Of a DNA stretch of 64,000 bases, positions 1 through 64,000 are shown one piece after another; position 1 is the stretch's first letter, and every line of letters begins with the position of its first letter. The notes beneath the pieces are model-generated. The model searched no databases and was not told the origin of the DNA. It saw only the letters and a list, made by a program, of their open reading frames with translations. Made by a program: the position numbers and the translations under genes. The DNA is from Psychrobacillus sp. NEAU-3TGS (lineage in GTDB: Bacteria; Bacillota; Bacilli; Bacillales_A; Planococcaceae), in assembly GCF_029955155.1 (NCBI RefSeq), contig NZ_JAPNOZ010000012.1, positions 1,123,753 through 1,187,752 of the forward strand. Direction: 5' to 3'.

Positions 1-20
1 CTCCTTAACATTTAGTTGAA

Positions 21-983
21 CTATTCGATCCTAATTCTTGGGTCGACAATACTCATGATGATATCGGACAGTAGACTACCTAGTAATGCTAAGAAGCCAA
101 ATAACATAACAAGTGCAGTAATTACACTATAGTCACGTGAGACTAGTGAGGAAATAAATAACTGTCCCATTCCTGGATAACCAAAGATCGTTTCAATGAA
201 AATAGACCCTGCTAGTAATCCAGTAATCGTAAATCCTAAAAAGGCAGCAATTGGAAGTAAGGAATTTCTAAAAATATGTCTTGAATAAACTTTGTTTACT
301 GGAATCCCTTTACTTCGAGCAGTTCGTACATAGTCTAAAGATTTTGCATCAATAATTTCAGACCTCAAATATTGTACAACGGCAGTCGTACCTAATACCG
401 CGGTGGTGAAAGCTGGTAACAGCATATGATATAGCTTACTCCAGAGGTATCCAACAGTTCCTGAGTCATATTTAATATCTACACTACCTACCGTTGGAAA
501 CCAGTGTAGTTGATAACCAAATATAAATAAGAAAATCAGAGCCAAAACAAATGTTGGAATGGCATAAGTGACAAAGCTGTAAAAGACGACGATTTTATCT
601 AGAAATGTATCTTGGTAACGTCCAGCTAAAACACCGAGCGGAATTGCTATAAGATATAATATAATTACACTTACAAGAGATAGCCAAAATGTATTTAAAG
701 CTCGCTCTCCAATGAGTGTGGATACTTTTATTTTATACGTATAACTTTTCCCTAAATCTCCTTGTGCCGCGTTTACAATCCAGTTCACGTATTGTACATA
801 CCAAGGATCATTTAAACCTGCAAGTTCCCGGAGTTCTTCAATTCGATTAGGATCTGTATCAGGTGTAAGCAATCCTGTAAATGGATCTCCCGGTAACTGT
901 TTAGCCATGATAAAGATTAATAGACTTAGAACAAATAATTGGGGAATCATGATTAATACTCGTCTAACTATTGTCTTCCACAT
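21..983 (-). CDS. appB: Oligopeptide ABC transporter permease (AppB/OppB family)
   Basis: Inner-membrane permease of a peptide importer, 320 residues, the usual length for the OppB family. About six hydrophobic segments are visible. The cytoplasmic EAA-type loop is recognisable near residues 220-245 (RTARSKG followed by NSLLP), where the ATPase docks. I chose the ATG at 983 because AGAAAGGGGG precedes it by a good distance; an ATG 27 bases upstream lies inside appF and lacks such a site. It starts 1 base after the appF stop, so translation is probably coupled. Bases 1-8 read TTAAGGAG on the minus strand, a ribosome-binding site for another gene outside the window, presumably the second permease. 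By synteny with B. subtilis (fabHA-fabF then appDFABC) I use the app name; substrate specificity is not shown by the sequence. Confidence 0.85.
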   Translation of the reverse strand: MWKTIVRRVLIMIPQLFVLSLLIFIMAKQLPGDPFTGLLTPDTDPNRIEELRELAGLNDPWYVQYVNWIVNAAQGDLGKSYTYKIKVSTLIGERALNTFWLSLVSVIILYLIAIPLGVLAGRYQDTFLDKIVVFYSFVTYAIPTFVLALIFLFIFGYQLHWFPTVGSVDIKYDSGTVGYLWSKLYHMLLPAFTTAVLGTTAVVQYLRSEIIDAKSLDYVRTARSKGIPVNKVYSRHIFRNSLLPIAAFLGFTITGLLAGSIFIETIFGYPGMGQLFISSLVSRDYSVITALVMLFGFLALLGSLLSDIIMSIVDPRIRIE

Positions 984-984
984 A

Positions 985-1932
985 TTAAATGCCCCCTTTC
1001 TCGTGAGCACTCATCGCTACAAAATGTGTCATGGATAATTTTTTCAAATCGTATACTTTTCCATTTTCATCATAGTAATTTTTATGATTAGCAGCATAGT
1101 GTGATTCTACTTCGATTCGTTCCTTTTTTCGCTCTTCACGCCCTACTGGATTCACATCTGGAATCGCTGATAGTAATCGTTTTGTGTAAATATGTTGTGG
1201 ATTTGTATATATGTCTTGACGATTTCCAGATTCAACAAAGCGCCCTTTGTACATAATTGATATATGATCACACATATGCTTCACTACCCCAAGATCATGT
1301 GAGATAAATAAATAGCTCAGTCCAAATTCCTGCTGAATATCTTTCATGAAGTTTAGTACTTGTGCTTGAACGGAAAGATCTAGTGCAGATACAGGTTCAT
1401 CCGCAATTATGAGTTTTGGATTACAAGCAATTGCACGAGCAATTCCAATACGCTGCTTTTGTCCCCCAGAAAACTCATGTGGATATTTTAATTTTGCATC
1501 TTCATTCATTCCTACAATGGCAAGTAGTTCATTAATTCTACGCTTTTCCTCGTCTGGCGAAAGTTTCAAAAAGTTTCGGATCGGCTCCGCAATGATATCT
1601 TGCACCCTTTTACGAGGGTTCAAACTAGAATGAGCATCTTGGAAAATCATTTGAATATCTCGATTGTAGGAAGATCCACGCCCTCTGCGGTTATGTGTAA
1701 CATTTTCTCCTTCGTAAATAATGCTTCCAGAAGTAATTTTCTCTAACCCAATAATCGATTTACCAGTCGTCGATTTACCACACCCAGATTCACCAACTAA
1801 GCCATATGCTTTTCCTTTTTCAAATTCTAAGGAGATCCCATCTACCGCTGTTACTTGGTCTACAACTGTATTAAAAAATCCTCCACGAATTGGATAATAT
1901 ACTTTTAGGTCATTTATTTGCATAAAGCTCAT
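985..1932 (-). CDS. appF: Oligopeptide ABC transporter ATP-binding protein (AppF/OppF family)
   Basis: Cytoplasmic ATPase of the peptide importer, 315 residues. Walker A (GESGCGKST) lies near residue 47, the signature FSGGQKQR near 155, and Walker B followed by DEP near 178. The C-terminal extension after the nucleotide-binding domain is typical of OppF-type proteins. The ATG at 1932 has GGAGG 9 bases upstream. It overlaps the appD stop as ATGA, so the two ATPases are translationally coupled, and the appB permease follows after 1 base. The two ATPases would form the heterodimeric motor for the permease pair. The order D-F-B without a binding-protein gene between F and B differs from B. subtilis appD-appF-appA-appB-appC; the binding protein may lie left of the window. 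Confidence 0.88.
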   Translation of the reverse strand: MSFMQINDLKVYYPIRGGFFNTVVDQVTAVDGISLEFEKGKAYGLVGESGCGKSTTGKSIIGLEKITSGSIIYEGENVTHNRRGRGSSYNRDIQMIFQDAHSSLNPRKRVQDIIAEPIRNFLKLSPDEEKRRINELLAIVGMNEDAKLKYPHEFSGGQKQRIGIARAIACNPKLIIADEPVSALDLSVQAQVLNFMKDIQQEFGLSYLFISHDLGVVKHMCDHISIMYKGRFVESGNRQDIYTNPQHIYTKRLLSAIPDVNPVGREERKKERIEVESHYAANHKNYYDENGKVYDLKKLSMTHFVAMSAHEKGGI

Positions 1933-2942
1933 CTTGCTATTCCTCCTTCTTCACTTTGGAAGTCAAAGTGCTGCCAGCAAGTACACCTAACTAGGTGACC
2001 TGGAGAAACTTCGTGCATTGATGGATTTTCTTCATGCATCTTTTCTGAAATCCATGGAATACGTGCAGAAAATCTACAACCTGTTCTTGGCAAATTCGTT
2101 AGAGATGGAACAATTCCTCGAATTACTTGTAGCTTCTCATTCTCACTATTCATTTGTGGAATGGAGTTGAATAGAGAGCGAGTATATGGATGCAATGGAT
2201 TTGCAAATAACTCCTCTACAGGAGCTTCTTCAATAATTTGGCCGGCATACATAACGGCAACTCGGTCTGCTACTTCTGCTACTACCCCTAAATCATGGGT
2301 GATTAATATAATTCCTGATCCCGTCTCTGCTTGTAAGTCTTTTAATAAATCCAAAATTTGTGCTTGGATTGTTACATCTAGTGCTGTTGTTGGTTCATCT
2401 GCAATGATTATATTTGGCTTACAGGAAATTGCGATGGCAATAATGACCCGTTGTCGCATACCACCTGATAGTTGATGTGGAAACTGTTTTGCAATACGCG
2501 CTGGATTTGAGATTCCTACTTGTGTTAACAGCTCTAAAACACGTTTGTCTCGCTCTTCTTTAGACATCTTTGTATGAAATGCTAAACCTTCCTCAATTTG
2601 ATCGCCAATTCGCATTAAAGGATTCAATGCAGAAAGGGGATCTTGGAAAATCATTCCGATCTCTTCCCCGCGAACTTCGTTAAACTTCTCTTCATCCAAC
2701 TTTGCAAGGTTAATCCCTTTGTAAATAATTTCCCCTTCTACTCTCGTCTTGTTATGATCATGCAGTCCAATAATAGATGTAGCTAGTGTTGACTTGCCAC
2801 ATCCAGACTCACCAACGATGGCAAGGATTTCGTTTTTCTTTAGCGAAATTGATACGCCATCGACTGCATCAAAATATGTATCCTTTATCCGAAAACCCGT
2901 ATGTAAGTTATTAATCGATAAAAGTTGCTCTGTGCTGCTCAA
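1929..2942 (-). CDS. appD: Oligopeptide ABC transporter ATP-binding protein (AppD/OppD family)
   Basis: First gene of the transporter operon, 337 residues. Walker A GESGCGKST is near residue 45, the signature LSGGMRQR near 160 and Walker B IIIADEPT near 183. The C-terminal part contains the RFSARIPW/C-rich peptide-transporter motif with CRFS and a late Cys pair (VRCTCW) typical of OppD-like subunits. The start is a TTG at 2942, because GAAAGGAG sits 6 bases upstream; a longer reading from a TTG at 2963 would translate through that ribosome-binding site. It overlaps appF by 4 bases. Its upstream region holds a CodY-like sequence, which fits peptide uptake being a nutrient-limitation function, but that link is inference. 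Confidence 0.86.
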   Translation of the reverse strand: MSSTEQLLSINNLHTGFRIKDTYFDAVDGVSISLKKNEILAIVGESGCGKSTLATSIIGLHDHNKTRVEGEIIYKGINLAKLDEEKFNEVRGEEIGMIFQDPLSALNPLMRIGDQIEEGLAFHTKMSKEERDKRVLELLTQVGISNPARIAKQFPHQLSGGMRQRVIIAIAISCKPNIIIADEPTTALDVTIQAQILDLLKDLQAETGSGIILITHDLGVVAEVADRVAVMYAGQIIEEAPVEELFANPLHPYTRSLFNSIPQMNSENEKLQVIRGIVPSLTNLPRTGCRFSARIPWISEKMHEENPSMHEVSPGHLVRCTCWQHFDFQSEEGGIAR

Positions 2943-3099
2943 AGTAATTCTCCTTTCATGCAATCGATTATTGTCCCTTTAACATTAAAAAAAGTTAATT
3001 AAATTGTTACACTTTTCAGTTTTGTTACCTTAATTACAAAGTCTATTACAATATCTTTACAATCGCAATAATTATTTTTTATCAATTCCCTTTATTTAC

Positions 3100-3114
3100 T
3101 CTTTTTAGAAAATT
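3100..3114 (-). promoter_or_regulatory. Weak CodY-like box in the appD upstream region
   Basis: On the minus strand this reads AATTTTCTAAAAAGA, three mismatches from the CodY consensus AATTTTCWGAAAATT. It lies about 160 bases upstream of the appD start. The surrounding gap (2943-3292) is AT-rich; I see no convincing paired -35/-10 and no reading frame in it. Peptide transporters are frequent CodY targets in Bacillales, which is why I list it, but three mismatches occur often in AT-rich DNA. Confidence 0.25.
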
Positions 3115-3292
3115 GACAACAGGTTGAAAAACCAGTGTTTCCAAGTGTTTTAGCTATTTTAATTCAATAATAATATTTTTAAAAATTTGTGAATGGTCCA
3201 TCATTTTTCGACATAATATATCAATAAAATATCATTCAACTCGCTATATCACTACTAAACTACCACTTTAACTCATCAAATTATTAATATAT

Positions 3293-3335
3293 AAAAAAAA
3301 ACATTTCCAAATTTTAACTTGGAAATGCTTTTTTT
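3293..3335. terminator. Terminator after fabF
   Basis: Nine-base stem (CATTTCCAA with TTGGAAATG) around an 8-base loop. Runs of T follow on both strands, eight or nine on the minus strand. It lies 7 bases past the fabF stop and separates fab from the appD promoter region. Confidence 0.85.
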
Positions 3336-3341
3336 ATATTT

Positions 3342-4577
3342 TTATAGTTTTTTAAATAATATACTCGCATTATGTCCACCAAATCCGAGTGAATTACTCA
3401 TGGCATATTCGATATCTGCTTTTCTTGCAGCATTTGGTACATAATCTAAATCACATTCTGGATCTGGTGTTTCTAAATTCATTGTTGGTGGTAAAATACC
3501 TTCTTTTAATGCAAGCACTGTAAAGATTGCTTCTACTCCACCAGCAGCTCCTAATAAATGACCCGTCATGGATTTAGTAGAACTCATCGCAAGATTGTAC
3601 GCGTGTTCTGCAAAAACAGATTTCACGGCCATTGTTTCAAACTGGTCATTATATGGAGTACTAGTTCCATGTGCGTTAATATAATCTATTTGCTCTGGGT
3701 TTATACCTGCATCATCAATTGCTTGTTGCATCGCACGAGCAGCACCTTCTCCTCCTGGTGCTGGAGCTGTAATATGATGAGCATCTCCTGTGGAGCCGTA
3801 ACCGATAATTTCAGCATAAATTTTCGCTCCACGGGCAACTGCATGTTCATATTCTTCTAAAATAATAATTCCTGCCCCTTCTCCAATAACGAATCCATCA
3901 CGGTTCGCATCAAATGGTTTTGATGCGGTTTGTGGATCTGTATTCAATGAAAGCGCCGTATTAGAACAGAAACCTGCAACAGACATATGTGTAATAGGCG
4001 ACTCTGCCCCACCTGTTATCATTACATCTGCGTCCCCACGCTCAATTACTTTAAATGCGTCCCCAATAGAGTTTGTACCGGAAGCACAAGCAGTAACCGA
4101 ACAAGAGTTAATTGCTTTTGCTCCAAAATAAATAGATACCTGACCAGCAGCCATATCTGGAATCATCATCGGCACAAAAAAAGGACTAACTCGACGAGCA
4201 CCTTTTTCTAAAAATACACGGAATTGATTTTCATATGTCTCCATACCACCAATACCAGAACCAATCCATACACCAGTTCGAAGACCTACCTCTTCTGTGA
4301 TCGTCAAATTAGCATCTTCCACTGCCATGATAGAAGCAGCAAGTGCATAATGAGTGAAACGGTCCATTTTGCGTGCTTCTTTTCGTTCAATGTATTTCTC
4401 TATATCAAAATCTTTTACTTCTGCTGCAACTTTTGCTGAGAACTGACTTGCATCAAGTCTTGTCAGCATACCTACGCCTGACTTACCTTCTTTAATACCA
4501 GACCAAGTTGTCTCTATATCGTTACCAAGCGGTGTAACAGCACCTATTCCTGTTACAACAACCCTACGTTTCGTCAT
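3342..4577 (-). CDS. fabF: Beta-ketoacyl-ACP synthase II
   Basis: Condensing enzyme of type II fatty acid synthesis that elongates acyl-ACP with malonyl-ACP in the cytoplasm; 411 residues, the standard length. The thiolase-fold active site is complete: Cys164 in [10 protein letters not shown], His303 in [11 protein letters not shown] and His340 in [12 protein letters not shown]. The ATG at 4577 has GAAAGGATG upstream. It follows fabH after 28 bases and ends in a strong terminator, so fabH-fabF form a two-gene operon as in B. subtilis. Control is expected from the FapR operator in front of fabH. Confidence 0.97.
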
Positions 4578-4605
4578 GCATATTCATCCTTTCAAGATTC
4601 ATTTA

Positions 4606-5541
4606 TTATCTTCCCCATTTTAACGTAATGGCACCCCAAGTTAAGCCGCCACCAAAGCCTACCATCACTAGGATATCATCGTCTTTTACTTTCCCATTGT
4701 CTAATTCTTCTTTTAAAGAAAGTGGGATAGATGCCGAAGACGTATTTCCATATTTATTAACTGTTTTAGACATTTTTTCTGTTGGTAATCCTAATCTTTC
4801 TCTAGAAGCATCCATAATACGAATATTCGCTTGGTGTGGAATTAACATATCGATATCATCTTTGGAAAGTCCCGCTTTTTCAATTACATTGACAGCCGAC
4901 TCACCCATTTGTCTTACAGCAAACTTGAATACTTCTCGACCATTCATAGCTAAATGTGCACCATCTTGGTATAAATGTTTACCGCCACTTCCATCGGCAC
5001 CTAGTTCGAATGATAAAATTCCACGGCCTTCTGAAACTTTACTAACTATAGCAGCTCCTGCTCCATCACCAAATAACACAGCAGTATTACGATCTTCCCA
5101 ATCCGTAATTTTAGAAAGCTTTTCTACACCTACCACAAGTACATGTGAATACGTATCTGACTCAATAAATTGTTTGGCAGTTATTAATCCGTACATAAAT
5201 CCAGCACAAGCTGCCGAAATATCCATTGCTGCAGCATTTGTTGCCCCTAATTGATCTTGTAGCATGGAGGAAACACTTGGAAACGGAGTATCCGGTGTTA
5301 CAGTTGCTACAAGGATAAGTCCAATTTGTTCAGGTGAAATTCCTGCATCCTTAATCGCTTCTTTCGCAGCTTCAAATGCTAAATGTGATGTATCTTGATC
5401 ATCGCTTGCTATTCTTCTTTCTTCTATACCAGTTCGTGTTCGAATCCATTCATCTGAGGTATCTACCATTTTTTCAAGGTCTTCATTTGTTAATACTTTT
5501 TCAGGTGAGTATGTTCCTAACCCAATAATTCCTGCATTCAT
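4606..5541 (-). CDS. fabH: Beta-ketoacyl-ACP synthase III
   Basis: Initiation enzyme of fatty acid synthesis that condenses a short (often branched) acyl-CoA with malonyl-ACP; 311 residues. The catalytic triad is intact: Cys112 in SAACAGF, His236 in IPHQANI and Asn266 in [12 protein letters not shown]. The start ATG at 5541 has AAGGGGAA about 6 bases upstream. Selectivity for branched primers is typical of Bacillales and would fit ilv-leu activity elsewhere in the window, but it cannot be read from sequence alone. Promoter and FapR operator lie immediately upstream. Confidence 0.97.
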
Positions 5542-5566
5542 GAAAGTTCCCCTTTTCTTATAATCT

Positions 5567-5615
5567 ATTATTAGTACCTGGTATTAATAATAACGAATTT
5601 ATGTACAATTTTCAA
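5567..5615 (-). promoter_or_regulatory. fabH promoter with FapR operator
   Basis: The minus strand carries TTGAAA (5615-5610), a 17-base spacer and TATTAT (5592-5587). Overlapping the -10 and the start region is a 25-base near-perfect palindrome (5567-5591): left arm ATTATTAGTACC, one central T, right arm GGTATTAATAAT, 11 of 12 positions paired. The core TTAGTACC matches the operator of FapR, the malonyl-CoA-responsive repressor of fatty acid synthesis genes in Bacillales. Confidence 0.9.
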
Positions 5616-5644
5616 CAATAGACTTTCATAATTCAAATATTCTT

Positions 5645-5672
5645 TTGTAAAAGCCTTTTGTTGTGATATGAT
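5645..5672 (+). promoter_or_regulatory. Probable yjzD promoter
   Basis: TTGTAA, a 16-base spacer and TATGAT on the plus strand, about 38 bases before the yjzD ATG. It is divergent from the fabH promoter 30 bases away, so FapR could touch both. Confidence 0.55.
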
Positions 5673-5709
5673 AAATATAAGTAAAAATTAGCTTCTGAGG
5701 TGAAATTAC

Positions 5710-5898
5710 ATGCATTATATTATGACGTTTATTTGGTCAGCTATTTTAGTTTCTATGTTAAATTACGTAGTAAGTTCTGTACAAAATGTAGAATTCGTGT
5801 TTAAAGATGGGCTTATTATGTCAATACCAGTTGCTATTATGGTTTTTATCATTACAGCAATTATTCCAAACGATCCGCTTCCAAAAGAACAACACTAA
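5710..5898 (+). CDS. yjzD: Small membrane protein of the YjzD (DUF2929) family
   Basis: 62 residues with two hydrophobic helices (about residues 5-25 and 34-52) and a short charged tail, so an inner-membrane protein of unknown function. The N-terminal MHYIMTFIWS resembles B. subtilis YjzD, a small protein encoded in the same chromosomal neighbourhood. TGAGGTG lies 7 bases before the ATG at 5710. It is divergent from fabH and is followed by a strong terminator shared with clpB. The family has no established biochemical role that I know of. Confidence 0.8.
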   Translation: MHYIMTFIWSAILVSMLNYVVSSVQNVEFVFKDGLIMSIPVAIMVFIITAIIPNDPLPKEQH

Positions 5899-5934
5899 AA
5901 AACAGCTCCCGAAATTGGGAGCTGTTTTGTTTTT
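5897..5934. terminator. Bidirectional terminator between yjzD and clpB
   Basis: Ten-base perfect stem AACAGCTCCC / GGGAGCTGTT with a 6-base loop and T-runs on both strands. It serves yjzD on plus and clpB on minus. Confidence 0.9.
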
Positions 5935-5969
5935 TTAACGAACCGCAAGCAAGTAGGTATCATCACGAT

Positions 5970-8096
5970 TTACTTAATAACTAATTCCCCATCTTCTATC
6001 GTAGCTACTACTGTTCCACCTGGAAGTACATTTCCTCCGATTAACAGTTTTGCTACCGCCGTTTCCAAATTGCGTTGAATGAACCGTTTTAATGGTCTAG
6101 CACCAAACGCCGCGTCTGTTCCTTCTTCTACTATCCACTTAATAACCGAATTTTCAACTTGTAATGTAATCTCTTGTTCCAGTAAACGTTTTTGCAACTG
6201 TTTCACATATTTCGCTGCAATTTTTTCAAAATGATGCGTAGTTAAGGAGTGGAACATAACAATGTCGTCCATACGGTTTAATAGCTCTGGTTTGAAATGG
6301 TCACGTAGAGCTGCCATTACTAGTGCCTCTTCCTCTTCACCGACAACACCTGTTGTATTTGCTAGATATTGTGAGCCGATATTGGAGGTTAAGATAACAA
6401 TAGTATTTGTAAAGTTTACGATTCTACCTTGGCTATCTGTAATTCTTCCGTCATCCATTAATTGCAATAAAATATTCGCAACATCTGGATGTGCTTTTTC
6501 AATCTCATCCAGGAGGACAACTGAATATGGGTTTCTACGCACTGCTTCGGTTAATTGACCGCCTTCTTCATAGCCAATATATCCAGGAGGTGCTCCGACA
6601 AGTCGAGAAACACTATGCTTTTCCATATACTCAGACATATCAATGCGGATAAAATGCTCTTCCGAATCAAATAAATTAGCCGCTAGTGACTTCGCCAGCT
6701 CCGTTTTCCCCACACCAGTAGGACCTAAAAATAAGAAAGAACCAATTGGTTTATGCGGGTCTTTAATACCTGCTCTTGCACGCCAAACCGCTTCTGTTAC
6801 TAATTGAACCGCTTTATCTTGACCTACTACTCGTTCACCAAGTGTTTCTTTTAAACGGAGCAGTTTTTCACGTTCTCCTTCTACTAATTTTGTTACAGGA
6901 ATTCCTGTCCATCTTGAAACAATGGATGCTATTTCTTCACCAGTAACTTCTTCACGTAATAATCGATTACTAGTGTCATCATTCACTTGTTGCTCATATA
7001 CATGTAATTCTTTCTCCAATGTCGGAATTTTACCGTGTCGCAGCTCGGCTGCTTTGTTTAGATCATATTTATTTTCCGCATCTTCTAGCTCTCGACGATA
7101 ACGGTCTAATTCTTCTCGTTTTTGTTGAATGACTTGAATAGACTCTTTTTCTTCTTTCCATTTATTGCGCATTTCGCTAGAAGATTGCTCTAGCTCTTTT
7201 AAGTCTTCACGTAATATTTCTAGGCGTTTTTGACTTGCTGCATCTTTTTCTTTCATGAGTGCTTGCTCTTCAATTTGTAATTGCATCATTTTTCTTGTCA
7301 CTTCATCAAGCTCTTGTGGCATTGAATCGATTTCTGTTCGAATCATTGCACACGCTTCGTCTACAAGGTCAATTGCTTTATCTGGTAAAAATCTTTCTGT
7401 AATATATCGATTCGAAAGCTCCGCCGCTGCAACAATAGCACGGTCGTGAATACGTACACCATGATGCAACTCAAAGCGTTCTTTTAATCCCCGTAAAATA
7501 GAAACGGTGTCTTCAACAGAAGGTTCACGAACTAATACTTGTTGGAATCGTCTTTCAAGCGCCGGATCCTTCTCGATATACATACGATATTCATCTAAGG
7601 TCGTAGCACCAATACAATGCAGTTCACCACGAGCAAGCATCGGCTTTAGCATATTCCCTGCATCCATTGCTCCATCTGTTTTACCAGCACCAACAATCGT
7701 ATGGATTTCATCGATGAATAAAATAATTTGTCCTTCGCTCTCTTTTACTTGCTTTAAGACAGCTTGCAGACGTTCTTCGAATTCCCCGCGGTATTTCGCA
7801 CCAGCAATCAGTGAGCTCATATCCAACTCAAAAATTTCTTTTTCTTTTAACCCTTCCGGAACGTCTTTTCGAACGATTCGTTGTGCTAATCCTTCCACAA
7901 TTGCTGTTTTACCAACACCCGGTTCACCTATTAACACTGGATTATTTTTTGTTTTTCTTGATAATATTCGAATGACATCCCGAATCTCTTGGTCTCGTCC
8001 AATTACAGGATCCATTTTTCCTTCTCTTACCGCAGTAACTAAGTTACGTCCGTACGTTTCTAAAGGTGTTTTTTCATCTTGTTGTTTCATTTGCAT
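5970..8096 (-). CDS. clpB: ClpB-type disaggregase lacking the N-terminal domain
   Basis: Hexameric AAA+ disaggregase that works with DnaK, 708 residues, about 150 shorter than usual ClpB. The two Clp_N repeats are absent: the protein opens with a short linker and goes straight into [20 protein letters not shown]. Both ATPase domains are complete: Walker [10 protein letters not shown] near residue 57, Walker [10 protein letters not shown], second Walker [10 protein letters not shown] near 465, Walker [15 protein letters not shown] full ClpB middle coiled coil of about 110 residues lies between them, which excludes ClpC and ClpE. The ATG at 8096 has AAGGAGA 9 bases upstream; the frame runs 22 codons further, but that part contains the CtsR operator, so it is not translated. 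Monocistronic by its flanking signals. Confidence 0.93.
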
Positions 8097-8122
8097 AACC
8101 AAACATCTCCTTACTGAAATTG

Positions 8123-8175
8123 TTTGACCTTCTTTGACTAATTCAATTATAATATCTTTCATTCAAATTTGTAAA
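8123..8175 (-). promoter_or_regulatory. clpB promoter with CtsR operator
   Basis: On the minus strand TTTACA (8175-8170), an 18-base spacer and TATAAT (8151-8146). It is followed by the tandem heptads AGTCAAA-GAA-GGTCAAA (8139-8123), an exact match to the CtsR operator (R)GTCAAA-NAN-(R)GTCAAA. The operator covers the expected start of transcription, as at class III heat-shock genes. Confidence 0.92.
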
Positions 8176-8250
8176 GAAAAGTGATTTAAGCTAAATACTT
8201 TTAGGGAATATGCTATTATAAATTTATCGAAGGGAAGGTTGTGATTTTAT

Positions 8251-8934
8251 ATGAACGCACCCCAAGGTATTTATTCATTATTTGAGCAATTTGGTTCCAT
8301 TCATAAAATAGAAAAAAATCGCCCTGTTTTCCTAGAAGGAGAACGTTCGGAGGATGTCTACCTTATCCAATCGGGCTCTGTCAAAATAACGAAAGATACA
8401 GAAAGTGGTCAAGTGTTAACGATTCGTATTGCTGGTCCAAATACTTTTATCGGGGAAACCGCTGTTTTTTGCGAAGTTATTTATCATTCCGTTTCAGCCC
8501 ATACGAATGAACCCACTCACTTATTAGTAATACCCCGGGAGCAGCTTGAGAAACTTTTATCCTCCTCTTCATTGCTAATAATGGAGTGGATGAAGATTAT
8601 TCAAACACATAACTTAAAAAATGAAACTCGCTTTAGAGATTTATTGCTGCATGGCAAAAAAGGTGCTCTCTATTCCACACTAATACGTCTTACTAACACA
8701 TATGGCGTAGAACAAACGGATGGTAGCGTGGTAATCGACTATACCTTAACAAATCAAGAACTAGCAAATTTTTGTGCGACAAGCCGGGAAGTAGTCAATC
8801 GTATGTTAAATGATTTAAAAAAGCTCGGCATCATTTCTTTTGTTAAAGGAATTATCACAGTACATGATCTCCAATTTTTGCGTACCGAAGTAGAATGCGA
8901 CAATTGTCCATTACATATTTGCCGCATTGATTAA
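8251..8934 (+). CDS. fnr: Fnr, oxygen-responsive Crp/Fnr-family regulator
   Basis: 227 residues: N-terminal cyclic-nucleotide-binding fold (about 15-110), dimer helix (about 110-135) and C-terminal winged helix whose recognition helix reads TSREVVNRML. The tail carries Cys216, Cys219 and Cys224 in the C-x2-C-x4-C arrangement that binds the iron-sulfur cluster of B. subtilis Fnr. Asp130 lies in the shared FRDLLLHGKKGALYSTLIRL-type stretch, where the B. subtilis protein has its fourth, aspartate ligand. It should activate anaerobic genes by binding TGTGA-N6-TCACA. It is monocistronic with its own terminator; narK, its usual partner, is not adjacent. The only perfect Fnr-type palindrome I found in the window is in front of ilvD. 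Confidence 0.9.
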   Translation: MNAPQGIYSLFEQFGSIHKIEKNRPVFLEGERSEDVYLIQSGSVKITKDTESGQVLTIRIAGPNTFIGETAVFCEVIYHSVSAHTNEPTHLLVIPREQLEKLLSSSSLLIMEWMKIIQTHNLKNETRFRDLLLHGKKGALYSTLIRLTNTYGVEQTDGSVVIDYTLTNQELANFCATSREVVNRMLNDLKKLGIISFVKGIITVHDLQFLRTEVECDNCPLHICRID

Positions 8935-8939
8935 ATAAG

Positions 8940-8974
8940 GCACTTTTCATGCTTTTGCATGGAAAGTGCTTTTT
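8940..8974 (+). terminator. Terminator after fnr
   Basis: Thirteen-base stem GCACTTTTCATGC / GCATGGAAAGTGC with one mismatch-type pair, a TTTT loop and five T. Confidence 0.85.
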
Positions 8975-8982
8975 AATTTGGC

Positions 8983-9108
8983 GTTGATTGCTCTTGTTGA
9001 GTGGTTGGTTGCCTTCGCTTAGTGATCGGTTGCACTCACTGCTGATATGATTGCTTTCCCCAATGAATTGGTTGCCTTCAACTTAATCTAGTTGCCCTTT
9101 GCCACTTA
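8983..9108 (+). repeat. Array of six 21-bp units with TTGGTTGC core
   Basis: Units begin at 8983, 9004, 9025, 9046, 9067 and 9088, exactly 21 bases apart. The first nine bases are conserved (cores GTTGATTGC, GTTGGTTGC, ATCGGTTGC, TATGATTGC, ATTGGTTGC, CTAGTTGCC) while the other twelve vary. It fills the gap between the terminators of the convergent genes fnr and yitW. No start codon or ribosome-binding site suggests translation. Confidence 0.7.
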
Positions 9109-9140
9109 TTCCCTCTAACAATGTATTTCTTTCCACACAA

Positions 9141-9180
9141 AAAAGCGCAAGGCAATCAACAGAGATGCCTTGCGCTTTTT
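9141..9180. terminator. Bidirectional terminator after yitW
   Basis: Perfect 14-base stem (AAAAGCGCAAGGCA with TGCCTTGCGCTTTT) and an 11-base loop. It lies 5 bases from the yitW stop. Confidence 0.88.
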
Positions 9181-9184
9181 CTAT

Positions 9185-9493
9185 TTATCTAATGCCAAGA
9201 GCGATTTTTGCGTATCTTGACATGTTTTCTCTCGACCATGGTGGGTTGAAGACAATGTTTACTTCTGTTTCTTTTACTTCTGGTAATTCACCAAGCGCTG
9301 TTTTGACTTGATCTACAATCATCGGACCCATTGGGCAGCCGATAGAAGTTAGCGTCATTGTAACGTTTGCTGTACCTTCTTCTGTCAAATCTACATCATA
9401 TACTAAACCTAAATTGACAATATCAACGCCCAACTCAGGGTCAATTACATTTTCTAGGGCAGCCATCATGCTGTCTTTCATATCTTGATCCAT
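9185..9493 (-). CDS. yitW: MIP18/DUF59 family iron-sulfur assembly protein (YitW-like)
   Basis: 102 residues, a single DUF59 domain. The motif VIDPELGVDIVNLGL opens it and the conserved TSIGCPMGP carries the single reactive cysteine. Relatives (SufT, PaaD, the MIP18 core) help mature iron-sulfur proteins in the cytoplasm; the exact client is not visible. The ATG at 9493 is preferred over one at 9535 because AAAGGAGGA lies 6 bases before it. It sits 48 bases after yitV on the same strand, and the yitU-yitV-yitW neighbourhood is the same as in B. subtilis. Confidence 0.85.
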   Translation of the reverse strand: MDQDMKDSMMAALENVIDPELGVDIVNLGLVYDVDLTEEGTANVTMTLTSIGCPMGPMIVDQVKTALGELPEVKETEVNIVFNPPWSRENMSRYAKIALGIR

Positions 9494-9541
9494 TTGAAAT
9501 CCTCCTTTATCACTTTCATTCATCATAACAAACAAGTGTAC

Positions 9542-10300
9542 TTATGCCAAACTGTTTGCAAGCCATTTTGTTGCGGCTAGCATTCCTTTGCGTGATACCG
9601 CATGTCCTGCTGATTTTTCTCTGACAAATTCAATCGTTTGGTCACCATACTTTTCTTCAAAAGTTTTAATGAATTGTGCAGTAGGTGCAAAAGGTACAAC
9701 TGGATCTTTCTCTCCGTGCCAGAAAAACAGCGACTTGCCACTTAGTTTTTCCATTTGATTTGTTGCGTCAAATCTAGATAAAGTATCAAGCATATCTTTT
9801 CTTTCTTCTGCATTTAATGGTATTTGAAAGCCTTTTTCCTCCACTTGTGCCATCTGTGCTTTTGCAAGCTCTACATAACCCGGCGTTCCCATTAAGATAA
9901 CCGCAGCATCTATCCTAGGATAAGTAGTTAAGCAACCAAGCGTTGTGATCCCACCCATAGATGTTCCTGCAATCCCGATTTTCTGGTTGCTTAAATAGCC
10001 TCGTTTTTGTAATTCTTTCTGTAATATACCGACTTCCTCTATAGAAGTTAATACCGTTTCCCAAAAACGCAGGCTAATCTCGACCTGGTCTAATTGTTCA
10101 TCGCGTTCCCCGTGTAAGTGGGCATCCGGTAAAATGACACGACATCCATCATGCACTAATTGATATGCGTAGTGGAGATTATGCTCTTTTGCGCTTTCAA
10201 AACCGTGTAGAAAAAGGACGATTGGTGCGTTATTTTGCGTTTCTTCATGATAAATATGTAATAAAGGAATATTACTCCAGCATTCTTGTTGTACAATCAT
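9542..10300 (-). CDS. yitV: Alpha/beta-hydrolase family esterase (YitV-like)
   Basis: 252 residues, alpha/beta-hydrolase fold without signal peptide, so cytoplasmic. The nucleophile elbow is GTSMGG (Ser near residue 113), the acid is probably in GEKDPVVP near 197 and the catalytic His in SAGHAVS near 231. The N-terminal VLFLHGFE supplies the oxyanion region. Substrate is unknown; B. subtilis YitV is annotated only as a putative hydrolase. The ATG at 10300 has GGGGGAAG upstream. It is co-directional with yitW and divergent from yitU. Confidence 0.82.
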   Translation of the reverse strand: MIVQQECWSNIPLLHIYHEETQNNAPIVLFLHGFESAKEHNLHYAYQLVHDGCRVILPDAHLHGERDEQLDQVEISLRFWETVLTSIEEVGILQKELQKRGYLSNQKIGIAGTSMGGITTLGCLTTYPRIDAAVILMGTPGYVELAKAQMAQVEEKGFQIPLNAEERKDMLDTLSRFDATNQMEKLSGKSLFFWHGEKDPVVPFAPTAQFIKTFEEKYGDQTIEFVREKSAGHAVSRKGMLAATKWLANSLA

Positions 10301-10437
10301 TTACTTCCCCCACCTTTTTGGATATATTATTATTCTAACAAAGCATTTCAAAATTTACAAAAAGCATAAACTATACATTTTGACCTTCTTCTGTGAACAC
10401 GATACACTTTATATAAGAATAGAAGGGAGTTTTTCAA

Positions 10438-11259
10438 TTGCAACGTCATTTAATAGTATTAGATTTAGATGGAACTTTATTGACAGATGAAAAGGTTATT
10501 TCAAACAAAACGAAAAATACACTTCTTCAAGCAAAAGAAGAAGGCCATGAAGTCATGATTGCAACTGGAAGACCGTACAGATCGAGTGAAATGTATTATA
10601 AAGAGCTTGGTTTAAATACACCAATCGTCAATTTTAACGGAGCATTTGTACATCATCCAATGAATAAGTCATGGCAAACTGTACATAAACCGATTGAGTT
10701 GAATGTTGTAAAAGAAGTAGTGGAGGCTGTAGAAAGCTATTCCATTAAAAACATGCTTGCAGAAGTGCTAGATGATGTCTACTTACATTATCACGACGAA
10801 CAGATGATGTCTGCATTTGCATTAGGCAATCCTAACATTACGACCGGTGATTTACGTACTATTTTACAAAAAGATCCTACGAGTTTACTTATCCATGCAG
10901 AGGAAGACTCGGTCGACCTAGTTCGCAAGCATCTACGCGATGTCCATGCAGAAGTGATCGATCATCGTAGATGGGGAGCTCCATGGGATGTGATTGAAAT
11001 TGTTCGTCACGGCTTAAACAAAGCAGTTGGGTTATCTCATGTTTCCGCTTATTTGGATATACCGCAAGAACGAATCATTGCTTTCGGTGATGAAGATAAT
11101 GATTTAGAAATGATTGAATATGCTGGAGTTGGGGTTGCGATGGGTAATGCCATCAAACCATTGCAAAATATCGCAAATGAAATAACGAAAACAAACAATG
11201 AAGACGGGATTGCTGACTTCTTAATAGAAAGATTAAAATTAAAGCAAATAGCTTTTTAG
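10438..11259 (+). CDS. yitU: Cof-type HAD phosphatase (YitU-like)
   Basis: 273 residues of the Cof/HAD-IIB group. Motif I is DLDGTLL at the N-terminus, the lysine motif is in HGLNKAVGL and motif III is GDEDNDLEMI. Such enzymes dephosphorylate small sugar or nucleotide phosphates; in B. subtilis YitU has been linked to the riboflavin-precursor phosphatase group, which I cannot confirm here. It starts with TTG at 10438, with GAAGGGAG 8 bases before it. It is followed by yitS after 13 bases, so the two are co-transcribed. Confidence 0.88.
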   Translation: MQRHLIVLDLDGTLLTDEKVISNKTKNTLLQAKEEGHEVMIATGRPYRSSEMYYKELGLNTPIVNFNGAFVHHPMNKSWQTVHKPIELNVVKEVVEAVESYSIKNMLAEVLDDVYLHYHDEQMMSAFALGNPNITTGDLRTILQKDPTSLLIHAEEDSVDLVRKHLRDVHAEVIDHRRWGAPWDVIEIVRHGLNKAVGLSHVSAYLDIPQERIIAFGDEDNDLEMIEYAGVGVAMGNAIKPLQNIANEITKTNNEDGIADFLIERLKLKQIAF

Positions 11260-11272
11260 AGGGGGATAAAAG

Positions 11273-12124
11273 ATGAAATTATTTGCAGATAGTGCTTGCG
11301 ACTTACCTAAATCTTTTTATGCAGAACATCTTGTGGAATTGTTTCCACTTCGAGTTCATATAGGTGAGCAAGAATACGAGGACGTTATTGGAATCGATTC
11401 GAAACAAGTGTATGAAGAAATTCGGAAAGGAGCCCATCCAAAAACTTCTCAAGCTTCACCAGAAAACTTTTTACGAGTGTTTGAAGAATTAGCAAAATCT
11501 GGAGAAGAAGGATTGTATGTCGCCTTTTCATCCGCACTTTCTGGAACGTATAGCACAGCGGTTATGATGCGAGAACAGGTGATGGAGACATATCCCGATT
11601 TAAAGTTAACCATTATTGACTCTAAATGTGCATCTCTAGGTTATGGCCTGCTGGTACAAGAGGCAGCTCGTTTAAAAGAACAGGGTTTGAATTTACAAAC
11701 GATCGAAGAAAAAATTAGATTTCAAGCGGAGCATATGGAGCACCTATTCACCGTAGAAGATTTAGACTATTTAGCACAAGGCGGAAGAGTTTCTAAAGCT
11801 AGCGCTTTTATCGGTGGATTGCTTAACATCAAACCCCTTCTTCATGTGGAAGATGGTAAACTAGTGCCTATTGAAAAAATTCGCGGGCGTAAAAAAGTAA
11901 TCAAGCGCATGATTGAAGTGATGGAAGAACGCGGTGAACGTTTAGATGAACAAGTTGTTGCGATCAGTCATGGAGATGACGAGGAAACAGCCCTTGCCCT
12001 AAAACAAATGATTGAAGAAAAGTTCAACCCGAAAAGTATTGAAATTTATCTGATTGGGTCCACGATTGCTGCACATACGGGACCTGGCACATTGGCATTA
12101 TTCTTCTTAAACAAATTAGATTAA
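11273..12124 (+). CDS. yitS: DegV family fatty-acid-binding protein (YitS-like)
   Basis: 283 residues, whole-length DegV domain. The signature DSACDLP is at residues 6-12 and the ligand pocket motif QASPENF near 61. DegV/FakB proteins hold a fatty acid for phosphorylation by FakA; which fatty acid is not readable. The ATG at 11273 has GAGGGGGA before it. Second gene of the yitU-yitS pair, followed by a strong hairpin. Confidence 0.88.
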   Translation: MKLFADSACDLPKSFYAEHLVELFPLRVHIGEQEYEDVIGIDSKQVYEEIRKGAHPKTSQASPENFLRVFEELAKSGEEGLYVAFSSALSGTYSTAVMMREQVMETYPDLKLTIIDSKCASLGYGLLVQEAARLKEQGLNLQTIEEKIRFQAEHMEHLFTVEDLDYLAQGGRVSKASAFIGGLLNIKPLLHVEDGKLVPIEKIRGRKKVIKRMIEVMEERGERLDEQVVAISHGDDEETALALKQMIEEKFNPKSIEIYLIGSTIAAHTGPGTLALFFLNKLD

Positions 12125-12138
12125 GAGAGCGAATTTAT

Positions 12139-12188
12139 AAAAAAACTGCTGTCTATGTCCACGCAAATGTACTTAGGCAGCAGTTTTT
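12139..12188. terminator. Bidirectional terminator between yitS and the GH13-like gene
   Basis: Stem AAAAACTGCTG / CAGCAGTTTTT (12141-12151 with 12178-12188), extended inward with a few imperfect pairs. T-runs occur on both strands. Confidence 0.85.
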
Positions 12189-12190
12189 AT

Positions 12191-13627
12191 TTATTTCTTA
12201 TTCGTTTGTTCATTTTTTCGTTGCTTACCTTTTTTCCATACGATTACTAAAAAGGCAAGGAACAATATATACGATAATGCCATTGCGAAAATATATGATT
12301 TGTTTAACCCTTTACGATCGGTTATTTGATAGACTTCTACGATTTCCCGATCAAGTACTAATCTGTATTCCCCATTATCATCTGCACGAACAATATCGGA
12401 TTCGAATAAGCCATGAAGCTCTTTGTTTTCACCAACGATATCCTTTGTTAAGTCAATTCGCTTTGTTTGGCTCGTATTATTAATAACAACAATAAATTGT
12501 TCGTCGTCTGAATAACGTTTATACACTATATAGCCATTTTCATTTTCTAACAGTTCTATTTTTCCAGTGCGCATTGTTTCCGATTTATTGCGAATGGAGT
12601 TAATGTCTTTAATATACTCAATCAACTCTTCATCTACACGGAAGTTCATGACTTGGTGACTTTCCTGTGCATTTTGTCCATTCATTGCAATTTCCGTACC
12701 ATATGTCATATATGGTACTCCGGGCATCGTTAACATTGCGCCAAGCGCTGTTTTTATACGAGTAGGTGGGAACATATTTTCCAGCGCACTATAGTAAGTA
12801 AATCTTTCCGTATGTAAATCATCGATCAAAAGTAAGTCATTATAATTGGTGGACACAATATTTTCTGTTGGTAAATCTGTATTTTTAAAAGCATTTCGTA
12901 AATTTACCTGTAATTCTTCAGAATAGTTGACGTCAAAATTTGCATCCGATTCCTCTAGTGCAATCACATACATTGGATCTCGTACTTCTTTTACACTTGT
13001 AATTATTTCGTTAATAAATGAGGTTGGAGCACCGTTTAATTCGGACAATTTTATACCATCAACCCCATATGTATTTGTAAATTCGACCAATGTATTGATG
13101 AGTGCTTGTTGTACTTCTGCATTTTCCAAATCTAATGTCAAAACATCATTGTCAGTGCTTAGAATCCAGTCTGTTTCTGCATTCCAAATATGGTTTAAGC
13201 TATAATTGTTTAGCGGAAATTCAATCATAATCTTTAAATGATGTTTATGTGCTTCATTGATTAGTTGTTGGAATTCTTCAGGTGTTCCGAAACGTTTTTC
13301 TAGTGCATTAAAATCCAATACTCGTTTACCATCATAGGTTTCTGTGGCGAATACAGGTCCAATGGAAATAGTTGTAAAACCCATATCTTTAATATGGTCC
13401 ATTTTTTCGATAATTCCTAAAAAGTCGCCACCAGCAAATGCATTCGGATCTTTTGCATTTACATCATAGTCATTGGTAATTACTTTATTGAAATAACGAT
13501 CAACATATAAATCATAGATACTTTCATTTTGAATAGAAGCATCTGCTTCGGCATTTGTTGGCTGTGTCGATGTAATCCACAGTCCACTCAACACTAATCC
13601 GGTCATTAGCCATTTGTTAAATTTCAA
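12191..13627 (-). CDS. Membrane-anchored GH13 (alpha-amylase-like) protein, probably catalytically dead
   Basis: 478 residues: signal peptide (1-27), GH13 barrel (about 35-360), C-terminal beta domain, then one transmembrane helix near 445-464 and a Lys-rich cytoplasmic tail, so the domain faces outside. GH13 landmarks are present: FGTPEEF, YGVDGIKL, MPGVPYMTYGTE. However the catalytic positions are changed. GIKLSELNG has Ser where GFRLD carries the nucleophile, and LIDDLHTERF has lost the NHD of region IV; region I reads EFPLNN instead of DVVxNH. A Glu remains in IALEESD. I infer a binding or structural role rather than starch hydrolysis. The ATG at 13627 follows GAGGATTTAC-type sequence. 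It is monocistronic. Confidence 0.8.
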   Translation of the reverse strand: MKFNKWLMTGLVLSGLWITSTQPTNAEADASIQNESIYDLYVDRYFNKVITNDYDVNAKDPNAFAGGDFLGIIEKMDHIKDMGFTTISIGPVFATETYDGKRVLDFNALEKRFGTPEEFQQLINEAHKHHLKIMIEFPLNNYSLNHIWNAETDWILSTDNDVLTLDLENAEVQQALINTLVEFTNTYGVDGIKLSELNGAPTSFINEIITSVKEVRDPMYVIALEESDANFDVNYSEELQVNLRNAFKNTDLPTENIVSTNYNDLLLIDDLHTERFTYYSALENMFPPTRIKTALGAMLTMPGVPYMTYGTEIAMNGQNAQESHQVMNFRVDEELIEYIKDINSIRNKSETMRTGKIELLENENGYIVYKRYSDDEQFIVVINNTSQTKRIDLTKDIVGENKELHGLFESDIVRADDNGEYRLVLDREIVEVYQITDRKGLNKSYIFAMALSYILFLAFLVIVWKKGKQRKNEQTNKK

Positions 13628-13797
13628 GGTAAATCCTCCTCTATCTAGGAAAGAGCATATTTATAGATAAAAACATATCACAGTTATTTTATCAAAGCTT
13701 ATTCGTAATCGCTATCGTTTCAGCACGAAAGCCCCAAAAACAGCCGATAATTCGTCCAAACTGTGACATAGCCTAGAATTATTCCAGTAATTTTTCG

Positions 13798-13839
13798 TTA
13801 GTTGGAAAAAAGCGAACTTAAGTTGGAAAAGCAATAATC
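13798..13839 (+). repeat. Two 21-bp units with AGTTGGAAAA core
   Basis: TTAGTTGGAAAA at 13798 and TAAGTTGGAAAA at 13819, exactly 21 bases apart, with differing second halves. Same periodicity as the larger arrays at 8983 and 26687. The rest of the gap (13628-13797) shows no further feature. Confidence 0.4.
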
Positions 13840-13846
13840 ATAACAA

Positions 13847-13871
13847 AAACCACCAATCATTTTGGTGGTTT
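13847..13871. terminator. Hairpin after the small ORF / yisL
   Basis: Ten-base perfect stem AAACCACCAA / TTGGTGGTTT with a 5-base loop. The stop codon of the small ORF lies in the loop. The trailing T-run is short. Confidence 0.6.
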
Positions 13872-14003
13872 TGTGTTATGGAGAATATGATGATGTAAAT
13901 CTTCTTCATCCAATGATTCCGCTTGTACTCGGGAAATCTTGTAGGAAGCAGCAATAAAAATAATCATCAATACAACGACAAAAATCAAAAAGGATATTCC
14001 CAT
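13857..14003 (-). CDS. Possible small single-span membrane protein (48 aa)
   Basis: The minus strand reads an ATG at 14003 followed by 48 codons: a strongly hydrophobic N-terminal helix (residues 4-20), then a polar tail with EEDLHHH and a Lys-Pro-Pro end. It begins 7 bases after the yisL stop and ends inside a hairpin loop, so it could be the last gene of a yisL operon. No clear ribosome-binding site precedes it, which lowers confidence; coupling to yisL termination is possible. I do not recognise the family. Confidence 0.4.
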   Translation of the reverse strand: MGISFLIFVVVLMIIFIAASYKISRVQAESLDEEDLHHHILHNTKPPK

Positions 14004-14010
14004 CGTTCGC

Positions 14011-14373
14011 TTACGCTAAAAAGTTGATGTTCATTGGTAATTTGAAGCCTAGGAAAAGTGTAATGAAGAAGAAAACGAAAAATAATACGACAAATGTTGT
14101 AAATGGTTTTCCTTTTTTCTTTTTCACTAAAGACATTTCCATCATTCCGATGACTAAAATTCCAGCTAAGAATTTGAGTCCATACAACATGCCTTGACCG
14201 TAGTCCATACCTTTCATAAATAACGCAATTCCAGTGATAATGATCAAAATATAAAATAAGCGTAAAATCATGTGCACCACTTTTGGATTTTTAATTGCTA
14301 ATGCTACTAAAAATAGGATGATCGCAATTACCCAAGTTGTAATGTGTAAATGTGGTGATGCTAAAAATTCCAT
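14011..14373 (-). CDS. yisL: YisL family (DUF1516) membrane protein
   Basis: 120 residues with four hydrophobic helices (about 10-28, 36-56, 66-84 and 98-116) and a basic KKKKGK loop before the last one. It resembles the DUF1516/YisL family found next to yisK in Bacillus, function unknown. The ATG at 14373 is chosen because GAGGTGAAA sits just upstream; the frame stays open for 19 further codons without such a site. Downstream of yisK on the same strand, separated from it by 320 bases of repeats. Confidence 0.8.
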   Translation of the reverse strand: MEFLASPHLHITTWVIAIILFLVALAIKNPKVVHMILRLFYILIIITGIALFMKGMDYGQGMLYGLKFLAGILVIGMMEMSLVKKKKGKPFTTFVVLFFVFFFITLFLGFKLPMNINFLA

Positions 14374-14414
14374 TTGTTTCACCTCGATAATTTTATCAAA
14401 TTCGCCTTGGCGTA

Positions 14415-14540
14415 TTTGCTTCCGCTTCACTTTGTTCAGCTCCGCAGGAAAAACATTGCTTCCGCTTCACTTTGTTCAGCTCCGCAGGAAAAACATTGCT
14501 TCCGCTTCACTTTGTACAGCTCCGCAGGAAAAATATTGCT
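14415..14540. repeat. Three-copy 40-bp tandem repeat
   Basis: The sequence TCCGCTTCACTTTG begins at 14421, 14461 and 14501, a 40-base period. The first two copies are identical over the whole unit and the third differs at two positions (TTCAGC to TACAGC, and AACATTG to AATATTG). Each unit contains CTCCGCAGGAAAAA. It lies between yisL and yisK. Confidence 0.9.
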
Positions 14541-14665
14541 CCTGCGTAAAACTCGTCGCAGAAAACAGTGCGTCCAAGTTTTTATCGTGTTTGCACAATA
14601 AAAACCTGTGACATCCGCCGGGGCTTAACTTCATTCAGTTTTTTTCCAACCGCGTGAAGTTCACC
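14540..14665 (-). repeat. Intergenic repeat element with internal hairpin
   Basis: GC-rich stretch adjoining the tandem repeats. It contains TGCTCCTGCG...CTCGTCGCAG, the same module as in the large elements of the ilv-leu operon. A 14-base stem with two wobble pairs (14576-14589 with 14594-14607) encloses a 4-base loop. Similar GCCCCGGCGGATG-containing sequences are familiar from other Bacillales intergenic regions. No gene is visible here. Confidence 0.6.
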
Positions 14666-14693
14666 TATATATCTTACCATCAAATGAAATATT

Positions 14694-15590
14694 TTACTCG
14701 AATTTGTTCACTAAAGTACCGATTCCTTCAATAGAAACTTTCACAATATCGCCTGAATTTAAAAACTTAGGCGGATTAAATCCTTTTCCAACCCCAGCAG
14801 GAGTACCTGTTAGGATGACATCTCCAGGCTCTAAAGTAACGGATTTAGAAATTTCCTCAATGATTTGCTCGACCGAGTATACCATGTCGGAAGTTTTACC
14901 ATCTTGGCGGATCTCATCATTTACCTTTGTTACGATGGAAAGCTCCTGTGGATTAGGTAACTCATCTTTAGTCACAATATATGGTCCCATTGGGCATGAG
15001 CCTTCTAGGCTTTTCCCTAAGAAAAACTGTTGATGCTTTTTTTGCAAATCTCTTGCAGTTAAATCATTTGCAATCGTGTATCCGAACACATAATCATATG
15101 CAAGTTTAGAGGGAATGTCTTTTCCCTTTTTACCTATTACAATCGCTAGCTCCCCTTCATAATCATATGAATCTGTCTTATCGGCATGAATGGAAAGCGT
15201 TTGTTCATCAGCTGCAATGGAAGTTGATGACTTTGTAAAAACGACAAAATCATTCGCCACTCCGCCCATTTCTTTTGCATGCTCCGCATAGTTTCTTCCA
15301 ATGGCCATTATATTTTTTGGTGTACGAGGTATTGGAGATAACCACTCGATTTCCGTAAATTGTTTTTTGAAATCATTTGCATTTTCCTCTTTTAAGGCAG
15401 CTTCTACTAGTTTGCGAGTTTGTTCAATAAAATCCATTCCTAATGCGACACCTTCTACAATAGTAGCAGGAAAATCAGGAAGCACTTGGAGCGTCTCTTG
15501 GATGCTTAATACATCCCACACTGCCTCTTCTTTTTTTACTTTTGGTCCGAAGTAAATTTTATCATTCAAACGGTATGATAATAGTTTCAT
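14694..15590 (-). CDS. yisK: Fumarylacetoacetate hydrolase family protein (YisK-like)
   Basis: 298 residues with an N-terminal extension (1-95) and an FAH domain (about 96-298). The metal-binding acidic residues are visible in DYEGELAIVIGK, and the family signatures GYTIANDLTARDLQ, KSLEGSCPMGPYI and GDVILTGTPAGVG follow in order. In B. subtilis YisK is a cytoplasmic oxaloacetate decarboxylase-like protein that associates with Mbl; only the fold can be asserted here. The start ATG at 15590 has AGAGGAGTG upstream. Confidence 0.88.
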   Translation of the reverse strand: MKLLSYRLNDKIYFGPKVKKEEAVWDVLSIQETLQVLPDFPATIVEGVALGMDFIEQTRKLVEAALKEENANDFKKQFTEIEWLSPIPRTPKNIMAIGRNYAEHAKEMGGVANDFVVFTKSSTSIAADEQTLSIHADKTDSYDYEGELAIVIGKKGKDIPSKLAYDYVFGYTIANDLTARDLQKKHQQFFLGKSLEGSCPMGPYIVTKDELPNPQELSIVTKVNDEIRQDGKTSDMVYSVEQIIEEISKSVTLEPGDVILTGTPAGVGKGFNPPKFLNSGDIVKVSIEGIGTLVNKFE

Positions 15591-15663
15591 CGCTTTGACA
15601 CTCCTCTAAGTATTTTAATAGCTTTATCTTAGTCTATTACAAACTGGCTTTGTTTTCATCTTT

Positions 15664-16833
15664 TTACGACAAATTATTTCGATAAGTCAGTTTTCTCCAC
15701 AATACCTCTACAGGACCCTGTTTAAACTTCATAAACCAAACTTCTGCAAATACTAGCTGCAGTACATAAATACCTACCGCCATCCATGTTCCAGTTCTAA
15801 TATCCACTTTGCCATATAAGCCAAATCCATATGCATAAAAAATAGTCGTGGCGATAATCGACTGCATCAAATAGATTGTCATTGACATGCGACCAGCTTT
15901 AGCCACTGGGGATAGTAATTTTTGCATGAACGGGATAGTACAAACAAGCGCTAATATACCTGCATATGCGATAGCTTGAAGTGGTCCCCCAAATGTATCT
16001 TGCACAGTCATCGTAAGAACATTCGGCTCTGTAAGATAAGGCAGCCACTTAATAGCTGTTCCAGCTCCCAGTCCCACTATAATGGCAATTATCCAAAAGA
16101 CTTTCAAACTTCTTGCACGTTCGATTAACTTTAGCTTTGCTGCTGCTGCACCAAGCAATAAAAACGGCACAATCGTAAATAAAATCATCAGAACTACTAG
16201 TCCGTAGCCACTCATATAAATCCAGTCATTTAATCGTTGGGAGAAAATATCTCCCCATGAACCAAGAGAATAGGCCATAATAGATTTCTCTATCTCTTGA
16301 ATGCCAGTAAAAATAATTAAACTTTCAGGATCCAACTTCCCAAGAAAATACAATAATCCATTTAACAGCCCGTTAGGTAGTAAAAATAAAAGCGCACTTA
16401 TTAAAACTAACCAAATCGGCTTCAATCGAATCATTAATATTAAAACAAATCCTGCAATCGCATATGTGATTAAAATGTCCCCTGACCATATAAGAAAGGC
16501 ATGGATACAGCCGATCACAAGTAAAATGGTCAGTCTACGTACAGCTAGCTTCGTAAAGGACGTTCCTTTCTCTTGCGACTTCATAAACTGCATCGCAAGT
16601 CCGTATCCAAAAAGCATGGAAAACAGCGGATAAACGCTACCTTGCACAAAAATGTCGATCCACTTATGCGTTTCATAATCTCCCGGAACTTGAAACCAAG
16701 TATATGGATTTATATAAATATAGGGACTATGAAAAAACAGCATATTAACGACAAAAATCCCGAGTAGCGCAAATCCTCTCATCACATCAATCGATATTAC
16801 TCTCTCTTTCTCCCCTACTGGACGAATTAACAA
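15664..16833 (-). CDS. DUF418/YeiB family membrane protein
   Basis: 389 residues with about ten hydrophobic helices. The N-terminal ERVISIDVMRGFALLGIF is the hallmark of the heparan-alpha-glucosaminide-acetyltransferase-like/YeiB group, and the C-terminal DUF418 part contains the RTGTWMAVGIYVLQLVFAEVW-like helix region. Role unknown; an acyl transfer or a transport function is possible for the fold. It starts with TTG at 16833, 7 bases after AGGAGG. That ribosome-binding site overlaps the addA stop, so it is probably the third gene of an addB-addA operon. Confidence 0.75.
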   Translation of the reverse strand: MLIRPVGEKERVISIDVMRGFALLGIFVVNMLFFHSPYIYINPYTWFQVPGDYETHKWIDIFVQGSVYPLFSMLFGYGLAMQFMKSQEKGTSFTKLAVRRLTILLVIGCIHAFLIWSGDILITYAIAGFVLILMIRLKPIWLVLISALLFLLPNGLLNGLLYFLGKLDPESLIIFTGIQEIEKSIMAYSLGSWGDIFSQRLNDWIYMSGYGLVVLMILFTIVPFLLLGAAAAKLKLIERARSLKVFWIIAIIVGLGAGTAIKWLPYLTEPNVLTMTVQDTFGGPLQAIAYAGILALVCTIPFMQKLLSPVAKAGRMSMTIYLMQSIIATTIFYAYGFGLYGKVDIRTGTWMAVGIYVLQLVFAEVWFMKFKQGPVEVLWRKLTYRNNLS

Positions 16834-16845
16834 ACCTTTTTCCTC

Positions 16846-19800
16846 CTATAACAAAACCGTTTTGTTTATATCAAATAAATAAAGTATTTTTTCTTTAATC
16901 TCTACTTGCAAAATGGATTCTATCGCTTGTGCATAAATAGATAATTGGATCGCATACCGTTTATTCATTTCTTGCTGTAACAATGCTTCATTGTTTGCTA
17001 AATGTTGAACACGATCTGTTTTATAATCCAATAATACAAAGCGACCATCTTCTTCTAAAAATAAACAATCGACAACCCCTTGAATAATTTGCTTATCCCC
17101 ATCTCGATCTTCCATCGCATACGTAAAAGGAAATTCTCGCATGACCCTTTTGGCAACTCGTAATCTCTCTGCGATTTCCGAATGGAAAAATGGCATGATT
17201 TTTTGGGGATTAATCGCTGCTTGTTCTGCTTTTGTTAATATTTCACGATCGTAGAGCTCGCTTGCAAATGCCTTTACCTGTTCAGTTGTTTTTACTTCCA
17301 TTAAATCGACATTTTGCATAAAGGCATGGACGGCTGTTCCAACTTCTGCTCCTGTTAGTTTCGCCTCTTGCTGTAAAAAGAATGGTCGTTTTGCAACTTT
17401 GGAAAGGCTGTTTGAAGTAGGTGCCAGCTCAAAATAGGCTTCTTCTTCTCTTGCCAGGAGCTGCTCTATTTTTTTCATTTCACTTACGCTTTGTTTTGAT
17501 CGTTTTTGTGTCGAAAGTTCATAAGGATACACTGTATCAAAACGAGCTCTCACCTGTGGCAAAACAGTTGTTTTTTCCTTGTTAATCAGTTGATCGATCG
17601 AAAGCTTTTCTTGCTCTTCAATTTCTGCCGACAATTTTAGCTCATCGACACATTTTGCTATAATACGCCATTTGGAATCACTTTCTACAATATTAGCTTC
17701 GTTGATATTTGAAAGTTGCTGAAAATCTGTGTGTCTTGCAATTGCTGGTCCTATCCAGTCTAGGTAACTTTTTGCTTTTGCTCGAATGTATTCTGGGAGC
17801 ATCTCATCCGACAACAAAGCTTGTGCATCTTCCCAACTTGCAAGCGTCTTCTGTAAATCTTTAATAGATGCTATAAGATACAAATACTCCTTCGCCCTTG
17901 TCATCGCTACATACAGCACGCGCATTTCTTCTGCTTTCAACTCCATTTGTTTCTTCTCTTTCATCGATAGAAACGGCAATGAGGTGAACGATATCCGCTT
18001 TTCCGGATCAATGGCTTTTACCGCAAGCCCAAAAGATTGGTCAAATAAGTAGGGCTCATTAAAATCCATTTGGTTGAATGGTCTACCCATTCCCGCCAAA
18101 AAGACGACTGGAAATTCCAATCCCTTCGAAGCATGAATCGTCATAAGCCGCACGACATTTTCTTTCTCACTCATTGCACGTGCCGCTCCTAAGTCATCAC
18201 CTCGTCTTCGCATACGCTCGATAAAGCGTAGGAAGCGGAATAACCCACGGAAAGACGTTTTCTCATATTCTACTGCACGATCATGTAAAATACGCAAATT
18301 CGCTTGCTTTTGCATCCCACTTGGCATAGCACCAACCATTTCGTAATAATGCGTATCCAAATAAATACGCCAAATTAAATCCGCAAGGGACCCTCTTCTA
18401 CTCATATCCCGCCAATCCTCAAATTGCAACAGAAAACGTTGTAGCTTTTCACCGGTCTCTGGAGATATACCAGCTCCCCCATTTGCTACAAACTCTTTTA
18501 GCGCATCGTAAAAAGATTCTTTTGGTGCGGCAAGGTGAATCGCGGCAAGCTCCGATTCTGTCAGTCCGACAAAAGGAGCACGAAGAACCGATGCTAGCGA
18601 TACATCTTGGTACGGATTATCAATTGTTCGAAGGGTATGTAGCATGATGAGCACTTCAATCGCTTCAAAATACCCTTTCGAAAGCTCTGCATATAACGGA
18701 ATACCGGCTTCTTTGAATTGGTCTGTCACTTCTTGTGACCACGTCATCGACCGCATTAATATAACGATATCGCTATACTCGACAGGGCGACTAGTTTTTT
18801 TCCAAGGGTCATATACAGTTGCTCCTGAATCCATCAATTCTTTTATTTTAGAAATAATATAACGAGCTTCTGCTTGTGATTTCTTAAGCTCTTCCTCTGC
18901 AATGACCATGTCATCTTCTTCTACAGATTCGACACTTCCATCTTCCACTTCATATAAAAGGGACAATTCGACTGGAGCTATTGTTTCGTTATACGGTGCT
19001 TGCGGCTTTAAAGAAGCATCATCGTCATAATTAATTTCCCCTACTTTTTCCCCCATAACTTGCTGGAAGATATAGTTAGTTGCATGCAGTACTTCTTGTC
19101 TACTTCGGAAGTTGGCATTCAAATCAATTTTCACGCCCGAATCTTTTGGTAGGTCGCTAAATGCTAGGTATTTCCCTAGAAACAGCATAGGTTCGGCTAG
19201 GCGGAAACGATAAATGGATTGCTTCACGTCCCCAACCATGAACATATTGCCAGTTTGTTCGTCACCACTTTTCACTAATTGTAAAATCGTTTCTTGTAGT
19301 AAATTCACATCCTGGTACTCATCCGTCAGTACTTCCTTAAAACGGGTCTGATACTCTTTAGCAATTTCGGATGGAACAAGCTGCCCATGTTCGTCATGCT
19401 CTGTTAAAATGTCTAATGCATAGTGCTCTAGATCGGAAAAATCAACTAATCCTCTATCATTTTTGGCAGCGGTATATCTCTCACCATACGTAATGGCAAG
19501 ATCAACTAACGTTTGTAATTGCGGAGCCATCAGTCGCATTTCTTCCAGCAAACGTGCTGGTGTTCTAGTGAAATAATTGTCTTTTAAGTCATTAACTATC
19601 TTCTTCACTTTTGTACGTTTAGCCGTAGCTTGTTTTTTTAATGCTTCATCGCAGGAGTCTTTTTTGATGGACGCTGCTTTTACCCATGAAAGACTACTAA
19701 AATAGTTAAATGCATCTTGCCAAGTACTCATTTTTATCAGTCGAATAGCTTCTTGGATCATCTCTTGATCTTTTAACGCAGTTTCGGCAAGTGGGGCGGG

Positions 19801-20553
19801 TCCGTTAGGCATATTTGCTAATGTTCGAATTTCTTCCGCTACGGCAATTGCTTCTTCTAAGTGATGAATGATTGCAAGTTTTAACGGTTCAATAAAAGAA
19901 AGTTCATCTATCGTTATATCTTCTGGTAATGTATATGCTTGTGGAATAGCCAGTAACCATTTCTTAGGTTCTGGGTGCACTCGTGCATATGTATATAGTT
20001 TTTCAATCATTGTCTCAATGGATTGATCGTCTCTATCTGATGTGAAACTGTCTGATAGTCTATACATCGCTTCTGGGTTTTCTACTTGATATGCTTCCTC
20101 TAACACTTCTGCTAAAATATCATCCCGGATAAGCGCAGCCTCTGCTTCATTCGCGATACGAAATCCAGGATCAATCGTTAGCATATACGAGTATTGTTTA
20201 ACAATATTTAAGCAAAAAGAATGCAGCGTTGAAATTTGAGCCTTACTTAACAGACTAAGCTGCTTGCGTAAATGGGTAGATGCTGGATCAAGTGCAATTG
20301 CTTTTTCAAGTGCTTCTCCCATCCGGTGGCGCATTTCTGCTGCAGAAGCATTGGTAAAAGTTACGACTAATAACTCATCGACGTTGATCGGATTCTCTTT
20401 GGCGATTACTTTTTGGATAAGCCGGTCAATGAGGACAGCCGTTTTACCAGAGCCTGCCGCAGCAGAAACGAGGACGTCTGAACCGGTTGCCCATATTGCT
20501 TTCCACTGGGCAGGTGTCCATGTTAACTCTGCTGGCATATCAGGAATGTTCAT
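16846..20553 (-). CDS. addA: ATP-dependent helicase/nuclease subunit A
   Basis: 1235 residues, the UvrD-type 3'-5' helicase plus RecB-family nuclease of the AddAB double-strand-break end-resection complex. Walker A is in AAAGSGKTAVL near residue 38; helicase motifs include DEYQDVN, GDVKQSIYRFR and TIHASKGLEFPVVF. The C-terminal nuclease motif is LLDYKTDRV near 1180. The ATG at 20553 has AAGGAGATG upstream and overlaps the end of addB by 14 bases. Chi recognition resides in AddB, so the two must act together. Confidence 0.95.
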   Translation of the reverse strand: MNIPDMPAELTWTPAQWKAIWATGSDVLVSAAAGSGKTAVLIDRLIQKVIAKENPINVDELLVVTFTNASAAEMRHRMGEALEKAIALDPASTHLRKQLSLLSKAQISTLHSFCLNIVKQYSYMLTIDPGFRIANEAEAALIRDDILAEVLEEAYQVENPEAMYRLSDSFTSDRDDQSIETMIEKLYTYARVHPEPKKWLLAIPQAYTLPEDITIDELSFIEPLKLAIIHHLEEAIAVAEEIRTLANMPNGPAPLAETALKDQEMIQEAIRLIKMSTWQDAFNYFSSLSWVKAASIKKDSCDEALKKQATAKRTKVKKIVNDLKDNYFTRTPARLLEEMRLMAPQLQTLVDLAITYGERYTAAKNDRGLVDFSDLEHYALDILTEHDEHGQLVPSEIAKEYQTRFKEVLTDEYQDVNLLQETILQLVKSGDEQTGNMFMVGDVKQSIYRFRLAEPMLFLGKYLAFSDLPKDSGVKIDLNANFRSRQEVLHATNYIFQQVMGEKVGEINYDDDASLKPQAPYNETIAPVELSLLYEVEDGSVESVEEDDMVIAEEELKKSQAEARYIISKIKELMDSGATVYDPWKKTSRPVEYSDIVILMRSMTWSQEVTDQFKEAGIPLYAELSKGYFEAIEVLIMLHTLRTIDNPYQDVSLASVLRAPFVGLTESELAAIHLAAPKESFYDALKEFVANGGAGISPETGEKLQRFLLQFEDWRDMSRRGSLADLIWRIYLDTHYYEMVGAMPSGMQKQANLRILHDRAVEYEKTSFRGLFRFLRFIERMRRRGDDLGAARAMSEKENVVRLMTIHASKGLEFPVVFLAGMGRPFNQMDFNEPYLFDQSFGLAVKAIDPEKRISFTSLPFLSMKEKKQMELKAEEMRVLYVAMTRAKEYLYLIASIKDLQKTLASWEDAQALLSDEMLPEYIRAKAKSYLDWIGPAIARHTDFQQLSNINEANIVESDSKWRIIAKCVDELKLSAEIEEQEKLSIDQLINKEKTTVLPQVRARFDTVYPYELSTQKRSKQSVSEMKKIEQLLAREEEAYFELAPTSNSLSKVAKRPFFLQQEAKLTGAEVGTAVHAFMQNVDLMEVKTTEQVKAFASELYDREILTKAEQAAINPQKIMPFFHSEIAERLRVAKRVMREFPFTYAMEDRDGDKQIIQGVVDCLFLEEDGRFVLLDYKTDRVQHLANNEALLQQEMNKRYAIQLSIYAQAIESILQVEIKEKILYLFDINKTVLL

Positions 20554-23500
20554 CCGTACTCATCTCCTTTCGAATTTTTTCAGTGACGATATCTGGTTGC
20601 TCTACTTTTAAATTTCGTACTGGCTGTGCAGGATCTTGAGGGTCAAATTGACAGACACTTCGATACGCACAATACGTACAAGGCATTTTATCTTTTATAC
20701 GATACGGATAAACACGAGTATCTCCTGCATTCATACCATTACCAGCTTGTTCATGTCTTTTACGTACAAACGACTGAAGAAGTTTCATCTGTTCAGGTTC
20801 TACTACTTTGGAGGACGATTTTGACAAGTTTCCGTCTTTGTTCATACGTACTGGAATAATCTTTGAAAATCCTTCGATTTGTTCATCCATTTCCATAATC
20901 ACTTCTGGGTCATCGAGTAGTAATCCATTCATCTTATACGATTTATAAATCTCTTCTTGTAACTCGGCGTCACTCATTTCCTTTTGCGTCTTAATAAAAG
21001 GATTATGCATATGCACATATAAAACACCTGCTGGCTCAGCGCTCTCCTGTAGCCAAATATCCGCATTTTCAATCGCAACGTCTAAATACGTTAACATTTG
21101 AAGCGATAAACCATAATACACTTCGTTCAAATCAATCCCTTTGCGTGACGATTTATAATCAACAATCCGAACATATAGATTGCCATTGACATTCGATGCA
21201 TCTACTCGGTCTATACGTCCACGCAACTGCATTTTGCGCCCACGCTTTAAAGGTATGTCTAGCGCAGGTAACGCTTCTCCTGGACCAAAGCCGGCTTCAA
21301 TAGCGATTGGCACGAAGGTCGAAGCTTTGGAATGCTTGCTCAGCGCAAAAAGCGTAGATGCTACAATTTGCTCTAGCTTACGCTGAATATAACGGTAACG
21401 ATTCGTACTTAGTAAAAGTTGATGGACAAATACTGGAACGATTTGATCCACCGCTTGTTTTGCAAGTCCTGCACATTGCTCTCTGGACAGCTGTGCCCAT
21501 GCTAGGCCCAGTCTTGCCGTTTCGTCTGCAATCCATTTTAGTGCAGCATGGAATAGATCCCCGATTGCCGGTGCCTCTAGTCGATATTCCGCTCGTTCCT
21601 CCAGCTTTAATCCATATGCTGCATAATGGGCAAAAGGACAGCTATAATAGCGTTCTACGCGAGAAACACTTGAAATCATCGTTTCACCGTATAATGCGGA
21701 TGTTATTTCCTGCGAGAGTCTTTCTGTTTTATTGCCATCTATTAAAGGTTTTACAACACGTTTTAAAATAGTGGACCAGTATGGATCTTCCAAATAATAT
21801 TGATAGACCGATTGCCAAACTTCTGGTAATTCTCCAGTTTCCAATGCTTTTCGAATTTGCATCACAACATATGGTAATGTTGTTCTTGGATGACTAATCG
21901 ATTGGAGATCAAAGGCATTATCTGGGTGATCAGTTGGATCTATTACAGCTAGCTCTATCGGGACATCTGTGATAAGTTGTTGGAGCTTTTTAATATACAT
22001 GGATGGCAGTAACGCTTTTCCTTCGCTATCTGCAATCGGATATGAAACAGCTAAATAATGAGAAGCTGTGACGAATGCTTTATAGACTAAATAGTTTTCA
22101 TCTAGCAAGCGCATTTTAGATGTTGGCGCTAACTCAAATCCTACTTGCGTAAACCATTCGCGCTCCGTATCCGACAGCAAGCCTTCATGATCCATTCGTT
22201 TTGGGAATACACCATCATTTACCCCAACGACAAACACAGCTTTTATATTCGTTAATCGAGCAATGTCCACATTTCCGACGATTACTTGATCAATTGCTGG
22301 GGGGATGCGTGAAAATGCTAATTGGTCATATCCTTCATCTAAAATTTTCGCAGCTTCCTCCACGGTCATCTCTTTCTCACCAAACATTAATACGAATTGA
22401 TCGAGTACATTCACCCACTCATTCCAAGCTTGTTCATGCTCAGAGGCAAGTAATAATTGACCATTTTCTTCTTCCGCTTTCTTCAAAACTTGGAGTTTCT
22501 CGTAAACTTGAAGCGACTCCATAAATGTAAATAATGCAGCAGCCATCTCCAGCCCTGTTTTACTTTGTGCAAGAGTATCTGCCAGCTTTTTTAAAGGTTG
22601 TACAACTATATCACGCGCTGCATGCAAATCTGCTTGCATGCTTAACTCCTCGTCAGTTTGCACCTTCGAGTAAAATTCTAACCCACGATACTTTTTATAC
22701 ACCCAACGTCGATCATCCAACCATCTATCCCCGTAAATACCAAATGACAGGACAAAATTTTCTAAACGGTCTGCCCGTTCTCGCCATTTACTTTTAGACG
22801 CTTCAAATGGGAAAAATAAGTCCGTTTTAATCGCTCGGAACATTGGTTCATACTTCCAACCAGTTCGAATAACTTCTAGTACCGTTCTGCTTAACTCGAT
22901 TAACGGATGATGTAGCATCGATTTTTTTTGACTAATAAATACCGGGATATCATATTGTGGAAAAATGGTTTCAATTAGCCCTTCATAGCTTTCCGAATCC
23001 CGATGCAAAATTGCCATTTCTTTATAGCGGACTTCTTTTTGTTGCATCATTTCTCTTATTTGTCTTGCTACCGCATGTATTTCCGCCCGTCTATTTGCAG
23101 CTTCTGTTATTCGTAATTTACCTTCCGTTTTCATCTCAGCGGGTGGTAGCTGATCAAAATTGGCTTCAATATGAGCAAGTTCCTTTGAAACAAACCGTTT
23201 TTGTTCCGCTTGATGTATGATTTCTTCTATTTCTACTCGTTCTGCTTGAGCTATTTCTATTAATCTAGCGCATGTATTTGCTGGTTGGTAAAATAACGAC
23301 TGCTCATCCTGGCTATCTGCAAGTGTTTCCATCGGAAGAGCGATCGTAATGCGCTTTACTTGTTTCATTAAAGCTTGAATAATTTCTAATTCTCTTGTTG
23401 TAAACGATGTAAATCCATCGATGTAGAGTTCTGTTTTCTCAAGCAGACTTGAGTCTTTTATTTTCTGGGCAAGCAAGGTTAAATACCCTTCCCCGTCAAT

Positions 23501-24034
23501 ATAGCTTGTCCCTAATTTTTGCTCCATTAAATCGAGCATGAGCATAAGATCAGCTGATTTATCAAGTAGTGTTTTAGGTGCTTGGATCGTTTCTAATTGA
23601 TTTAATGCGTTTGCCATCGTGGCATGGTCTAAACAATATCGGCTGAATTCTTTCATCAAGACTTCTATTTGATCGGTAAAACCTCGTTTGGTTGCGGCTC
23701 TATTAAATAATGTAAATTCATCTTTGTGATCTTCTAGTAAACTTCTGATAAGCATGCGATACCCAAATCCGCTTATTTCCTCTTTCGCTATTCCACCAGT
23801 TTCTTGTAATACACGCCAAGCTAACCGTTTAAATGTCGTCACCTGTGCACGTATTAACCCTTTGAGCCCTGCTCCAGCCGCAAGATCGTACTCACTAGAA
23901 AATGACATTTGGTCAGGCACTATATAAAACAACGGATCCCCAAATGGGTTTTGTTGTATAGCGTGTACTATTTCTTGCTGCATAAAAATGGTCTTCCCTG
24001 TTCCTGAACGCCCACTAATAATCCGTAATGACAT
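20540..24034 (-). CDS. addB: ATP-dependent helicase/nuclease subunit B
   Basis: 1164 residues. N-terminal Walker A GRSGTGKT near residue 8, inactive-helicase middle part that reads Chi, and C-terminal RecB-type nuclease with IVDYKSSRKGID near 1010. The four-cysteine iron-sulfur clasp is visible: one Cys in YYSCPFAHY near 780 and three in PCTYCAYRSVCQ near 1100. The ATG at 24034 has GAGAGGAG upstream; the frame is open for 43 more codons, but those translate an intergenic repeat element and are not part of the gene. First gene of addB-addA. Confidence 0.95.
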   Translation of the reverse strand: MSLRIISGRSGTGKTIFMQQEIVHAIQQNPFGDPLFYIVPDQMSFSSEYDLAAGAGLKGLIRAQVTTFKRLAWRVLQETGGIAKEEISGFGYRMLIRSLLEDHKDEFTLFNRAATKRGFTDQIEVLMKEFSRYCLDHATMANALNQLETIQAPKTLLDKSADLMLMLDLMEQKLGTSYIDGEGYLTLLAQKIKDSSLLEKTELYIDGFTSFTTRELEIIQALMKQVKRITIALPMETLADSQDEQSLFYQPANTCARLIEIAQAERVEIEEIIHQAEQKRFVSKELAHIEANFDQLPPAEMKTEGKLRITEAANRRAEIHAVARQIREMMQQKEVRYKEMAILHRDSESYEGLIETIFPQYDIPVFISQKKSMLHHPLIELSRTVLEVIRTGWKYEPMFRAIKTDLFFPFEASKSKWRERADRLENFVLSFGIYGDRWLDDRRWVYKKYRGLEFYSKVQTDEELSMQADLHAARDIVVQPLKKLADTLAQSKTGLEMAAALFTFMESLQVYEKLQVLKKAEEENGQLLLASEHEQAWNEWVNVLDQFVLMFGEKEMTVEEAAKILDEGYDQLAFSRIPPAIDQVIVGNVDIARLTNIKAVFVVGVNDGVFPKRMDHEGLLSDTEREWFTQVGFELAPTSKMRLLDENYLVYKAFVTASHYLAVSYPIADSEGKALLPSMYIKKLQQLITDVPIELAVIDPTDHPDNAFDLQSISHPRTTLPYVVMQIRKALETGELPEVWQSVYQYYLEDPYWSTILKRVVKPLIDGNKTERLSQEITSALYGETMISSVSRVERYYSCPFAHYAAYGLKLEERAEYRLEAPAIGDLFHAALKWIADETARLGLAWAQLSREQCAGLAKQAVDQIVPVFVHQLLLSTNRYRYIQRKLEQIVASTLFALSKHSKASTFVPIAIEAGFGPGEALPALDIPLKRGRKMQLRGRIDRVDASNVNGNLYVRIVDYKSSRKGIDLNEVYYGLSLQMLTYLDVAIENADIWLQESAEPAGVLYVHMHNPFIKTQKEMSDAELQEEIYKSYKMNGLLLDDPEVIMEMDEQIEGFSKIIPVRMNKDGNLSKSSSKVVEPEQMKLLQSFVRKRHEQAGNGMNAGDTRVYPYRIKDKMPCTYCAYRSVCQFDPQDPAQPVRNLKVEQPDIVTEKIRKEMSTDEHS

Positions 24035-24052
24035 ATTTAAACTCCTCTCTTG

Positions 24053-24267
24053 AAAAGCGTAAGCGCCTATTTCTGCCCAGACAGGCAAATGTGGATGGGG
24101 TAGGTCTGCAAAGTGCACCACATCCTGTGGCAAAGCAGACATAACCCGCATCGTGCGGGCCAAGGAGGCAGTTTTTCAGCCACCACAAGCGATTTTGTTT
24201 GCGACGAGCTTGCGCAGGAGCAGCTTTTTCACATTTGACCCGATGGGCAAGGCGCTGAAGCTAGACA
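24053..24267 (-). repeat. GTCTAG...GCTTTTC intergenic element, copy upstream of addB
   Basis: Read on the minus strand it begins TGTCTAGCTTCAGCGCC, passes GGTCAAATGTG, the module TGCTCCTGCGC...CTCGTCGCA, GGTGGCTGAAAAACTGCC, and ends GGCGCTTACGCTTTTC. Same order of blocks as copies at 55686 and 60915, with an extra insertion near its end. It separates sipV from addB and ends 19 bases before the addB start. Confidence 0.8.
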
Positions 24268-24269
24268 TT

Positions 24270-24335
24270 AAAAAATCCGAATAACCCCTTTACTCTATTG
24301 TACAAAACATCCAATAGGGAAGGAAATTATTCGGA
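24270..24335 (-). terminator. Terminator of yhjE-sipV
   Basis: Stem TCCGAATAA / TTATTCGGA (24276-24284 with 24327-24335), inner stem CTATTG / CAATAG and six T on the minus strand. The 3'-proximal arm includes the sipV stop codon. Confidence 0.75.
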
Positions 24336-24878
24336 ACGGAAATTCACCTTAAAATCGGAAAGTGGCCAGTAAATTAGCTTCACTTCTCCAATAACTTCTT
24401 TTTCGTCTATAAAATGAAAGTAACGACTATCTAAACTGGAAATTCGATTGTCCCCTAAAACGAATAACTTGCCAGGTGGGACGGTTTTAGTTCCAGTCAG
24501 TTTTTGTAAATCAAAATTCTCCGTGAAATTTGTTTCTGTATTGATATAGGCTTCATACGAACTCAAAAATGGCTCTTCGATTTTTTGATTGTTAATGTAT
24601 AGTTCATCATTTTCATATGTAATCGTATCGCCAGGCAATCCAATGACTCGTTTCACATAATCTTCTTTCTCATCGCTATGAAAAATAATTATATCCATTC
24701 GTTTAATCGTAGAAAGTTTGCTAATGATGACGTGATCATGGTCATGAAGTGTTGGCATCATTGACTCTCCAACGACTTCATAATTTGTGGCAACAAATGA
24801 TCGAACAACTAGAACAACAATAATTCCGATCGCTAAAGACATCAGCCATTCTATTAATTCTTTCTTCGTTTTAGTCAT
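24327..24878 (-). CDS. sipV: Type I signal peptidase
   Basis: 183 residues, one N-terminal membrane anchor (about 12-30) with the catalytic domain outside. The serine nucleophile is Ser39 in GESMMPTL and the general base Lys76 in DYVKRVIGLPGD, the usual Ser-Lys dyad; GDNRISSLDSR closes the active site. It removes signal peptides from secreted proteins. Its start ATG overlaps the yhjE stop as ATGA; an AAGGGAAG site lies inside yhjE. The neighbourhood yhjE-sipV matches B. subtilis, so I use sipV, though paralogues are hard to distinguish. Confidence 0.88.
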   Translation of the reverse strand: MTKTKKELIEWLMSLAIGIIVVLVVRSFVATNYEVVGESMMPTLHDHDHVIISKLSTIKRMDIIIFHSDEKEDYVKRVIGLPGDTITYENDELYINNQKIEEPFLSSYEAYINTETNFTENFDLQKLTGTKTVPPGKLFVLGDNRISSLDSRYFHFIDEKEVIGEVKLIYWPLSDFKVNFRSE

Positions 24879-25510
24879 CTCCTTTCTTCCCTTATTTTTC
24901 TGTTGCTTCTAAAATGACGTAAATCTGCTTCTACCTTTTTATCAATTCGTTTCTCTACTCTTTTTCCAACAAACCAAAGAATACCAATAATAATGACAAC
25001 AATCGCCGTCCGAACCGGTTGAGTGATTAATGCTTTTATATCCGAACCGATAAAACTAACGATGAAAATCATAATGAGCTTCCCTAATGTAACCGTCCAT
25101 AAATATGTTTTCTTTTTCATATTGGAAAGTCCAGCAACAATATTCACAAGTGCGGAGGGAGTAAATGGAAAACAAATAAGTAAAAAAAGTGGGCCGAATC
25201 CATTCCTCTCTACCCATAATATTAATTTTTGAATCTTTTCATGTCTTGTTATAAAGCCAAGCACACGTGCTCGTCCATATTTGCGAATAACTAAAAAAAC
25301 TGTATATGCCCCTATTACAGAGCCTGCCCACGATATCAAAAATCCAAAGAGCAACCCATAAGCAGTTACGTTCGCTACGATAAACACGATGAGCGGTAAA
25401 AAGGGCAAAAAAGCTTCTAAAAAAGGCAAAAGGATACCAATTATCGGTCCTAGTGCACGATAATCTTGCGTTAAATTTGTTAACGTATCCCATGAAAACC
25501 AATCAAACAT
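24875..25510 (-). CDS. yhjE: TVP38/TMEM64 (SNARE-associated, DedA-like) membrane protein
   Basis: 211 residues with about five membrane segments and a strongly basic C-terminal tail. The family core is seen in FGFLISWAGSVIGAY and CFPFTPSALVNIVAGLS (the G-x-x-P-turn helix). DedA-like proteins are implicated in lipid scrambling or transport; the substrate is unknown here. The ATG at 25510 has GGAGGAG 7 bases upstream, whereas the longer reading starts inside the promoter region. Translationally coupled to sipV and divergent from azlC. Confidence 0.82.
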   Translation of the reverse strand: MFDWFSWDTLTNLTQDYRALGPIIGILLPFLEAFLPFLPLIVFIVANVTAYGLLFGFLISWAGSVIGAYTVFLVIRKYGRARVLGFITRHEKIQKLILWVERNGFGPLFLLICFPFTPSALVNIVAGLSNMKKKTYLWTVTLGKLIMIFIVSFIGSDIKALITQPVRTAIVVIIIGILWFVGKRVEKRIDKKVEADLRHFRSNRKIREERR

Positions 25511-25619
25511 GTTGCTCTCCTCCAAAATATGTATGTTTATACTATTCCCATATTTCATATTCATAAAACTATTCGGTTATAGTATAATTTGTCTATTATG
25601 TTTTTTTAGGTGGTGACTA

Positions 25620-26345
25620 TTGTTGAATAAGAATTCATTTGTGCTTGGATTAAAAGCAGGATTAAGTATTGCAATCGGATACTTCCCAGTCGCTCTAACA
25701 TTTGGCTTACTGGCCAAAACATCTGGACTTTCTATTTGGGAAGCTACTGCAATGAGTATCTTCGTTTATGCCGGAGCATCACAATATATGTCCTTAACGC
25801 TAATTTCAAAAGGGGTTGACCCTATTTTAATCGTTTTAAATACATTTGTCCTAAATATACGTCACTTCTTAATGACGGCGGCGCTAAACGAAAAGATGCA
25901 GAGCGAAAAGAGATGGATTAAAGGGATTTATGCTTTTGGCATTACAGATGAATCTTTTTCTGTACTCGCAACAAGAAAAGAGGAAAAAATCGGCACTTCC
26001 TTTGCATTTGGTGTGGCTTTGATTGCATATAGCAGCTGGGTTGTTTTCACAGCTGTTGGACATGTTATTGGAGCCAATCTTCCACAGTTTTTACAAGCCG
26101 CAATGTCGATTGCATTATACGCGATGTTTGTCGGATTACTTGTACCATCCATGCGAGGCAATCGTAAAGTAGTGATGCTCGCACTGATTGCAGCTGTTAT
26201 TAATGGATTTTTTTATTGGACCGGAATTCTATCGACTGGATGGTCAATCTTGGTTGCAACATTAGCATCCTCTATTTTTGTGGAAATTATTTATGTCAGA
26301 CACGAAAATCGAAAGCGTATTTCCGAGAAGTTGAAAGGAGTTTAA
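25620..26345 (+). CDS. azlC: Branched-chain amino acid exporter, large subunit
   Basis: 241 residues, AzlC family with about seven helices. Signatures are GYFPVALTFGLLA near residue 20 and FVYAGASQYMSL near 50. Together with AzlD it exports branched-chain amino acids or related analogues. Two consecutive TTG codons (25620 and 25623) follow AGGTGG; either may be the start. A TATAAT lies at 25583-25588, but its -35 is poor (TTCATA). Functionally it complements the ilv-leu operon 25 kb away. Confidence 0.9.
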   Translation: MLNKNSFVLGLKAGLSIAIGYFPVALTFGLLAKTSGLSIWEATAMSIFVYAGASQYMSLTLISKGVDPILIVLNTFVLNIRHFLMTAALNEKMQSEKRWIKGIYAFGITDESFSVLATRKEEKIGTSFAFGVALIAYSSWVVFTAVGHVIGANLPQFLQAAMSIALYAMFVGLLVPSMRGNRKVVMLALIAAVINGFFYWTGILSTGWSILVATLASSIFVEIIYVRHENRKRISEKLKGV

Positions 26346-26349
26346 ATAA

Positions 26350-26658
26350 ATGGGAGCATGGTATTGGTGGACATTGATCGGCATGGCAATTGTGACATAT
26401 ATTCCAAGGGCTGTCCCTCTGACTTTTTTAGAAGGAAAAGAGTTGCCCCCAGTTGTTTCTGGTGTCTTGCGTAATATTCCTTACGCTGTTTTAGGTGCAT
26501 TAATATTCCCTGCTATTTTGTATGTTCAAGAAGGGAATCTTTTATTTGGGCTCATTGGGACGATTGTTGCCTTTACTTTAGCCATTCTTTTTTCTAATTT
26601 GATGGTCATAGTTTTAGGTACGATTGGAGTTTTAGCTATTTATAGTTTGTTATTTTGA
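26350..26658 (+). CDS. azlD: Branched-chain amino acid exporter, small subunit
   Basis: 102 residues, AzlD family, four helices, with the conserved TYIPRAVPLTFL near residue 16. It is the obligate partner of AzlC. GAAAGGAG lies within the last codons of azlC, 9 bases before the ATG at 26350, so the pair is coupled. No lrp-type azlB regulator is adjacent. The gene ends shortly before a 21-bp repeat array. Confidence 0.9.
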   Translation: MGAWYWWTLIGMAIVTYIPRAVPLTFLEGKELPPVVSGVLRNIPYAVLGALIFPAILYVQEGNLLFGLIGTIVAFTLAILFSNLMVIVLGTIGVLAIYSLLF

Positions 26659-26686
26659 TTACATAATGATTGGGTTTAGTGTGAGG

Positions 26687-26787
26687 ATCTTGCGATTTGG
26701 AGGTCCTTTCTTGCGATTCTGGGGTTCTATCTTGCGATTCTAGGTATCTATCTTGCGATTCCGGCACTCTATCTTGCGATTTTACCC
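26687..26787 (+). repeat. Array of five 21-bp units with ATCTTGCGATT core
   Basis: Units begin at 26687, 26708, 26729, 26750 and 26771, exactly 21 bases apart. The first 11 bases are ATCTTGCGATT in four units and TTCTTGCGATT in one; the remaining 10 vary. Because 21 is divisible by three, the reverse strand encodes a spurious SQDR-type heptad repeat. Located between convergent azlD and csbA. Confidence 0.88.
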
Positions 26788-26811
26788 CTCCTCCTTTATT
26801 TTTCGCCATAC

Positions 26812-26844
26812 AAAAAATCCGCCTCACTCAGAAGCGGATTTTTT
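26812..26844. terminator. Terminator of csbA
   Basis: Perfect 11-base stem AAAAAATCCGC / GCGGATTTTTT with an 11-base loop. The csbA stop codon lies in the loop. T-runs occur on both strands. Confidence 0.88.
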
Positions 26845-27078
26845 CTTTGTATTTTTACTTTTAGTAGCATACCAGAATCCTACGGTTAGTGATGCTGCGT
26901 CTAATATATAAATCCACCATCTGTGTGTGTAGCCCGCTTGTACCGATGCAGCGAATAATGCGACTGTCAGTATGAGCGCTACATAAGGATTAAATGTTAT
27001 ACGGGTAAAAAGAACGACGAGTAATGCAGGTGCAAAAATGGCTAGAATTATTTGTGTTGATAAAGATAATGTTTCCAT
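26824..27078 (-). CDS. csbA: CsbA family membrane protein
   Basis: 84 residues with three helices and a Lys-rich cytoplasmic end. APALLVVLFTRITFNPYVAL closely follows the B. subtilis CsbA N-terminus, as do GYTHRWW and ASLTVGFWYA. In B. subtilis csbA is a sigma-B-controlled gene of unknown function next to minJ. The ATG has GTAGGAG upstream. It follows minJ after 8 bases, so it can be co-transcribed with it. No sigma-B promoter could be recognised in that short gap. Confidence 0.85.
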   Translation of the reverse strand: METLSLSTQIILAIFAPALLVVLFTRITFNPYVALILTVALFAASVQAGYTHRWWIYILDAASLTVGFWYATKSKNTKKKSASE

Positions 27079-27086
27079 AAGTTCTC

Positions 27087-28256
27087 CTACCTTACCAGGA
27101 TCAGCCCTAATCGATAATGATCATGTCTAAACAAAACATGTTGACGTAAACGAAGCTCACCGCTGAAATCCAATACTTCTAGACGACAGTGCGCTGCATT
27201 TATTTGGACCGCTTCATATAATTCTTGTTCGTTCGTCACTTTTTGTCCATTCACTTTAACGATACGCTCCCCGATGAGAAGCCCCATTTTTTCTGCTGGG
27301 GAATCAGAAAGCACTCCTGCTATCATAACACCATCTGACTGCGGAGACACTGCAAACGCTCCAGACGTCTCTTTCTTATATTCTATATAACTAATGATAA
27401 CTCTACCTAATACACCAAGAGCAATAGCAATTACACTTATTAGTGGCATTACAAATCCAGCAGCCCCAATGATTGTGATCAATAGACCAAGTTGCCAAAC
27501 CTTTTTCCCTAACCTTGGGAAAAATTGAACCGGTAGTGTATGTCTACTTTTCTGCTGAAATCCTATTACGAAAGGAAACAGTACTAGGGAAAACGTAGAT
27601 TCTCCTAACGTAAATTGTGGCCAATATGGAATATACGAACCAATCGCATCACCTGGGATAACGAGTACGATCGGCAATAACCATAATCGTTTCGTTATAT
27701 ATTCCATCGCTTCTATCCCACGTGCGGTTGTTACTAACCTCGGAGAAGCATGACTTGAACCGTACTTTTGAATGAGTGCCCCTTCTGCAATTAATAACAA
27801 TCCGGCTAAAATGGCAATTGGAATGATTGCATCATTCATGATATTTAATCCCGCCAGATTCCATGAAAATAGATGGAAAGACCAGTTGTATACATCCATT
27901 ATATACAACGTAGCTGCGCCTAAAGCAATGGCATAAATGGCAGAACCAGCTTGATACATAAACAATAATACAAACAAAATCATCCATGCACTATATATGA
28001 AAACCCAGGAAACTGGTAGTACAAGTCCTATCCCAATACTTAGCACTGACAAAATGATTGCCCAAATGTACCCATCTAGAAGAAGTCTCTTTGCTTCTGT
28101 CCATCCCCATAAAATTCTTGTTCGCAACTGTCTTCTTTCTCGTTTCACGCGGTAATAGCCGATTAGAACAGAGAAAAGGATCGTAATATAAATTGCTGGA
28201 TGAAGGAAAAATCGTCCGATTCCTTTACCCAATTCGATTAATAACTCCTGTATCAT
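27087..28256 (-). CDS. minJ: Division-site topology protein MinJ
   Basis: 389 residues: about seven or eight transmembrane helices (residues 10-285) followed by a C-terminal PDZ domain (about 300-389), in which VLSDSPAEKMGLLIGERIVKVNG-type sequence is diagnostic. The length agrees with B. subtilis MinJ, which bridges DivIVA and MinCD at the poles and septum. Of two nearby ATG codons I chose 28256, 6 bases after GAGGAGG. The position between ctpB and csbA is the B. subtilis position. Confidence 0.86.
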   Translation of the reverse strand: MIQELLIELGKGIGRFFLHPAIYITILFSVLIGYYRVKRERRQLRTRILWGWTEAKRLLLDGYIWAIILSVLSIGIGLVLPVSWVFIYSAWMILFVLLFMYQAGSAIYAIALGAATLYIMDVYNWSFHLFSWNLAGLNIMNDAIIPIAILAGLLLIAEGALIQKYGSSHASPRLVTTARGIEAMEYITKRLWLLPIVLVIPGDAIGSYIPYWPQFTLGESTFSLVLFPFVIGFQQKSRHTLPVQFFPRLGKKVWQLGLLITIIGAAGFVMPLISVIAIALGVLGRVIISYIEYKKETSGAFAVSPQSDGVMIAGVLSDSPAEKMGLLIGERIVKVNGQKVTNEQELYEAVQINAAHCRLEVLDFSGELRLRQHVLFRHDHYRLGLILVR

Positions 28257-28338
28257 ACGCATCCTCCTCGCTTGCACATATCCTTCCTATTATTGTAACA
28301 AACGAGGAGCCTTTTGCGTATAGGATTTTCGTATAATC

Positions 28339-29763
28339 TTATTTACTTAAATCATGGATTAAATAACTGATACCCATTTGTAATTGCTTGTCATTTTCTT
28401 TTTGGGTTTTATATGCTTCCACCGTTTCCGTTAAAGATTGGAATAATGCGCCGTTTATTTCGCCGCCTTCTTCTAAGCTTCTTTCTTGGCGATACTTTTC
28501 GACTGCATCTTCCGTATCTTCGTCAAAATAGCCATCTTGCCTACCGATATTATAGCCGAGCGCGCCTAAGACTTGCTGTACATATTTTACCTCTTCACCG
28601 TAATCACCAACTCGGAATTCCCCGCTCAAGTATTTTTGATCCATTGCAAACAATTCTTCCTGTTCCACTTTTAAATCCGCTTCAATTCCTTTATGATGAA
28701 TCCATTCTTGTTTTGGAGTAAGCCATTTATGTGTAGAAATTTTCAACTTACCACCATTTGATAATGGATGTGTTTCTTGTACCGTTCCTTTACCAAAGCT
28801 TTTTTCGCCTACAATTAGCGCACGATTATTATCGCGTAACGCTCCAGCAAGCACTTCACTGGCAGAAGCACTTCCCCCGTTTTGCAATAAAACAGCTGGT
28901 ACTTTATTTAAATAAGGTGCCTCTTTACTTTCTGTGTTTAACATTTCTAATACACCTTTTGCATTTTGCATATAAGCAAAAGTCGTTCCATTTTTCATTA
29001 ACGTGCCAATCACAGAAGAAACACTAAATAAATAACCACCAGGATTTCCCCTTACGTCTATGACTAGTCCGTCAATACCACGCTCTACGAGTGATTTTGT
29101 TTGCTTTTCCCATTCTTCTCCCGTTTTTTCACCAAATAATGAAATCGTCACTATTCCAATGGGATGATTATCCACTTCATATATTTCACTCGAAACCGTA
29201 TGCATTGCAATTGTTTCCCGTTTCATATGTAACTCTACATGGCGATTTTCACTTGCACGATAGATCGTCATTTTCAACGAAGTACCCTTTTCACCACTTA
29301 ATAATTGGACTAGCTCGGCCATCGTCTTTCCATCTACTCTTTCTTCATTCACTCGGACAATTTCATCCTGTGACTTTAACCCTGCCTTATAGGCTGGCGA
29401 GTCTTTAAGTGGAGCAACTACGATAAATTTCCCTGCAGATTGCATAATTTCTACACCGATTCCAACACGTTCTTCTGCAAGAGATGCTTCTTGGTTTGCA
29501 GCTTCTTCCTTTGTCAAATACGTGCTATGAGGATCTTCTAGCGCTTCGGTCATTCCCCGTATCGCGCCTTCTACTAGCAGCTTTTCATTTTTTGAAAACA
29601 CAGCCTCCTTTTTGATCAATTGAAATGCTTCGTCAATTACTTCACTATTACTAACACTACCCTCTGTTTCTACTGATTTAGTAGATTTTCCGTACCAAAA
29701 ATAGACTACCCCAAGCAAAATAATGAATAACAAGACATATAAAAAAATCCGACTTTTGCGCAA
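28339..29763 (-). CDS. ctpB: S41 carboxy-terminal processing protease
   Basis: 474 residues: N-terminal membrane anchor (5-24), PDZ domain (about 95-175), S41 protease domain and a C-terminal peptidoglycan-binding domain (about 385-450). The catalytic Ser300 is in GGSASASE, Lys325 in SFGKGTVQ and Gln329 follows, with the 25-residue Ser-Lys spacing of CtpB. In B. subtilis CtpB cuts SpoIVFA during sporulation, which suggests a spore former but does not prove it. Start: the TTG at 29763, 6 bases after AGGAGG; another TTG at 29769 directly abuts that site. Upstream of minJ. Confidence 0.88.
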   Translation of the reverse strand: MRKSRIFLYVLLFIILLGVVYFWYGKSTKSVETEGSVSNSEVIDEAFQLIKKEAVFSKNEKLLVEGAIRGMTEALEDPHSTYLTKEEAANQEASLAEERVGIGVEIMQSAGKFIVVAPLKDSPAYKAGLKSQDEIVRVNEERVDGKTMAELVQLLSGEKGTSLKMTIYRASENRHVELHMKRETIAMHTVSSEIYEVDNHPIGIVTISLFGEKTGEEWEKQTKSLVERGIDGLVIDVRGNPGGYLFSVSSVIGTLMKNGTTFAYMQNAKGVLEMLNTESKEAPYLNKVPAVLLQNGGSASASEVLAGALRDNNRALIVGEKSFGKGTVQETHPLSNGGKLKISTHKWLTPKQEWIHHKGIEADLKVEQEELFAMDQKYLSGEFRVGDYGEEVKYVQQVLGALGYNIGRQDGYFDEDTEDAVEKYRQERSLEEGGEINGALFQSLTETVEAYKTQKENDKQLQMGISYLIHDLSK

Positions 29764-29834
29764 GTTCAACCTCCTACTTTTCCACTAATATATGTGTGGA
29801 AATAGAAATTTAATACTTGCCCAAAAATCGGCGT

Positions 29835-30413
29835 TTATTTTAATTTGCTTACATAGTCTATAAGCATCTGTTCATCCATAGGTCCAACAATTTTGTTTTG
29901 AATCGTTCCCGTCGTGTCAATCATATACGTAGTTGGAATTGTAATCGCTTGATACGTTTTCCCAACATCTCCTTCTTCATCTAAAGGAATTGGAAAGCTA
30001 AGTGCATAATCTTCTTTAAAAAGTTTTACTTTATCGATACCAACATCGGAGCTCGTTAAGTTAACTGCTAAAATTTCTACATTTTCTTGTTCTGCCATAT
30101 CTTCATAGTAGTTTTGCATATGAGGCATCTCCGCTTTACAAGGAGGACACCAAGTTGCCCAAAAGTTCAATACAACTTTTTTCCCTTGATAATCTGCAAG
30201 CGACACTTCTTTTCCATCAAGCGTAGTAAGTGTAAAATTTGGGGCACGATCGCCTTGACCTATTCCTTCATTTGCAGGGTTCGCTGCCATATCGGTTCCC
30301 ATTTGTTCTCCGGCAAAAGCTTCCGTTTCGTCTACATTATTTTTTACAAAAGATATGGTTGCGATAGCGACTAAGCAACCTACGATTAATAAGCCTATTA
30401 ATTTTTTTTTCAC
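29835..30413 (-). CDS. Membrane-anchored thiol-disulfide oxidoreductase (ResA/TlpA-like)
   Basis: 192 residues: N-terminal hydrophobic anchor (4-24), low-complexity spacer, then an AhpC/TSA-thioredoxin domain from about 52. The redox motif is WCPPC with Cys89 and Cys92, as in ResA, and the cis-Pro region is ITIPTTYMI. It acts outside the membrane as a reductant, typically for cytochrome c maturation; a c-type cytochrome gene (cccB) lies 3.5 kb away. The start is GTG at 30413, 5 bases after GGAGGTAAGAA. It heads a likely unit with ctpB-minJ-csbA. Confidence 0.85.
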   Translation of the reverse strand: MKKKLIGLLIVGCLVAIATISFVKNNVDETEAFAGEQMGTDMAANPANEGIGQGDRAPNFTLTTLDGKEVSLADYQGKKVVLNFWATWCPPCKAEMPHMQNYYEDMAEQENVEILAVNLTSSDVGIDKVKLFKEDYALSFPIPLDEEGDVGKTYQAITIPTTYMIDTTGTIQNKIVGPMDEQMLIDYVSKLK

Positions 30414-30504
30414 TTCTTACCTCCATTAATGCATTTTCAATACATATCATCGCTCTTATTATAAACTGAATAGTCACTTGTATACCAATGGAATGTTTAT
30501 GACA

Positions 30505-30541
30505 AAAGAAAAGACGCCTTCCTAGATAGAATAGGCGTCTT
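30505..30541 (-). terminator. Terminator after the M23 hydrolase gene
   Basis: Nine-base stem AAGACGCCT / AGGCGTCTT with a 13-base loop. The minus strand continues CTTTTCTTTTG. It separates ftsEX-hydrolase from the thioredoxin-ctpB-minJ genes. Confidence 0.75.
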
Positions 30542-30550
30542 GACATGAAA

Positions 30551-31858
30551 TTATAGGGAAATATATCTCAATGGATTTACTGAGTTATTTGCCATACCAC
30601 TCCATGTACCGATATGGATTTCAAAATGTAAATGAGGTCCTGTCGAATTTCCTGTCGTTCCAACTGCACCAATCGATTGGCCTTTTGAAACGGCTTGTCC
30701 AACACTTACTTTAATACTACTTAGATGTGCATATAAAGAAGTAAACGTTTGACCATCTATAGAGTGTGTTACCATAATCACATTTCCATATGTGCTAAGT
30801 GGTGATGCATAAGATACTACTCCATCTGCCGCTGAAACAACTGTAGTACCTGTCGGAGCTCCAAAGTCGATCCCATAATGCATTTTCCCTTTTCCATATA
30901 TAGGATGCATACGATATCCGTAACCAGAAGTAAGACGTCCTGATGCTGGTCTTGTCCAATCTCCTGAAGAGACTGCTGGAATTGCTGTAGATGACCCACT
31001 TGCTGCTTGTTGACGTTTTCTTTCTTCCGCTTGTTTACGTTTTTTCTCTTCTGCTAGTTTTCGTGCAATTTCTGCTTGGCGTTTTTGTTCAGCAACAATT
31101 TTATTTGTCACTTCTTCGCTTAAATTTAATACTTCATCGTACTCTGATTCCATTTCTTGTTTATCAGCTTGTAATTTTTTTTGTTCCACTTCTAATTGAT
31201 CTACTAAATTTCCTTTAGATGCTTTCTGTTTATCTAGCTCAGCCTTTAAATTTAGTAACTCATTTTTGCTTGCTTCTTGTTGTTTTAATTTATCTTCTAA
31301 GCTTGCTTTTTGCTCTTCTAGCTGTTTTTTATCATCAGCCTGTTCTTTCAAAATCGTACGGTCCGCTTCCATCAATGTATTTACTGCTGAGAAACGGTCG
31401 ATAAAATCGATAAAACTATTTGCACCTAGTAAAACGTCTAAATAACTAACAGATCCTCCGCTAACTTGAACTGCACGGATTCGCTCTTTCAACAGCTCAT
31501 CACGTTCTTCAATTTTACGCTCTAACTCTGCAATAGAAGCTTTTAAATTTTCTATTTCTGTCGTTGTTAACTCTATTTCATTTAGCACTTTAGATATTTT
31601 ATCTTCTGTCGTTATAATTTCTGTATCTAAAGCTTGAATTTGAGCCATAATTTGTTCGATTTTTGATGCGTTATCGTTAATCTTACCTTCTGTTTCTTTA
31701 ATATTTGAGTTTATCGTATTTTTCTTTTGTTCAAGTTCTTTTTGCTGACTTTTTAAATCGTTCAATGAATTAGCAAGGGCACTTGGTCCTGTGAATAAAA
31801 GCGCGCAAGTAGTAGCTATCGCAAAGACGCGTAGCACCCATTTAGACTGTTTTCTCAA
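30551..31858 (-). CDS. Secreted M23 endopeptidase with coiled coil (EnvC/PcsB-like)
   Basis: 435 residues: signal peptide (1-29, cleavage after ALA), a long two-part coiled coil (about 30-275), a Ser/Ala linker and a LytM/M23 domain (about 299-435). Zinc ligands are visible: His327 and Asp331 in MHYGIDFGAP, and His411 in the HLHFEI motif. The layout matches FtsEX-activated hydrolases, whose coiled coil contacts FtsX. The gene lies 39 bases after ftsX in the same direction, which supports that partnership. The start is TTG at 31858 with GAGAGGAG 9 bases before it. In B. subtilis the FtsEX partner CwlO is an NlpC/P60 enzyme encoded elsewhere. Confidence 0.88.
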   Translation of the reverse strand: MRKQSKWVLRVFAIATTCALLFTGPSALANSLNDLKSQQKELEQKKNTINSNIKETEGKINDNASKIEQIMAQIQALDTEIITTEDKISKVLNEIELTTTEIENLKASIAELERKIEERDELLKERIRAVQVSGGSVSYLDVLLGANSFIDFIDRFSAVNTLMEADRTILKEQADDKKQLEEQKASLEDKLKQQEASKNELLNLKAELDKQKASKGNLVDQLEVEQKKLQADKQEMESEYDEVLNLSEEVTNKIVAEQKRQAEIARKLAEEKKRKQAEERKRQQAASGSSTAIPAVSSGDWTRPASGRLTSGYGYRMHPIYGKGKMHYGIDFGAPTGTTVVSAADGVVSYASPLSTYGNVIMVTHSIDGQTFTSLYAHLSSIKVSVGQAVSKGQSIGAVGTTGNSTGPHLHFEIHIGTWSGMANNSVNPLRYISL

Positions 31859-31897
31859 AACTTCTTGCTCCTCTCAATTTTCCTTCATAGTTCCTTT

Positions 31898-32785
31898 TTA
31901 TACACGCAAAAACTTTCTTACTGACATGAAACTTCCCCAGACACCTATAAGTACTCCCATCAATAAAATCAACGCATTTACTTGATAGATAAATGGTGAA
32001 AAATCGAGCAGTTCAAATAAGTTTCCTTGTGCAAGTTTCGGTGCTAGCACTTTATGAATATTGTAATAGAGTGTCGTTACGAGCGTGATTGGAATAATTG
32101 CCCCTAGAATACCTAGCCACATTCCTTCTAAAATGAAAGGAATACGGATAAACCAATTGGTTGCACCAACAAGTTTCATAATTTCGATATCTCTTCTTCT
32201 TGCAACAATCGTAATGCGAATCGTATTCGATATTAAGAACATTGCCGTGAATAATAATGCTAGTATCAGTACTAATCCTACATTTCTACTAGTGTTCAAG
32301 AAAGAAAATAGTTTTTCAATTTTTCCTTCTCCATATTTCACTTCGAATGTGTTATCTAAACGATCCAGTCTTTTAGCTACTTTTTCTGTGTCTTGCGGAT
32401 TTGCTGCTTTTGCATAAAACACATTATGTAATGGATTTTGCTGTTCAAACAAACGCAAGTCTTCCCCGAAATCCAACACTAACTTATTCAGCTCATCTTC
32501 TTTTGGAGAATATTGTACTTCTGCTACACCTGATGTATTTTTAATCTCATCTTGTAATGCTGTGATAGCAGCTTCGTCAGCTGTTAATTCGACAATTACT
32601 TTAATTTCTACATCTTTTTCAAGATCATCTGCTACTTTGTTTAAATTCATCATGATCATGACGAACACGCCGACTAATAGTAACGTAACAGTTACCGCAC
32701 TCACCGAAGCAAATGTCATCCAACCATTTCGACTGATACTTTTCAAGCTATCTCTGAAGTGCCTACCTGCTGTTCTAGTTTTCAT
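31898..32785 (-). CDS. ftsX: Cell division ABC-transporter-like protein FtsX
   Basis: 295 residues with four transmembrane helices (about 22-48, 172-195, 220-245 and 268-290) and the large extracytoplasmic loop (50-165) between the first two that engages the hydrolase. The C-terminal FtsX domain contains ARRRDIEIMKLVGATNWFIR. It does not transport; it transmits FtsE ATP hydrolysis to a peptidoglycan hydrolase. Its ATG overlaps the ftsE end by 11 bases, with AAAGGGG inside ftsE. Confidence 0.93.
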   Translation of the reverse strand: MKTRTAGRHFRDSLKSISRNGWMTFASVSAVTVTLLLVGVFVMIMMNLNKVADDLEKDVEIKVIVELTADEAAITALQDEIKNTSGVAEVQYSPKEDELNKLVLDFGEDLRLFEQQNPLHNVFYAKAANPQDTEKVAKRLDRLDNTFEVKYGEGKIEKLFSFLNTSRNVGLVLILALLFTAMFLISNTIRITIVARRRDIEIMKLVGATNWFIRIPFILEGMWLGILGAIIPITLVTTLYYNIHKVLAPKLAQGNLFELLDFSPFIYQVNALILLMGVLIGVWGSFMSVRKFLRV

Positions 32786-33461
32786 AACCGTATTCCCCTT
32801 TGTCTTCGTCTCGAGTGATTAATCCACCCTCAACAGCGATAACACGGTGTCTAATGGTATTTACAATTTCTCTATTATGTGTTGCCATTATAATTGTAGT
32901 TCCTCGAGCATTAATTTCTTCGAATATATTCATAATTTCCCAGGATGTGTCTGGATCAAGATTTCCCGTTGGCTCGTCCGCAATGACAAGCTTTGGAGTG
33001 TTGACAATAGACCGAGCGATTGAAACACGTTGTTGCTCGCCACCAGAGAGCTCTGTAGGAAACATTCTTGCTTTATGTTTTAGACCTACAAGTTCCAAAA
33101 CTTCCATTACCTTTTTGCGAATAACAGTTGGCGTTTCTTCAATAACTTCTAATGCAAATGCAACATTTTCATATACATTTAGTCGTGGTAGTAATTTAAA
33201 GTCTTGAAAGACTACTCCTATTTGTCTTCTCAAATAAGGAACTTTATTGTTTTTTAATGACGATAGATTAGTACCATTGATGAAGATATCTCCAGATGTT
33301 GGTCGTTCTTCTCGATACATCATTTTGATGAATGTCGATTTTCCTGCACCACTGGGTCCAACTACGTATACAAATTCTCCTTGCTTAATTTCTATATCAA
33401 TTCCATTTGCGGCAACAATTCCGTTTGGATATTTTTTATAGACATTTTTCATTTCAATCAT
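32775..33461 (-). CDS. ftsE: Cell division ATP-binding protein FtsE
   Basis: 228 residues, an ABC ATPase: Walker A GPSGAGKS (35-42), signature LSGGEQQR near 140, Walker B LVIADEPTGNLD near 160 and H-loop ATHNRE. Partner of FtsX at the membrane. The ATG at 33461 has TAGGTGG upstream. The upstream gap to cccB is about 390 bases, so the promoter is probably there; a TTATAAT lies at about 33517-33523 on the minus strand, without a convincing -35. Confidence 0.94.
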   Translation of the reverse strand: MIEMKNVYKKYPNGIVAANGIDIEIKQGEFVYVVGPSGAGKSTFIKMMYREERPTSGDIFINGTNLSSLKNNKVPYLRRQIGVVFQDFKLLPRLNVYENVAFALEVIEETPTVIRKKVMEVLELVGLKHKARMFPTELSGGEQQRVSIARSIVNTPKLVIADEPTGNLDPDTSWEIMNIFEEINARGTTIIMATHNREIVNTIRHRVIAVEGGLITRDEDKGEYGYEN

Positions 33462-33805
33462 TTATAAACCACCTAATTAGTTTCGTTTAATTAAAAATGC
33501 GACATGCCTATTATAACATTAGACGCTTCTTATTTTGTTACAATTACATTTCATTTTATAGGCAATACTAGGTAAAAATTCGTTGATTCGATGTATTTTT
33601 CAATTTTAATAGGTAATAATACCTCAGTTCAAATGACCTACCGTTGTTATTTTCTACATCGTCCGCTTAGATTCCTTCTTTTCTTTATATTTTCTTTTTT
33701 CATAAAATTGCTGTAGAAAATTTACTTTTCGGAGAAAACAAGCTTTTGTGTCGTAATTTGGAGGTAGTTTTTCGTGTTCGGGGTTAGTTTGAATCTCCTT
33801 GAACA
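33462..33805. other. AT-rich intergenic region before ftsE
   Basis: No reading frame with a ribosome-binding site and no strong hairpin was found. It should contain the ftsE promoter. Towards its left-hand cccB side there are two imperfect GTAGTTTTTCG / TTAGTTTGAA repeats spaced about 20 bases apart (33760-33795), which may be a weak relative of the 21-bp arrays. Confidence 0.3.
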
Positions 33806-33843
33806 AAAAAAATCAGCTGCCCGAGATGAGCAACTGATTTTTT
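33806..33843. terminator. Terminator after cccB
   Basis: Stem of AAAAAATCAG with CTGATTTTTT, prolonged by an imperfect CTGC / GCAA part. T-runs on both strands. It lies 9 bases past the cccB stop. Confidence 0.75.
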
Positions 33844-33851
33844 CTTACATA

Positions 33852-34211
33852 TTATTTTTTAGCAGCTAACCATGCAGCTACTGCTTGTGCTTCCTCGCCT
33901 GTTACCAGTCCACCTGGCATAGCGCCTCTACCATTTTCAATAACATTTAAAATTTCATCTTCAGATAAACGTGATCCAACATCATTAAGCGCTGGGAAGT
34001 TACCTTGTCCTTCTAAATTACCACCGTGACAGCTAATACATTTCGAACTAACAATTTTTTCTGCATCTGCTGAAGCATTTTCAGTAGTTGGAGCAGTACC
34101 TGTGTCAGTGTCAGTCGCCGTGTCATTATCATTTGCTTCGTCATTGCCACCGCCACAAGCAGCTAGCATTAATCCTGCACCAAATATTACAGCTAATAGT
34201 TTTTTGTTCAT
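33852..34211 (-). CDS. cccB: Cytochrome c-551 lipoprotein
   Basis: 119 residues: lipoprotein signal with lipobox LMLAAC (Cys19 lipidated), an Asp/Thr-rich linker (20-45), and a small cytochrome c domain with the heme motif CISCH (Cys58, Cys61, His62) and axial Met98 in GAMPGG. It is a membrane-tethered electron carrier on the outer face. The ATG at 34211 has GGGAGG 8 bases upstream; the frame opens 12 codons earlier without such a site. The position between yvjA and ftsE equals that of B. subtilis cccB. Confidence 0.92.
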   Translation of the reverse strand: MNKKLLAVIFGAGLMLAACGGGNDEANDNDTATDTDTGTAPTTENASADAEKIVSSKCISCHGGNLEGQGNFPALNDVGSRLSEDEILNVIENGRGAMPGGLVTGEEAQAVAAWLAAKK

Positions 34212-34264
34212 TACTATTACCTCCCTCAAAGTAAATTTGAACCTCATACTTTATTATACCACTG

Positions 34265-35134
34265 TTAATACCTTTTGAAACCTTCACCAAGCACCTCGTA
34301 GGCATCGGAAACAATGACAAAAGCTGTTGAATCAATTGTCTTAATGACATGTTTCAGTTTTGTGAACTCTGTTTGGTACGCTACAACCATTAAAATTGGT
34401 CTTTCTTTATTCGTATATCCGCCAAAAGCAGGAAGTTTTGTCACCCCACGATCTATCTCTTTATAGATAGCATCCCTTATTTCATCCTGTTTATTCGTAA
34501 TAATATAAATCATTTTCGATTGGCTAAAACCTAATTGGACGATGTCGATTGTTTTGGTCGTCACAAATAATCCAATTAGCGCATAAAGTGCTTTTTCAAT
34601 ATCAAAAACGAATGCCGCAGTAATAACGATCAAGCCATCTATCAACAAAACACTCGTTCCAAGCGAAAAGCCTGTATACTTCGTAATAATTTGTGCCGCC
34701 AAGTCAGTTCCTCCGGTAGAGGCACCTCCACGAAATACAATTCCTAGTCCAAGACCAACTGCAATCCCGCCAAACAATGCACCTAATAAAGGATTATTTG
34801 TCCAAGGATCCCAACTAGAAGTTAACAAAACAACTGCTGGCAATGTTAATGTTCCAACAAATGACTTAATGCCAAATTTCGCCCCTAAAAAGATTAAACC
34901 TGCGATAAAAAGGGGAATATTAAAAGCATATTGCACAATCCCAGGTTCCCACCCAAAAACACCCTTTAAAATAGTACTAATACCGCTAACTCCACCGGAA
35001 GCAATTTGGTTAGGCAATAAAAAAACATTAAAGCCAATCGCAATAATCGCTGCACCAATAATAACGTATATATAATCTCTGACATGCTCCACTATTGGAG
35101 GTAGTTCTTTATGTAGTCTGTGATTAGTTTCCAT
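34265..35134 (-). CDS. yvjA: YitT/DUF161 family membrane protein (YvjA-like)
   Basis: 289 residues: five or six helices in the N-terminal 195 residues (GFNVFLLPNQIASGGVSGIS is the family signature) and a C-terminal cytoplasmic DUF2179 domain with GVTKLPAFGGYTNKERPIL. Function unknown. The ATG at 35134 has AAAGAGGA upstream. In B. subtilis yvjA directly precedes cccB and follows prfB; here the cstA-lytST-chemoreceptor block separates it from prfB. Confidence 0.85.
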   Translation of the reverse strand: METNHRLHKELPPIVEHVRDYIYVIIGAAIIAIGFNVFLLPNQIASGGVSGISTILKGVFGWEPGIVQYAFNIPLFIAGLIFLGAKFGIKSFVGTLTLPAVVLLTSSWDPWTNNPLLGALFGGIAVGLGLGIVFRGGASTGGTDLAAQIITKYTGFSLGTSVLLIDGLIVITAAFVFDIEKALYALIGLFVTTKTIDIVQLGFSQSKMIYIITNKQDEIRDAIYKEIDRGVTKLPAFGGYTNKERPILMVVAYQTEFTKLKHVIKTIDSTAFVIVSDAYEVLGEGFKRY

Positions 35135-35248
35135 TGAATATCCTCTTTCGTTGTCATAGATGGCACTAGTATAACAACTGAAACAACATTTGTGAACTTC
35201 AGCAAAGTATCGTTTTAATCGACTAAAGTAATAAGATATAACGCCAAC

Positions 35249-35299
35249 AAAAAAAGCTCCAAGCTCAAAACGATTTAGAACCGTTTTAAACCTTGGAGC
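35249..35299 (-). terminator. Terminator after cstA
   Basis: Outer stem GCTCCAAG / CTTGGAGC (35256-35263 with 35292-35299), inner stem AAAACG / CGTTTT, and seven T on the minus strand. Confidence 0.85.
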
Positions 35300-35305
35300 C
35301 TGATA

Positions 35306-37111
35306 TTAGATTGTGCCTTTCGCTGCACGCTCAACTAACACATCTTGTGGTAGTTTCCCTAGTTGCAGCCACTTGCGAATCGAAGTGATGAGAATAACGA
35401 GACCGAGTATTAACATAATAACAGAAAGCGTTCCGTTTAAGAAATTGAAGCCAGGACTTTCTGCATTCCAATAAACGTTTTTCACCATCCAGTAACCCGC
35501 TACATTTACAGTTACATACAGATAAGCAAGAGGGATTAAACAAGTAAGTATATACCAACGTTTATCTGCTATTTTCAGTACAATTGTTACACCGATGATT
35601 AATCCAATAGAAGCCATTAACTGATTGGATACACCGAATAATGCCCAAACCGAACTGATATCTCCGGAGTAAAGTAAATATCCCCACATAAAGCAGGCTA
35701 ATGCACTTGCAAAAATATTCGCCCATAAAGAGTTTGTCTTTTTTAAAGGTTTAAAGAATGTGCCACCGAAATCTTGAATAAGATAACGAGCAACTCGTGT
35801 TCCTGAATCTATGGCGGTCAGTATAAAGACGGCCTCAAATAAAATAACAAATTGATAGAAAAATGATGCCATTTTTTCAAATATAGGAATTTCCGTGAAG
35901 ATATATGTCATTCCAACTGCTAGTGTAACTGCTCCGCCTGTTCTTCCTTCTAAATCCATTCCGATTTCTTCGCTCAGTTTATCTAAATGGACTGTTTCCA
36001 TTCCTAATGTTGCAAATTTTTCTGGTGTTGAGTTGATTGCAAAATAATCGCCTGGCATTAATGATACCGCAGCGATCAATGCCATAATCGCAACTAAACA
36101 CTCTACTAGCATTGCTCCGAAAGCAACACCTTTAATATCGCTCCATCGATTAATCATTTTTGGAGTTGTACCTGAACCAACAAATGCGTGGAATCCAGAA
36201 ATCGCTCCACATGCAATCGTGATTGAAACGAATGGCCAAACTGGACCGGCGATAATTGGACCGCCTCCATTAATAAATTCCGTTAATGCTGGGAATTGAA
36301 CGGCAGGATTTACATAGAATACCCCAATGATTAACGCGACAAATACACCAATTTTCATAAAAGTACTTAAATAATCGCGTGGTGCAAGCAATAACCAAAC
36401 TGGTAATGCAGCTGCAAAAAAAGCATAAATCGGTAATGCTAAAGCAATTGTACTCTTTTCTAAAGTTAAGAAATCACCAAGAGCTGTACCTTGAATATTT
36501 GGTCCCCAAAAAATAGCCGCCATAATAAGTGCAAAACCAACGATTGTAGCTACTTTTAAGTTCCCTGTTTTTTTATGGTACAATCCAACACCCATTGCAA
36601 TTGGAATCGTAATTCCTACCGCAAAAGTTCCCCATGGATTTCTCTCTAAGGCGCTTAGTACAACTAACGATAAACCAGCCATTGTAATTGTAATGATGAA
36701 TAACATTGCGAGTCCTGCACAAAATCCTGCAACAGGACCGAGCTCTTTTTTAGCAATTTCTGATAAAGATTTTCCATCTTGACGCATGGAAGCAAAAAGC
36801 ACGACCATATCGTGAACCGCTCCCCCGATTACCGCACCAATCAAGAGCCAAAGTAACCCAGGTAAATACCCGAACTGTGCTGCAAGTATTGGACCAACTA
36901 GCGGTCCCGCCGCAGCAATCGCCGCAAAATGGTGACCAAACGTGACCCATTTGTTCGTGGGTACATAATCTTTCCCATCCTCCAATTCATGCGCTGGAGT
37001 AGGTTTAGAATCATCAAGTTTTAAAACCTTTGCTGCCATGAACGTACCGTATAAACGATAAGCTATTAATAGTATACAAATAGAACCTATTACAATTGTA
37101 ACCGCATTCAT
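35306..37111 (-). CDS. cstA: CstA-family carbon starvation transporter
   Basis: 601 residues with about sixteen hydrophobic helices, close to the length of B. subtilis CstA. The N-terminal conserved block NKWVTFGHHFAAIAAAGPL and GAVIGGAVHDM are family hallmarks, and GFHAFVGSGTTPKM follows mid-protein. Members import pyruvate (E. coli CstA, BtsT) or have been linked to peptide use. The ATG at 37111 has GGGGGAAG upstream. The LytST-type system directly upstream, plus the direct repeat between them, suggests pyruvate- or nutrient-responsive expression; that is inference by analogy with E. coli BtsSR-BtsT. Confidence 0.92.
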   Translation of the reverse strand: MNAVTIVIGSICILLIAYRLYGTFMAAKVLKLDDSKPTPAHELEDGKDYVPTNKWVTFGHHFAAIAAAGPLVGPILAAQFGYLPGLLWLLIGAVIGGAVHDMVVLFASMRQDGKSLSEIAKKELGPVAGFCAGLAMLFIITITMAGLSLVVLSALERNPWGTFAVGITIPIAMGVGLYHKKTGNLKVATIVGFALIMAAIFWGPNIQGTALGDFLTLEKSTIALALPIYAFFAAALPVWLLLAPRDYLSTFMKIGVFVALIIGVFYVNPAVQFPALTEFINGGGPIIAGPVWPFVSITIACGAISGFHAFVGSGTTPKMINRWSDIKGVAFGAMLVECLVAIMALIAAVSLMPGDYFAINSTPEKFATLGMETVHLDKLSEEIGMDLEGRTGGAVTLAVGMTYIFTEIPIFEKMASFFYQFVILFEAVFILTAIDSGTRVARYLIQDFGGTFFKPLKKTNSLWANIFASALACFMWGYLLYSGDISSVWALFGVSNQLMASIGLIIGVTIVLKIADKRWYILTCLIPLAYLYVTVNVAGYWMVKNVYWNAESPGFNFLNGTLSVIMLILGLVILITSIRKWLQLGKLPQDVLVERAAKGTI

Positions 37112-37147
37112 TACTCTCTTCCCCCATCCTTCTATTCTATAATAATC

Positions 37148-37234
37148 ATACTAAATACTAGAATGATAAATTCCAATTTTAGCTGAATTACAAAAATTTA
37201 AGGATGAAATGCAAATATGGAGAATTGAAATGCA
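37148..37234 (-). promoter_or_regulatory. cstA promoter with LytTR-type direct repeat
   Basis: A perfect 9-base direct repeat, TGAAATGCA at 37205-37213 and 37226-37234 (plus strand), has a 12-base spacer and thus a 21-base period. On the minus strand it reads TGCATTTCA twice. A possible promoter follows: TTGGAA (37176-37171), a 17-base spacer and TAGTAT (37153-37148), placing the repeat near -64 to -93. LytTR regulators bind direct repeats with this period; the motif resembles the GGCATTTCAT repeat I recall for E. coli YpdB. Confidence 0.65.
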
Positions 37235-37241
37235 GTTAACC

Positions 37242-37979
37242 TTAAAAACCAACATGCATTTTAAATTCTTTTATGTATGTCCTGCTTACCGGAACCTTTG
37301 ATTTGTCTTTTAAAACTAAATTATAAGTGGAATTAAACCACGGATGAATTTCCACAATATGATCTAGATTCACGATAAAGCTACGGTGAACTCGCATGAA
37401 TTGCGGGTGTTGTAATTTTTTCTCGATCACAACGAGGGAATCGTTAACAAGGTATTCATCCGTCATCGTCTTAATCTTACACTTTCCTTCAAAAGATTCT
37501 AAGTAGATGATTGAGTCATTTTCAAGTAATACAATTCGCTCATCCACAAGAACAGCGATTTTATCCGTACTAGCTTTTTTCAAGGAAGGTGTGATAGTGA
37601 TTTTTTGAGTACCTATTTTAGCAATTTGGATAATTTTCTCTAGGGTTTGACGAATACGATCTTCATCAAAAGGCTTTAAAATATAGTCAATTGCATTTAA
37701 CTCGAAAGCTTGTAAAGCATATTCATCATATGCCGTCGCAAAAACAATTGCTGGAGTTGGATTTAGCATAAGCAATTGCTTTGCTAAATCCAATCCATTA
37801 TCTCCATCCAAATCAATATCTAAAAAAACAAGATCTGGTTTTTGTTTAGAAATATATTTGACAGCATCTACTAAACTCCCTGCTTCACCAACTATTTCAA
37901 TTTGTTTACTTTCCATAAGCAAATACTTTAATTCATCTCTTGCTAATGGTTCATCTTCAACTATAAACGCTTTCAACAT
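37242..37979 (-). CDS. lytT: LytTR-family response regulator (LytT-like)
   Basis: 245 residues: receiver domain (1-120) with acidic pocket ED/E at 8-10, phospho-acceptor Asp54 in FLDIDLDG and the conserved Lys in KPFDE near 112. The C-terminal LytTR DNA-binding domain (about 145-243) includes FMRVHRSFIVNLDHI. Length matches B. subtilis LytT. The ATG at 37979 overlaps the end of lytS by 23 bases; an AAAGGAG site lies 12 bases before it. The only gap it faces is the cstA promoter, so cstA is the obvious target. Confidence 0.88.
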   Translation of the reverse strand: MLKAFIVEDEPLARDELKYLLMESKQIEIVGEAGSLVDAVKYISKQKPDLVFLDIDLDGDNGLDLAKQLLMLNPTPAIVFATAYDEYALQAFELNAIDYILKPFDEDRIRQTLEKIIQIAKIGTQKITITPSLKKASTDKIAVLVDERIVLLENDSIIYLESFEGKCKIKTMTDEYLVNDSLVVIEKKLQHPQFMRVHRSFIVNLDHIVEIHPWFNSTYNLVLKDKSKVPVSRTYIKEFKMHVGF

Positions 37980-39741
37980 GTTGCTGTAATACTCCTTTAC
38001 TATCAAGCGGAATAGAGATCTTAATAGTTGTTCCTCTATTCATTTCACTCGCTATTTCTAAACTTGCCTGCCCATTATAAATTCCTGATAAACGTTTACT
38101 AATATTATAAATGGCAGTACCCGTTCCTTTTTTAGATATAATCGTCTGTTTACCTAATATCGCCATTTTATTTATCGGTATTCCTCTGCCATTGTCTGCT
38201 ACTACAATTTGCAGATTATGATTCACTGTGGAAATCTCTATCGCTATTAATCCTACACCTTCTAAATTAGTAAAAGCATAATTGATCGCATTTTCCACGA
38301 GTGGCTGCAATGTAAATGGAGGTAGCAAAACTTTTTCAATACCGGGTTCTATTTGCAGATCAATTTGATACTTGTCCGGAAATCGTGTTTGTTCCAATGA
38401 TAGATACGACTTCACATTTTCTAGTTCTTTTTCTAGAGGGATGAGCATCTGTCTCGCCCCTTGCATATTCCCACGCAAAAATGAACTAAGCTCCAGTAAT
38501 AGTTTTCGCGCTTTTAGAGCATCGGTACGACATAAAATAGAAATAGAGTTAAGGCTGTTAAATAAAAAATGCGGATGAATTTGAGACTGTAATGCTTTAA
38601 TTTCTGCATCTTTTAATAGCTTTGTTTGTCTTTCAGCTTCCGCTAGCTCCAATTGGGTTGAAAATAGATTGGCGAGTCCTTCTGCTAGTTGCTGCTGAAT
38701 ATCATCCAGCTTGCTCGGTTGTATAAAGTACATTTTTAGTGTACCTGCTGTTTTATTTTGTCTCTTTAAAGGTAATACGATTGCTGCTTCCAAAGAACAA
38801 TTACTGTCCGAACAATAAATTTCTTCTTTTAATTTTGCTACTGCAATTTCGCCATTTCTCAGTACTCTTTTCGTTAAACCTGTTATAAAATGTCCTCCAG
38901 GAATATGATGATCAGATGCTGCTCCTACATGTGCCAGCACTTGCCGATCATCTGTTATGGCCACAGCATCTGCATCGGTCAGCCTCAACATGATTTCTGC
39001 AATCTCTTTACATGAATTTGTGTTTAAACCTTGGCGAAAGAAAGGCAGGGTTTGATCGGCAATATGAAAGGCCTTGCCCGTTTGGTTTGCCCGGGCACGC
39101 TCCTCATCACGAATAATTGAACGGATAATAAACATAAACAGAAACATTCCTAATCCATTTACAAAAACCATCGGAATACCAATAACTTGAACGAGTATCC
39201 AAGCTTCTTCAAAAGGCTTACTTAATGCTAAAATAATCAGCATTTGAACGGCTTCTAATGTCATTCCTAAAATGGCTGCGTTGATTGGTGTAATCTTCTT
39301 CCCACTATTTATTTGTCTTCTTGAAAAATATCCTGAAGCAATTCCAGCTACAATAACAGCTAGTGAACAAGCTAGAGCTGTAAAGCCTCCTAAGGAGTAT
39401 CGGTGAATACCTGCGATCAAGCCGGCACCTAAACCAACGATCGGTCCTCCCAATATTCCTCCGATGACTACACCCATGACTCTTGTATTGGCAATTGCAT
39501 TATCTGGATCGATTCCAGCAAGCCATCCACTATTAACAATTATCCCGTGCTCAATCTCAACTCCTGTATAGTTACTAATAATTCCTAGGGCACCAAAAAG
39601 TAAAATAAGTATGATTTTTTCGCTATTCTTATGATCATTTTGAATAATTTGTTGAAATGATTTCAGTTGAGAGAGTAAAAAAGCAACAATAACGATAATC
39701 CCAACTTTTTCTATCATTAATGTAGCTAAAACTAAGATCAT
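37957..39741 (-). CDS. lytS: LytS-like sensor histidine kinase
   Basis: 594 residues, equal to B. subtilis LytS: six hydrophobic helices of the 5TM-5TMR_LYT sensor (1-210), a GAF domain (about 225-365), a His-kinase dimerisation box with the phospho-acceptor in SQIHPHFLFNSLNSI near 380, and an HATPase domain with VENAINYAF and DNGRGIP. Related BtsS and YpdA sense extracellular pyruvate. The start ATG at 39741 has GGGGAG upstream; the longer frame lacks one. Co-transcribed with lytT. Confidence 0.9.
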   Translation of the reverse strand: MILVLATLMIEKVGIIVIVAFLLSQLKSFQQIIQNDHKNSEKIILILLFGALGIISNYTGVEIEHGIIVNSGWLAGIDPDNAIANTRVMGVVIGGILGGPIVGLGAGLIAGIHRYSLGGFTALACSLAVIVAGIASGYFSRRQINSGKKITPINAAILGMTLEAVQMLIILALSKPFEEAWILVQVIGIPMVFVNGLGMFLFMFIIRSIIRDEERARANQTGKAFHIADQTLPFFRQGLNTNSCKEIAEIMLRLTDADAVAITDDRQVLAHVGAASDHHIPGGHFITGLTKRVLRNGEIAVAKLKEEIYCSDSNCSLEAAIVLPLKRQNKTAGTLKMYFIQPSKLDDIQQQLAEGLANLFSTQLELAEAERQTKLLKDAEIKALQSQIHPHFLFNSLNSISILCRTDALKARKLLLELSSFLRGNMQGARQMLIPLEKELENVKSYLSLEQTRFPDKYQIDLQIEPGIEKVLLPPFTLQPLVENAINYAFTNLEGVGLIAIEISTVNHNLQIVVADNGRGIPINKMAILGKQTIISKKGTGTAIYNISKRLSGIYNGQASLEIASEMNRGTTIKISIPLDSKGVLQQHVESVYS

Positions 39742-39844
39742 TGCTATCTCCCCTGTTTCGTAATATTCTAACATCTTTATGATACTTGAAATATGCACAT
39801 AACAAAACCTTTATTTATGTAGTTGGACAACCTCTACTAAATTT

Positions 39845-39877
39845 AAAAAGATGCCCAAATAATTAAGGCATCTTTTT
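39845..39877. terminator. Terminator after the first chemoreceptor gene
   Basis: Perfect 11-base stem AAAAAGATGCC / GGCATCTTTTT with an 11-base loop, T-run on both strands. Just downstream of the chemoreceptor stop and about 105 bases before the lytS start. Confidence 0.88.
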
Positions 39878-39880
39878 CTT

Positions 39881-41344
39881 CTATCTATTTATCTTTTGTG
39901 CTTCTCCATATGTTTCGTCAATATATTTTGCAATTGTTTGCTGGTCTTCTGTAATATCGAGAATGGTTGCATTCAATTCTTCCACAGTAGCAGTGCTTTC
40001 TTCAATAATCGCAGCAAAATCATTAGTGCTCATACTAATTGCTTCACTGTTTTTGGAAATCAATTCTACATCCGTGGACAAATGGACTAATTCCTTTTGT
40101 AACACTTGCATCATCTCGAATAATTCATTGAAGGATTTATTCGATTTATCAGCAGTTTGCACTTGGCTATAAATTTGATTTACACCGTTTTCCAGTTTTT
40201 GCATAGTAGTATGATTGTATTTATTTACCTCGTCTAAATTACCATCAATTTTTTCTAATGTTTGATTGGTTACACCGGCTAATTTTCGTATTTCTTCTGC
40301 CACAACTGCAAAACCTTTTCCTTGTTCACCTGCTCTTGCAGCCTCGATTGATGCGTTTAATGCAAGTAAATTCGTTTGCTCGGTTATTTGTCGAATCGCA
40401 TTCGCGAATGTATTTGTTTCTTTAATTTTTTCGGATAGCTCATGGAAGTTTTTATTTAACTCAACAAAAAACACCGTAAATCGGTCAATGTCTTCTTTCA
40501 TCTTTTCCATTTCTACCGATCCATTTGAAGCATTTTTCGCCGCAACATCTGCTTGTTGAACAATAGAAGATAGTTTTTCCACTATTTGTTTTACTGAAGT
40601 AGACGTTGCTTCTGTATTCTTCACAATATCGCCTACATGATCGGCTTGCCGCTGTGAACTAATACTCACTTCTCCTACAGCCGTCAGCATTTCTTGTTGC
40701 GCATTGTTCGCTGAAAAAGTATTAGTACGGATTTGTTCTAAATTGGAAGTAATAATCGAAACAGCCGTTTCCAGTCTTTGGGCTAGTGCAGCTTCTTCAT
40801 TTGCTTTAACCATCACTGCTTCCGCATTACTTTCCACATTTTTAAATAATGCTTTACTTTGTCTAACTTGTAGGAAAATACCTAATGCCATTATAAACTG
40901 AACCAGAAACACATTCGCAGCTTGGTCTACTAATAAGCCTTTGTCATCTAATAGTACATTTACAATAACTGCTAGTAGGGATAAAACATATCCAAAAACG
41001 AATACAACTTGCGTATTATGCAACCCACCTACAACTAAAATAAATAAAGCGAGTACAATGGTACCGATACTTACTTCGTTTAAGACACTCGTTCCAACAG
41101 CAGTTACACCTGCAGCAAGGAGAAGAATAAACGGAAAAGCCGCAGAAATGGCTTGTACTTTTTTGGATACTATAAAAACAATGATGGCAATTAACAAAGG
41201 TACACCAATGGATATTAATATTCCTTTTTCAGCTTTTAATACTACTTGAGCAATAAAACCTAAACTACCTGCTAGACTGTAAGCTAAAAACATAATAAAG
41301 TTTTTCTTTACTAAATCATTTTTCTTTAACTCTTTCATATCCAT
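39881..41344 (-). CDS. Methyl-accepting chemotaxis protein with a six-helix membrane domain
   Basis: 487 residues. The N-terminal part (15-165) is six closely spaced helices with almost no extracytoplasmic loop, so the signal is either in the membrane or relayed from a neighbour. There is no HAMP domain; a coiled coil leads straight to the methyl-accepting hairpin. The CheA/CheW-binding tip reads [27 protein letters not shown]-type sequence near 310. The start ATG has only a weak ribosome-binding site, with an in-frame ATG two codons later. Its own terminator separates it from lytS, but gene order suggests a shared physiological theme with cstA. Confidence 0.85.
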
Positions 41345-41381
41345 TTATTCCACGCTCTTTCTCCTCAAATTTTTTAATAAT

Positions 41382-41427
41382 AAAAAAATACCCCTTTGTT
41401 ATTTTATTATAACATCGGGGTATTTTT
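41382..41427. terminator. Terminator after prfB
   Basis: Stem AAAAATACCCC / GGGGTATTTTT (41384-41394 with 41417-41427) around an AT-rich loop, and seven T on the minus strand. Confidence 0.82.
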
Positions 41428-41433
41428 CGTCTA

Positions 41434-42537
41434 TTAATTTATGCGTGAACGTAAGAATGCATGGATGAATGGATCTATTTCACCATCAACTACTGCATGG
41501 ACATTTCCGCTTTCTTCATTTGTACGATGATCTTTTACCATCGAGTATGGATGGAAAACATAAGAGCGGATTTGGCTTCCCCATCCGATTTCTTTTTGTT
41601 CTCCGCGGATTGCTGCAAGTTCGGCTTCTTGTTCTTCAATTTTTAATTGATATAATTTCGATTTTAATAATTTCATCGCATGCTCACGGTTTTTAATCTG
41701 TGAACGTTCCGTTTGGCAAGTAACAATCGTATTCGTTGGTAAATGCGTGATACGAACGGCTGAATCCGTCGTATTAATATGCTGACCACCAGCACCTGTT
41801 GCACGATACGTGTCAATTTTCAAATCTTCTGTACGAATTTCAATCTCAATCTCATCATTGAATTCCGGCATAACATCACAAGAAACAAATGATGTATGGC
41901 GGCGACCAGATGAATCGAAAGGAGAAATACGGACAAGGCGATGTACACCTTTTTCTGCTTTTAAATAGCCGTATGCATTATGCCCTTTAATAAGCAATGT
42001 AACAGATTTAATACCTGCCTCATCGCCTGGTAAATAATCGATCGTTTCTACTTTAAATCCGCGTTTATCAGCCCAGCGCTGATACATACGAAGTAAAATG
42101 GAACCCCAGTCTTGAGACTCGGTACCACCAGCACCTGGATGCAATTCTAAAATTGCATTATGCTTGTCGTATTCTTCACTTAATAGCAATTGTAGCTCGA
42201 AGTCACCTAGCGCACTTGTGAACTCTTTTAGTTCTGAGCCAAGTTCTTCTTGTAATTCCTCATCTGGCTCTTCTTTCAGAAGCTCAAGTGTCATTTCTAA
42301 GTTTTCTTGCGTAGATACTAGCTCATTGTATTGCTCTACAATAGCTTTCAGTGCGTTCATTTCATTAATTATTTTTGGGCAGCCTGTGCATCGTCCCAAA
42401 AGTCAGGAAATGTCATTAACTCCTCTAATTCTTGTATGCGAACCTCTTTGTTTTCTAAGTCAAAGAGACCCCCTAAAGTCTTCTAATTTCCCTGCTGTTC
42501 GATCCAATTCATTTCTTACTACTGCTATTTCAACCAT
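41434..42537 (-). CDS. prfB: Peptide chain release factor 2 with programmed +1 frameshift, plus an extra frame break
   Basis: RF2 releases peptides at UGA and UAA. The ATG at 42537 (GGAGG upstream) opens a 25-codon leader ending AGG-GGG-TCT-CTT-TGA (stop 42462-42460), the classical autoregulatory +1 site with an internal Shine-Dalgarno AGGGGG; skipping base 42462 continues with [15 protein letters not shown]. The rest is normal RF2: SPFDSSGRR, and GGQ in [13 protein letters not shown] near residue 240. However, between [12 protein letters not shown] and IINEMNALK the A-run on the minus strand (42376-42372) has five A where the frame needs six. As given, the shifted frame stops at TAA two codons later. 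RF2 is essential, so a sequencing or assembly error is the likeliest cause. Confidence 0.9.
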
Positions 42538-42604
42538 ATTAATTATTCCTCCGACTTTCCTAAATTCAAGTAACTGTTGATGATATTCTATTCAGTTACT
42601 GGCC

Positions 42605-42653
42605 AGCTTCAGCGCCTATGTCTACCTTGAGGGGTAGACATAGGCGCTTTTCG
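42605..42653. repeat. Perfect 16-bp hairpin, probable mini-copy of the GTCTAG element
   Basis: AGCGCCTATGTCTACC (42611-42626) pairs perfectly with 42633-42648 around a 6-base loop, flanked by GCTTC on the left and TTTTC on the right. These flanks and the GCGCC/GGCGC ends match the termini of the larger element (CTTCAGCGCC...GGCGC..TTTTC). It lies between secA and prfB. On the minus strand no T-run follows, so it is not a typical secA terminator. Confidence 0.6.
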
Positions 42654-42660
42654 CATCTCG

Positions 42661-45171
42661 TTATTGTGCTGTTCCGTGACAGTTTTTAAATTTCTTTCCG
42701 CTACCGCATGGGCATAGGTCATTTCGTCCTACCGCTGCATCCTTACGAACTGGTTTTTTCTTAACGGGTCCTCCCTCTTCCTTTGGATTTACCGCTTGCC
42801 CTTTTGCTACTTCTTCCCGTTCAAGATTATTTCGGATCTCTGCTTTCATTGCATATTTCGCAACATCTTCTTGGATCGCATCGACCATTGCCTCGAACAT
42901 AGCGAATCCTTCACTTTGATATTCACGAAGCGGGTCATTTTGCCCATACGCACGTAAATGAATACCTTGACGTAGCTGATCCATCGCATCGATATGGTCA
43001 ATCCATTTAGAGTCAATCGAACGAAGTAATACAACTTTTTCGAATTCACGCATGCGCTCTGGAGTCATTTCTTCCTCTTTTGCATCATAGAAGCGAATTA
43101 TTTCTTCTTTTAATTTTTCGATCATCTCTTCTGGTGATAAGTTTTCCAAGTCACTTAGTGAAATGACACCTTCTGGCAGTAAATTCGCTTGTACGTAATC
43201 TACTATTCCTTTTAGAGTCCACTCCGCTTTATTGTCTGAAGCAGTATTAGAGCCTACTAAACGCTCTATCGCACCGAAAATCATCGATTCTACAAGTGCA
43301 CGCATATTTTCAGTTTCTAATACTTCGTTACGCTCTTTATAAATAATTTCACGTTGCTGACGTAAAACATCATCATATTGCAATAAGCGTTTACGCGAGT
43401 CGAAGTTATTACCTTCTACACGTTTTTGAGCGGATTCTACCGCACGAGAAACCATTTTCGATTGGATAGGCTGTGAATCGTCCATTCCTAGTTTAGACAT
43501 CATATTACGCATATTATCTGAACCGAAACGACGCATCAACTCATCTTCCATTGAAAGATAGAATTGCGTCACCCCTGGATCTCCTTGACGACCAGCACGT
43601 CCACGAAGCTGATTGTCAATTCGGCGTGATTCATGACGCTCCGTACCAATTACAGCTAAACCGCCTGCTTCTAAAACACCGTCGCCAAGTTTAATATCAG
43701 TACCACGACCAGCCATGTTTGTCGCGATCGTAACGGAACCTAAGTGTCCTGCAGTTGCAATAATTTCCGCCTCATGTTCATGGTTTTTCGCATTTAATAC
43801 ATTATGCTTAATACCATGTTTGGTTAACAATTTGGAAATAATTTCAGAGGTTTCAATTGCAACGGTACCGATTAAAACAGGTTGACCTTTTTGGTTTCGT
43901 TCTGCAATATCTGCTGCTACTGCTTCAAATTTACCGTTCATCGAAGCATAGATTAAATCAGCACGGTCATCCCTAGCAATCGGACGGTTCGTTGGAATCG
44001 CAATAACGTTCATATTATAAATATTACGGAACTCCTCTTCCTCTGTTTTCGCCGTACCAGTCATACCAGATAACTTATCGTACATACGGAAAAAGTTTTG
44101 GAACGTAATTGTAGCCATTGTCATTGATTCATTTTGAATTTCTAATCCTTCTTTTGCTTCGATCGCTTGGTGTAGACCATCGCTATAACGACGACCTTTC
44201 ATCAGACGACCAGTGAAGGAGTCAACGATCACAACTTCCCCGTCTTGAACAACATAATCCACATCTAAATGCATGGAAGCATGAGCTTTCAATGATTGAT
44301 TGATCGCATGATTTAAGCGTACATGTGTCAAATCAAATAAGTTTTCAATATTAAATGCTTTTTCTACTTTTTCTACCCCAACATCTGTTAGCGTAACGCC
44401 TTTTGTAGATTCTTCATACGTATAATCCGTGTCTTTGATTAATGTACGGACGAAAGCATTTGCTTGCTTGTACAATAACGCCGCTTTGTTTGCTTGCCCA
44501 GAAATAATTAATGGCGTTCTCGCTTCATCAATTAAAATGGAGTCAACCTCATCGATTACGGCATAATGAAGTGGACGTTGTACTTTATCTTCTTTGTATA
44601 ACACCATATTATCGCGCAGATAATCGAAACCAAGCTCATTATTCGTCGAATACGTAATATCCGCCGCATATGCTTCACGTTTTTCTTCTTTAGATAATGA
44701 ATTTAAATTTAATCCTACTGACAGTCCTAAGAAATTATACAATTGGCCCATTTCTGCAGCATCACGGCTTGATAAATATTCATTGACCGTTACAACATGT
44801 GCTCCAAGTGCTGGAATCGCATTTAAATACACAGACATAGTAGACGTAAGGGTTTTCCCTTCCCCTGTTTTCATCTCTGCGATATTCCCTTCATGAAGTG
44901 CCGCTGCCCCCATAATTTGGACGCGGAAAGGGAACATTCCAAGTACACGCTTAGCCGCTTCACGCACTACAGCAAATGCTTCCGGTAGCAGCTTGTCCAA
45001 TGTTTCTCCTTTTGCGTAACGATCCCTGAACTCGACCGTTTTTGCAGCTAGTTGTTCATCAGATTTCGCTTCCATTTCACCAGCTAATGCTTCTACTTGA
45101 TCTGCAATTTTTTCTAATCGTTTTATTTCACGTTTATTTAAGTCAAATACTTTATTTAATACACCAAGCAT
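42661..45171 (-). CDS. secA: Preprotein translocase ATPase SecA
   Basis: 836 residues. Nucleotide-binding domain 1 with Walker A MKTGEGKT at 100-107 and [15 protein letters not shown] near 207, preprotein cross-linking domain, domain 2 with [13 protein letters not shown] near 490, helical scaffold and wing domains. The C-terminal zinc finger [14 protein letters not shown] binds SecB or phospholipid. It drives secretion through SecYEG. The ATG at 45171 has GGGAAGTG upstream. prfB follows 124 bases downstream. In B. subtilis hpf lies next to secA; here about 930 bases of repeats intervene. Confidence 0.96.
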
Positions 45172-45424
45172 CTATTTTCACTTCCCATTTAGTCTTACTC
45201 CCCATTTTACCATTCGATAGAATCTCACGCAAATAAGCGAATTTACAATTGGCAGAGAGAGCTCTTTAAGAGTTATTAATTGCGTTATAAAATTGTCGCT
45301 TTCAGCAGGGGATTTGTCTGTTCATTGCATGTTGCTGGGCGTGGATGGTCCTGCACAATTTAGCTCATGGAAACGATAAAATAGAATAACACACATATTA
45401 AAGAAACTGCGTGGTAAAAAATGG

Positions 45425-45545
45425 CCGCTGAACCTTCACACTTGCCGCACCTCGCATGAGCCAACTCGTGCTTCGCCCGAGTGGGTCTCCTGACTTCGGC
45501 TCATGCGGCTTTGGCGTGCTACGGTCAAAAGTGTTCGCTGGTGTG
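45425..45545. repeat. Nested inverted-repeat element upstream of secA
   Basis: Stem CGCATGAGCC / GGCTCATGCG (45453-45462 with 45498-45507), an inner stem ACTCG / CGAGT, and an outer stem ACACTT / AAGTGT (45438-45443 with 45529-45534). GC-rich compared with its surroundings. Neither a coding frame nor a T-run is present. The gap 45172-45424 is otherwise plain AT-rich sequence that should hold the secA promoter. Confidence 0.65.
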
Positions 45546-45649
45546 TATCTAGATAAGATAGGCTATAAATATCGTGAATATCCACTAAATTATACATAAT
45601 TGCTTGAAGAAATCAGTGTTTCACAACAAGGGAACTCTGTTCTCTTAGA

Positions 45650-45754
45650 AATGGTTGCTTTTGTTGATCAATTGATTGCTTAAAGTATAGAATTGGTTGC
45701 TTACATTGAGGATTTGATTGGTCAAATCCATTTATTGGGTAAATCTCTACATTG
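45650..45754 (+). repeat. Array of five 21-bp units with ATTGRTTGCTT core
   Basis: Units begin at 45650 (AATGGTTGCTT), 45671 (ATTGATTGCTT), 45692 (ATTGGTTGCTT), 45713 (TTTGATTGGTC) and 45734 (ATTGGGTAAAT), exactly 21 bases apart, decaying to the right. Same core as the array at 8983. Located in the secA-hpf gap. Confidence 0.7.
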
Positions 45755-45824
45755 AAAACTGTATTATGTTTGGTTTTTAATGAGTCGGCACTGTTAAGTA
45801 AGCAATTATGTTGGATTGTAGCGA

Positions 45825-45955
45825 AAGGGCGGCGACTCCAGCCGGAAAAAGCTTGAGCTGAAGACCCTGGACTGAGCTTAGAGAAGGAAGCGGCTGAAGC
45901 CAAGCCGGCGGAAAGCGTTCGTCCTGCAGCGAAAATCCTAGCGGACACTTCATTT
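45825..45955. repeat. GC-rich intergenic element of GGCGACTCCAGC type
   Basis: Starts GCGAAAGGGCGGCGACTCC and continues with GAGCTGAAGACCC, GGCTGAAGCC, GGCGGAAAGCG and GCGAAAATCC. This block order is familiar from intergenic repeats of other Bacillales. Its reverse strand gives a spurious Ser/Ala/Arg-rich frame. Unrelated in sequence to the GTCTAG element except for shared GC-rich short words. Confidence 0.6.
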
Positions 45956-46060
45956 GACTAACTACCGCACAGTCTCCCTATACCATGATTAAAATAAATT
46001 CCTTATGCGACTTGAAAAAAATTAACCACATGTCTAAATCTTCTATAGTTACCTAACCAT

Positions 46061-46091
46061 AAAAAACTCTCCTCGAAATTCGAGGAGAGTT
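46061..46091 (-). terminator. Terminator after hpf
   Basis: Perfect 11-base stem AACTCTCCTCG / CGAGGAGAGTT with a 5-base loop; minus-strand T-run. Twelve bases past the hpf stop. Confidence 0.87.
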
Positions 46092-46102
46092 GCCTGGTAA
46101 AT

Positions 46103-46660
46103 TTAGTTTGTTTCGATTAAACCGTATTTACCGTCTTTACGTTTGTAAACGATGTTTGTGCCATCTGACTCTGCATCCGTGAAGATGAAGAAATTATGGC
46201 CAAGCATATTCATTTGTAATACCGCTTCTTCTTGATCCATTGGTTTTAAATCGAACTGCTTTGTGCGAACGATGTTGTATGCTTCTTCATCTGACTGCTC
46301 TACTGGCGCGTCAGGTGCATCAACGGTTGAAAAGAAAGTAGCGACACCTTCTCGTTCACGGAATTTACGATTTACTTTTGTTTTATATTTACGTATTTGT
46401 CTTTCCAGCTTGTCTACGATAAGATCTACAGCAGCGTACATATCTGAATGGCGCTCTTCTGCTCGTAATGTTAAATTTTTCATAGGAATCGTTACTTCTA
46501 CTTTCGTTTGCTTGTCATTGTACACCTTTAAATTGACATTGGCTGTTGCTTCGATTTCTTCGTTGAAGTAACGGGCTACTTTCTCAATTTTCCCCTCAAC
46601 ATGATCTCGAATTGCAGGAGTCACCTCAATATTTTCCCCACGAATGTTAAAGTTTAGCAT
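46103..46660 (-). CDS. hpf: Long-form ribosome hibernation promoting factor
   Basis: 185 residues: N-terminal S30AE domain (1-100) that sits in the mRNA channel and C-terminal dimerisation domain (about 125-185) containing VRTKQFDLKPMDQEEAVLQMN, joined by a linker. The long form produces 100S dimers in one step. The ATG at 46660 has AAAGGAGG 7 bases upstream; the longer frame has none. Its promoter matches sigma-H, in agreement with B. subtilis yvyD/hpf, which responds to sigma-B and sigma-H. Confidence 0.94.
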   Translation of the reverse strand: MLNFNIRGENIEVTPAIRDHVEGKIEKVARYFNEEIEATANVNLKVYNDKQTKVEVTIPMKNLTLRAEERHSDMYAAVDLIVDKLERQIRKYKTKVNRKFREREGVATFFSTVDAPDAPVEQSDEEAYNIVRTKQFDLKPMDQEEAVLQMNMLGHNFFIFTDAESDGTNIVYKRKDGKYGLIETN

Positions 46661-46696
46661 GAAAACTCCTCCTTTAAATTTAACTCTACATATATG

Positions 46697-46724
46697 ATTC
46701 AACATCCAACCCGAAATATCCTTC
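46697..46724 (-). promoter_or_regulatory. Sigma-H-type promoter of hpf
   Basis: Minus strand GAAGGATAT (46724-46716), a 12-base spacer and GTTGAAT (46703-46697). Both match the sigma-H consensus (RnAGGAwWW and RnnGAAT) at every position. The start of transcription would be about 30 bases before the hpf ATG. Confidence 0.7.
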
Positions 46725-46771
46725 TTACTTTTAAGATTTTATTTATTTTTTGTCGAATGGTGTAATATTCT

Positions 46772-47152
46772 TTACTTTCTCATGTCCATCGATTTTCTGC
46801 GCACATTTTTTAATTCATTAATAATTAGTTGCTCCGTATAAGTATCCTCGGGTAAGTTAATACCATACTCATATCCATTTATCTTCCGATGAGACCAGAC
46901 AAATTCGCCAACTAAATCGATTGGTGATTCATCTAATGTAAAATTAATTTCTACATGGATTTGTTTGTCAATTGCAATGGAGAACTCTGTAAAGATTTTC
47001 AAACCATGTGGACTGATGTCGATAATTTCGCAAATACCCTTATTAGATATTTCCTTTTCAGTTAGTCCATTTGCATCTTTTATTAAGCGAAAAGTAGCTT
47101 TGCACGGTTCAGTAAAGGTATAGCGGAAGGATTCTTTCCTTTTGTATTGCAT
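46772..47152 (-). CDS. PilZ domain protein
   Basis: 126 residues, essentially one PilZ domain. The c-di-GMP-binding residues are in RKESFRY at the N-terminus (RxxxR) and DISPHGLKI (D-x-S-x-x-G) near residue 55, so a cyclic-di-GMP receptor is likely. No further domain reveals the output. The ATG at 47152 has AGGGGGAG 8 bases upstream; the frame continues 23 codons further without such a site. Alone between hpf and an NlpC/P60 gene; a chemoreceptor 1 kb upstream suggests motility, which is inference. Confidence 0.85.
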   Translation of the reverse strand: MQYKRKESFRYTFTEPCKATFRLIKDANGLTEKEISNKGICEIIDISPHGLKIFTEFSIAIDKQIHVEINFTLDESPIDLVGEFVWSHRKINGYEYGINLPEDTYTEQLIINELKNVRRKSMDMRK

Positions 47153-47267
47153 ATTTCTTCTCCCCCTTACTATGGGTCGTTTTTCTCCATTATGACGAAC
47201 GGAATCACTTTTTTCAAACATTTTTGTGAATGGATTAGTGGAAGATAATACGTATGGAGAAGAAAAA

Positions 47268-47300
47268 AACGCTCTACCGTAAATTATACGATAGAACGTT
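47268..47300. terminator. Terminator after the NlpC/P60 gene
   Basis: Stem of 14 with G-U pairs (AACGCTCTACCGTA with TACGATAGAACGTT); the minus strand continues TTTTTTTCTTC. Confidence 0.7.
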
Positions 47301-47311
47301 TATTTATATGT

Positions 47312-47806
47312 TTATTTGTTTGTGGCTACTGTTACATCCGTCACTCGTTTAGCTCCAACATAGCGTTTGCCCCAATAAGCTGGGTCGTTCAATTTATCAA
47401 TTTTCACGCCTTTTGAAGTCGATGAATGGATAAACTTACCGTCGCCTATGTATATACCAACATGTGAAACACCTTTACCTGATGTATTAAAGAAAACCAA
47501 GTCTCCTGATGTTAAATCAGCCTTGTCCACTTTTGAACCGGTTGCATGCATACCTGATGAACTCCGAGGTAGACTGATTCCTAGTCCTTCGTAAACATAT
47601 CCTACAAATCCTGAACAATCAAATCCTGCTTTCGTAGTACCACCGCTGCGGTATTTAGTTCCTATTAAGTTTTTAGCTGTTGCTACTAATTCTTTTGAGT
47701 CTACTGAACTTGCTGCTTCAGTATTTCCTGCGAATGGTGCTGTAACTAAAAGTATAGATAATACGAATATTGCAATGACTTTTTGCGACATAGATTTGTA
47801 ATTCAT
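47312..47806 (-). CDS. Secreted NlpC/P60 endopeptidase
   Basis: 164 residues: signal peptide (1-31), then a single NlpC/P60 domain (about 38-158) with catalytic Cys64 in FDCSGFV, His115 in SHVGIYIG and His127 in FIHSSTS. It cleaves D-Glu-meso-Dap type cross-links in peptidoglycan. It has no LysM or SH3 wall-binding repeat, unlike LytE or LytF, so it is a minimal enzyme. The ATG at 47806 has GGAGGA 6 bases upstream. Monocistronic. Confidence 0.9.
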   Translation of the reverse strand: MNYKSMSQKVIAIFVLSILLVTAPFAGNTEAASSVDSKELVATAKNLIGTKYRSGGTTKAGFDCSGFVGYVYEGLGISLPRSSSGMHATGSKVDKADLTSGDLVFFNTSGKGVSHVGIYIGDGKFIHSSTSKGVKIDKLNDPAYWGKRYVGAKRVTDVTVATNK

Positions 47807-47948
47807 TATGTTCCTCCGGGCAGCTAGAGTTTTCAGAAAATTTTTCTATACCCATCTTATCACGCTTTATAACCTCTTTATTTTACAATTGTGTAACAAT
47901 TACATTACAAATCTATAAAATACGACTCTACTAAATGAAAAAAAGACC

Positions 47949-47973
47949 AAAAAGTCCCGAAATGAGACTTTTT
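47949..47973. terminator. Hairpin after the second chemoreceptor gene
   Basis: Eight-base stem AAAAAGTC / GACTTTTT with a 9-base loop, 10 bases past the stop. Confidence 0.65.
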
Positions 47974-47982
47974 AGGCTTTGG

Positions 47983-49671
47983 TTATATAACGAAACGTGC
48001 GGTAGATGCTTCTAGTATAGTTGCTTGTTCGCTAATATCACTGATTAATGCTGATAATGATTCAATAGTTTCTAGATTTGCTACTAGTAATTGCACCGTT
48101 TCTTCCATTTGAGCTGTATTAGATTCTATAGATTCCGTTAACTCAAAAATGAGTTTTTCTGACATATTCTTTTCTTGCTCAATTGTCTTAATAGAATCTT
48201 TCATATGATCATTCTGGTTTTTGGACTCTCTTATAAACGACACGATTGTATCAAATTTTTCGTGCAATAACTGGAAAGATGTCGCATTATTTTTGGATGT
48301 AGAGAGCCCTTCTGCAAAGACAATCTCCATTTCATGTCCCTGTTGCGAAATAGATGTAGAAATGCTGTTAATCGTATTTGCAGTAACAGACACTTCATCC
48401 GCTAATTTTTTCACCTCTTCCGCAACTACGGCAAATCCTTTTCCATGAATACCAGATCTTGCGGCTTCGATTCCTGCATTTAACGCAAGAAGGTTTGTTT
48501 GTTTGGAAATAGATTGGACGATAGAGGTCATTCTGGCTATTTCTTCTGTGCGCTCTTGTAACAATTTTCTCTCTTTATCTGCCGCTTTGAATAAAGAGCG
48601 CAAATGTACCGCTTCAGCTGCTGCTTTTTTCATCGTACCTGCACTTGCATCTGCGACTTCCACCGCAAAAGAGGCATGATTATTTAAAGCAACTGCTTTT
48701 TCTGATACATTCTCAAAAGTCCGTGAAAACTCCTCTAAAAATGCTCGAATTCCAATCGATGCTTCTTTTTGCTCTAGCATACTTACGCTAGCTTCATTTA
48801 TAGCCATTTGTACTGTATTAGAACTTGCCACAGTTTCCGAAGAGTATGCCTTTAATGTTGTACTATCTATACTTAGCTTCTCTGCTGTTAGTTTTATCAT
48901 TTGAACCATTTCAGTTAAATTGTTTTTCATTTCATTCATCGCCATTGATACTTCGCCAATTTCGTCCTTTGTCGAAATATGTATTGGCTTTGCAAGTAGA
49001 TTTCCTTTAGAAATCTCTTTTGCCGATGAGGCCACATTCGTCAATTGATTTCTTATTTGACGATTCGTCAGTAACAATAAAATAATCGATAATACACCAG
49101 CTATTAAGAATGAAGCAACGACTATGACAATGGTATTTTGCTGGCTTGCATTCATTTCGTCTATGATCAATTGTCGATTATTCGATTCTTGCTCTCTTGT
49201 AGCATCAAGCATTTCTATCAACACATTATACTTTTCATTTATCGATTGCAGCTGACGGCGTTTTGCAACATTTTCTTTGTTGACAACGGAACTTTTTAAA
49301 TTATTTTCATAAGTTGTTTGAATCTCGTTTAATGTTTTCTCGAAACTAGCCCAATCTATATGCGCCATCCGCGAACTCACAGTCGGTACTAGCTGTGCCA
49401 GATTTGTTTTCTTCGCTTCATAATCTTTGTCGAATTCCTCTAACGGATCACCTGCAAAAAGCGAAATTGCTATGTATAAACTAGCTACCTCTGCACGCAT
49501 AATATCTGCATTCTCGACATTTTCTGAGGATATCTCTAATTTATCGGACAGGTTTTGATTGTGAATCACTTGAATAATTAATAATACCGTCATCATACCA
49601 AATAATATAAAAGAACTAAAAATTGCAATTAAATACTTCGTTCGCAGTGGTATACTAGACCATTTTTTCAT
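47983..49671 (-). CDS. Methyl-accepting chemotaxis protein, classical topology
   Basis: 562 residues: TM1 (about 12-34), extracytoplasmic helical sensor of about 140 residues (four-helix-bundle type), TM2 (about 178-200), HAMP (200-255) and the cytoplasmic signalling hairpin. The tip reads [37 protein letters not shown]-type sequence near 410, matching the CheA/CheW contact. The ATG at 49671 follows GGGAGG; the frame runs 50 codons further but without support. Ligand cannot be deduced. Confidence 0.88.
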
Positions 49672-50240
49672 AGGTATTGAGACCTCCCACAAGGAAATAT
49701 AGCATATTTCAACGTAAAATAGAGGGCGTTTCTCTAAACTTAACACAAGCTTTACAATGGTGAGATTTAGCCAATCACTGAGAAAATAAAAACAGTAAAA
49801 TATATGACCGATTTTCGACATAGGGCTCGCTAAAATCGACCGGTGTCACTATTCTTGTCCAGATTGCAGGCATTCTAACTCCTAGTAACTTTGGACAAGG
49901 GTTGCCAAAGTGTATTAGAGAAAATTTATTTAGTTATATCCACTCGGTTCGTTCAGAAAACAAAGTTTCGAACGAATCGCCAATATTTCCTTTTCTTCAA
50001 CAAAACGGTCTTGTTTTGTCGAATTCAAACAGCTCGCCAGACAAAAATCGACTAAGTAGCTGTCCAAAAGAAAAATTTGTCGATAGACAAAAATAGAGTA
50101 AAAGTGATGGATACTGAAAGCGGAAAGAATTTGAGAAAAGTGACGTCAATATGTATAGGCTTGGTCAAATATTTAGGTGTAATAGAGGGAGAAGATTGAA
50201 GCGCTTGGGTGGGAGTGTTTATCTTAGTATTACTCAAATG
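49672..50240. other. Intergenic region without recognisable gene
   Basis: About 570 bases. One short hairpin ACTTTGG / CCAAAGT occurs at 49888-49912. Frames of about 60 codons on both strands lack ribosome-binding sites and family features. It must contain the chemoreceptor promoter, which I could not place with confidence. Confidence 0.4.
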
Positions 50241-50281
50241 AAAAAGAGTGTCTCAAGATTTCGAGACACTCTCGCTTTTTT
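50241..50281. terminator. Terminator after the dioxygenase-like gene
   Basis: Perfect 10-base stem AGAGTGTCTC / GAGACACTCT with an 8-base loop, T-runs on both strands, just downstream of the stop at 50287. Confidence 0.85.
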
Positions 50282-50286
50282 ACCAT

Positions 50287-51132
50287 TTATTTAACGATTA
50301 ATTTGATTTTATTTTGTGATGGGTCTTTTGTGATATATTTTCCGTTTTCCTCTGTTACAGGTGCATCAATTAGTTTCAAGTTTTCGATTGCAGTATTTAA
50401 TACTTCATTGCTTGGGTAAACTAGAGTAAAAGCCTCAAGTCCAACAATATTTTCCGCTGCAGCCGGTGCTCCTACGCCAGCCCATGTATTCATACCGATA
50501 TGGTGATGATATTTCCCTGTTGCCATGAATAATGCACCTGGATATGGAGTAACAACTTCAAGTCCTAATGCATTATAAAATTTTTCAGCAGTTTGTAAAT
50601 CTGCAACATGTAAATGGATATGCCCCATTACAGTGCCTGCTGGTAGACCTTCCCATTTAGTACTTGCACCTTCTGCTAAAATACTTTGTGCATCGATTTG
50701 AAGGGTATCCATTGCAACATGTTCCCCATTCCATTTCCAATCAGTATCTGGACGGTCGCTATAAATTTCGATGCCGTTACCATCTGGGTCATTTAAATAA
50801 AGCGCCTCACTTACTAAGTGATCTCCCGCTCCAACACGGATATTGATCTCGATAAAATGTTTTAAAACCGCACCTAAATCTGCACGAGTAGGAAGTAATA
50901 ACGCGAAATGATATAGACCAGTCGTTTTTTGAGTTTTTGGTTCGAAGTCTGGTCGTTGTTCAAGGGAAAGTAACGCTGTTTTCCCATCTGCTGTTAGAAG
51001 TGCTCTGTTGTCTTGTTTTTCTAGAACTTTAAATCCTACTACTTCTTGATAAAACGTAAGTGATTCTTCTAAGTTCATTACTTTTAATTCAACTAATTCT
51101 ACGAAAGTGAATGGTTTATTATGATATTTCAT
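50287..51132 (-). CDS. Two-domain VOC protein, CatE-like ring-cleavage dioxygenase
   Basis: 281 residues with two vicinal-oxygen-chelate modules (about 8-130 and 165-280). First-module landmarks are LSLEQRPDF and LYLNDPDGNGIEIYSDRP; the second contains MGHIHLHVADL and YHHHIGMNTW, where the metal-binding His residues of catechol 2,3-dioxygenases lie. Length is close to B. subtilis CatE (about 285). It may open catechols, but glyoxalase-like relatives share this layout. The ATG at 51132 has AGAGGGGAA upstream. No catD or regulator is adjacent. Confidence 0.75.
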   Translation of the reverse strand: MKYHNKPFTFVELVELKVMNLEESLTFYQEVVGFKVLEKQDNRALLTADGKTALLSLEQRPDFEPKTQKTTGLYHFALLLPTRADLGAVLKHFIEINIRVGAGDHLVSEALYLNDPDGNGIEIYSDRPDTDWKWNGEHVAMDTLQIDAQSILAEGASTKWEGLPAGTVMGHIHLHVADLQTAEKFYNALGLEVVTPYPGALFMATGKYHHHIGMNTWAGVGAPAAAENIVGLEAFTLVYPSNEVLNTAIENLKLIDAPVTEENGKYITKDPSQNKIKLIVK

Positions 51133-51254
51133 TTAATATTCCCCTCTTTTTAAGTTACTTTTCGTAAGTAATTATATTTTAGTTACTAATGAAAGTCAAG
51201 TTAGTATGCTTTTATTTTGAAATGAAATTAGTTAATGGAGGTATTTGAATATTC

Positions 51255-51296
51255 ATCTTGCGATTAGAAGAGTGTATCTTGTGATTTCCACAACCT
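51255..51296 (+). repeat. Two 21-bp units with ATCTTGYGATT core
   Basis: ATCTTGCGATT at 51255 and ATCTTGTGATT at 51276, exactly 21 bases apart with unrelated second halves. Same core as the five-unit array at 26687. Confidence 0.7.
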
Positions 51297-51316
51297 AGCA
51301 TGCTCAACTCACACTA

Positions 51317-51348
51317 AAACCACTAGCCTCCAAAAAGACTAGTGGTTT
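51317..51348 (-). terminator. Hairpin at the end of the ilv-leu operon
   Basis: Perfect 10-base stem AAACCACTAG / CTAGTGGTTT with a 12-base loop, 10 bases past the ilvA stop. The T-run on the minus strand is short (TTTTAG). Confidence 0.65.
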
Positions 51349-51358
51349 CGATTGTAGT

Positions 51359-52318
51359 TTATTTTGCTAATGGTACTTGGAACGACATTTGCTGACATTC
51401 AGCGAGTTTACTAATGTCTAAGTTTCCTCCGCTTACGATGATTCCTACGTTTCGTGATGCGGATGGCATGTGGTGGTTCAACACTGCCGCTACTGCTGCG
51501 GCTCCTGCACCTTCAATAAGTAATTTTTCTCGTTCGAGCATGCAAAGGACTGCGGATGCAATTTCTCCTTCGGATACAGTGATCATGTCATCTACGAGGG
51601 AATGAATAATTTGGGTTGTCAGCTTTCCTGGTACTTTCACGTTAATCCCTTCTGCAATCGTTTTGCCTTGGAACGGGATGAGCCCTCCGTTTTTGCCTTT
51701 ATATGCAGTGACCATGGCAGAGGAATTGGCCGATTGGACGCCGATAACTCGTATATCAGGACGAGTCGATTTCACTGCAAGTAATGTACCTGCAAGAAGT
51801 CCTCCTCCACCGGCTGGAACAACAATCGTATCAATTTCTGGACGTTGTTGCAGCATTTCCATCGCTACTGTCGCTTGGCCTTCAATAACGGCTAAATCGT
51901 CGAATGGATGGATGAATGTTGCCCCGGTTCGAAGCTGTTCTTCTCTTGCAGCAACATAGGCTTCATCGAAATTTTGTCCGACTAGCTTTACTGTTGCGCC
52001 GTAGCCTTTTGTCGCATTCACTTTCGTTTCAGGAGTTCCGATTGGCATGAAGATCGTGACTGGCACATTGCGTGCTTTACCAGCATACGCAACTCCTTGA
52101 GCGTGATTCCCTGCAGAAGCGGCGATTAATCCTTTCTCGCATTCTGCTTCTGTCAGCTGAGATACTTTATTCATTGCACCTCTTATTTTAAATGAACCCG
52201 TTTTTTGCAAGTTCTCTAATTTCAAGAAAACATTTTTTCCTGTGTATTCATTAAATGTAGTCGACATTTTACACGGCGTCCGATGAACGAACTCCGATAC
52301 TTTTACAGATGCTTCCAA
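51359..52318 (-). CDS. ilvA: Threonine ammonia-lyase without regulatory domain
   Basis: 319 residues, PLP fold type II. The PLP lysine is in TGSFKIRGA, substrate loop SAGNHAQG, phosphate-binding glycines VPAGGGGLLAG and C-terminal VSGGNLD. It deaminates threonine to 2-oxobutanoate, the isoleucine precursor. B. subtilis IlvA is about 420 residues with a C-terminal ACT-like domain; this one ends after the catalytic domain, like catabolic TdcB. The start is uncertain: TTG at 52318 gives only 14 residues before HRTP, and its upstream site (TAGGT) is weak. The frame is open upstream as far as the repeat junction but has no start codon. Last gene of the operon. Confidence 0.82.
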   Translation of the reverse strand: MEASVKVSEFVHRTPCKMSTTFNEYTGKNVFLKLENLQKTGSFKIRGAMNKVSQLTEAECEKGLIAASAGNHAQGVAYAGKARNVPVTIFMPIGTPETKVNATKGYGATVKLVGQNFDEAYVAAREEQLRTGATFIHPFDDLAVIEGQATVAMEMLQQRPEIDTIVVPAGGGGLLAGTLLAVKSTRPDIRVIGVQSANSSAMVTAYKGKNGGLIPFQGKTIAEGINVKVPGKLTTQIIHSLVDDMITVSEGEIASAVLCMLEREKLLIEGAGAAAVAAVLNHHMPSASRNVGIIVSGGNLDISKLAECQQMSFQVPLAK

Positions 52319-52381
52319 TAAACCTACAGTGTCGTATGAATTCCCAACAAAACCATCTCCTAATTTGCTAATTTTTTCATT

Positions 52382-52536
52382 GTCTAGACTTCAGGCGACG
52401 TCAGCTCGAGGTCAAATGTCAATTTTCTGCGGTGGCTGAGGAACTGCCTCGTCGAAAATCGTCATTTGCTTGCTCCTGCGCGAAGCTCGTCGCAGAAGAA
52501 CTCTGTCTCTGACAAGCGGTCGCCTTACGCTTTTCT
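52382..52536 (+). repeat. GTCTAG...GCTTTTCT element between leuD and ilvA
   Basis: Plus strand begins TGTCTAGACTTCAGGCG and ends CGCCTTACGCTTTTCT. It contains CTCGAGGTCAAATGTC, TGCGGTGGCTGAGGAACTG, CATTTGCT and the TGCTCCTGCGC...CTCGTCGCA module, here placed after CATTTGC rather than before. Its right end forms the last codons and stop of leuD. Confidence 0.85.
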
Positions 52537-53100
52537 TAATTCAAAAGCTTTAATATGATCTTCATATTGGAAGGTTAATGAAATTTCATCCCATCCATTT
52601 ATAAGCATTTTCTTTTGATATGGATCGATGTCGAATGAATAAACTACACCGTCCTCTCCTGTAACTGTTTGTGCTTCTAGATTCACTTCTACGTTATATT
52701 CTTCCTTACTTAAAATCTCTTCTACTTCGTCGACAGACAATTTAATAGGAAGAATTCCATTTTTCATGCAGTTATTATAAAAAATATCTGCGAAACTTGG
52801 TGCGATCACTACGCGGAATCCATAATCCAGAATTGCCCACGGAGCATGCTCACGGGAAGATCCACATCCGAAGTTCTCATGCGCTACTAATATAGTAGAA
52901 TCCTTATAACGCTCATCATTTAATACAAACTTACTATTTGGATTTCCTTCTGCATCAAAGCGCCAGTGGTAAAATAAGTACTTACCAAAACCAGTGCGCT
53001 CAATTCTTTTTAGAAATTCCTTTGAAATAATTTGGTCGGTATCGACGTTCTTTTGATATAAAGGGGTAATGACACTTTTTACTTCATTAATAGGCTCCAT
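52525..53100 (-). CDS. leuD: 3-isopropylmalate dehydratase small subunit
   Basis: 191 residues, aconitase swivel domain. The signature GCGSSREHAPWA is at about 77-88, the N-terminal KNVDTDQII near 17. With LeuC it isomerises 2- to 3-isopropylmalate. The ATG at 53100 has AAGGAGGA upstream. The last codons (AAA GCG TAA) are the end of the GTCTAG element, so the natural C-terminus may have been altered by a few residues when that element arrived. leuC lies 30 bases upstream. Confidence 0.94.
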   Translation of the reverse strand: MEPINEVKSVITPLYQKNVDTDQIISKEFLKRIERTGFGKYLFYHWRFDAEGNPNSKFVLNDERYKDSTILVAHENFGCGSSREHAPWAILDYGFRVVIAPSFADIFYNNCMKNGILPIKLSVDEVEEILSKEEYNVEVNLEAQTVTGEDGVVYSFDIDPYQKKMLINGWDEISLTFQYEDHIKAFELRKA

Positions 53101-53130
53101 CGTTTTTCCTCCTTACGTTGATTCAGTGGT

Positions 53131-54546
53131 TTATACTCCTACTGTATCAAGTTGAAATTTGCGAATGTCTACAATATGTCCTTCGATTGCTGCTGCCGCT
53201 GCCATTGCTGGGCTCATCAAATGTGTTTTAGATCCTGCACCTTGGCGCCCTTCGAAGTTACGGTTGGATGTAGAAGCACAATGTTCGCCAGCTGGTACAA
53301 CGTCGTCATTCATCGCTAGGCACATACTGCAACCAGACTCGCGCCATTCAAATCCTGCATCAAGGAAGATTTTGTCGATGCCCTCTTGTTCTGCTTGTTT
53401 TTTCACAGTTTGTGATCCTGGAACCACAATTGCTTTTACTGTTGGGTGTACTTTACGCCCTTCGATTACACTTGCTGCTGTGCGCAAATCGCTTAGACGA
53501 GCGTTCGTGCATGAACCGATAAATACATTCGTAATGGCAATATCCGTTAATGGCATGCCTTCTTTAAGACCCATATAAGCAAGTGCTTTTTCATGTGCTG
53601 ATCGGTCGCTTACTTCTGTAAAATCGGTTGTAAGTGGTATATTGTTTGAAACACCTGAACCCATAGATGGATTTGTACCCCAAGTAACGAAAGGTTCGAT
53701 TTCGTCTGCAGAAATTTCGACTGTTTTATCGTAAACTGCTCCCTCGTCAGATGCTAATGCTAACCAGCGTGCTGCTTCTATTTCAAAAGCTTCCCCAGTC
53801 GGCACATGTTCACGTCCTCTTAGGAATTCAACTGTAGTTGCATCCGGGCTGATCAAACCAGCACGCGCTCCCGCTTCAATGGACATATTACAAATTGTCA
53901 TACGTTCCTCCATCGATAGCTTACGAATAGCTTCGCCAGTGTATTCCACGATATAACCTGTTCCCATATCGATACCAAACTTTGAAATAATCGCTAGAAT
54001 GATATCTTTTGCTGCTACTCCGAAACCTAGTTCTCCAATTACTTTGATTTCCATTGTTTTCGGTTTTGCTTGCCAAAGTGTTTGCGTTGAAAGTACATGC
54101 TCTACCTCACTTGTACCGATACCAAAAGCGATTGCACCGAATGCACCATGTGTAGATGTGTGGCTATCTCCACAAACGATTGTTTTACCTGGCTGTGTTA
54201 AACCTAATTCAGGCCCGATAATATGGACGATTCCTTGATCCGGATGATCCATATTTGCTAGTGGAATCCCGAATTCTTCACAGTTTTCTTGCAGTGTATT
54301 TATTTGCTTGCGTGCAATTTCATCTTTAATCTGTTCTCTATTACGAGTTGGTACATTATGATCCATCGTAGCATAGCAAAGATCCGGACGACGAACTTTG
54401 CGATTGTTTAGTCGTAACCCTTCAAAAGCTTGCGGAGATGTCACTTCATGGAGTAAGTGTAAATCGATATAGAGAAGGTCTGGTTTACCTTCTTCCTCAT
54501 ATACTACATGTTCATCCCATATTTTCTCAATTATCGTTTTTGCCAT
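53131..54546 (-). CDS. leuC: 3-isopropylmalate dehydratase large subunit
   Basis: 471 residues, aconitase family. Iron-sulfur ligand Cys residues are in [12 protein letters not shown] (near 347) and [10 protein letters not shown] (two, near 407-410); DHNVPT and [12 protein letters not shown] line the active site. Partner of LeuD. The ATG at 54546 follows GGAGAGGG; the longer frame reads back into leuB. 19 bases separate it from leuB. Confidence 0.96.
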
Positions 54547-54565
54547 TTGGTCCCTCTCCTTTTGG

Positions 54566-55666
54566 TTAGACATACGTAAACATAATGCTATCGGATACAA
54601 ATTCTGAGTCTAATTCTTCTAATACTTTTGCTGTCCATTCTGTTGTTGACAGAACGCGTTTGCCTTCTACTTGTAAATCACTTGTGAAATTGCCGTCATT
54701 TAGTACATTAAATACTGCTTCTTCAATTGCTGCTGCTTCTGTTTCCATTTGGAATGCTTCGCGAAGCATCATTGCTGCAGAAAGAATAGTTGCTGCTGGG
54801 TTTGCTTTGTTTTGCCCTGCAATATCAGGAGCAGAACCATGGGCTGGCTCGTATAATCCAAATCCATCTCCTCTTGTACTTGCAGATGCTAGCATCCCTA
54901 AAGAACCTGTAATAACAGAAGCTTCATCACTTAAAATGTCGCCGAACATATTTTCCGTTACAATTACATCAAATGCATCTGGTTTTGTGATCAATTTCAT
55001 TGCAGTCGAGTCAACAAGCATATGTTCCACTTCTACATCCGGATAACCTTGTTTCTTTTCTTCCACAATTTCGCGCCACAGTTTACTCGAATCGAGTACA
55101 TTCGCTTTATCGACAGAAGCAAGTTTTCCTCTACGACTACGAGCAAGTTGGAATGCTGTATCGACAATACGCTCGATTTCTTCGCGTGTATAAACGAGAG
55201 AATCTATTGCGTAATCTTTTGTTTTCTTACGTGGCTCTGCGAAGTATAACCCTCCCGTTAACTCACGAACGATAACTAAATCTACTGATTCTGCGATTTC
55301 CTTTTTAAGGGGTGAAGCTTCGAGTAATGCAGGAATCGCTTTTACTGGACGAATATTTGCGTACAATCCGAAATGTTTGCGAATTGCTAGTAATCCTTTT
55401 TCCGGGCGTAAATGAGATGGATTTTGATCCCATTTTGGCCCACCAACTGCACCTAAGAGAATGGCATCACTTTCGCTACATACGTTAATTGTTTCTTCAG
55501 GAAGTGGATTTTCACAAGCATCAATTGCAGCTCCACCTATCAGAGCGTATTGAAAATTAAACGTATGATTATATCGTTTTTCAATCGCTTGAAGCACTTG
55601 AACAGTTGCTCCCGTTACTTCTGGACCAATTCCATCGCCTGGTAATACTGTTATCGTTTTTTCCAT
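54566..55666 (-). CDS. leuB: 3-isopropylmalate dehydrogenase
   Basis: 366 residues, NAD-dependent isocitrate/isopropylmalate dehydrogenase family. N-terminal [10 protein letters not shown], substrate-binding Arg residues around [22 protein letters not shown]-type sequence near 90-110, Lys in SVDKANVL, and metal-binding Asp residues in [10 protein letters not shown]; the NAD-binding [12 protein letters not shown] follows. It oxidises 3-isopropylmalate. The ATG at 55666 follows GGGAGTG; the 30-codon upstream extension is translated repeat element and should not be annotated. Confidence 0.96.
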
Positions 55667-55685
55667 CTCATTCACTCCCGTTTTT

Positions 55686-55843
55686 TGTCTAGACTTCAGC
55701 CGCCAGCCACTCGAGGTCAAATGTGAAATTACTGCTCCTGCGCAAGCTCGTCGCAAACAAAAGCGTTTGCGGTGGCTGAGGAGCTGCCTCCTCGCAATTC
55801 CCCATTTGCTTGTCGCGGTTTGAACGGCGCCTTCCGCTTTTCT
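55686..55843 (+). repeat. GTCTAG...GCTTTTCT element between leuA and leuB
   Basis: Plus strand TGTCTAGACTTCAG, CTCGAGGTCAAATGTG, module TGCTCCTGCGCAAGCTCGTC, TGCGGTGGCTGAGGAGCTG, CCTCCTCG, CATTTGCTTGTCGCGG and GGCGCCTTCCGCTTTTCT. It fills nearly the whole 181-base gap and ends 4 bases from the leuA stop. Confidence 0.88.
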
Positions 55844-55847
55844 AGCA

Positions 55848-58449
<2,602 letters not shown>

Positions 58450-58491
58450 TTAGAGTGTTTAACTTTGTTACTGGATTTTAGTGTTGCTTTG

Positions 58492-58611
58492 TGTCTAGCT
58501 TCAGACGCCAGCTGCTCGAGGTCAAATGCCAGTTTTCTGCGGTGGCTGAAGAACTGCCTCCTCAAAAACTGTCATTTGCTTGTCGCAGCTAAACGGCGTC
58601 TTCCGCATTTC
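58492..58611 (+). repeat. GTCTAG...GCATTTCT element between ilvN and ilvC
   Basis: Shortest full copy: TGTCTAGCTTCAGACGCC, CTCGAGGTCAAATGCC, TGCGGTGGCTGAAGAACTG, CCTCCTC, CATTTGCTTGTCGCAG and GGCGTCTTCCGCATTTCT. It lacks the TGCTCCTGCGC...CTCGTCGCA module. Confidence 0.85.
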
Positions 58612-58615
58612 TAAT

Positions 58616-59128
58616 TTACAAAATAGATAATTGCGGCGTATGGACTTTTTGAGTTTCCCTTACAAATGCCGTAACACCCGTTCTTGTTAAATCTTTAATG
58701 CCGTATGGTTTGAGCAAATCAATAAATGCATCAATTTTTTCCGGATTACCTGTTACTTGGTATGTCACGACGTTTTTGCCAGTGTCGATTGTTGCAGCTC
58801 GGAAAGGTTCTACAATACTATTAATCTCTGCTCTTACGGTTGGTGGTGCGACTACTTTCACAAGTGCGAGTTCTCGAACGACAATCGATTTTTCTGTAAT
58901 ATCGTTTACTTTCAGTACATCTACTTGTTTTTGTAGTTGTTTTAAAAGTTGCTCTAGTTTTTGTTCGTCTTCTACATTTACGACAAACGTCATTTTGGAA
59001 ATTTGCGGTTGTTCTGTATGACCTACTGTGATGCTTTCGATATTGAACTGACGTTTCATGAGAAGGCCAGTTACGCGGTTTAAAACGCCGCTTTGGTTAA
59101 TCACGGTTACTGTAATGATGCGTTTCAT
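58616..59128 (-). CDS. ilvN: Acetolactate synthase small (regulatory) subunit
   Basis: 170 residues: N-terminal ACT domain (1-75) with [20 protein letters not shown], the valine-binding region, and a C-terminal ALS_ss domain (about 80-158). It activates IlvB and confers feedback inhibition. The ATG at 59128 overlaps the ilvB stop as ATGA, with TTGGAGTG 8 bases before it; the longer frame lies inside ilvB. In Bacillus the name ilvH is also used. Confidence 0.94.
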
Positions 59129-60879
59129 TCTGGCTTCACTCCAATCATTTCGTGTAGTGCCGTACCTGGTACAACCATTGGGTATACTTTTTCTTTTTGA
59201 ACTACTCTGCAATCGATTAATACCGGTTCATCGGATGCTAATGCTTCTTTTAATTGGGCTTTTGCATCCTCGTACGTTTCGATTTTGTATCCTTTTATAT
59301 CGTAAGCTGCCGCTAGTTTCACAAAGTCTGGTTGAACAGGTATTAGAGAATGCGAGTAACGCTCACCGTGGAACGTTTCTTGCCACTGGCGAACCATTCC
59401 AAGTGCTTGGTTGTTCAAAATAACTATTTTCACTGGAATGCGCATTTCTTGAAGGAGCGACAATTCCTGCAGCGTCATTTGGAAACCAGCATCTCCCACA
59501 ATGGAAACTACTTTTGCTTCTGGCTTCGCAAGCTGTGCGCCAATTGCTGCTGGGAAACCAAAGCCCATTGTTCCTAGACCACCAGACGTTACCCAGTTAT
59601 GTGGGTGATTAAATTTATAGTATTGTGCTGCCCACATTTGATGCTGTCCTACGTCAGTTGTAACAACTGCATCTCCGTTTGTATATTCGTGAATAAGTTC
59701 TACGACTTGCTGTGGTAGCAGACCTTTTTCTTCACTTGCTTCATAAAATAACGGATATTCCTCTTGATTGATCTGTAAGCTTTCCAACCATGCTGCCGTA
59801 TTGCCATTTGGAGCATTTTGTTCTAGAAGCGCGAGTAATGCTTCTTTTGCATCTGCGACAATCGGAATTTCGGTTGGTACATTTTTTCCGATTTCTGCAG
59901 GATCTATATCGACATGAATCACTTTTGCATTAGGTGCAAAGTGAGCTAAGTTTCCGGTTAAACGATCATCAAATCTTGCTCCAACATTAATAAGTAAGTC
60001 ACAGGTTTGAATCGCCATATTTGCTGTGTATGTGCCGTGCATTCCCGCCATCCCGATAAATAGTGGATGATTTCCTTCAATCGTTCCTAAACCGAGTAAA
60101 GTGTTCGTTACAGGAATTTGATATTTCTCAGCTAGCTTTACCAATTGATCGGATGCTTTGGCGAATAATACCCCCGCACCAGCTAAGATTAGCGGTTGTT
60201 TTGCCGTTGAAATAGCATTTGCCGCTTTTTGAATTTGTAAAAAGTTCGGTGTTGTCGTCGGTTGATATCCTGGAAGATTTACTTCCCCTGTTGTTTCATC
60301 AGTTGGACTAAAAATCCCTGTTGCCATGTTTTTCGGAATATCTACGACGACTGGTCCTGGACGACCTGTGGAAGCAATATGAAAAGCTTCGTTTACTATT
60401 CTTGGTAAATCCGCTACATCTTTTACTTGGTAATTATGTTTTGTAATTGGTTGTGTAATACTGATGATGTCCGCCTCTTGGAAAGCATCTGTTCCAATAA
60501 CCGTTGTTGCAACTTGCCCTGTAAAAACAACGAGTGGAATCGAATCCATCATTGCATCCGCAATCCCTGTGACAACATTTGTTGCTCCCGGGCCACTTGT
60601 TGCAATGACTACTCCTACTTTTCCAGAAACTCGTGCATATCCTTCCGCTGCATGGATTGCTCCTTGCTCATGACGCGCTAAAATATGTCTAATCGGGTTT
60701 TTGTGTAGCGCATCATAAATCGGTAATACGGCTCCACCTGGATAACCAAAAACTACTTCAACTTGGTGCTTTTTTAACGTTTCAATTAAAACATCTGCAC
60801 CATCCAATTGCTTCGGAGCTACCGAGGCTTCGGGCTCTTCATACATTTGTTCTGTTTCTTCAACAGTCATCTTCATCAT
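59125..60879 (-). CDS. ilvB: Acetolactate synthase large (catalytic) subunit
   Basis: 584 residues, ThDP enzyme. Catalytic Glu in [15 protein letters not shown] near residue 70, ThDP-magnesium motif GDAGFQMT...ILNN near 455-485, FAD-binding middle domain. It condenses pyruvate, or pyruvate with 2-oxobutanoate, for the valine/leucine and isoleucine branches. The ATG at 60879 has AAAGGAGGA 6 bases upstream. First gene after the T-box; its untranslated leader also contains a GTCTAG-type element. Confidence 0.96.
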
Positions 60880-60914
60880 AATTTCCTCCTTTTGATCAAA
60901 TCGTCCAGTGTCAA

Positions 60915-61069
60915 AGAAAAGCGTAAGGCGCCCGCTTTGCCGCGACGAGCGAATGGCGATTTCCGAGGAGGCAGCTCCTCAGCCACCGCAGGAACGCTCT
61001 TCTGCGACGAGCTCGCGCAGGAGCAAATTGACATTCGACCTCGAGCGGCAGGCGCCTGGAGTCTAGACA
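60915..61069 (-). repeat. GTCTAG...GCTTTTCT element in the ilvB leader
   Basis: Read on the minus strand: TGTCTAGACTCCAGGCGCC, CTCGAGGTCGAATGTC, module TGCTCCTGCGCGAGCTCGTC, TGCGGTGGCTGAGGAGCTG, CCTCCTCGG, CATTCGCTCGTCGCGG and GGCGCCTTACGCTTTTCT. Lies between the T-box terminator and the ilvB ribosome-binding site; opposite orientation to the three operon copies downstream. Confidence 0.88.
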
Positions 61070-61111
61070 GTAAATGAATAGACAAGTCTTACTTTCTTAC
61101 ATGTTATTTAT

Positions 61112-61430
61112 AAAAAAGAAAAGAATTTCACCCCACACAAAAAAACTATCGTTCTTTTGTATAGGGATGAAATTCTTTTCATGGTACCACCCTAGTTCGC
61201 AGCGCAACCGCTACCTCGCAGACAACCGACCAAAACAGCCAACTGTCCATTTTTAACGAGAGTAGTCAGTAGTACTACACCCGGAAGTATCTAGTAGGTT
61301 TCCCATTCAACACTTCACTCCGAGGGGATGTCGCTAAAGGTTGTATTGCCGGCTCCCAGCTCTACCGGCTCTCTGTAAATACAAGGTTCCCTTAACTTTT
61401 GCCTCATCATAGATTTCTATTATTATCTTC
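61112..61430 (-). promoter_or_regulatory. T-box leader, leucine specifier CUC
   Basis: The minus strand carries the stem I landmarks AGAGAGCCGG and GGGAGCCGG, a specifier region reading ACATCCCCTCGGAGTG, and the T-box AGGGTGGTACC (61193-61183), followed by a 17-base terminator (61180-61164 with 61134-61118) and six T. CUC (61324-61322) just before GGAGTG is the best specifier, as in B. subtilis ilv-leu. Uncharged leucine tRNA would open ilvB onward. The leader begins directly after the ilvD stop. Confidence 0.93.
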
Positions 61431-63098
61431 TTAGATTTTCATAACTCCGCCTGTACTAGCAGATGTTACAAGCTTCGAATATCTTGCTAAATAACCTTTT
61501 TTAATCTTCGGTTCAAATGGTTGAAGTTTAGCTCTTCTACTTGCTAATTCTTCTTCACTAACCTGCAACTCTATTGTTCTATTAGTCAAATCAATTACGA
61601 TAATATCGTCATCTTCGACTAATGCGATTGGTCCACCATCAGCTGCTTCTGGAGAAATATGTCCAATGGAAATTCCTCTTGATGCACCTGAAAATCTACC
61701 GTCTGTTATGAGTGCCACTTTCGTTCCTAATCCACGACCTTGAATCGCTGAAGTTGGAGCGAGCATTTCTGGCATTCCTGGTCCGCCTCTTGGGCCTTCG
61801 TAGCGAATAACTACTACATGGCCTTCTTTAACCGTACCGTTATCAATTGCTTCTTGGGAAGCTTCCTGAGAATCAAAGACAATTGCTTTTCCAGTAAACT
61901 CTTTTATTGAAGGATCTACTGCGCCGACTTTAATAACTCCGCCTTCTGGTGCGATATTCCCGAATAAGACGGATAAGCCACCTACAGGACTATATGGATT
62001 TTCTTTTCGACGTATGACTTGATCATTTGTAATCTTAGAATCTTTTACATTTTCATAGAGTGATTTACCTGTAATCGTCATACGATCCGGATGAACCGCT
62101 CCTGGAATTTCGCAAAGTTCTTTTATAATGGCACTAACTCCTCCTGCAAGATGAACATCATGCATCGAGTAATCAGAAGCTGGCATAATCTTCGATAAAT
62201 AAGGAACACGCTTCGCTACTTCATTAATCTCTTTCACGTCGTATTCGATTTCTGCTTCATGAGCGATAGCTAATGTATGTAGTACTGTATTTGTAGAACC
62301 ACCCATCGCCATGTCTAGTGCGAATGCATCGTCTATTGTTTCTTTCGTAACTAAATCACGCGGTTTAATATCTTCTTTTACCATTCTTACAAGATGTTGT
62401 GCCGCTTCTTTAATAAGGCGATGACGTTCGTCGGATGTAGCAACAATCGTTCCATTACCCGGTGGTGTCAACCCTAGCATTTCCATTAAAGAGTTCATTG
62501 AGTTTGCTGTGAACATCCCTGAACATGAACCACATGTTGGACATGCATTTTGTTCGATGTCTAGTAGTTGTTCTGCTGTCATTCCACCTGATTTATAAGA
62601 ACCAACACCTTCAAAAACGGAAGTAAGTGAAAGTTGTTTGCCGTCAGCTGAAGTACCAGCTTCCATCGGACCACCTGATACAAAAACAGATGGGACATTC
62701 GTTCTTACTGCTGCCATTAACATTCCTGGAGTGATCTTGTCACAGTTTGGAATGTAAAACACACCATCGAACCAGTGGGCATTAATAACAGTTTCCGCTG
62801 AATCTGCAATCAGTTCACGACTCGGAAGTGAATATCTCATCCCGATGTGTCCCATTGCAATCCCATCATCTACACCAATCGTGTTAAACTCAAATGGAAT
62901 TCCACCAGCTTCACGTATTGCTTCTTTAACGACCTCTGCAAATTTATTCAAATGCATATGGCCTGGAATAATATCAATATAGGAGTTACAAACGCCAATA
63001 AACGGCTTATCTAAATCTTTTGTTTTGACCCCAGTTGCATAAAGTAAACTTCTGTGCGGGGCACGGTCTACACCTTTTTTAATCATGTCACTTCTCAA
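61431..63098 (-). CDS. ilvD: Dihydroxy-acid dehydratase
   Basis: 555 residues of the IlvD/Edd family. Candidate iron-sulfur ligands are Cys37 (GVCNSY), Cys119 (PNCDKI) and Cys192 within [23 protein letters not shown]-like ([11 protein letters not shown]) and [14 protein letters not shown] near 470-490 complete the active site. It dehydrates dihydroxy acids to the 2-oxo acids of valine and isoleucine. Start: TTG at 63098, about 9 bases after AGGAGCG; an in-frame ATG four codons later is less well placed. It heads the operon but precedes the T-box, so its expression is not subject to leucine attenuation. Confidence 0.95.
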
Positions 63099-63174
63099 TT
63101 TTAATCGCTCCTATACTTACCGCTTATCTAGCGTTTAGCTTTGCAGCTTTAGACTATTTATAGTCTTCTTTAGT

Positions 63175-63240
63175 TTGTGAATTTTCTCACAATATTTAAT
63201 ATATTGTAGTTATCATATCGCCTTTAAAATGCCCCGTCAA
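63175..63240 (-). promoter_or_regulatory. ilvD promoter with downstream palindrome (CodY-like / Fnr-like)
   Basis: Minus strand TTGACG (63240-63235), a 17-base spacer and TATGAT (63217-63212); transcription should start near 63205. Just downstream, TTGTGA-ATTTTC-TCACAA (63175-63192) is a perfect Fnr-type palindrome, and overlapping it AATTTTCTCACAATA (63180-63194) matches the CodY box with three mismatches. A protein bound here would block rather than activate. Confidence 0.8.
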
Positions 63241-63286
63241 CACCCTTTTTTAAAATAATCTGTTAGTTTGGAATATTCATATACTA

Positions 63287-63300
63287 TGTAATCGTTTACA
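63287..63300. promoter_or_regulatory. CcpA cre box upstream of ilvD
   Basis: TGTAATCGTTTACA fits the consensus TGWAANCGNTNWCA at all fixed positions. It is centred about 88 bases before the predicted ilvD start of transcription, a position used for CcpA activation of ilv-leu in B. subtilis. Confidence 0.75.
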
Positions 63301-63302
63301 TT

Positions 63303-63316
63303 TGCGATATATCGCA
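63303..63316. promoter_or_regulatory. Perfect 14-bp palindrome beside the cre box
   Basis: TGCGATATATCGCA is fully self-complementary, 3 bases from the cre box. I know no regulator for it; it could be an operator. Confidence 0.35.
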
Positions 63317-63354
63317 CTTTACACGCTTGAAAAATAATTGTGAATTTTTTGTTC

Positions 63355-63393
63355 AAAATAAAAAACCTCTCCACTTCTGTGGTGAGAAAGGTT
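63355..63393 (-). terminator. Terminator-like hairpin upstream of ilvD
   Basis: Stem AACCTCTCCAC with GTGGTGAGAAAGGTT (two-base bulge), TTCT loop, six T on the minus strand. No annotated gene ends here: the next gene upstream has its own terminator at 63590-63611. Confidence 0.6.
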
Positions 63394-63483
63394 CTCAAAG
63401 GCATATTCTGTCTACGTTTAATGAAATATTGGGATACAATTCGGAGTCATGTGGGGTGGCATTATTTTCTATTAACTAACAAA

Positions 63484-63567
63484 ATTAAGCTAAGGGAAAC
63501 CATTTTATAGATGAAAGCAACTAGTTCTGCATCGTGAGCAATTAATTTTGAACTGAGGACAACAACT
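63484..63567 (-). repeat. Array of four 21-bp units with TTGCT-type core, minus strand
   Basis: On the minus strand units begin at 63567 (AGTTGTTGT), 63546 (ATTAATTGC), 63525 (ACTAGTTGC) and 63504 (AATGGTTTC), exactly 21 bases apart. Related to the arrays at 8983 and 45650. Confidence 0.55.
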
Positions 63568-63582
63568 GTATTAATACGCAAA

Positions 63583-63611
63583 GAAAAAACCTTCCCGTAG
63601 ACCTGGGAAGG
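63583..63611 (-). terminator. Terminator of the membrane protein gene at the right edge
   Basis: Seven-base GC-rich stem CCTTCCC / GGGAAGG with an 8-base loop and a minus-strand T-run of six. Confidence 0.75.
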
Positions 63612-63618
63612 CAAGTAT

Positions 63619-64000
63619 TTACCATAGATTCGGCTTGGCTACCATGAACCAAAGCATTATAAGTAACAATAAAATATAGAGCCACACAGAGCGACGTAAT
63701 TTTAAAACAAGCGTATTCAAATCAATCTTCTCATCTCGAAACAATCGAATATTCGGCTTAAACGCTCGCGCTAGAAAAACAATCGAACTTACCATTACAA
63801 CAATCGTCATAATGACCCATGACGTCGACCACGGCCAATTTCCTTGCCACATAAGCAAAATCCCAGATACAACAAGCACATGCCCAGCATGCTTTACAAT
63901 CCGTATAGCAGCTTGGAACACCTCTAAATGTGAATCTAACAACTCTCTATTTTGGAGTTTCATCCTATTTAATAACGGAAAAAGTACAAAGAACGGACCA
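63619..64000 (-). CDS. Membrane protein of unknown function, 5' end outside the window
   Basis: The frame is open to the window edge: an ATG at 63963 gives 114 residues, but 12 further in-frame codons upstream encode hydrophobic GPFFVLFPLLNR, and no ribosome-binding site precedes 63963. The gene therefore probably begins beyond 64000. Three helices are visible (about residues 24-42, 47-66 and 92-110 from that ATG) with a charged loop FRDEKIDLN between the last two. I do not recognise the family. It is followed by its own terminator. Confidence 0.6.
   Translation of the reverse strand, partial: GPFFVLFPLLNRMKLQNRELLDSHLEVFQAAIRIVKHAGHVLVVSGILLMWQGNWPWSTSWVIMTIVVMVSSIVFLARAFKPNIRLFRDEKIDLNTLVLKLRRSVWLYILLLLIMLWFMVAKPNLW

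Follow-up and report, generated by a model that had tools for sequence, protein, structure and literature searches.

What kind of element is the array of five 21-bp units that lies behind azlCD in this Psychrobacillus genome (4.42 Mb, 16 contigs)? The original prediction described a conserved core joined to a free spacer, under selection or targeted gene conversion and possibly bound by an oligomerising protein. Here we follow this array through its own window (the whole 64-kb stretch of DNA analysed), its genome, its genus and wider taxa.

The array behind azlCD

The five units start at positions 26687, 26708, 26729, 26750 and 26771 of the window, an exact 21-bp, two-turn pitch, and the perfect 21-base register that had been claimed for them thus stands. 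The 11-base core attributed to all five, ATCTTGCGATT, does not: it is exact in four, and the core common to all five is the 10-base TCTTGCGATT, because unit 2 starts with TTCTTGCGATT. The array end given earlier, 26787, lies 6 bases beyond the last core. Over the ten unit pairs, the core matches at 106/110 positions and the 10-base spacer at 43/100, consistent with the predicted layout of conserved core and free spacer, and unlike an ordinary tandem duplication, in which the whole unit would be similar. With at most one mismatch, TCTTGCGATT was found 17 times in the window; the mean in shuffled sequence was 6.96, and none of 100 shuffles reached 17. Six of the copies in the window are exact, five in the azl array and one in a two-unit copy of the same family (Table 1).

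The array begins 28 bp behind the azlD stop codon. The four nearest genes encode AzlC, AzlD, a DUF2198 protein and a PDZ protein, with no initiator or transposase gene among them. The inverted repeat that follows the array has a T-run and, from its sequence, is probably a terminator common to both convergent genes; a terminator scan that allowed loops of at most 8 does not list it, because its loop has 11 nt. One reverse reading frame is open throughout the array. The other five carry stops, and the coding of a heptapeptide repeat was rejected on these grounds; joints of 19, 20 and 29 bp would also break the reading frame of a repeat peptide.

Two other features were observed in the window. 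Positions 24093-24159 (+) match the Rfam Bacillaceae-1 RNA (54.4 bits, gathering threshold 35), overlapping the 5' end of a long opposite-strand ORF (20540-24163), and positions 14416-14540 hold three almost identical 40-bp tandem units, TTGCTTCCGCTTCACTTTGTTCAGCTCCGCAGGAAAAACA.

Table 1. Features around the azl array, same-pitch copies in the window, and facing arrays elsewhere in the genome (window positions unless a contig is given).
Feature	Position	Strand	Evidence or remark
azlC, upstream of azlD	25620..26345	+	Pfam AzlC E=9.5e-42
azlD	26350..26658	+	Pfam AzlD E=5.4e-20
Head flank, azlD to array	26659..26686	+	partly absent at relatives' empty sites (DNA behind 19 azlD loci)
Five-unit 21-bp array	26687..26781	+	core A or T followed by TCTTGCGATT; independent Tandem Repeats Finder detection
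Inverted repeat AAAAAATCCGC / GCGGATTTTTT, 11-base loop	26812..26844	.	sequence; terminator-like
DUF2198 gene, convergent, downstream of azl array	26824..27078	-	
AGCAACCAA-family element, left part	45649..45738	-	end CCAATAAATGG at 45728-45738, then 21-bp units
Second copy of the azl family, two units	51255..51286	+	G000:C4:1175007
Facing AGCAACCAA/CGCAACGTT arrays	G000:C2:184249-184452, C3:515797-515957, C4:480676-480857, C4:536829-536947		
Facing AGCAACCAA/CGCAACGTT arrays, continued	G000:C4:633801-634025, C4:1011072-1011263, C13:243607-243759		

A dispersed family of arrays

In the genome as a whole, 52 core pairs show the 21-bp distance (up to three mismatches), as against none with a reversed-pattern control. 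All 34 exact copies of ATCTTGCGATT lie inside arrays, at ten array places, which rules out that the core is scattered over the genome at random spacing. A search with the 8-base core TTGCGATT and up to two mismatches gave 77 pairs against 5 in the control, many of the two-mismatch pairs being scattered singles. Altogether the genome has eleven array places, one of which (C13:239665) is decayed, and six of them fall within C4 1.08-1.25 Mb.

The array is not confined to one strain either, as had been allowed for: of the 261 family genomes searched, 26 have exact pairs of the 8-mer at 21 bp, including 15 of the 19 in the genus (G003 with a single pair). The remainder are ten genomes with one pair each and G259, from another genus, with 59 exact pairs, or 257 when one mismatch is allowed; these form long arrays that show a higher order of 102 bp. 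Among GTDB contigs, 28 stretches carried the core, 17 of them from Psychrobacillus or FJAT-22090. Of the eleven others, one from Anaerobacillus (L058) has three TTGCGATT units with unlike spacers at steps of 20 and 21 bp, three (L041, L052 and L054) have 5, 4 and 3 units, similar over their full length, and the remaining seven have two regular units. The plasmid sequences searched for the array gave no match. Three viral contigs have three units; L307 and L309 (IMG/VR) carry three near-identical 21-bp units, TTGCGATTTGGGG, whose wording resembles the azl array.

The consensus unit, derived from 50 arrays with 289 units, is A-T/A-C/T-TTGCGATT followed by a 10-nt spacer, with a spacer G+C content of 56% against 38% in five loci with their surroundings. 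Out of 291 distinct core-to-core steps, 243 measure 21 bp, so that these are direct repeats of the size (about 17-22 bp) and with the conserved core of replication iterons, although at the azl array the adjacent initiator gene is not among the four nearest genes. Other steps are of 20 bp (three), 22 bp (one) and 42 bp (eight), with 30 of 18, 19, 28 and 29 bp together; by eye, those of 18, 19 and 29 bp are mostly joints of duplicated blocks of about 102 or 113 bp. Spacer sequences recur within such blocks and look unrelated between loci, and outside the units no homology was noticed between TTGCGATT loci.

In 25 arrays (those longer than 260 nt with flanks left out) we found no RNA fold beyond that of shuffles, with mean z of -0.18 and +0.09 on the two strands, and neither the palindrome nor the stable single-strand fold of hairpin repeats such as REP and BOX. 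Inverted ends were also absent from the 41 arrays searched: the head compared with the reversed tail scored 13.2 within the same array, 14.0 between arrays and 13.7 in the outer flanks, that is, no better than flanks. MITE status was rejected for TTGCGATT arrays, which lack the terminal inverted repeats of that class. In 40 arrays, AGTG points inward more than outward (heads 12 vs 3, tails 18 vs 4), too weak a bias to call. The genes beside the arrays take all orientations; in a count with unbiased context, convergent genes flank 7 of the 22 arrays, compared with 144 of 893 intergenic gaps, an apparent small excess. By eye, many arrays start close behind the T-run of a terminator upstream, which is not the case for the azl array.

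Turnover between species

Behind azlCD, the array is present in three of the 19 genus genomes: our own, P. lasiicapitis and P. soli. The site without array is clean in G008, G015 and G011, and several genus genomes have a different sequence behind azlCD. In G012 (L080), AzlD is 98% identical, no array lies behind azlD, and a different, GC-rich sequence is found instead.

We compared the eleven loci of our genome with eleven stretches of P. lasiicapitis (G006). Ten match a locus there that carries an array in the corresponding place, and the eleventh (L143) had no match among these stretches; the main flank alignments are 88-96% identical. Unit numbers differ at eight of the ten orthologous loci (4 and 6, 6 and 12, 5 and 6, and 6 and 3 units, for example) and are equal at two. 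At one locus (L023, G000:C4:1175007, against L134, G006:C12:65147) the two arrays occupy the same place, share a spacer and point in opposite directions with respect to their flanks, as after an inversion in place.

Between orthologous arrays, 10 of 184 positions differ in the 8-base core, 3 of 69 in the three bases before it and 22 of 238 in the spacer. The core thus changes at about half the spacer rate (Fisher p = 0.19), over ungapped stretches of four of the ten orthologous arrays, two of them covered only partly, the other six requiring gaps; in two of the four, core changes outnumber spacer changes. This weakens the selection on the core that was originally deduced, the core showing about half the spacer rate and not near-invariance. 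On the time scale of sister species, the core evolves at most mildly slower than the spacer. When units in general are compared, spacer differences have reached saturation, whereas those of the core plateau near 1.7 of 11, a value bounded by the detection rule (at most two mismatches), and cores of unit pairs with identical spacers still differ by a mean of 0.41 of 11 bases. Weak selection would fit these observations, as would a long-term process in which poor cores are lost and good ones renewed; strict selection on the core is an unproven candidate reading.

Other cores at the same pitch

Psychrobacillus genomes with few or no TTGCGATT pairs have period-21 arrays with other cores. We ran a core-blind scan for periods 12-60, requiring 4 copies with 8 conserved columns and a whole-unit identity no higher than 0.80, on 2.0 Mb taken from nine related genomes. 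In this sample, three of the 20 own-genome stretches (L270, L281 and L285) cover known arrays and the G013 and G003 stretches were chosen around azlD; the G259 stretches, chosen around arrays, were excluded. Matches numbered 44 at period 21, 5 at period 20, 4 at period 42 and 10 at all others. Three order-3 Markov replicates of the scanned DNA gave none at any period, and neither did 200 kb of E. coli; G281 (120 kb) and G036 (80 kb) had no 4-copy match at period 21. One array gives several matches; when a 3-copy scan is included and these two genomes are set aside, they amount to 30 arrays in 1.8 Mb, six of which lie inside ORFs of 98-168 aa that may be spurious.

The other cores include CGCAACACTT, GATTGTMGTAAA, AACCTTGCRG, CGGTCATAAA (20 bp), CCGATTAT, TTCTAATA and AAACCGCTCAAC. 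A further one, CCGATAAA, occurs as a pair in 11 of 398 genomes of the class; on inspection, two more genera of the family and G533, from another family, proved to have multi-unit arrays, and four genomes outside the family a single pair. The general feature is therefore the pitch rather than the TTGCGATT core, a point that the original prediction missed. Separately, L195 and L197 (G269) and L213 and L218 (G259) contain arrays of 52-bp period with palindromic halves, such as AAAAGGTC...GACCTTTT, which are another repeat class of the sister genus.

A mobile-looking element with 21-bp units

Two more cores were followed through our genome at up to three mismatches: pairs at 21 bp number 205 for AGCAACCAA, against 8 in the control, and 44 for CGCAACGTT, against 2. 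Many AGCAACCAA arrays sit in short elements that start with CCAATAAATGG and end with CCATTTATTGG. Both ends (up to two mismatches), 239-308 bp apart, were present in five of nine copies examined, which were chosen from 12 loci (L310-L321) after two CGCAACGTT-armed and one overlapping locus were removed. Both arms contain 21-bp units; those of the right arm have a different core and, by eye, a spacing of about 21 bp. At least 47 pieces of our genome match the element, a lower bound from 40 of 92 candidates scored, in which one element may give several pieces. Matches extend to eight of the 19 genus genomes (E up to 1e-6), numbering 43, 45 and 48 in three, 17 and 9 in one each, and 1 or 2 in three. 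Compared with a reference copy, 17 copies are identical at 0.88 of core columns and 0.80 of spacer columns.

With terminal inverted repeats and dispersal in many copies, the AGCAACCAA family has two hallmarks of a MITE. No autonomous partner of the element was seen, and the fragment in the window (Table 1) showed no right end. At seven of the nine CGCAACGTT places (up to two mismatches), a AGCAACCAA array lies on the other strand no more than about 100 bp away, facing the CGCAACGTT array; we inspected five of the seven facing pairs and both unpaired places directly, and at the facing sites the CGCAACGTT array apparently stands in place of the right arm of the inverted-end element. The AGCAACCAA element is the best mechanistic clue obtained here, in that at least one family of 21-bp pitch is part of a mobile-looking element.

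What the arrays may be

We propose that the azl array belongs to a dispersed and apparently non-coding family of iteron arrays, helically phased at 21 bp. Every unit would be one site for a putative DNA-binding protein; at a two-turn pitch such sites would therefore fall on the same side of the helix, and this phasing may be the reason for the pitch. The family would behave as an extragenic element with fast turnover, of probably parasitic or mobile origin, and not as an operator of azlCD. Its arrays would arise at tolerated intergenic places, where they may be absent or inverted, and would gain and lose 21-bp units as well as blocks of about 102 or 113 bp. This reading, of a multi-site array acting at the DNA level and bound by a putative protein, is the one we favour, with belief and doubt about evenly balanced. 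The pitch, the dispersal, the changes in unit number, the empty sites, the lack of a fold and the other families of the same pitch are all observed. Against it stand the weak conservation of the core between orthologues, the arrays with a 20-bp pitch, the 18-, 19- and 29-bp joints, which break helical phase, and the two of nine sampled genomes (G281 and G036, 200 kb together) in which no 4-copy match at period 21 was found.

In a different account, the arrays are the modules at which a transposase binds the ends of small non-autonomous transposons, and solitary arrays, among them that at azlCD, are one-armed remnants or derivatives. The AGCAACCAA elements, with paired ends, units in both arms, numerous pieces and matches across the genus, argue for it, as do the AGCAACCAA arrays facing CGCAACGTT and the clean empty sites at azlCD. 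For AGCAACCAA the account is well supported, which cannot be said for TTGCGATT, whose arrays have no inverted ends and whose spacers appear unrelated between loci, unlike copies of one transposon; together with the lack of a visible autonomous partner, this makes us doubtful of it as a general explanation, while keeping it as the foremost rival. Because TTGCGATT arrays have no inverted ends, the case for their mobility rests on presence and absence and on analogy. An unlikely alternative, though one in keeping with the gain and loss of units and blocks and conceivable for the azl locus taken by itself, is a neutral minisatellite evolving by tandem duplication and point mutation, its core being slowest by chance or through short-tract conversion. 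The roughly halved rate of the core between sister species, and the core differences between units with identical spacers, are also consistent with a minisatellite; yet spacers are saturated across units while cores level off (in part an effect of the detection rule), steps of 20 and 22 bp total only 4 of 291, and different cores share the pitch in several genera, which neutral duplication does not account for.

That the azl array acts as RNA, as an element 3' of azlCD bound by a protein or a small RNA, is suggested by its place on the azlD strand, close behind azlD and ahead of the terminator-like inverted repeat. We consider this very improbable, since the 25 arrays have no fold beyond shuffles, other arrays lie beside genes in either orientation, and one is inverted relative to its flanks between species. 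A degenerate CRISPR-like array has in its favour only the layout of repeat and variable spacer, and its probability is close to nil: CRISPR repeats measure about 23-50 bp and their spacers about 25-60 bp, whereas here the core has 8-11 bp and the spacer 10 bp, and spacers recur in duplicated blocks. The original prediction had likewise set CRISPR aside on grounds of size.

Returning to the favoured reading of a phased, fast-turnover array, a broader and more tentative proposal, which we hold to be somewhat less probable than its opposite, is that these arrays form an extragenic class of Planococcaceae-type genera and at least one other family of Bacilli, in which the 21-bp pitch is kept and the core is replaced from lineage to lineage and even between loci. 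This would imply either a machinery for which two-turn repetition matters more than a single fixed sequence, or binders that co-evolve with the core as in satellite drive. If the pitch is indeed conserved and the core free, the arrays would be a natural experiment in the co-evolution of bacterial repetitive DNA and its binding proteins, with numerous arrays in each genome, sister species in which they are shared, and empty sites that serve as controls. They would also be fast strain-typing markers and a lead towards an undescribed group of DNA-binding or transposition proteins.

Comparison with known repeat systems

Plasmid replication iterons and the multi-site ends of Tn7 or IS21 are built from direct repeats, about 20-22 bp long, that have a conserved core, and the azl family resembles them in both respects. 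It differs in having about eleven loci in one genome and, at azl, four nearest genes that include neither an initiator nor a transposase gene, and 21-bp arrays in other lineages have other cores. Like bacterial MITEs and extragenic repeats (REP, BOX, bcr1), the arrays are short, dispersed and intergenic, and the ends of the AGCAACCAA element are inverted as in a MITE; unlike them, TTGCGATT arrays have neither inverted ends nor a hairpin. VNTR minisatellites are made of tandem units that vary in copy number, as these arrays do between species, but here half of each unit is conserved and one pitch is common to different cores.

Among open-licence PMC papers, we found no description of such 21-bp arrays. 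The nearest described repeat that we found is the TAACTGA heptamer of Beggiatoaceae, which forms many intergenic sets of direct repeats per genome with no particular RNA structure predicted, mostly immediately upstream of start codons and with one sequence in all taxa (PMC4679880). The 21-bp arrays share with it the short direct repeats, the many intergenic sets and the lack of RNA structure. They differ from its uniform sequence, its layout and its context, being built with a 10-nt variable spacer, at a fixed pitch and from many cores.
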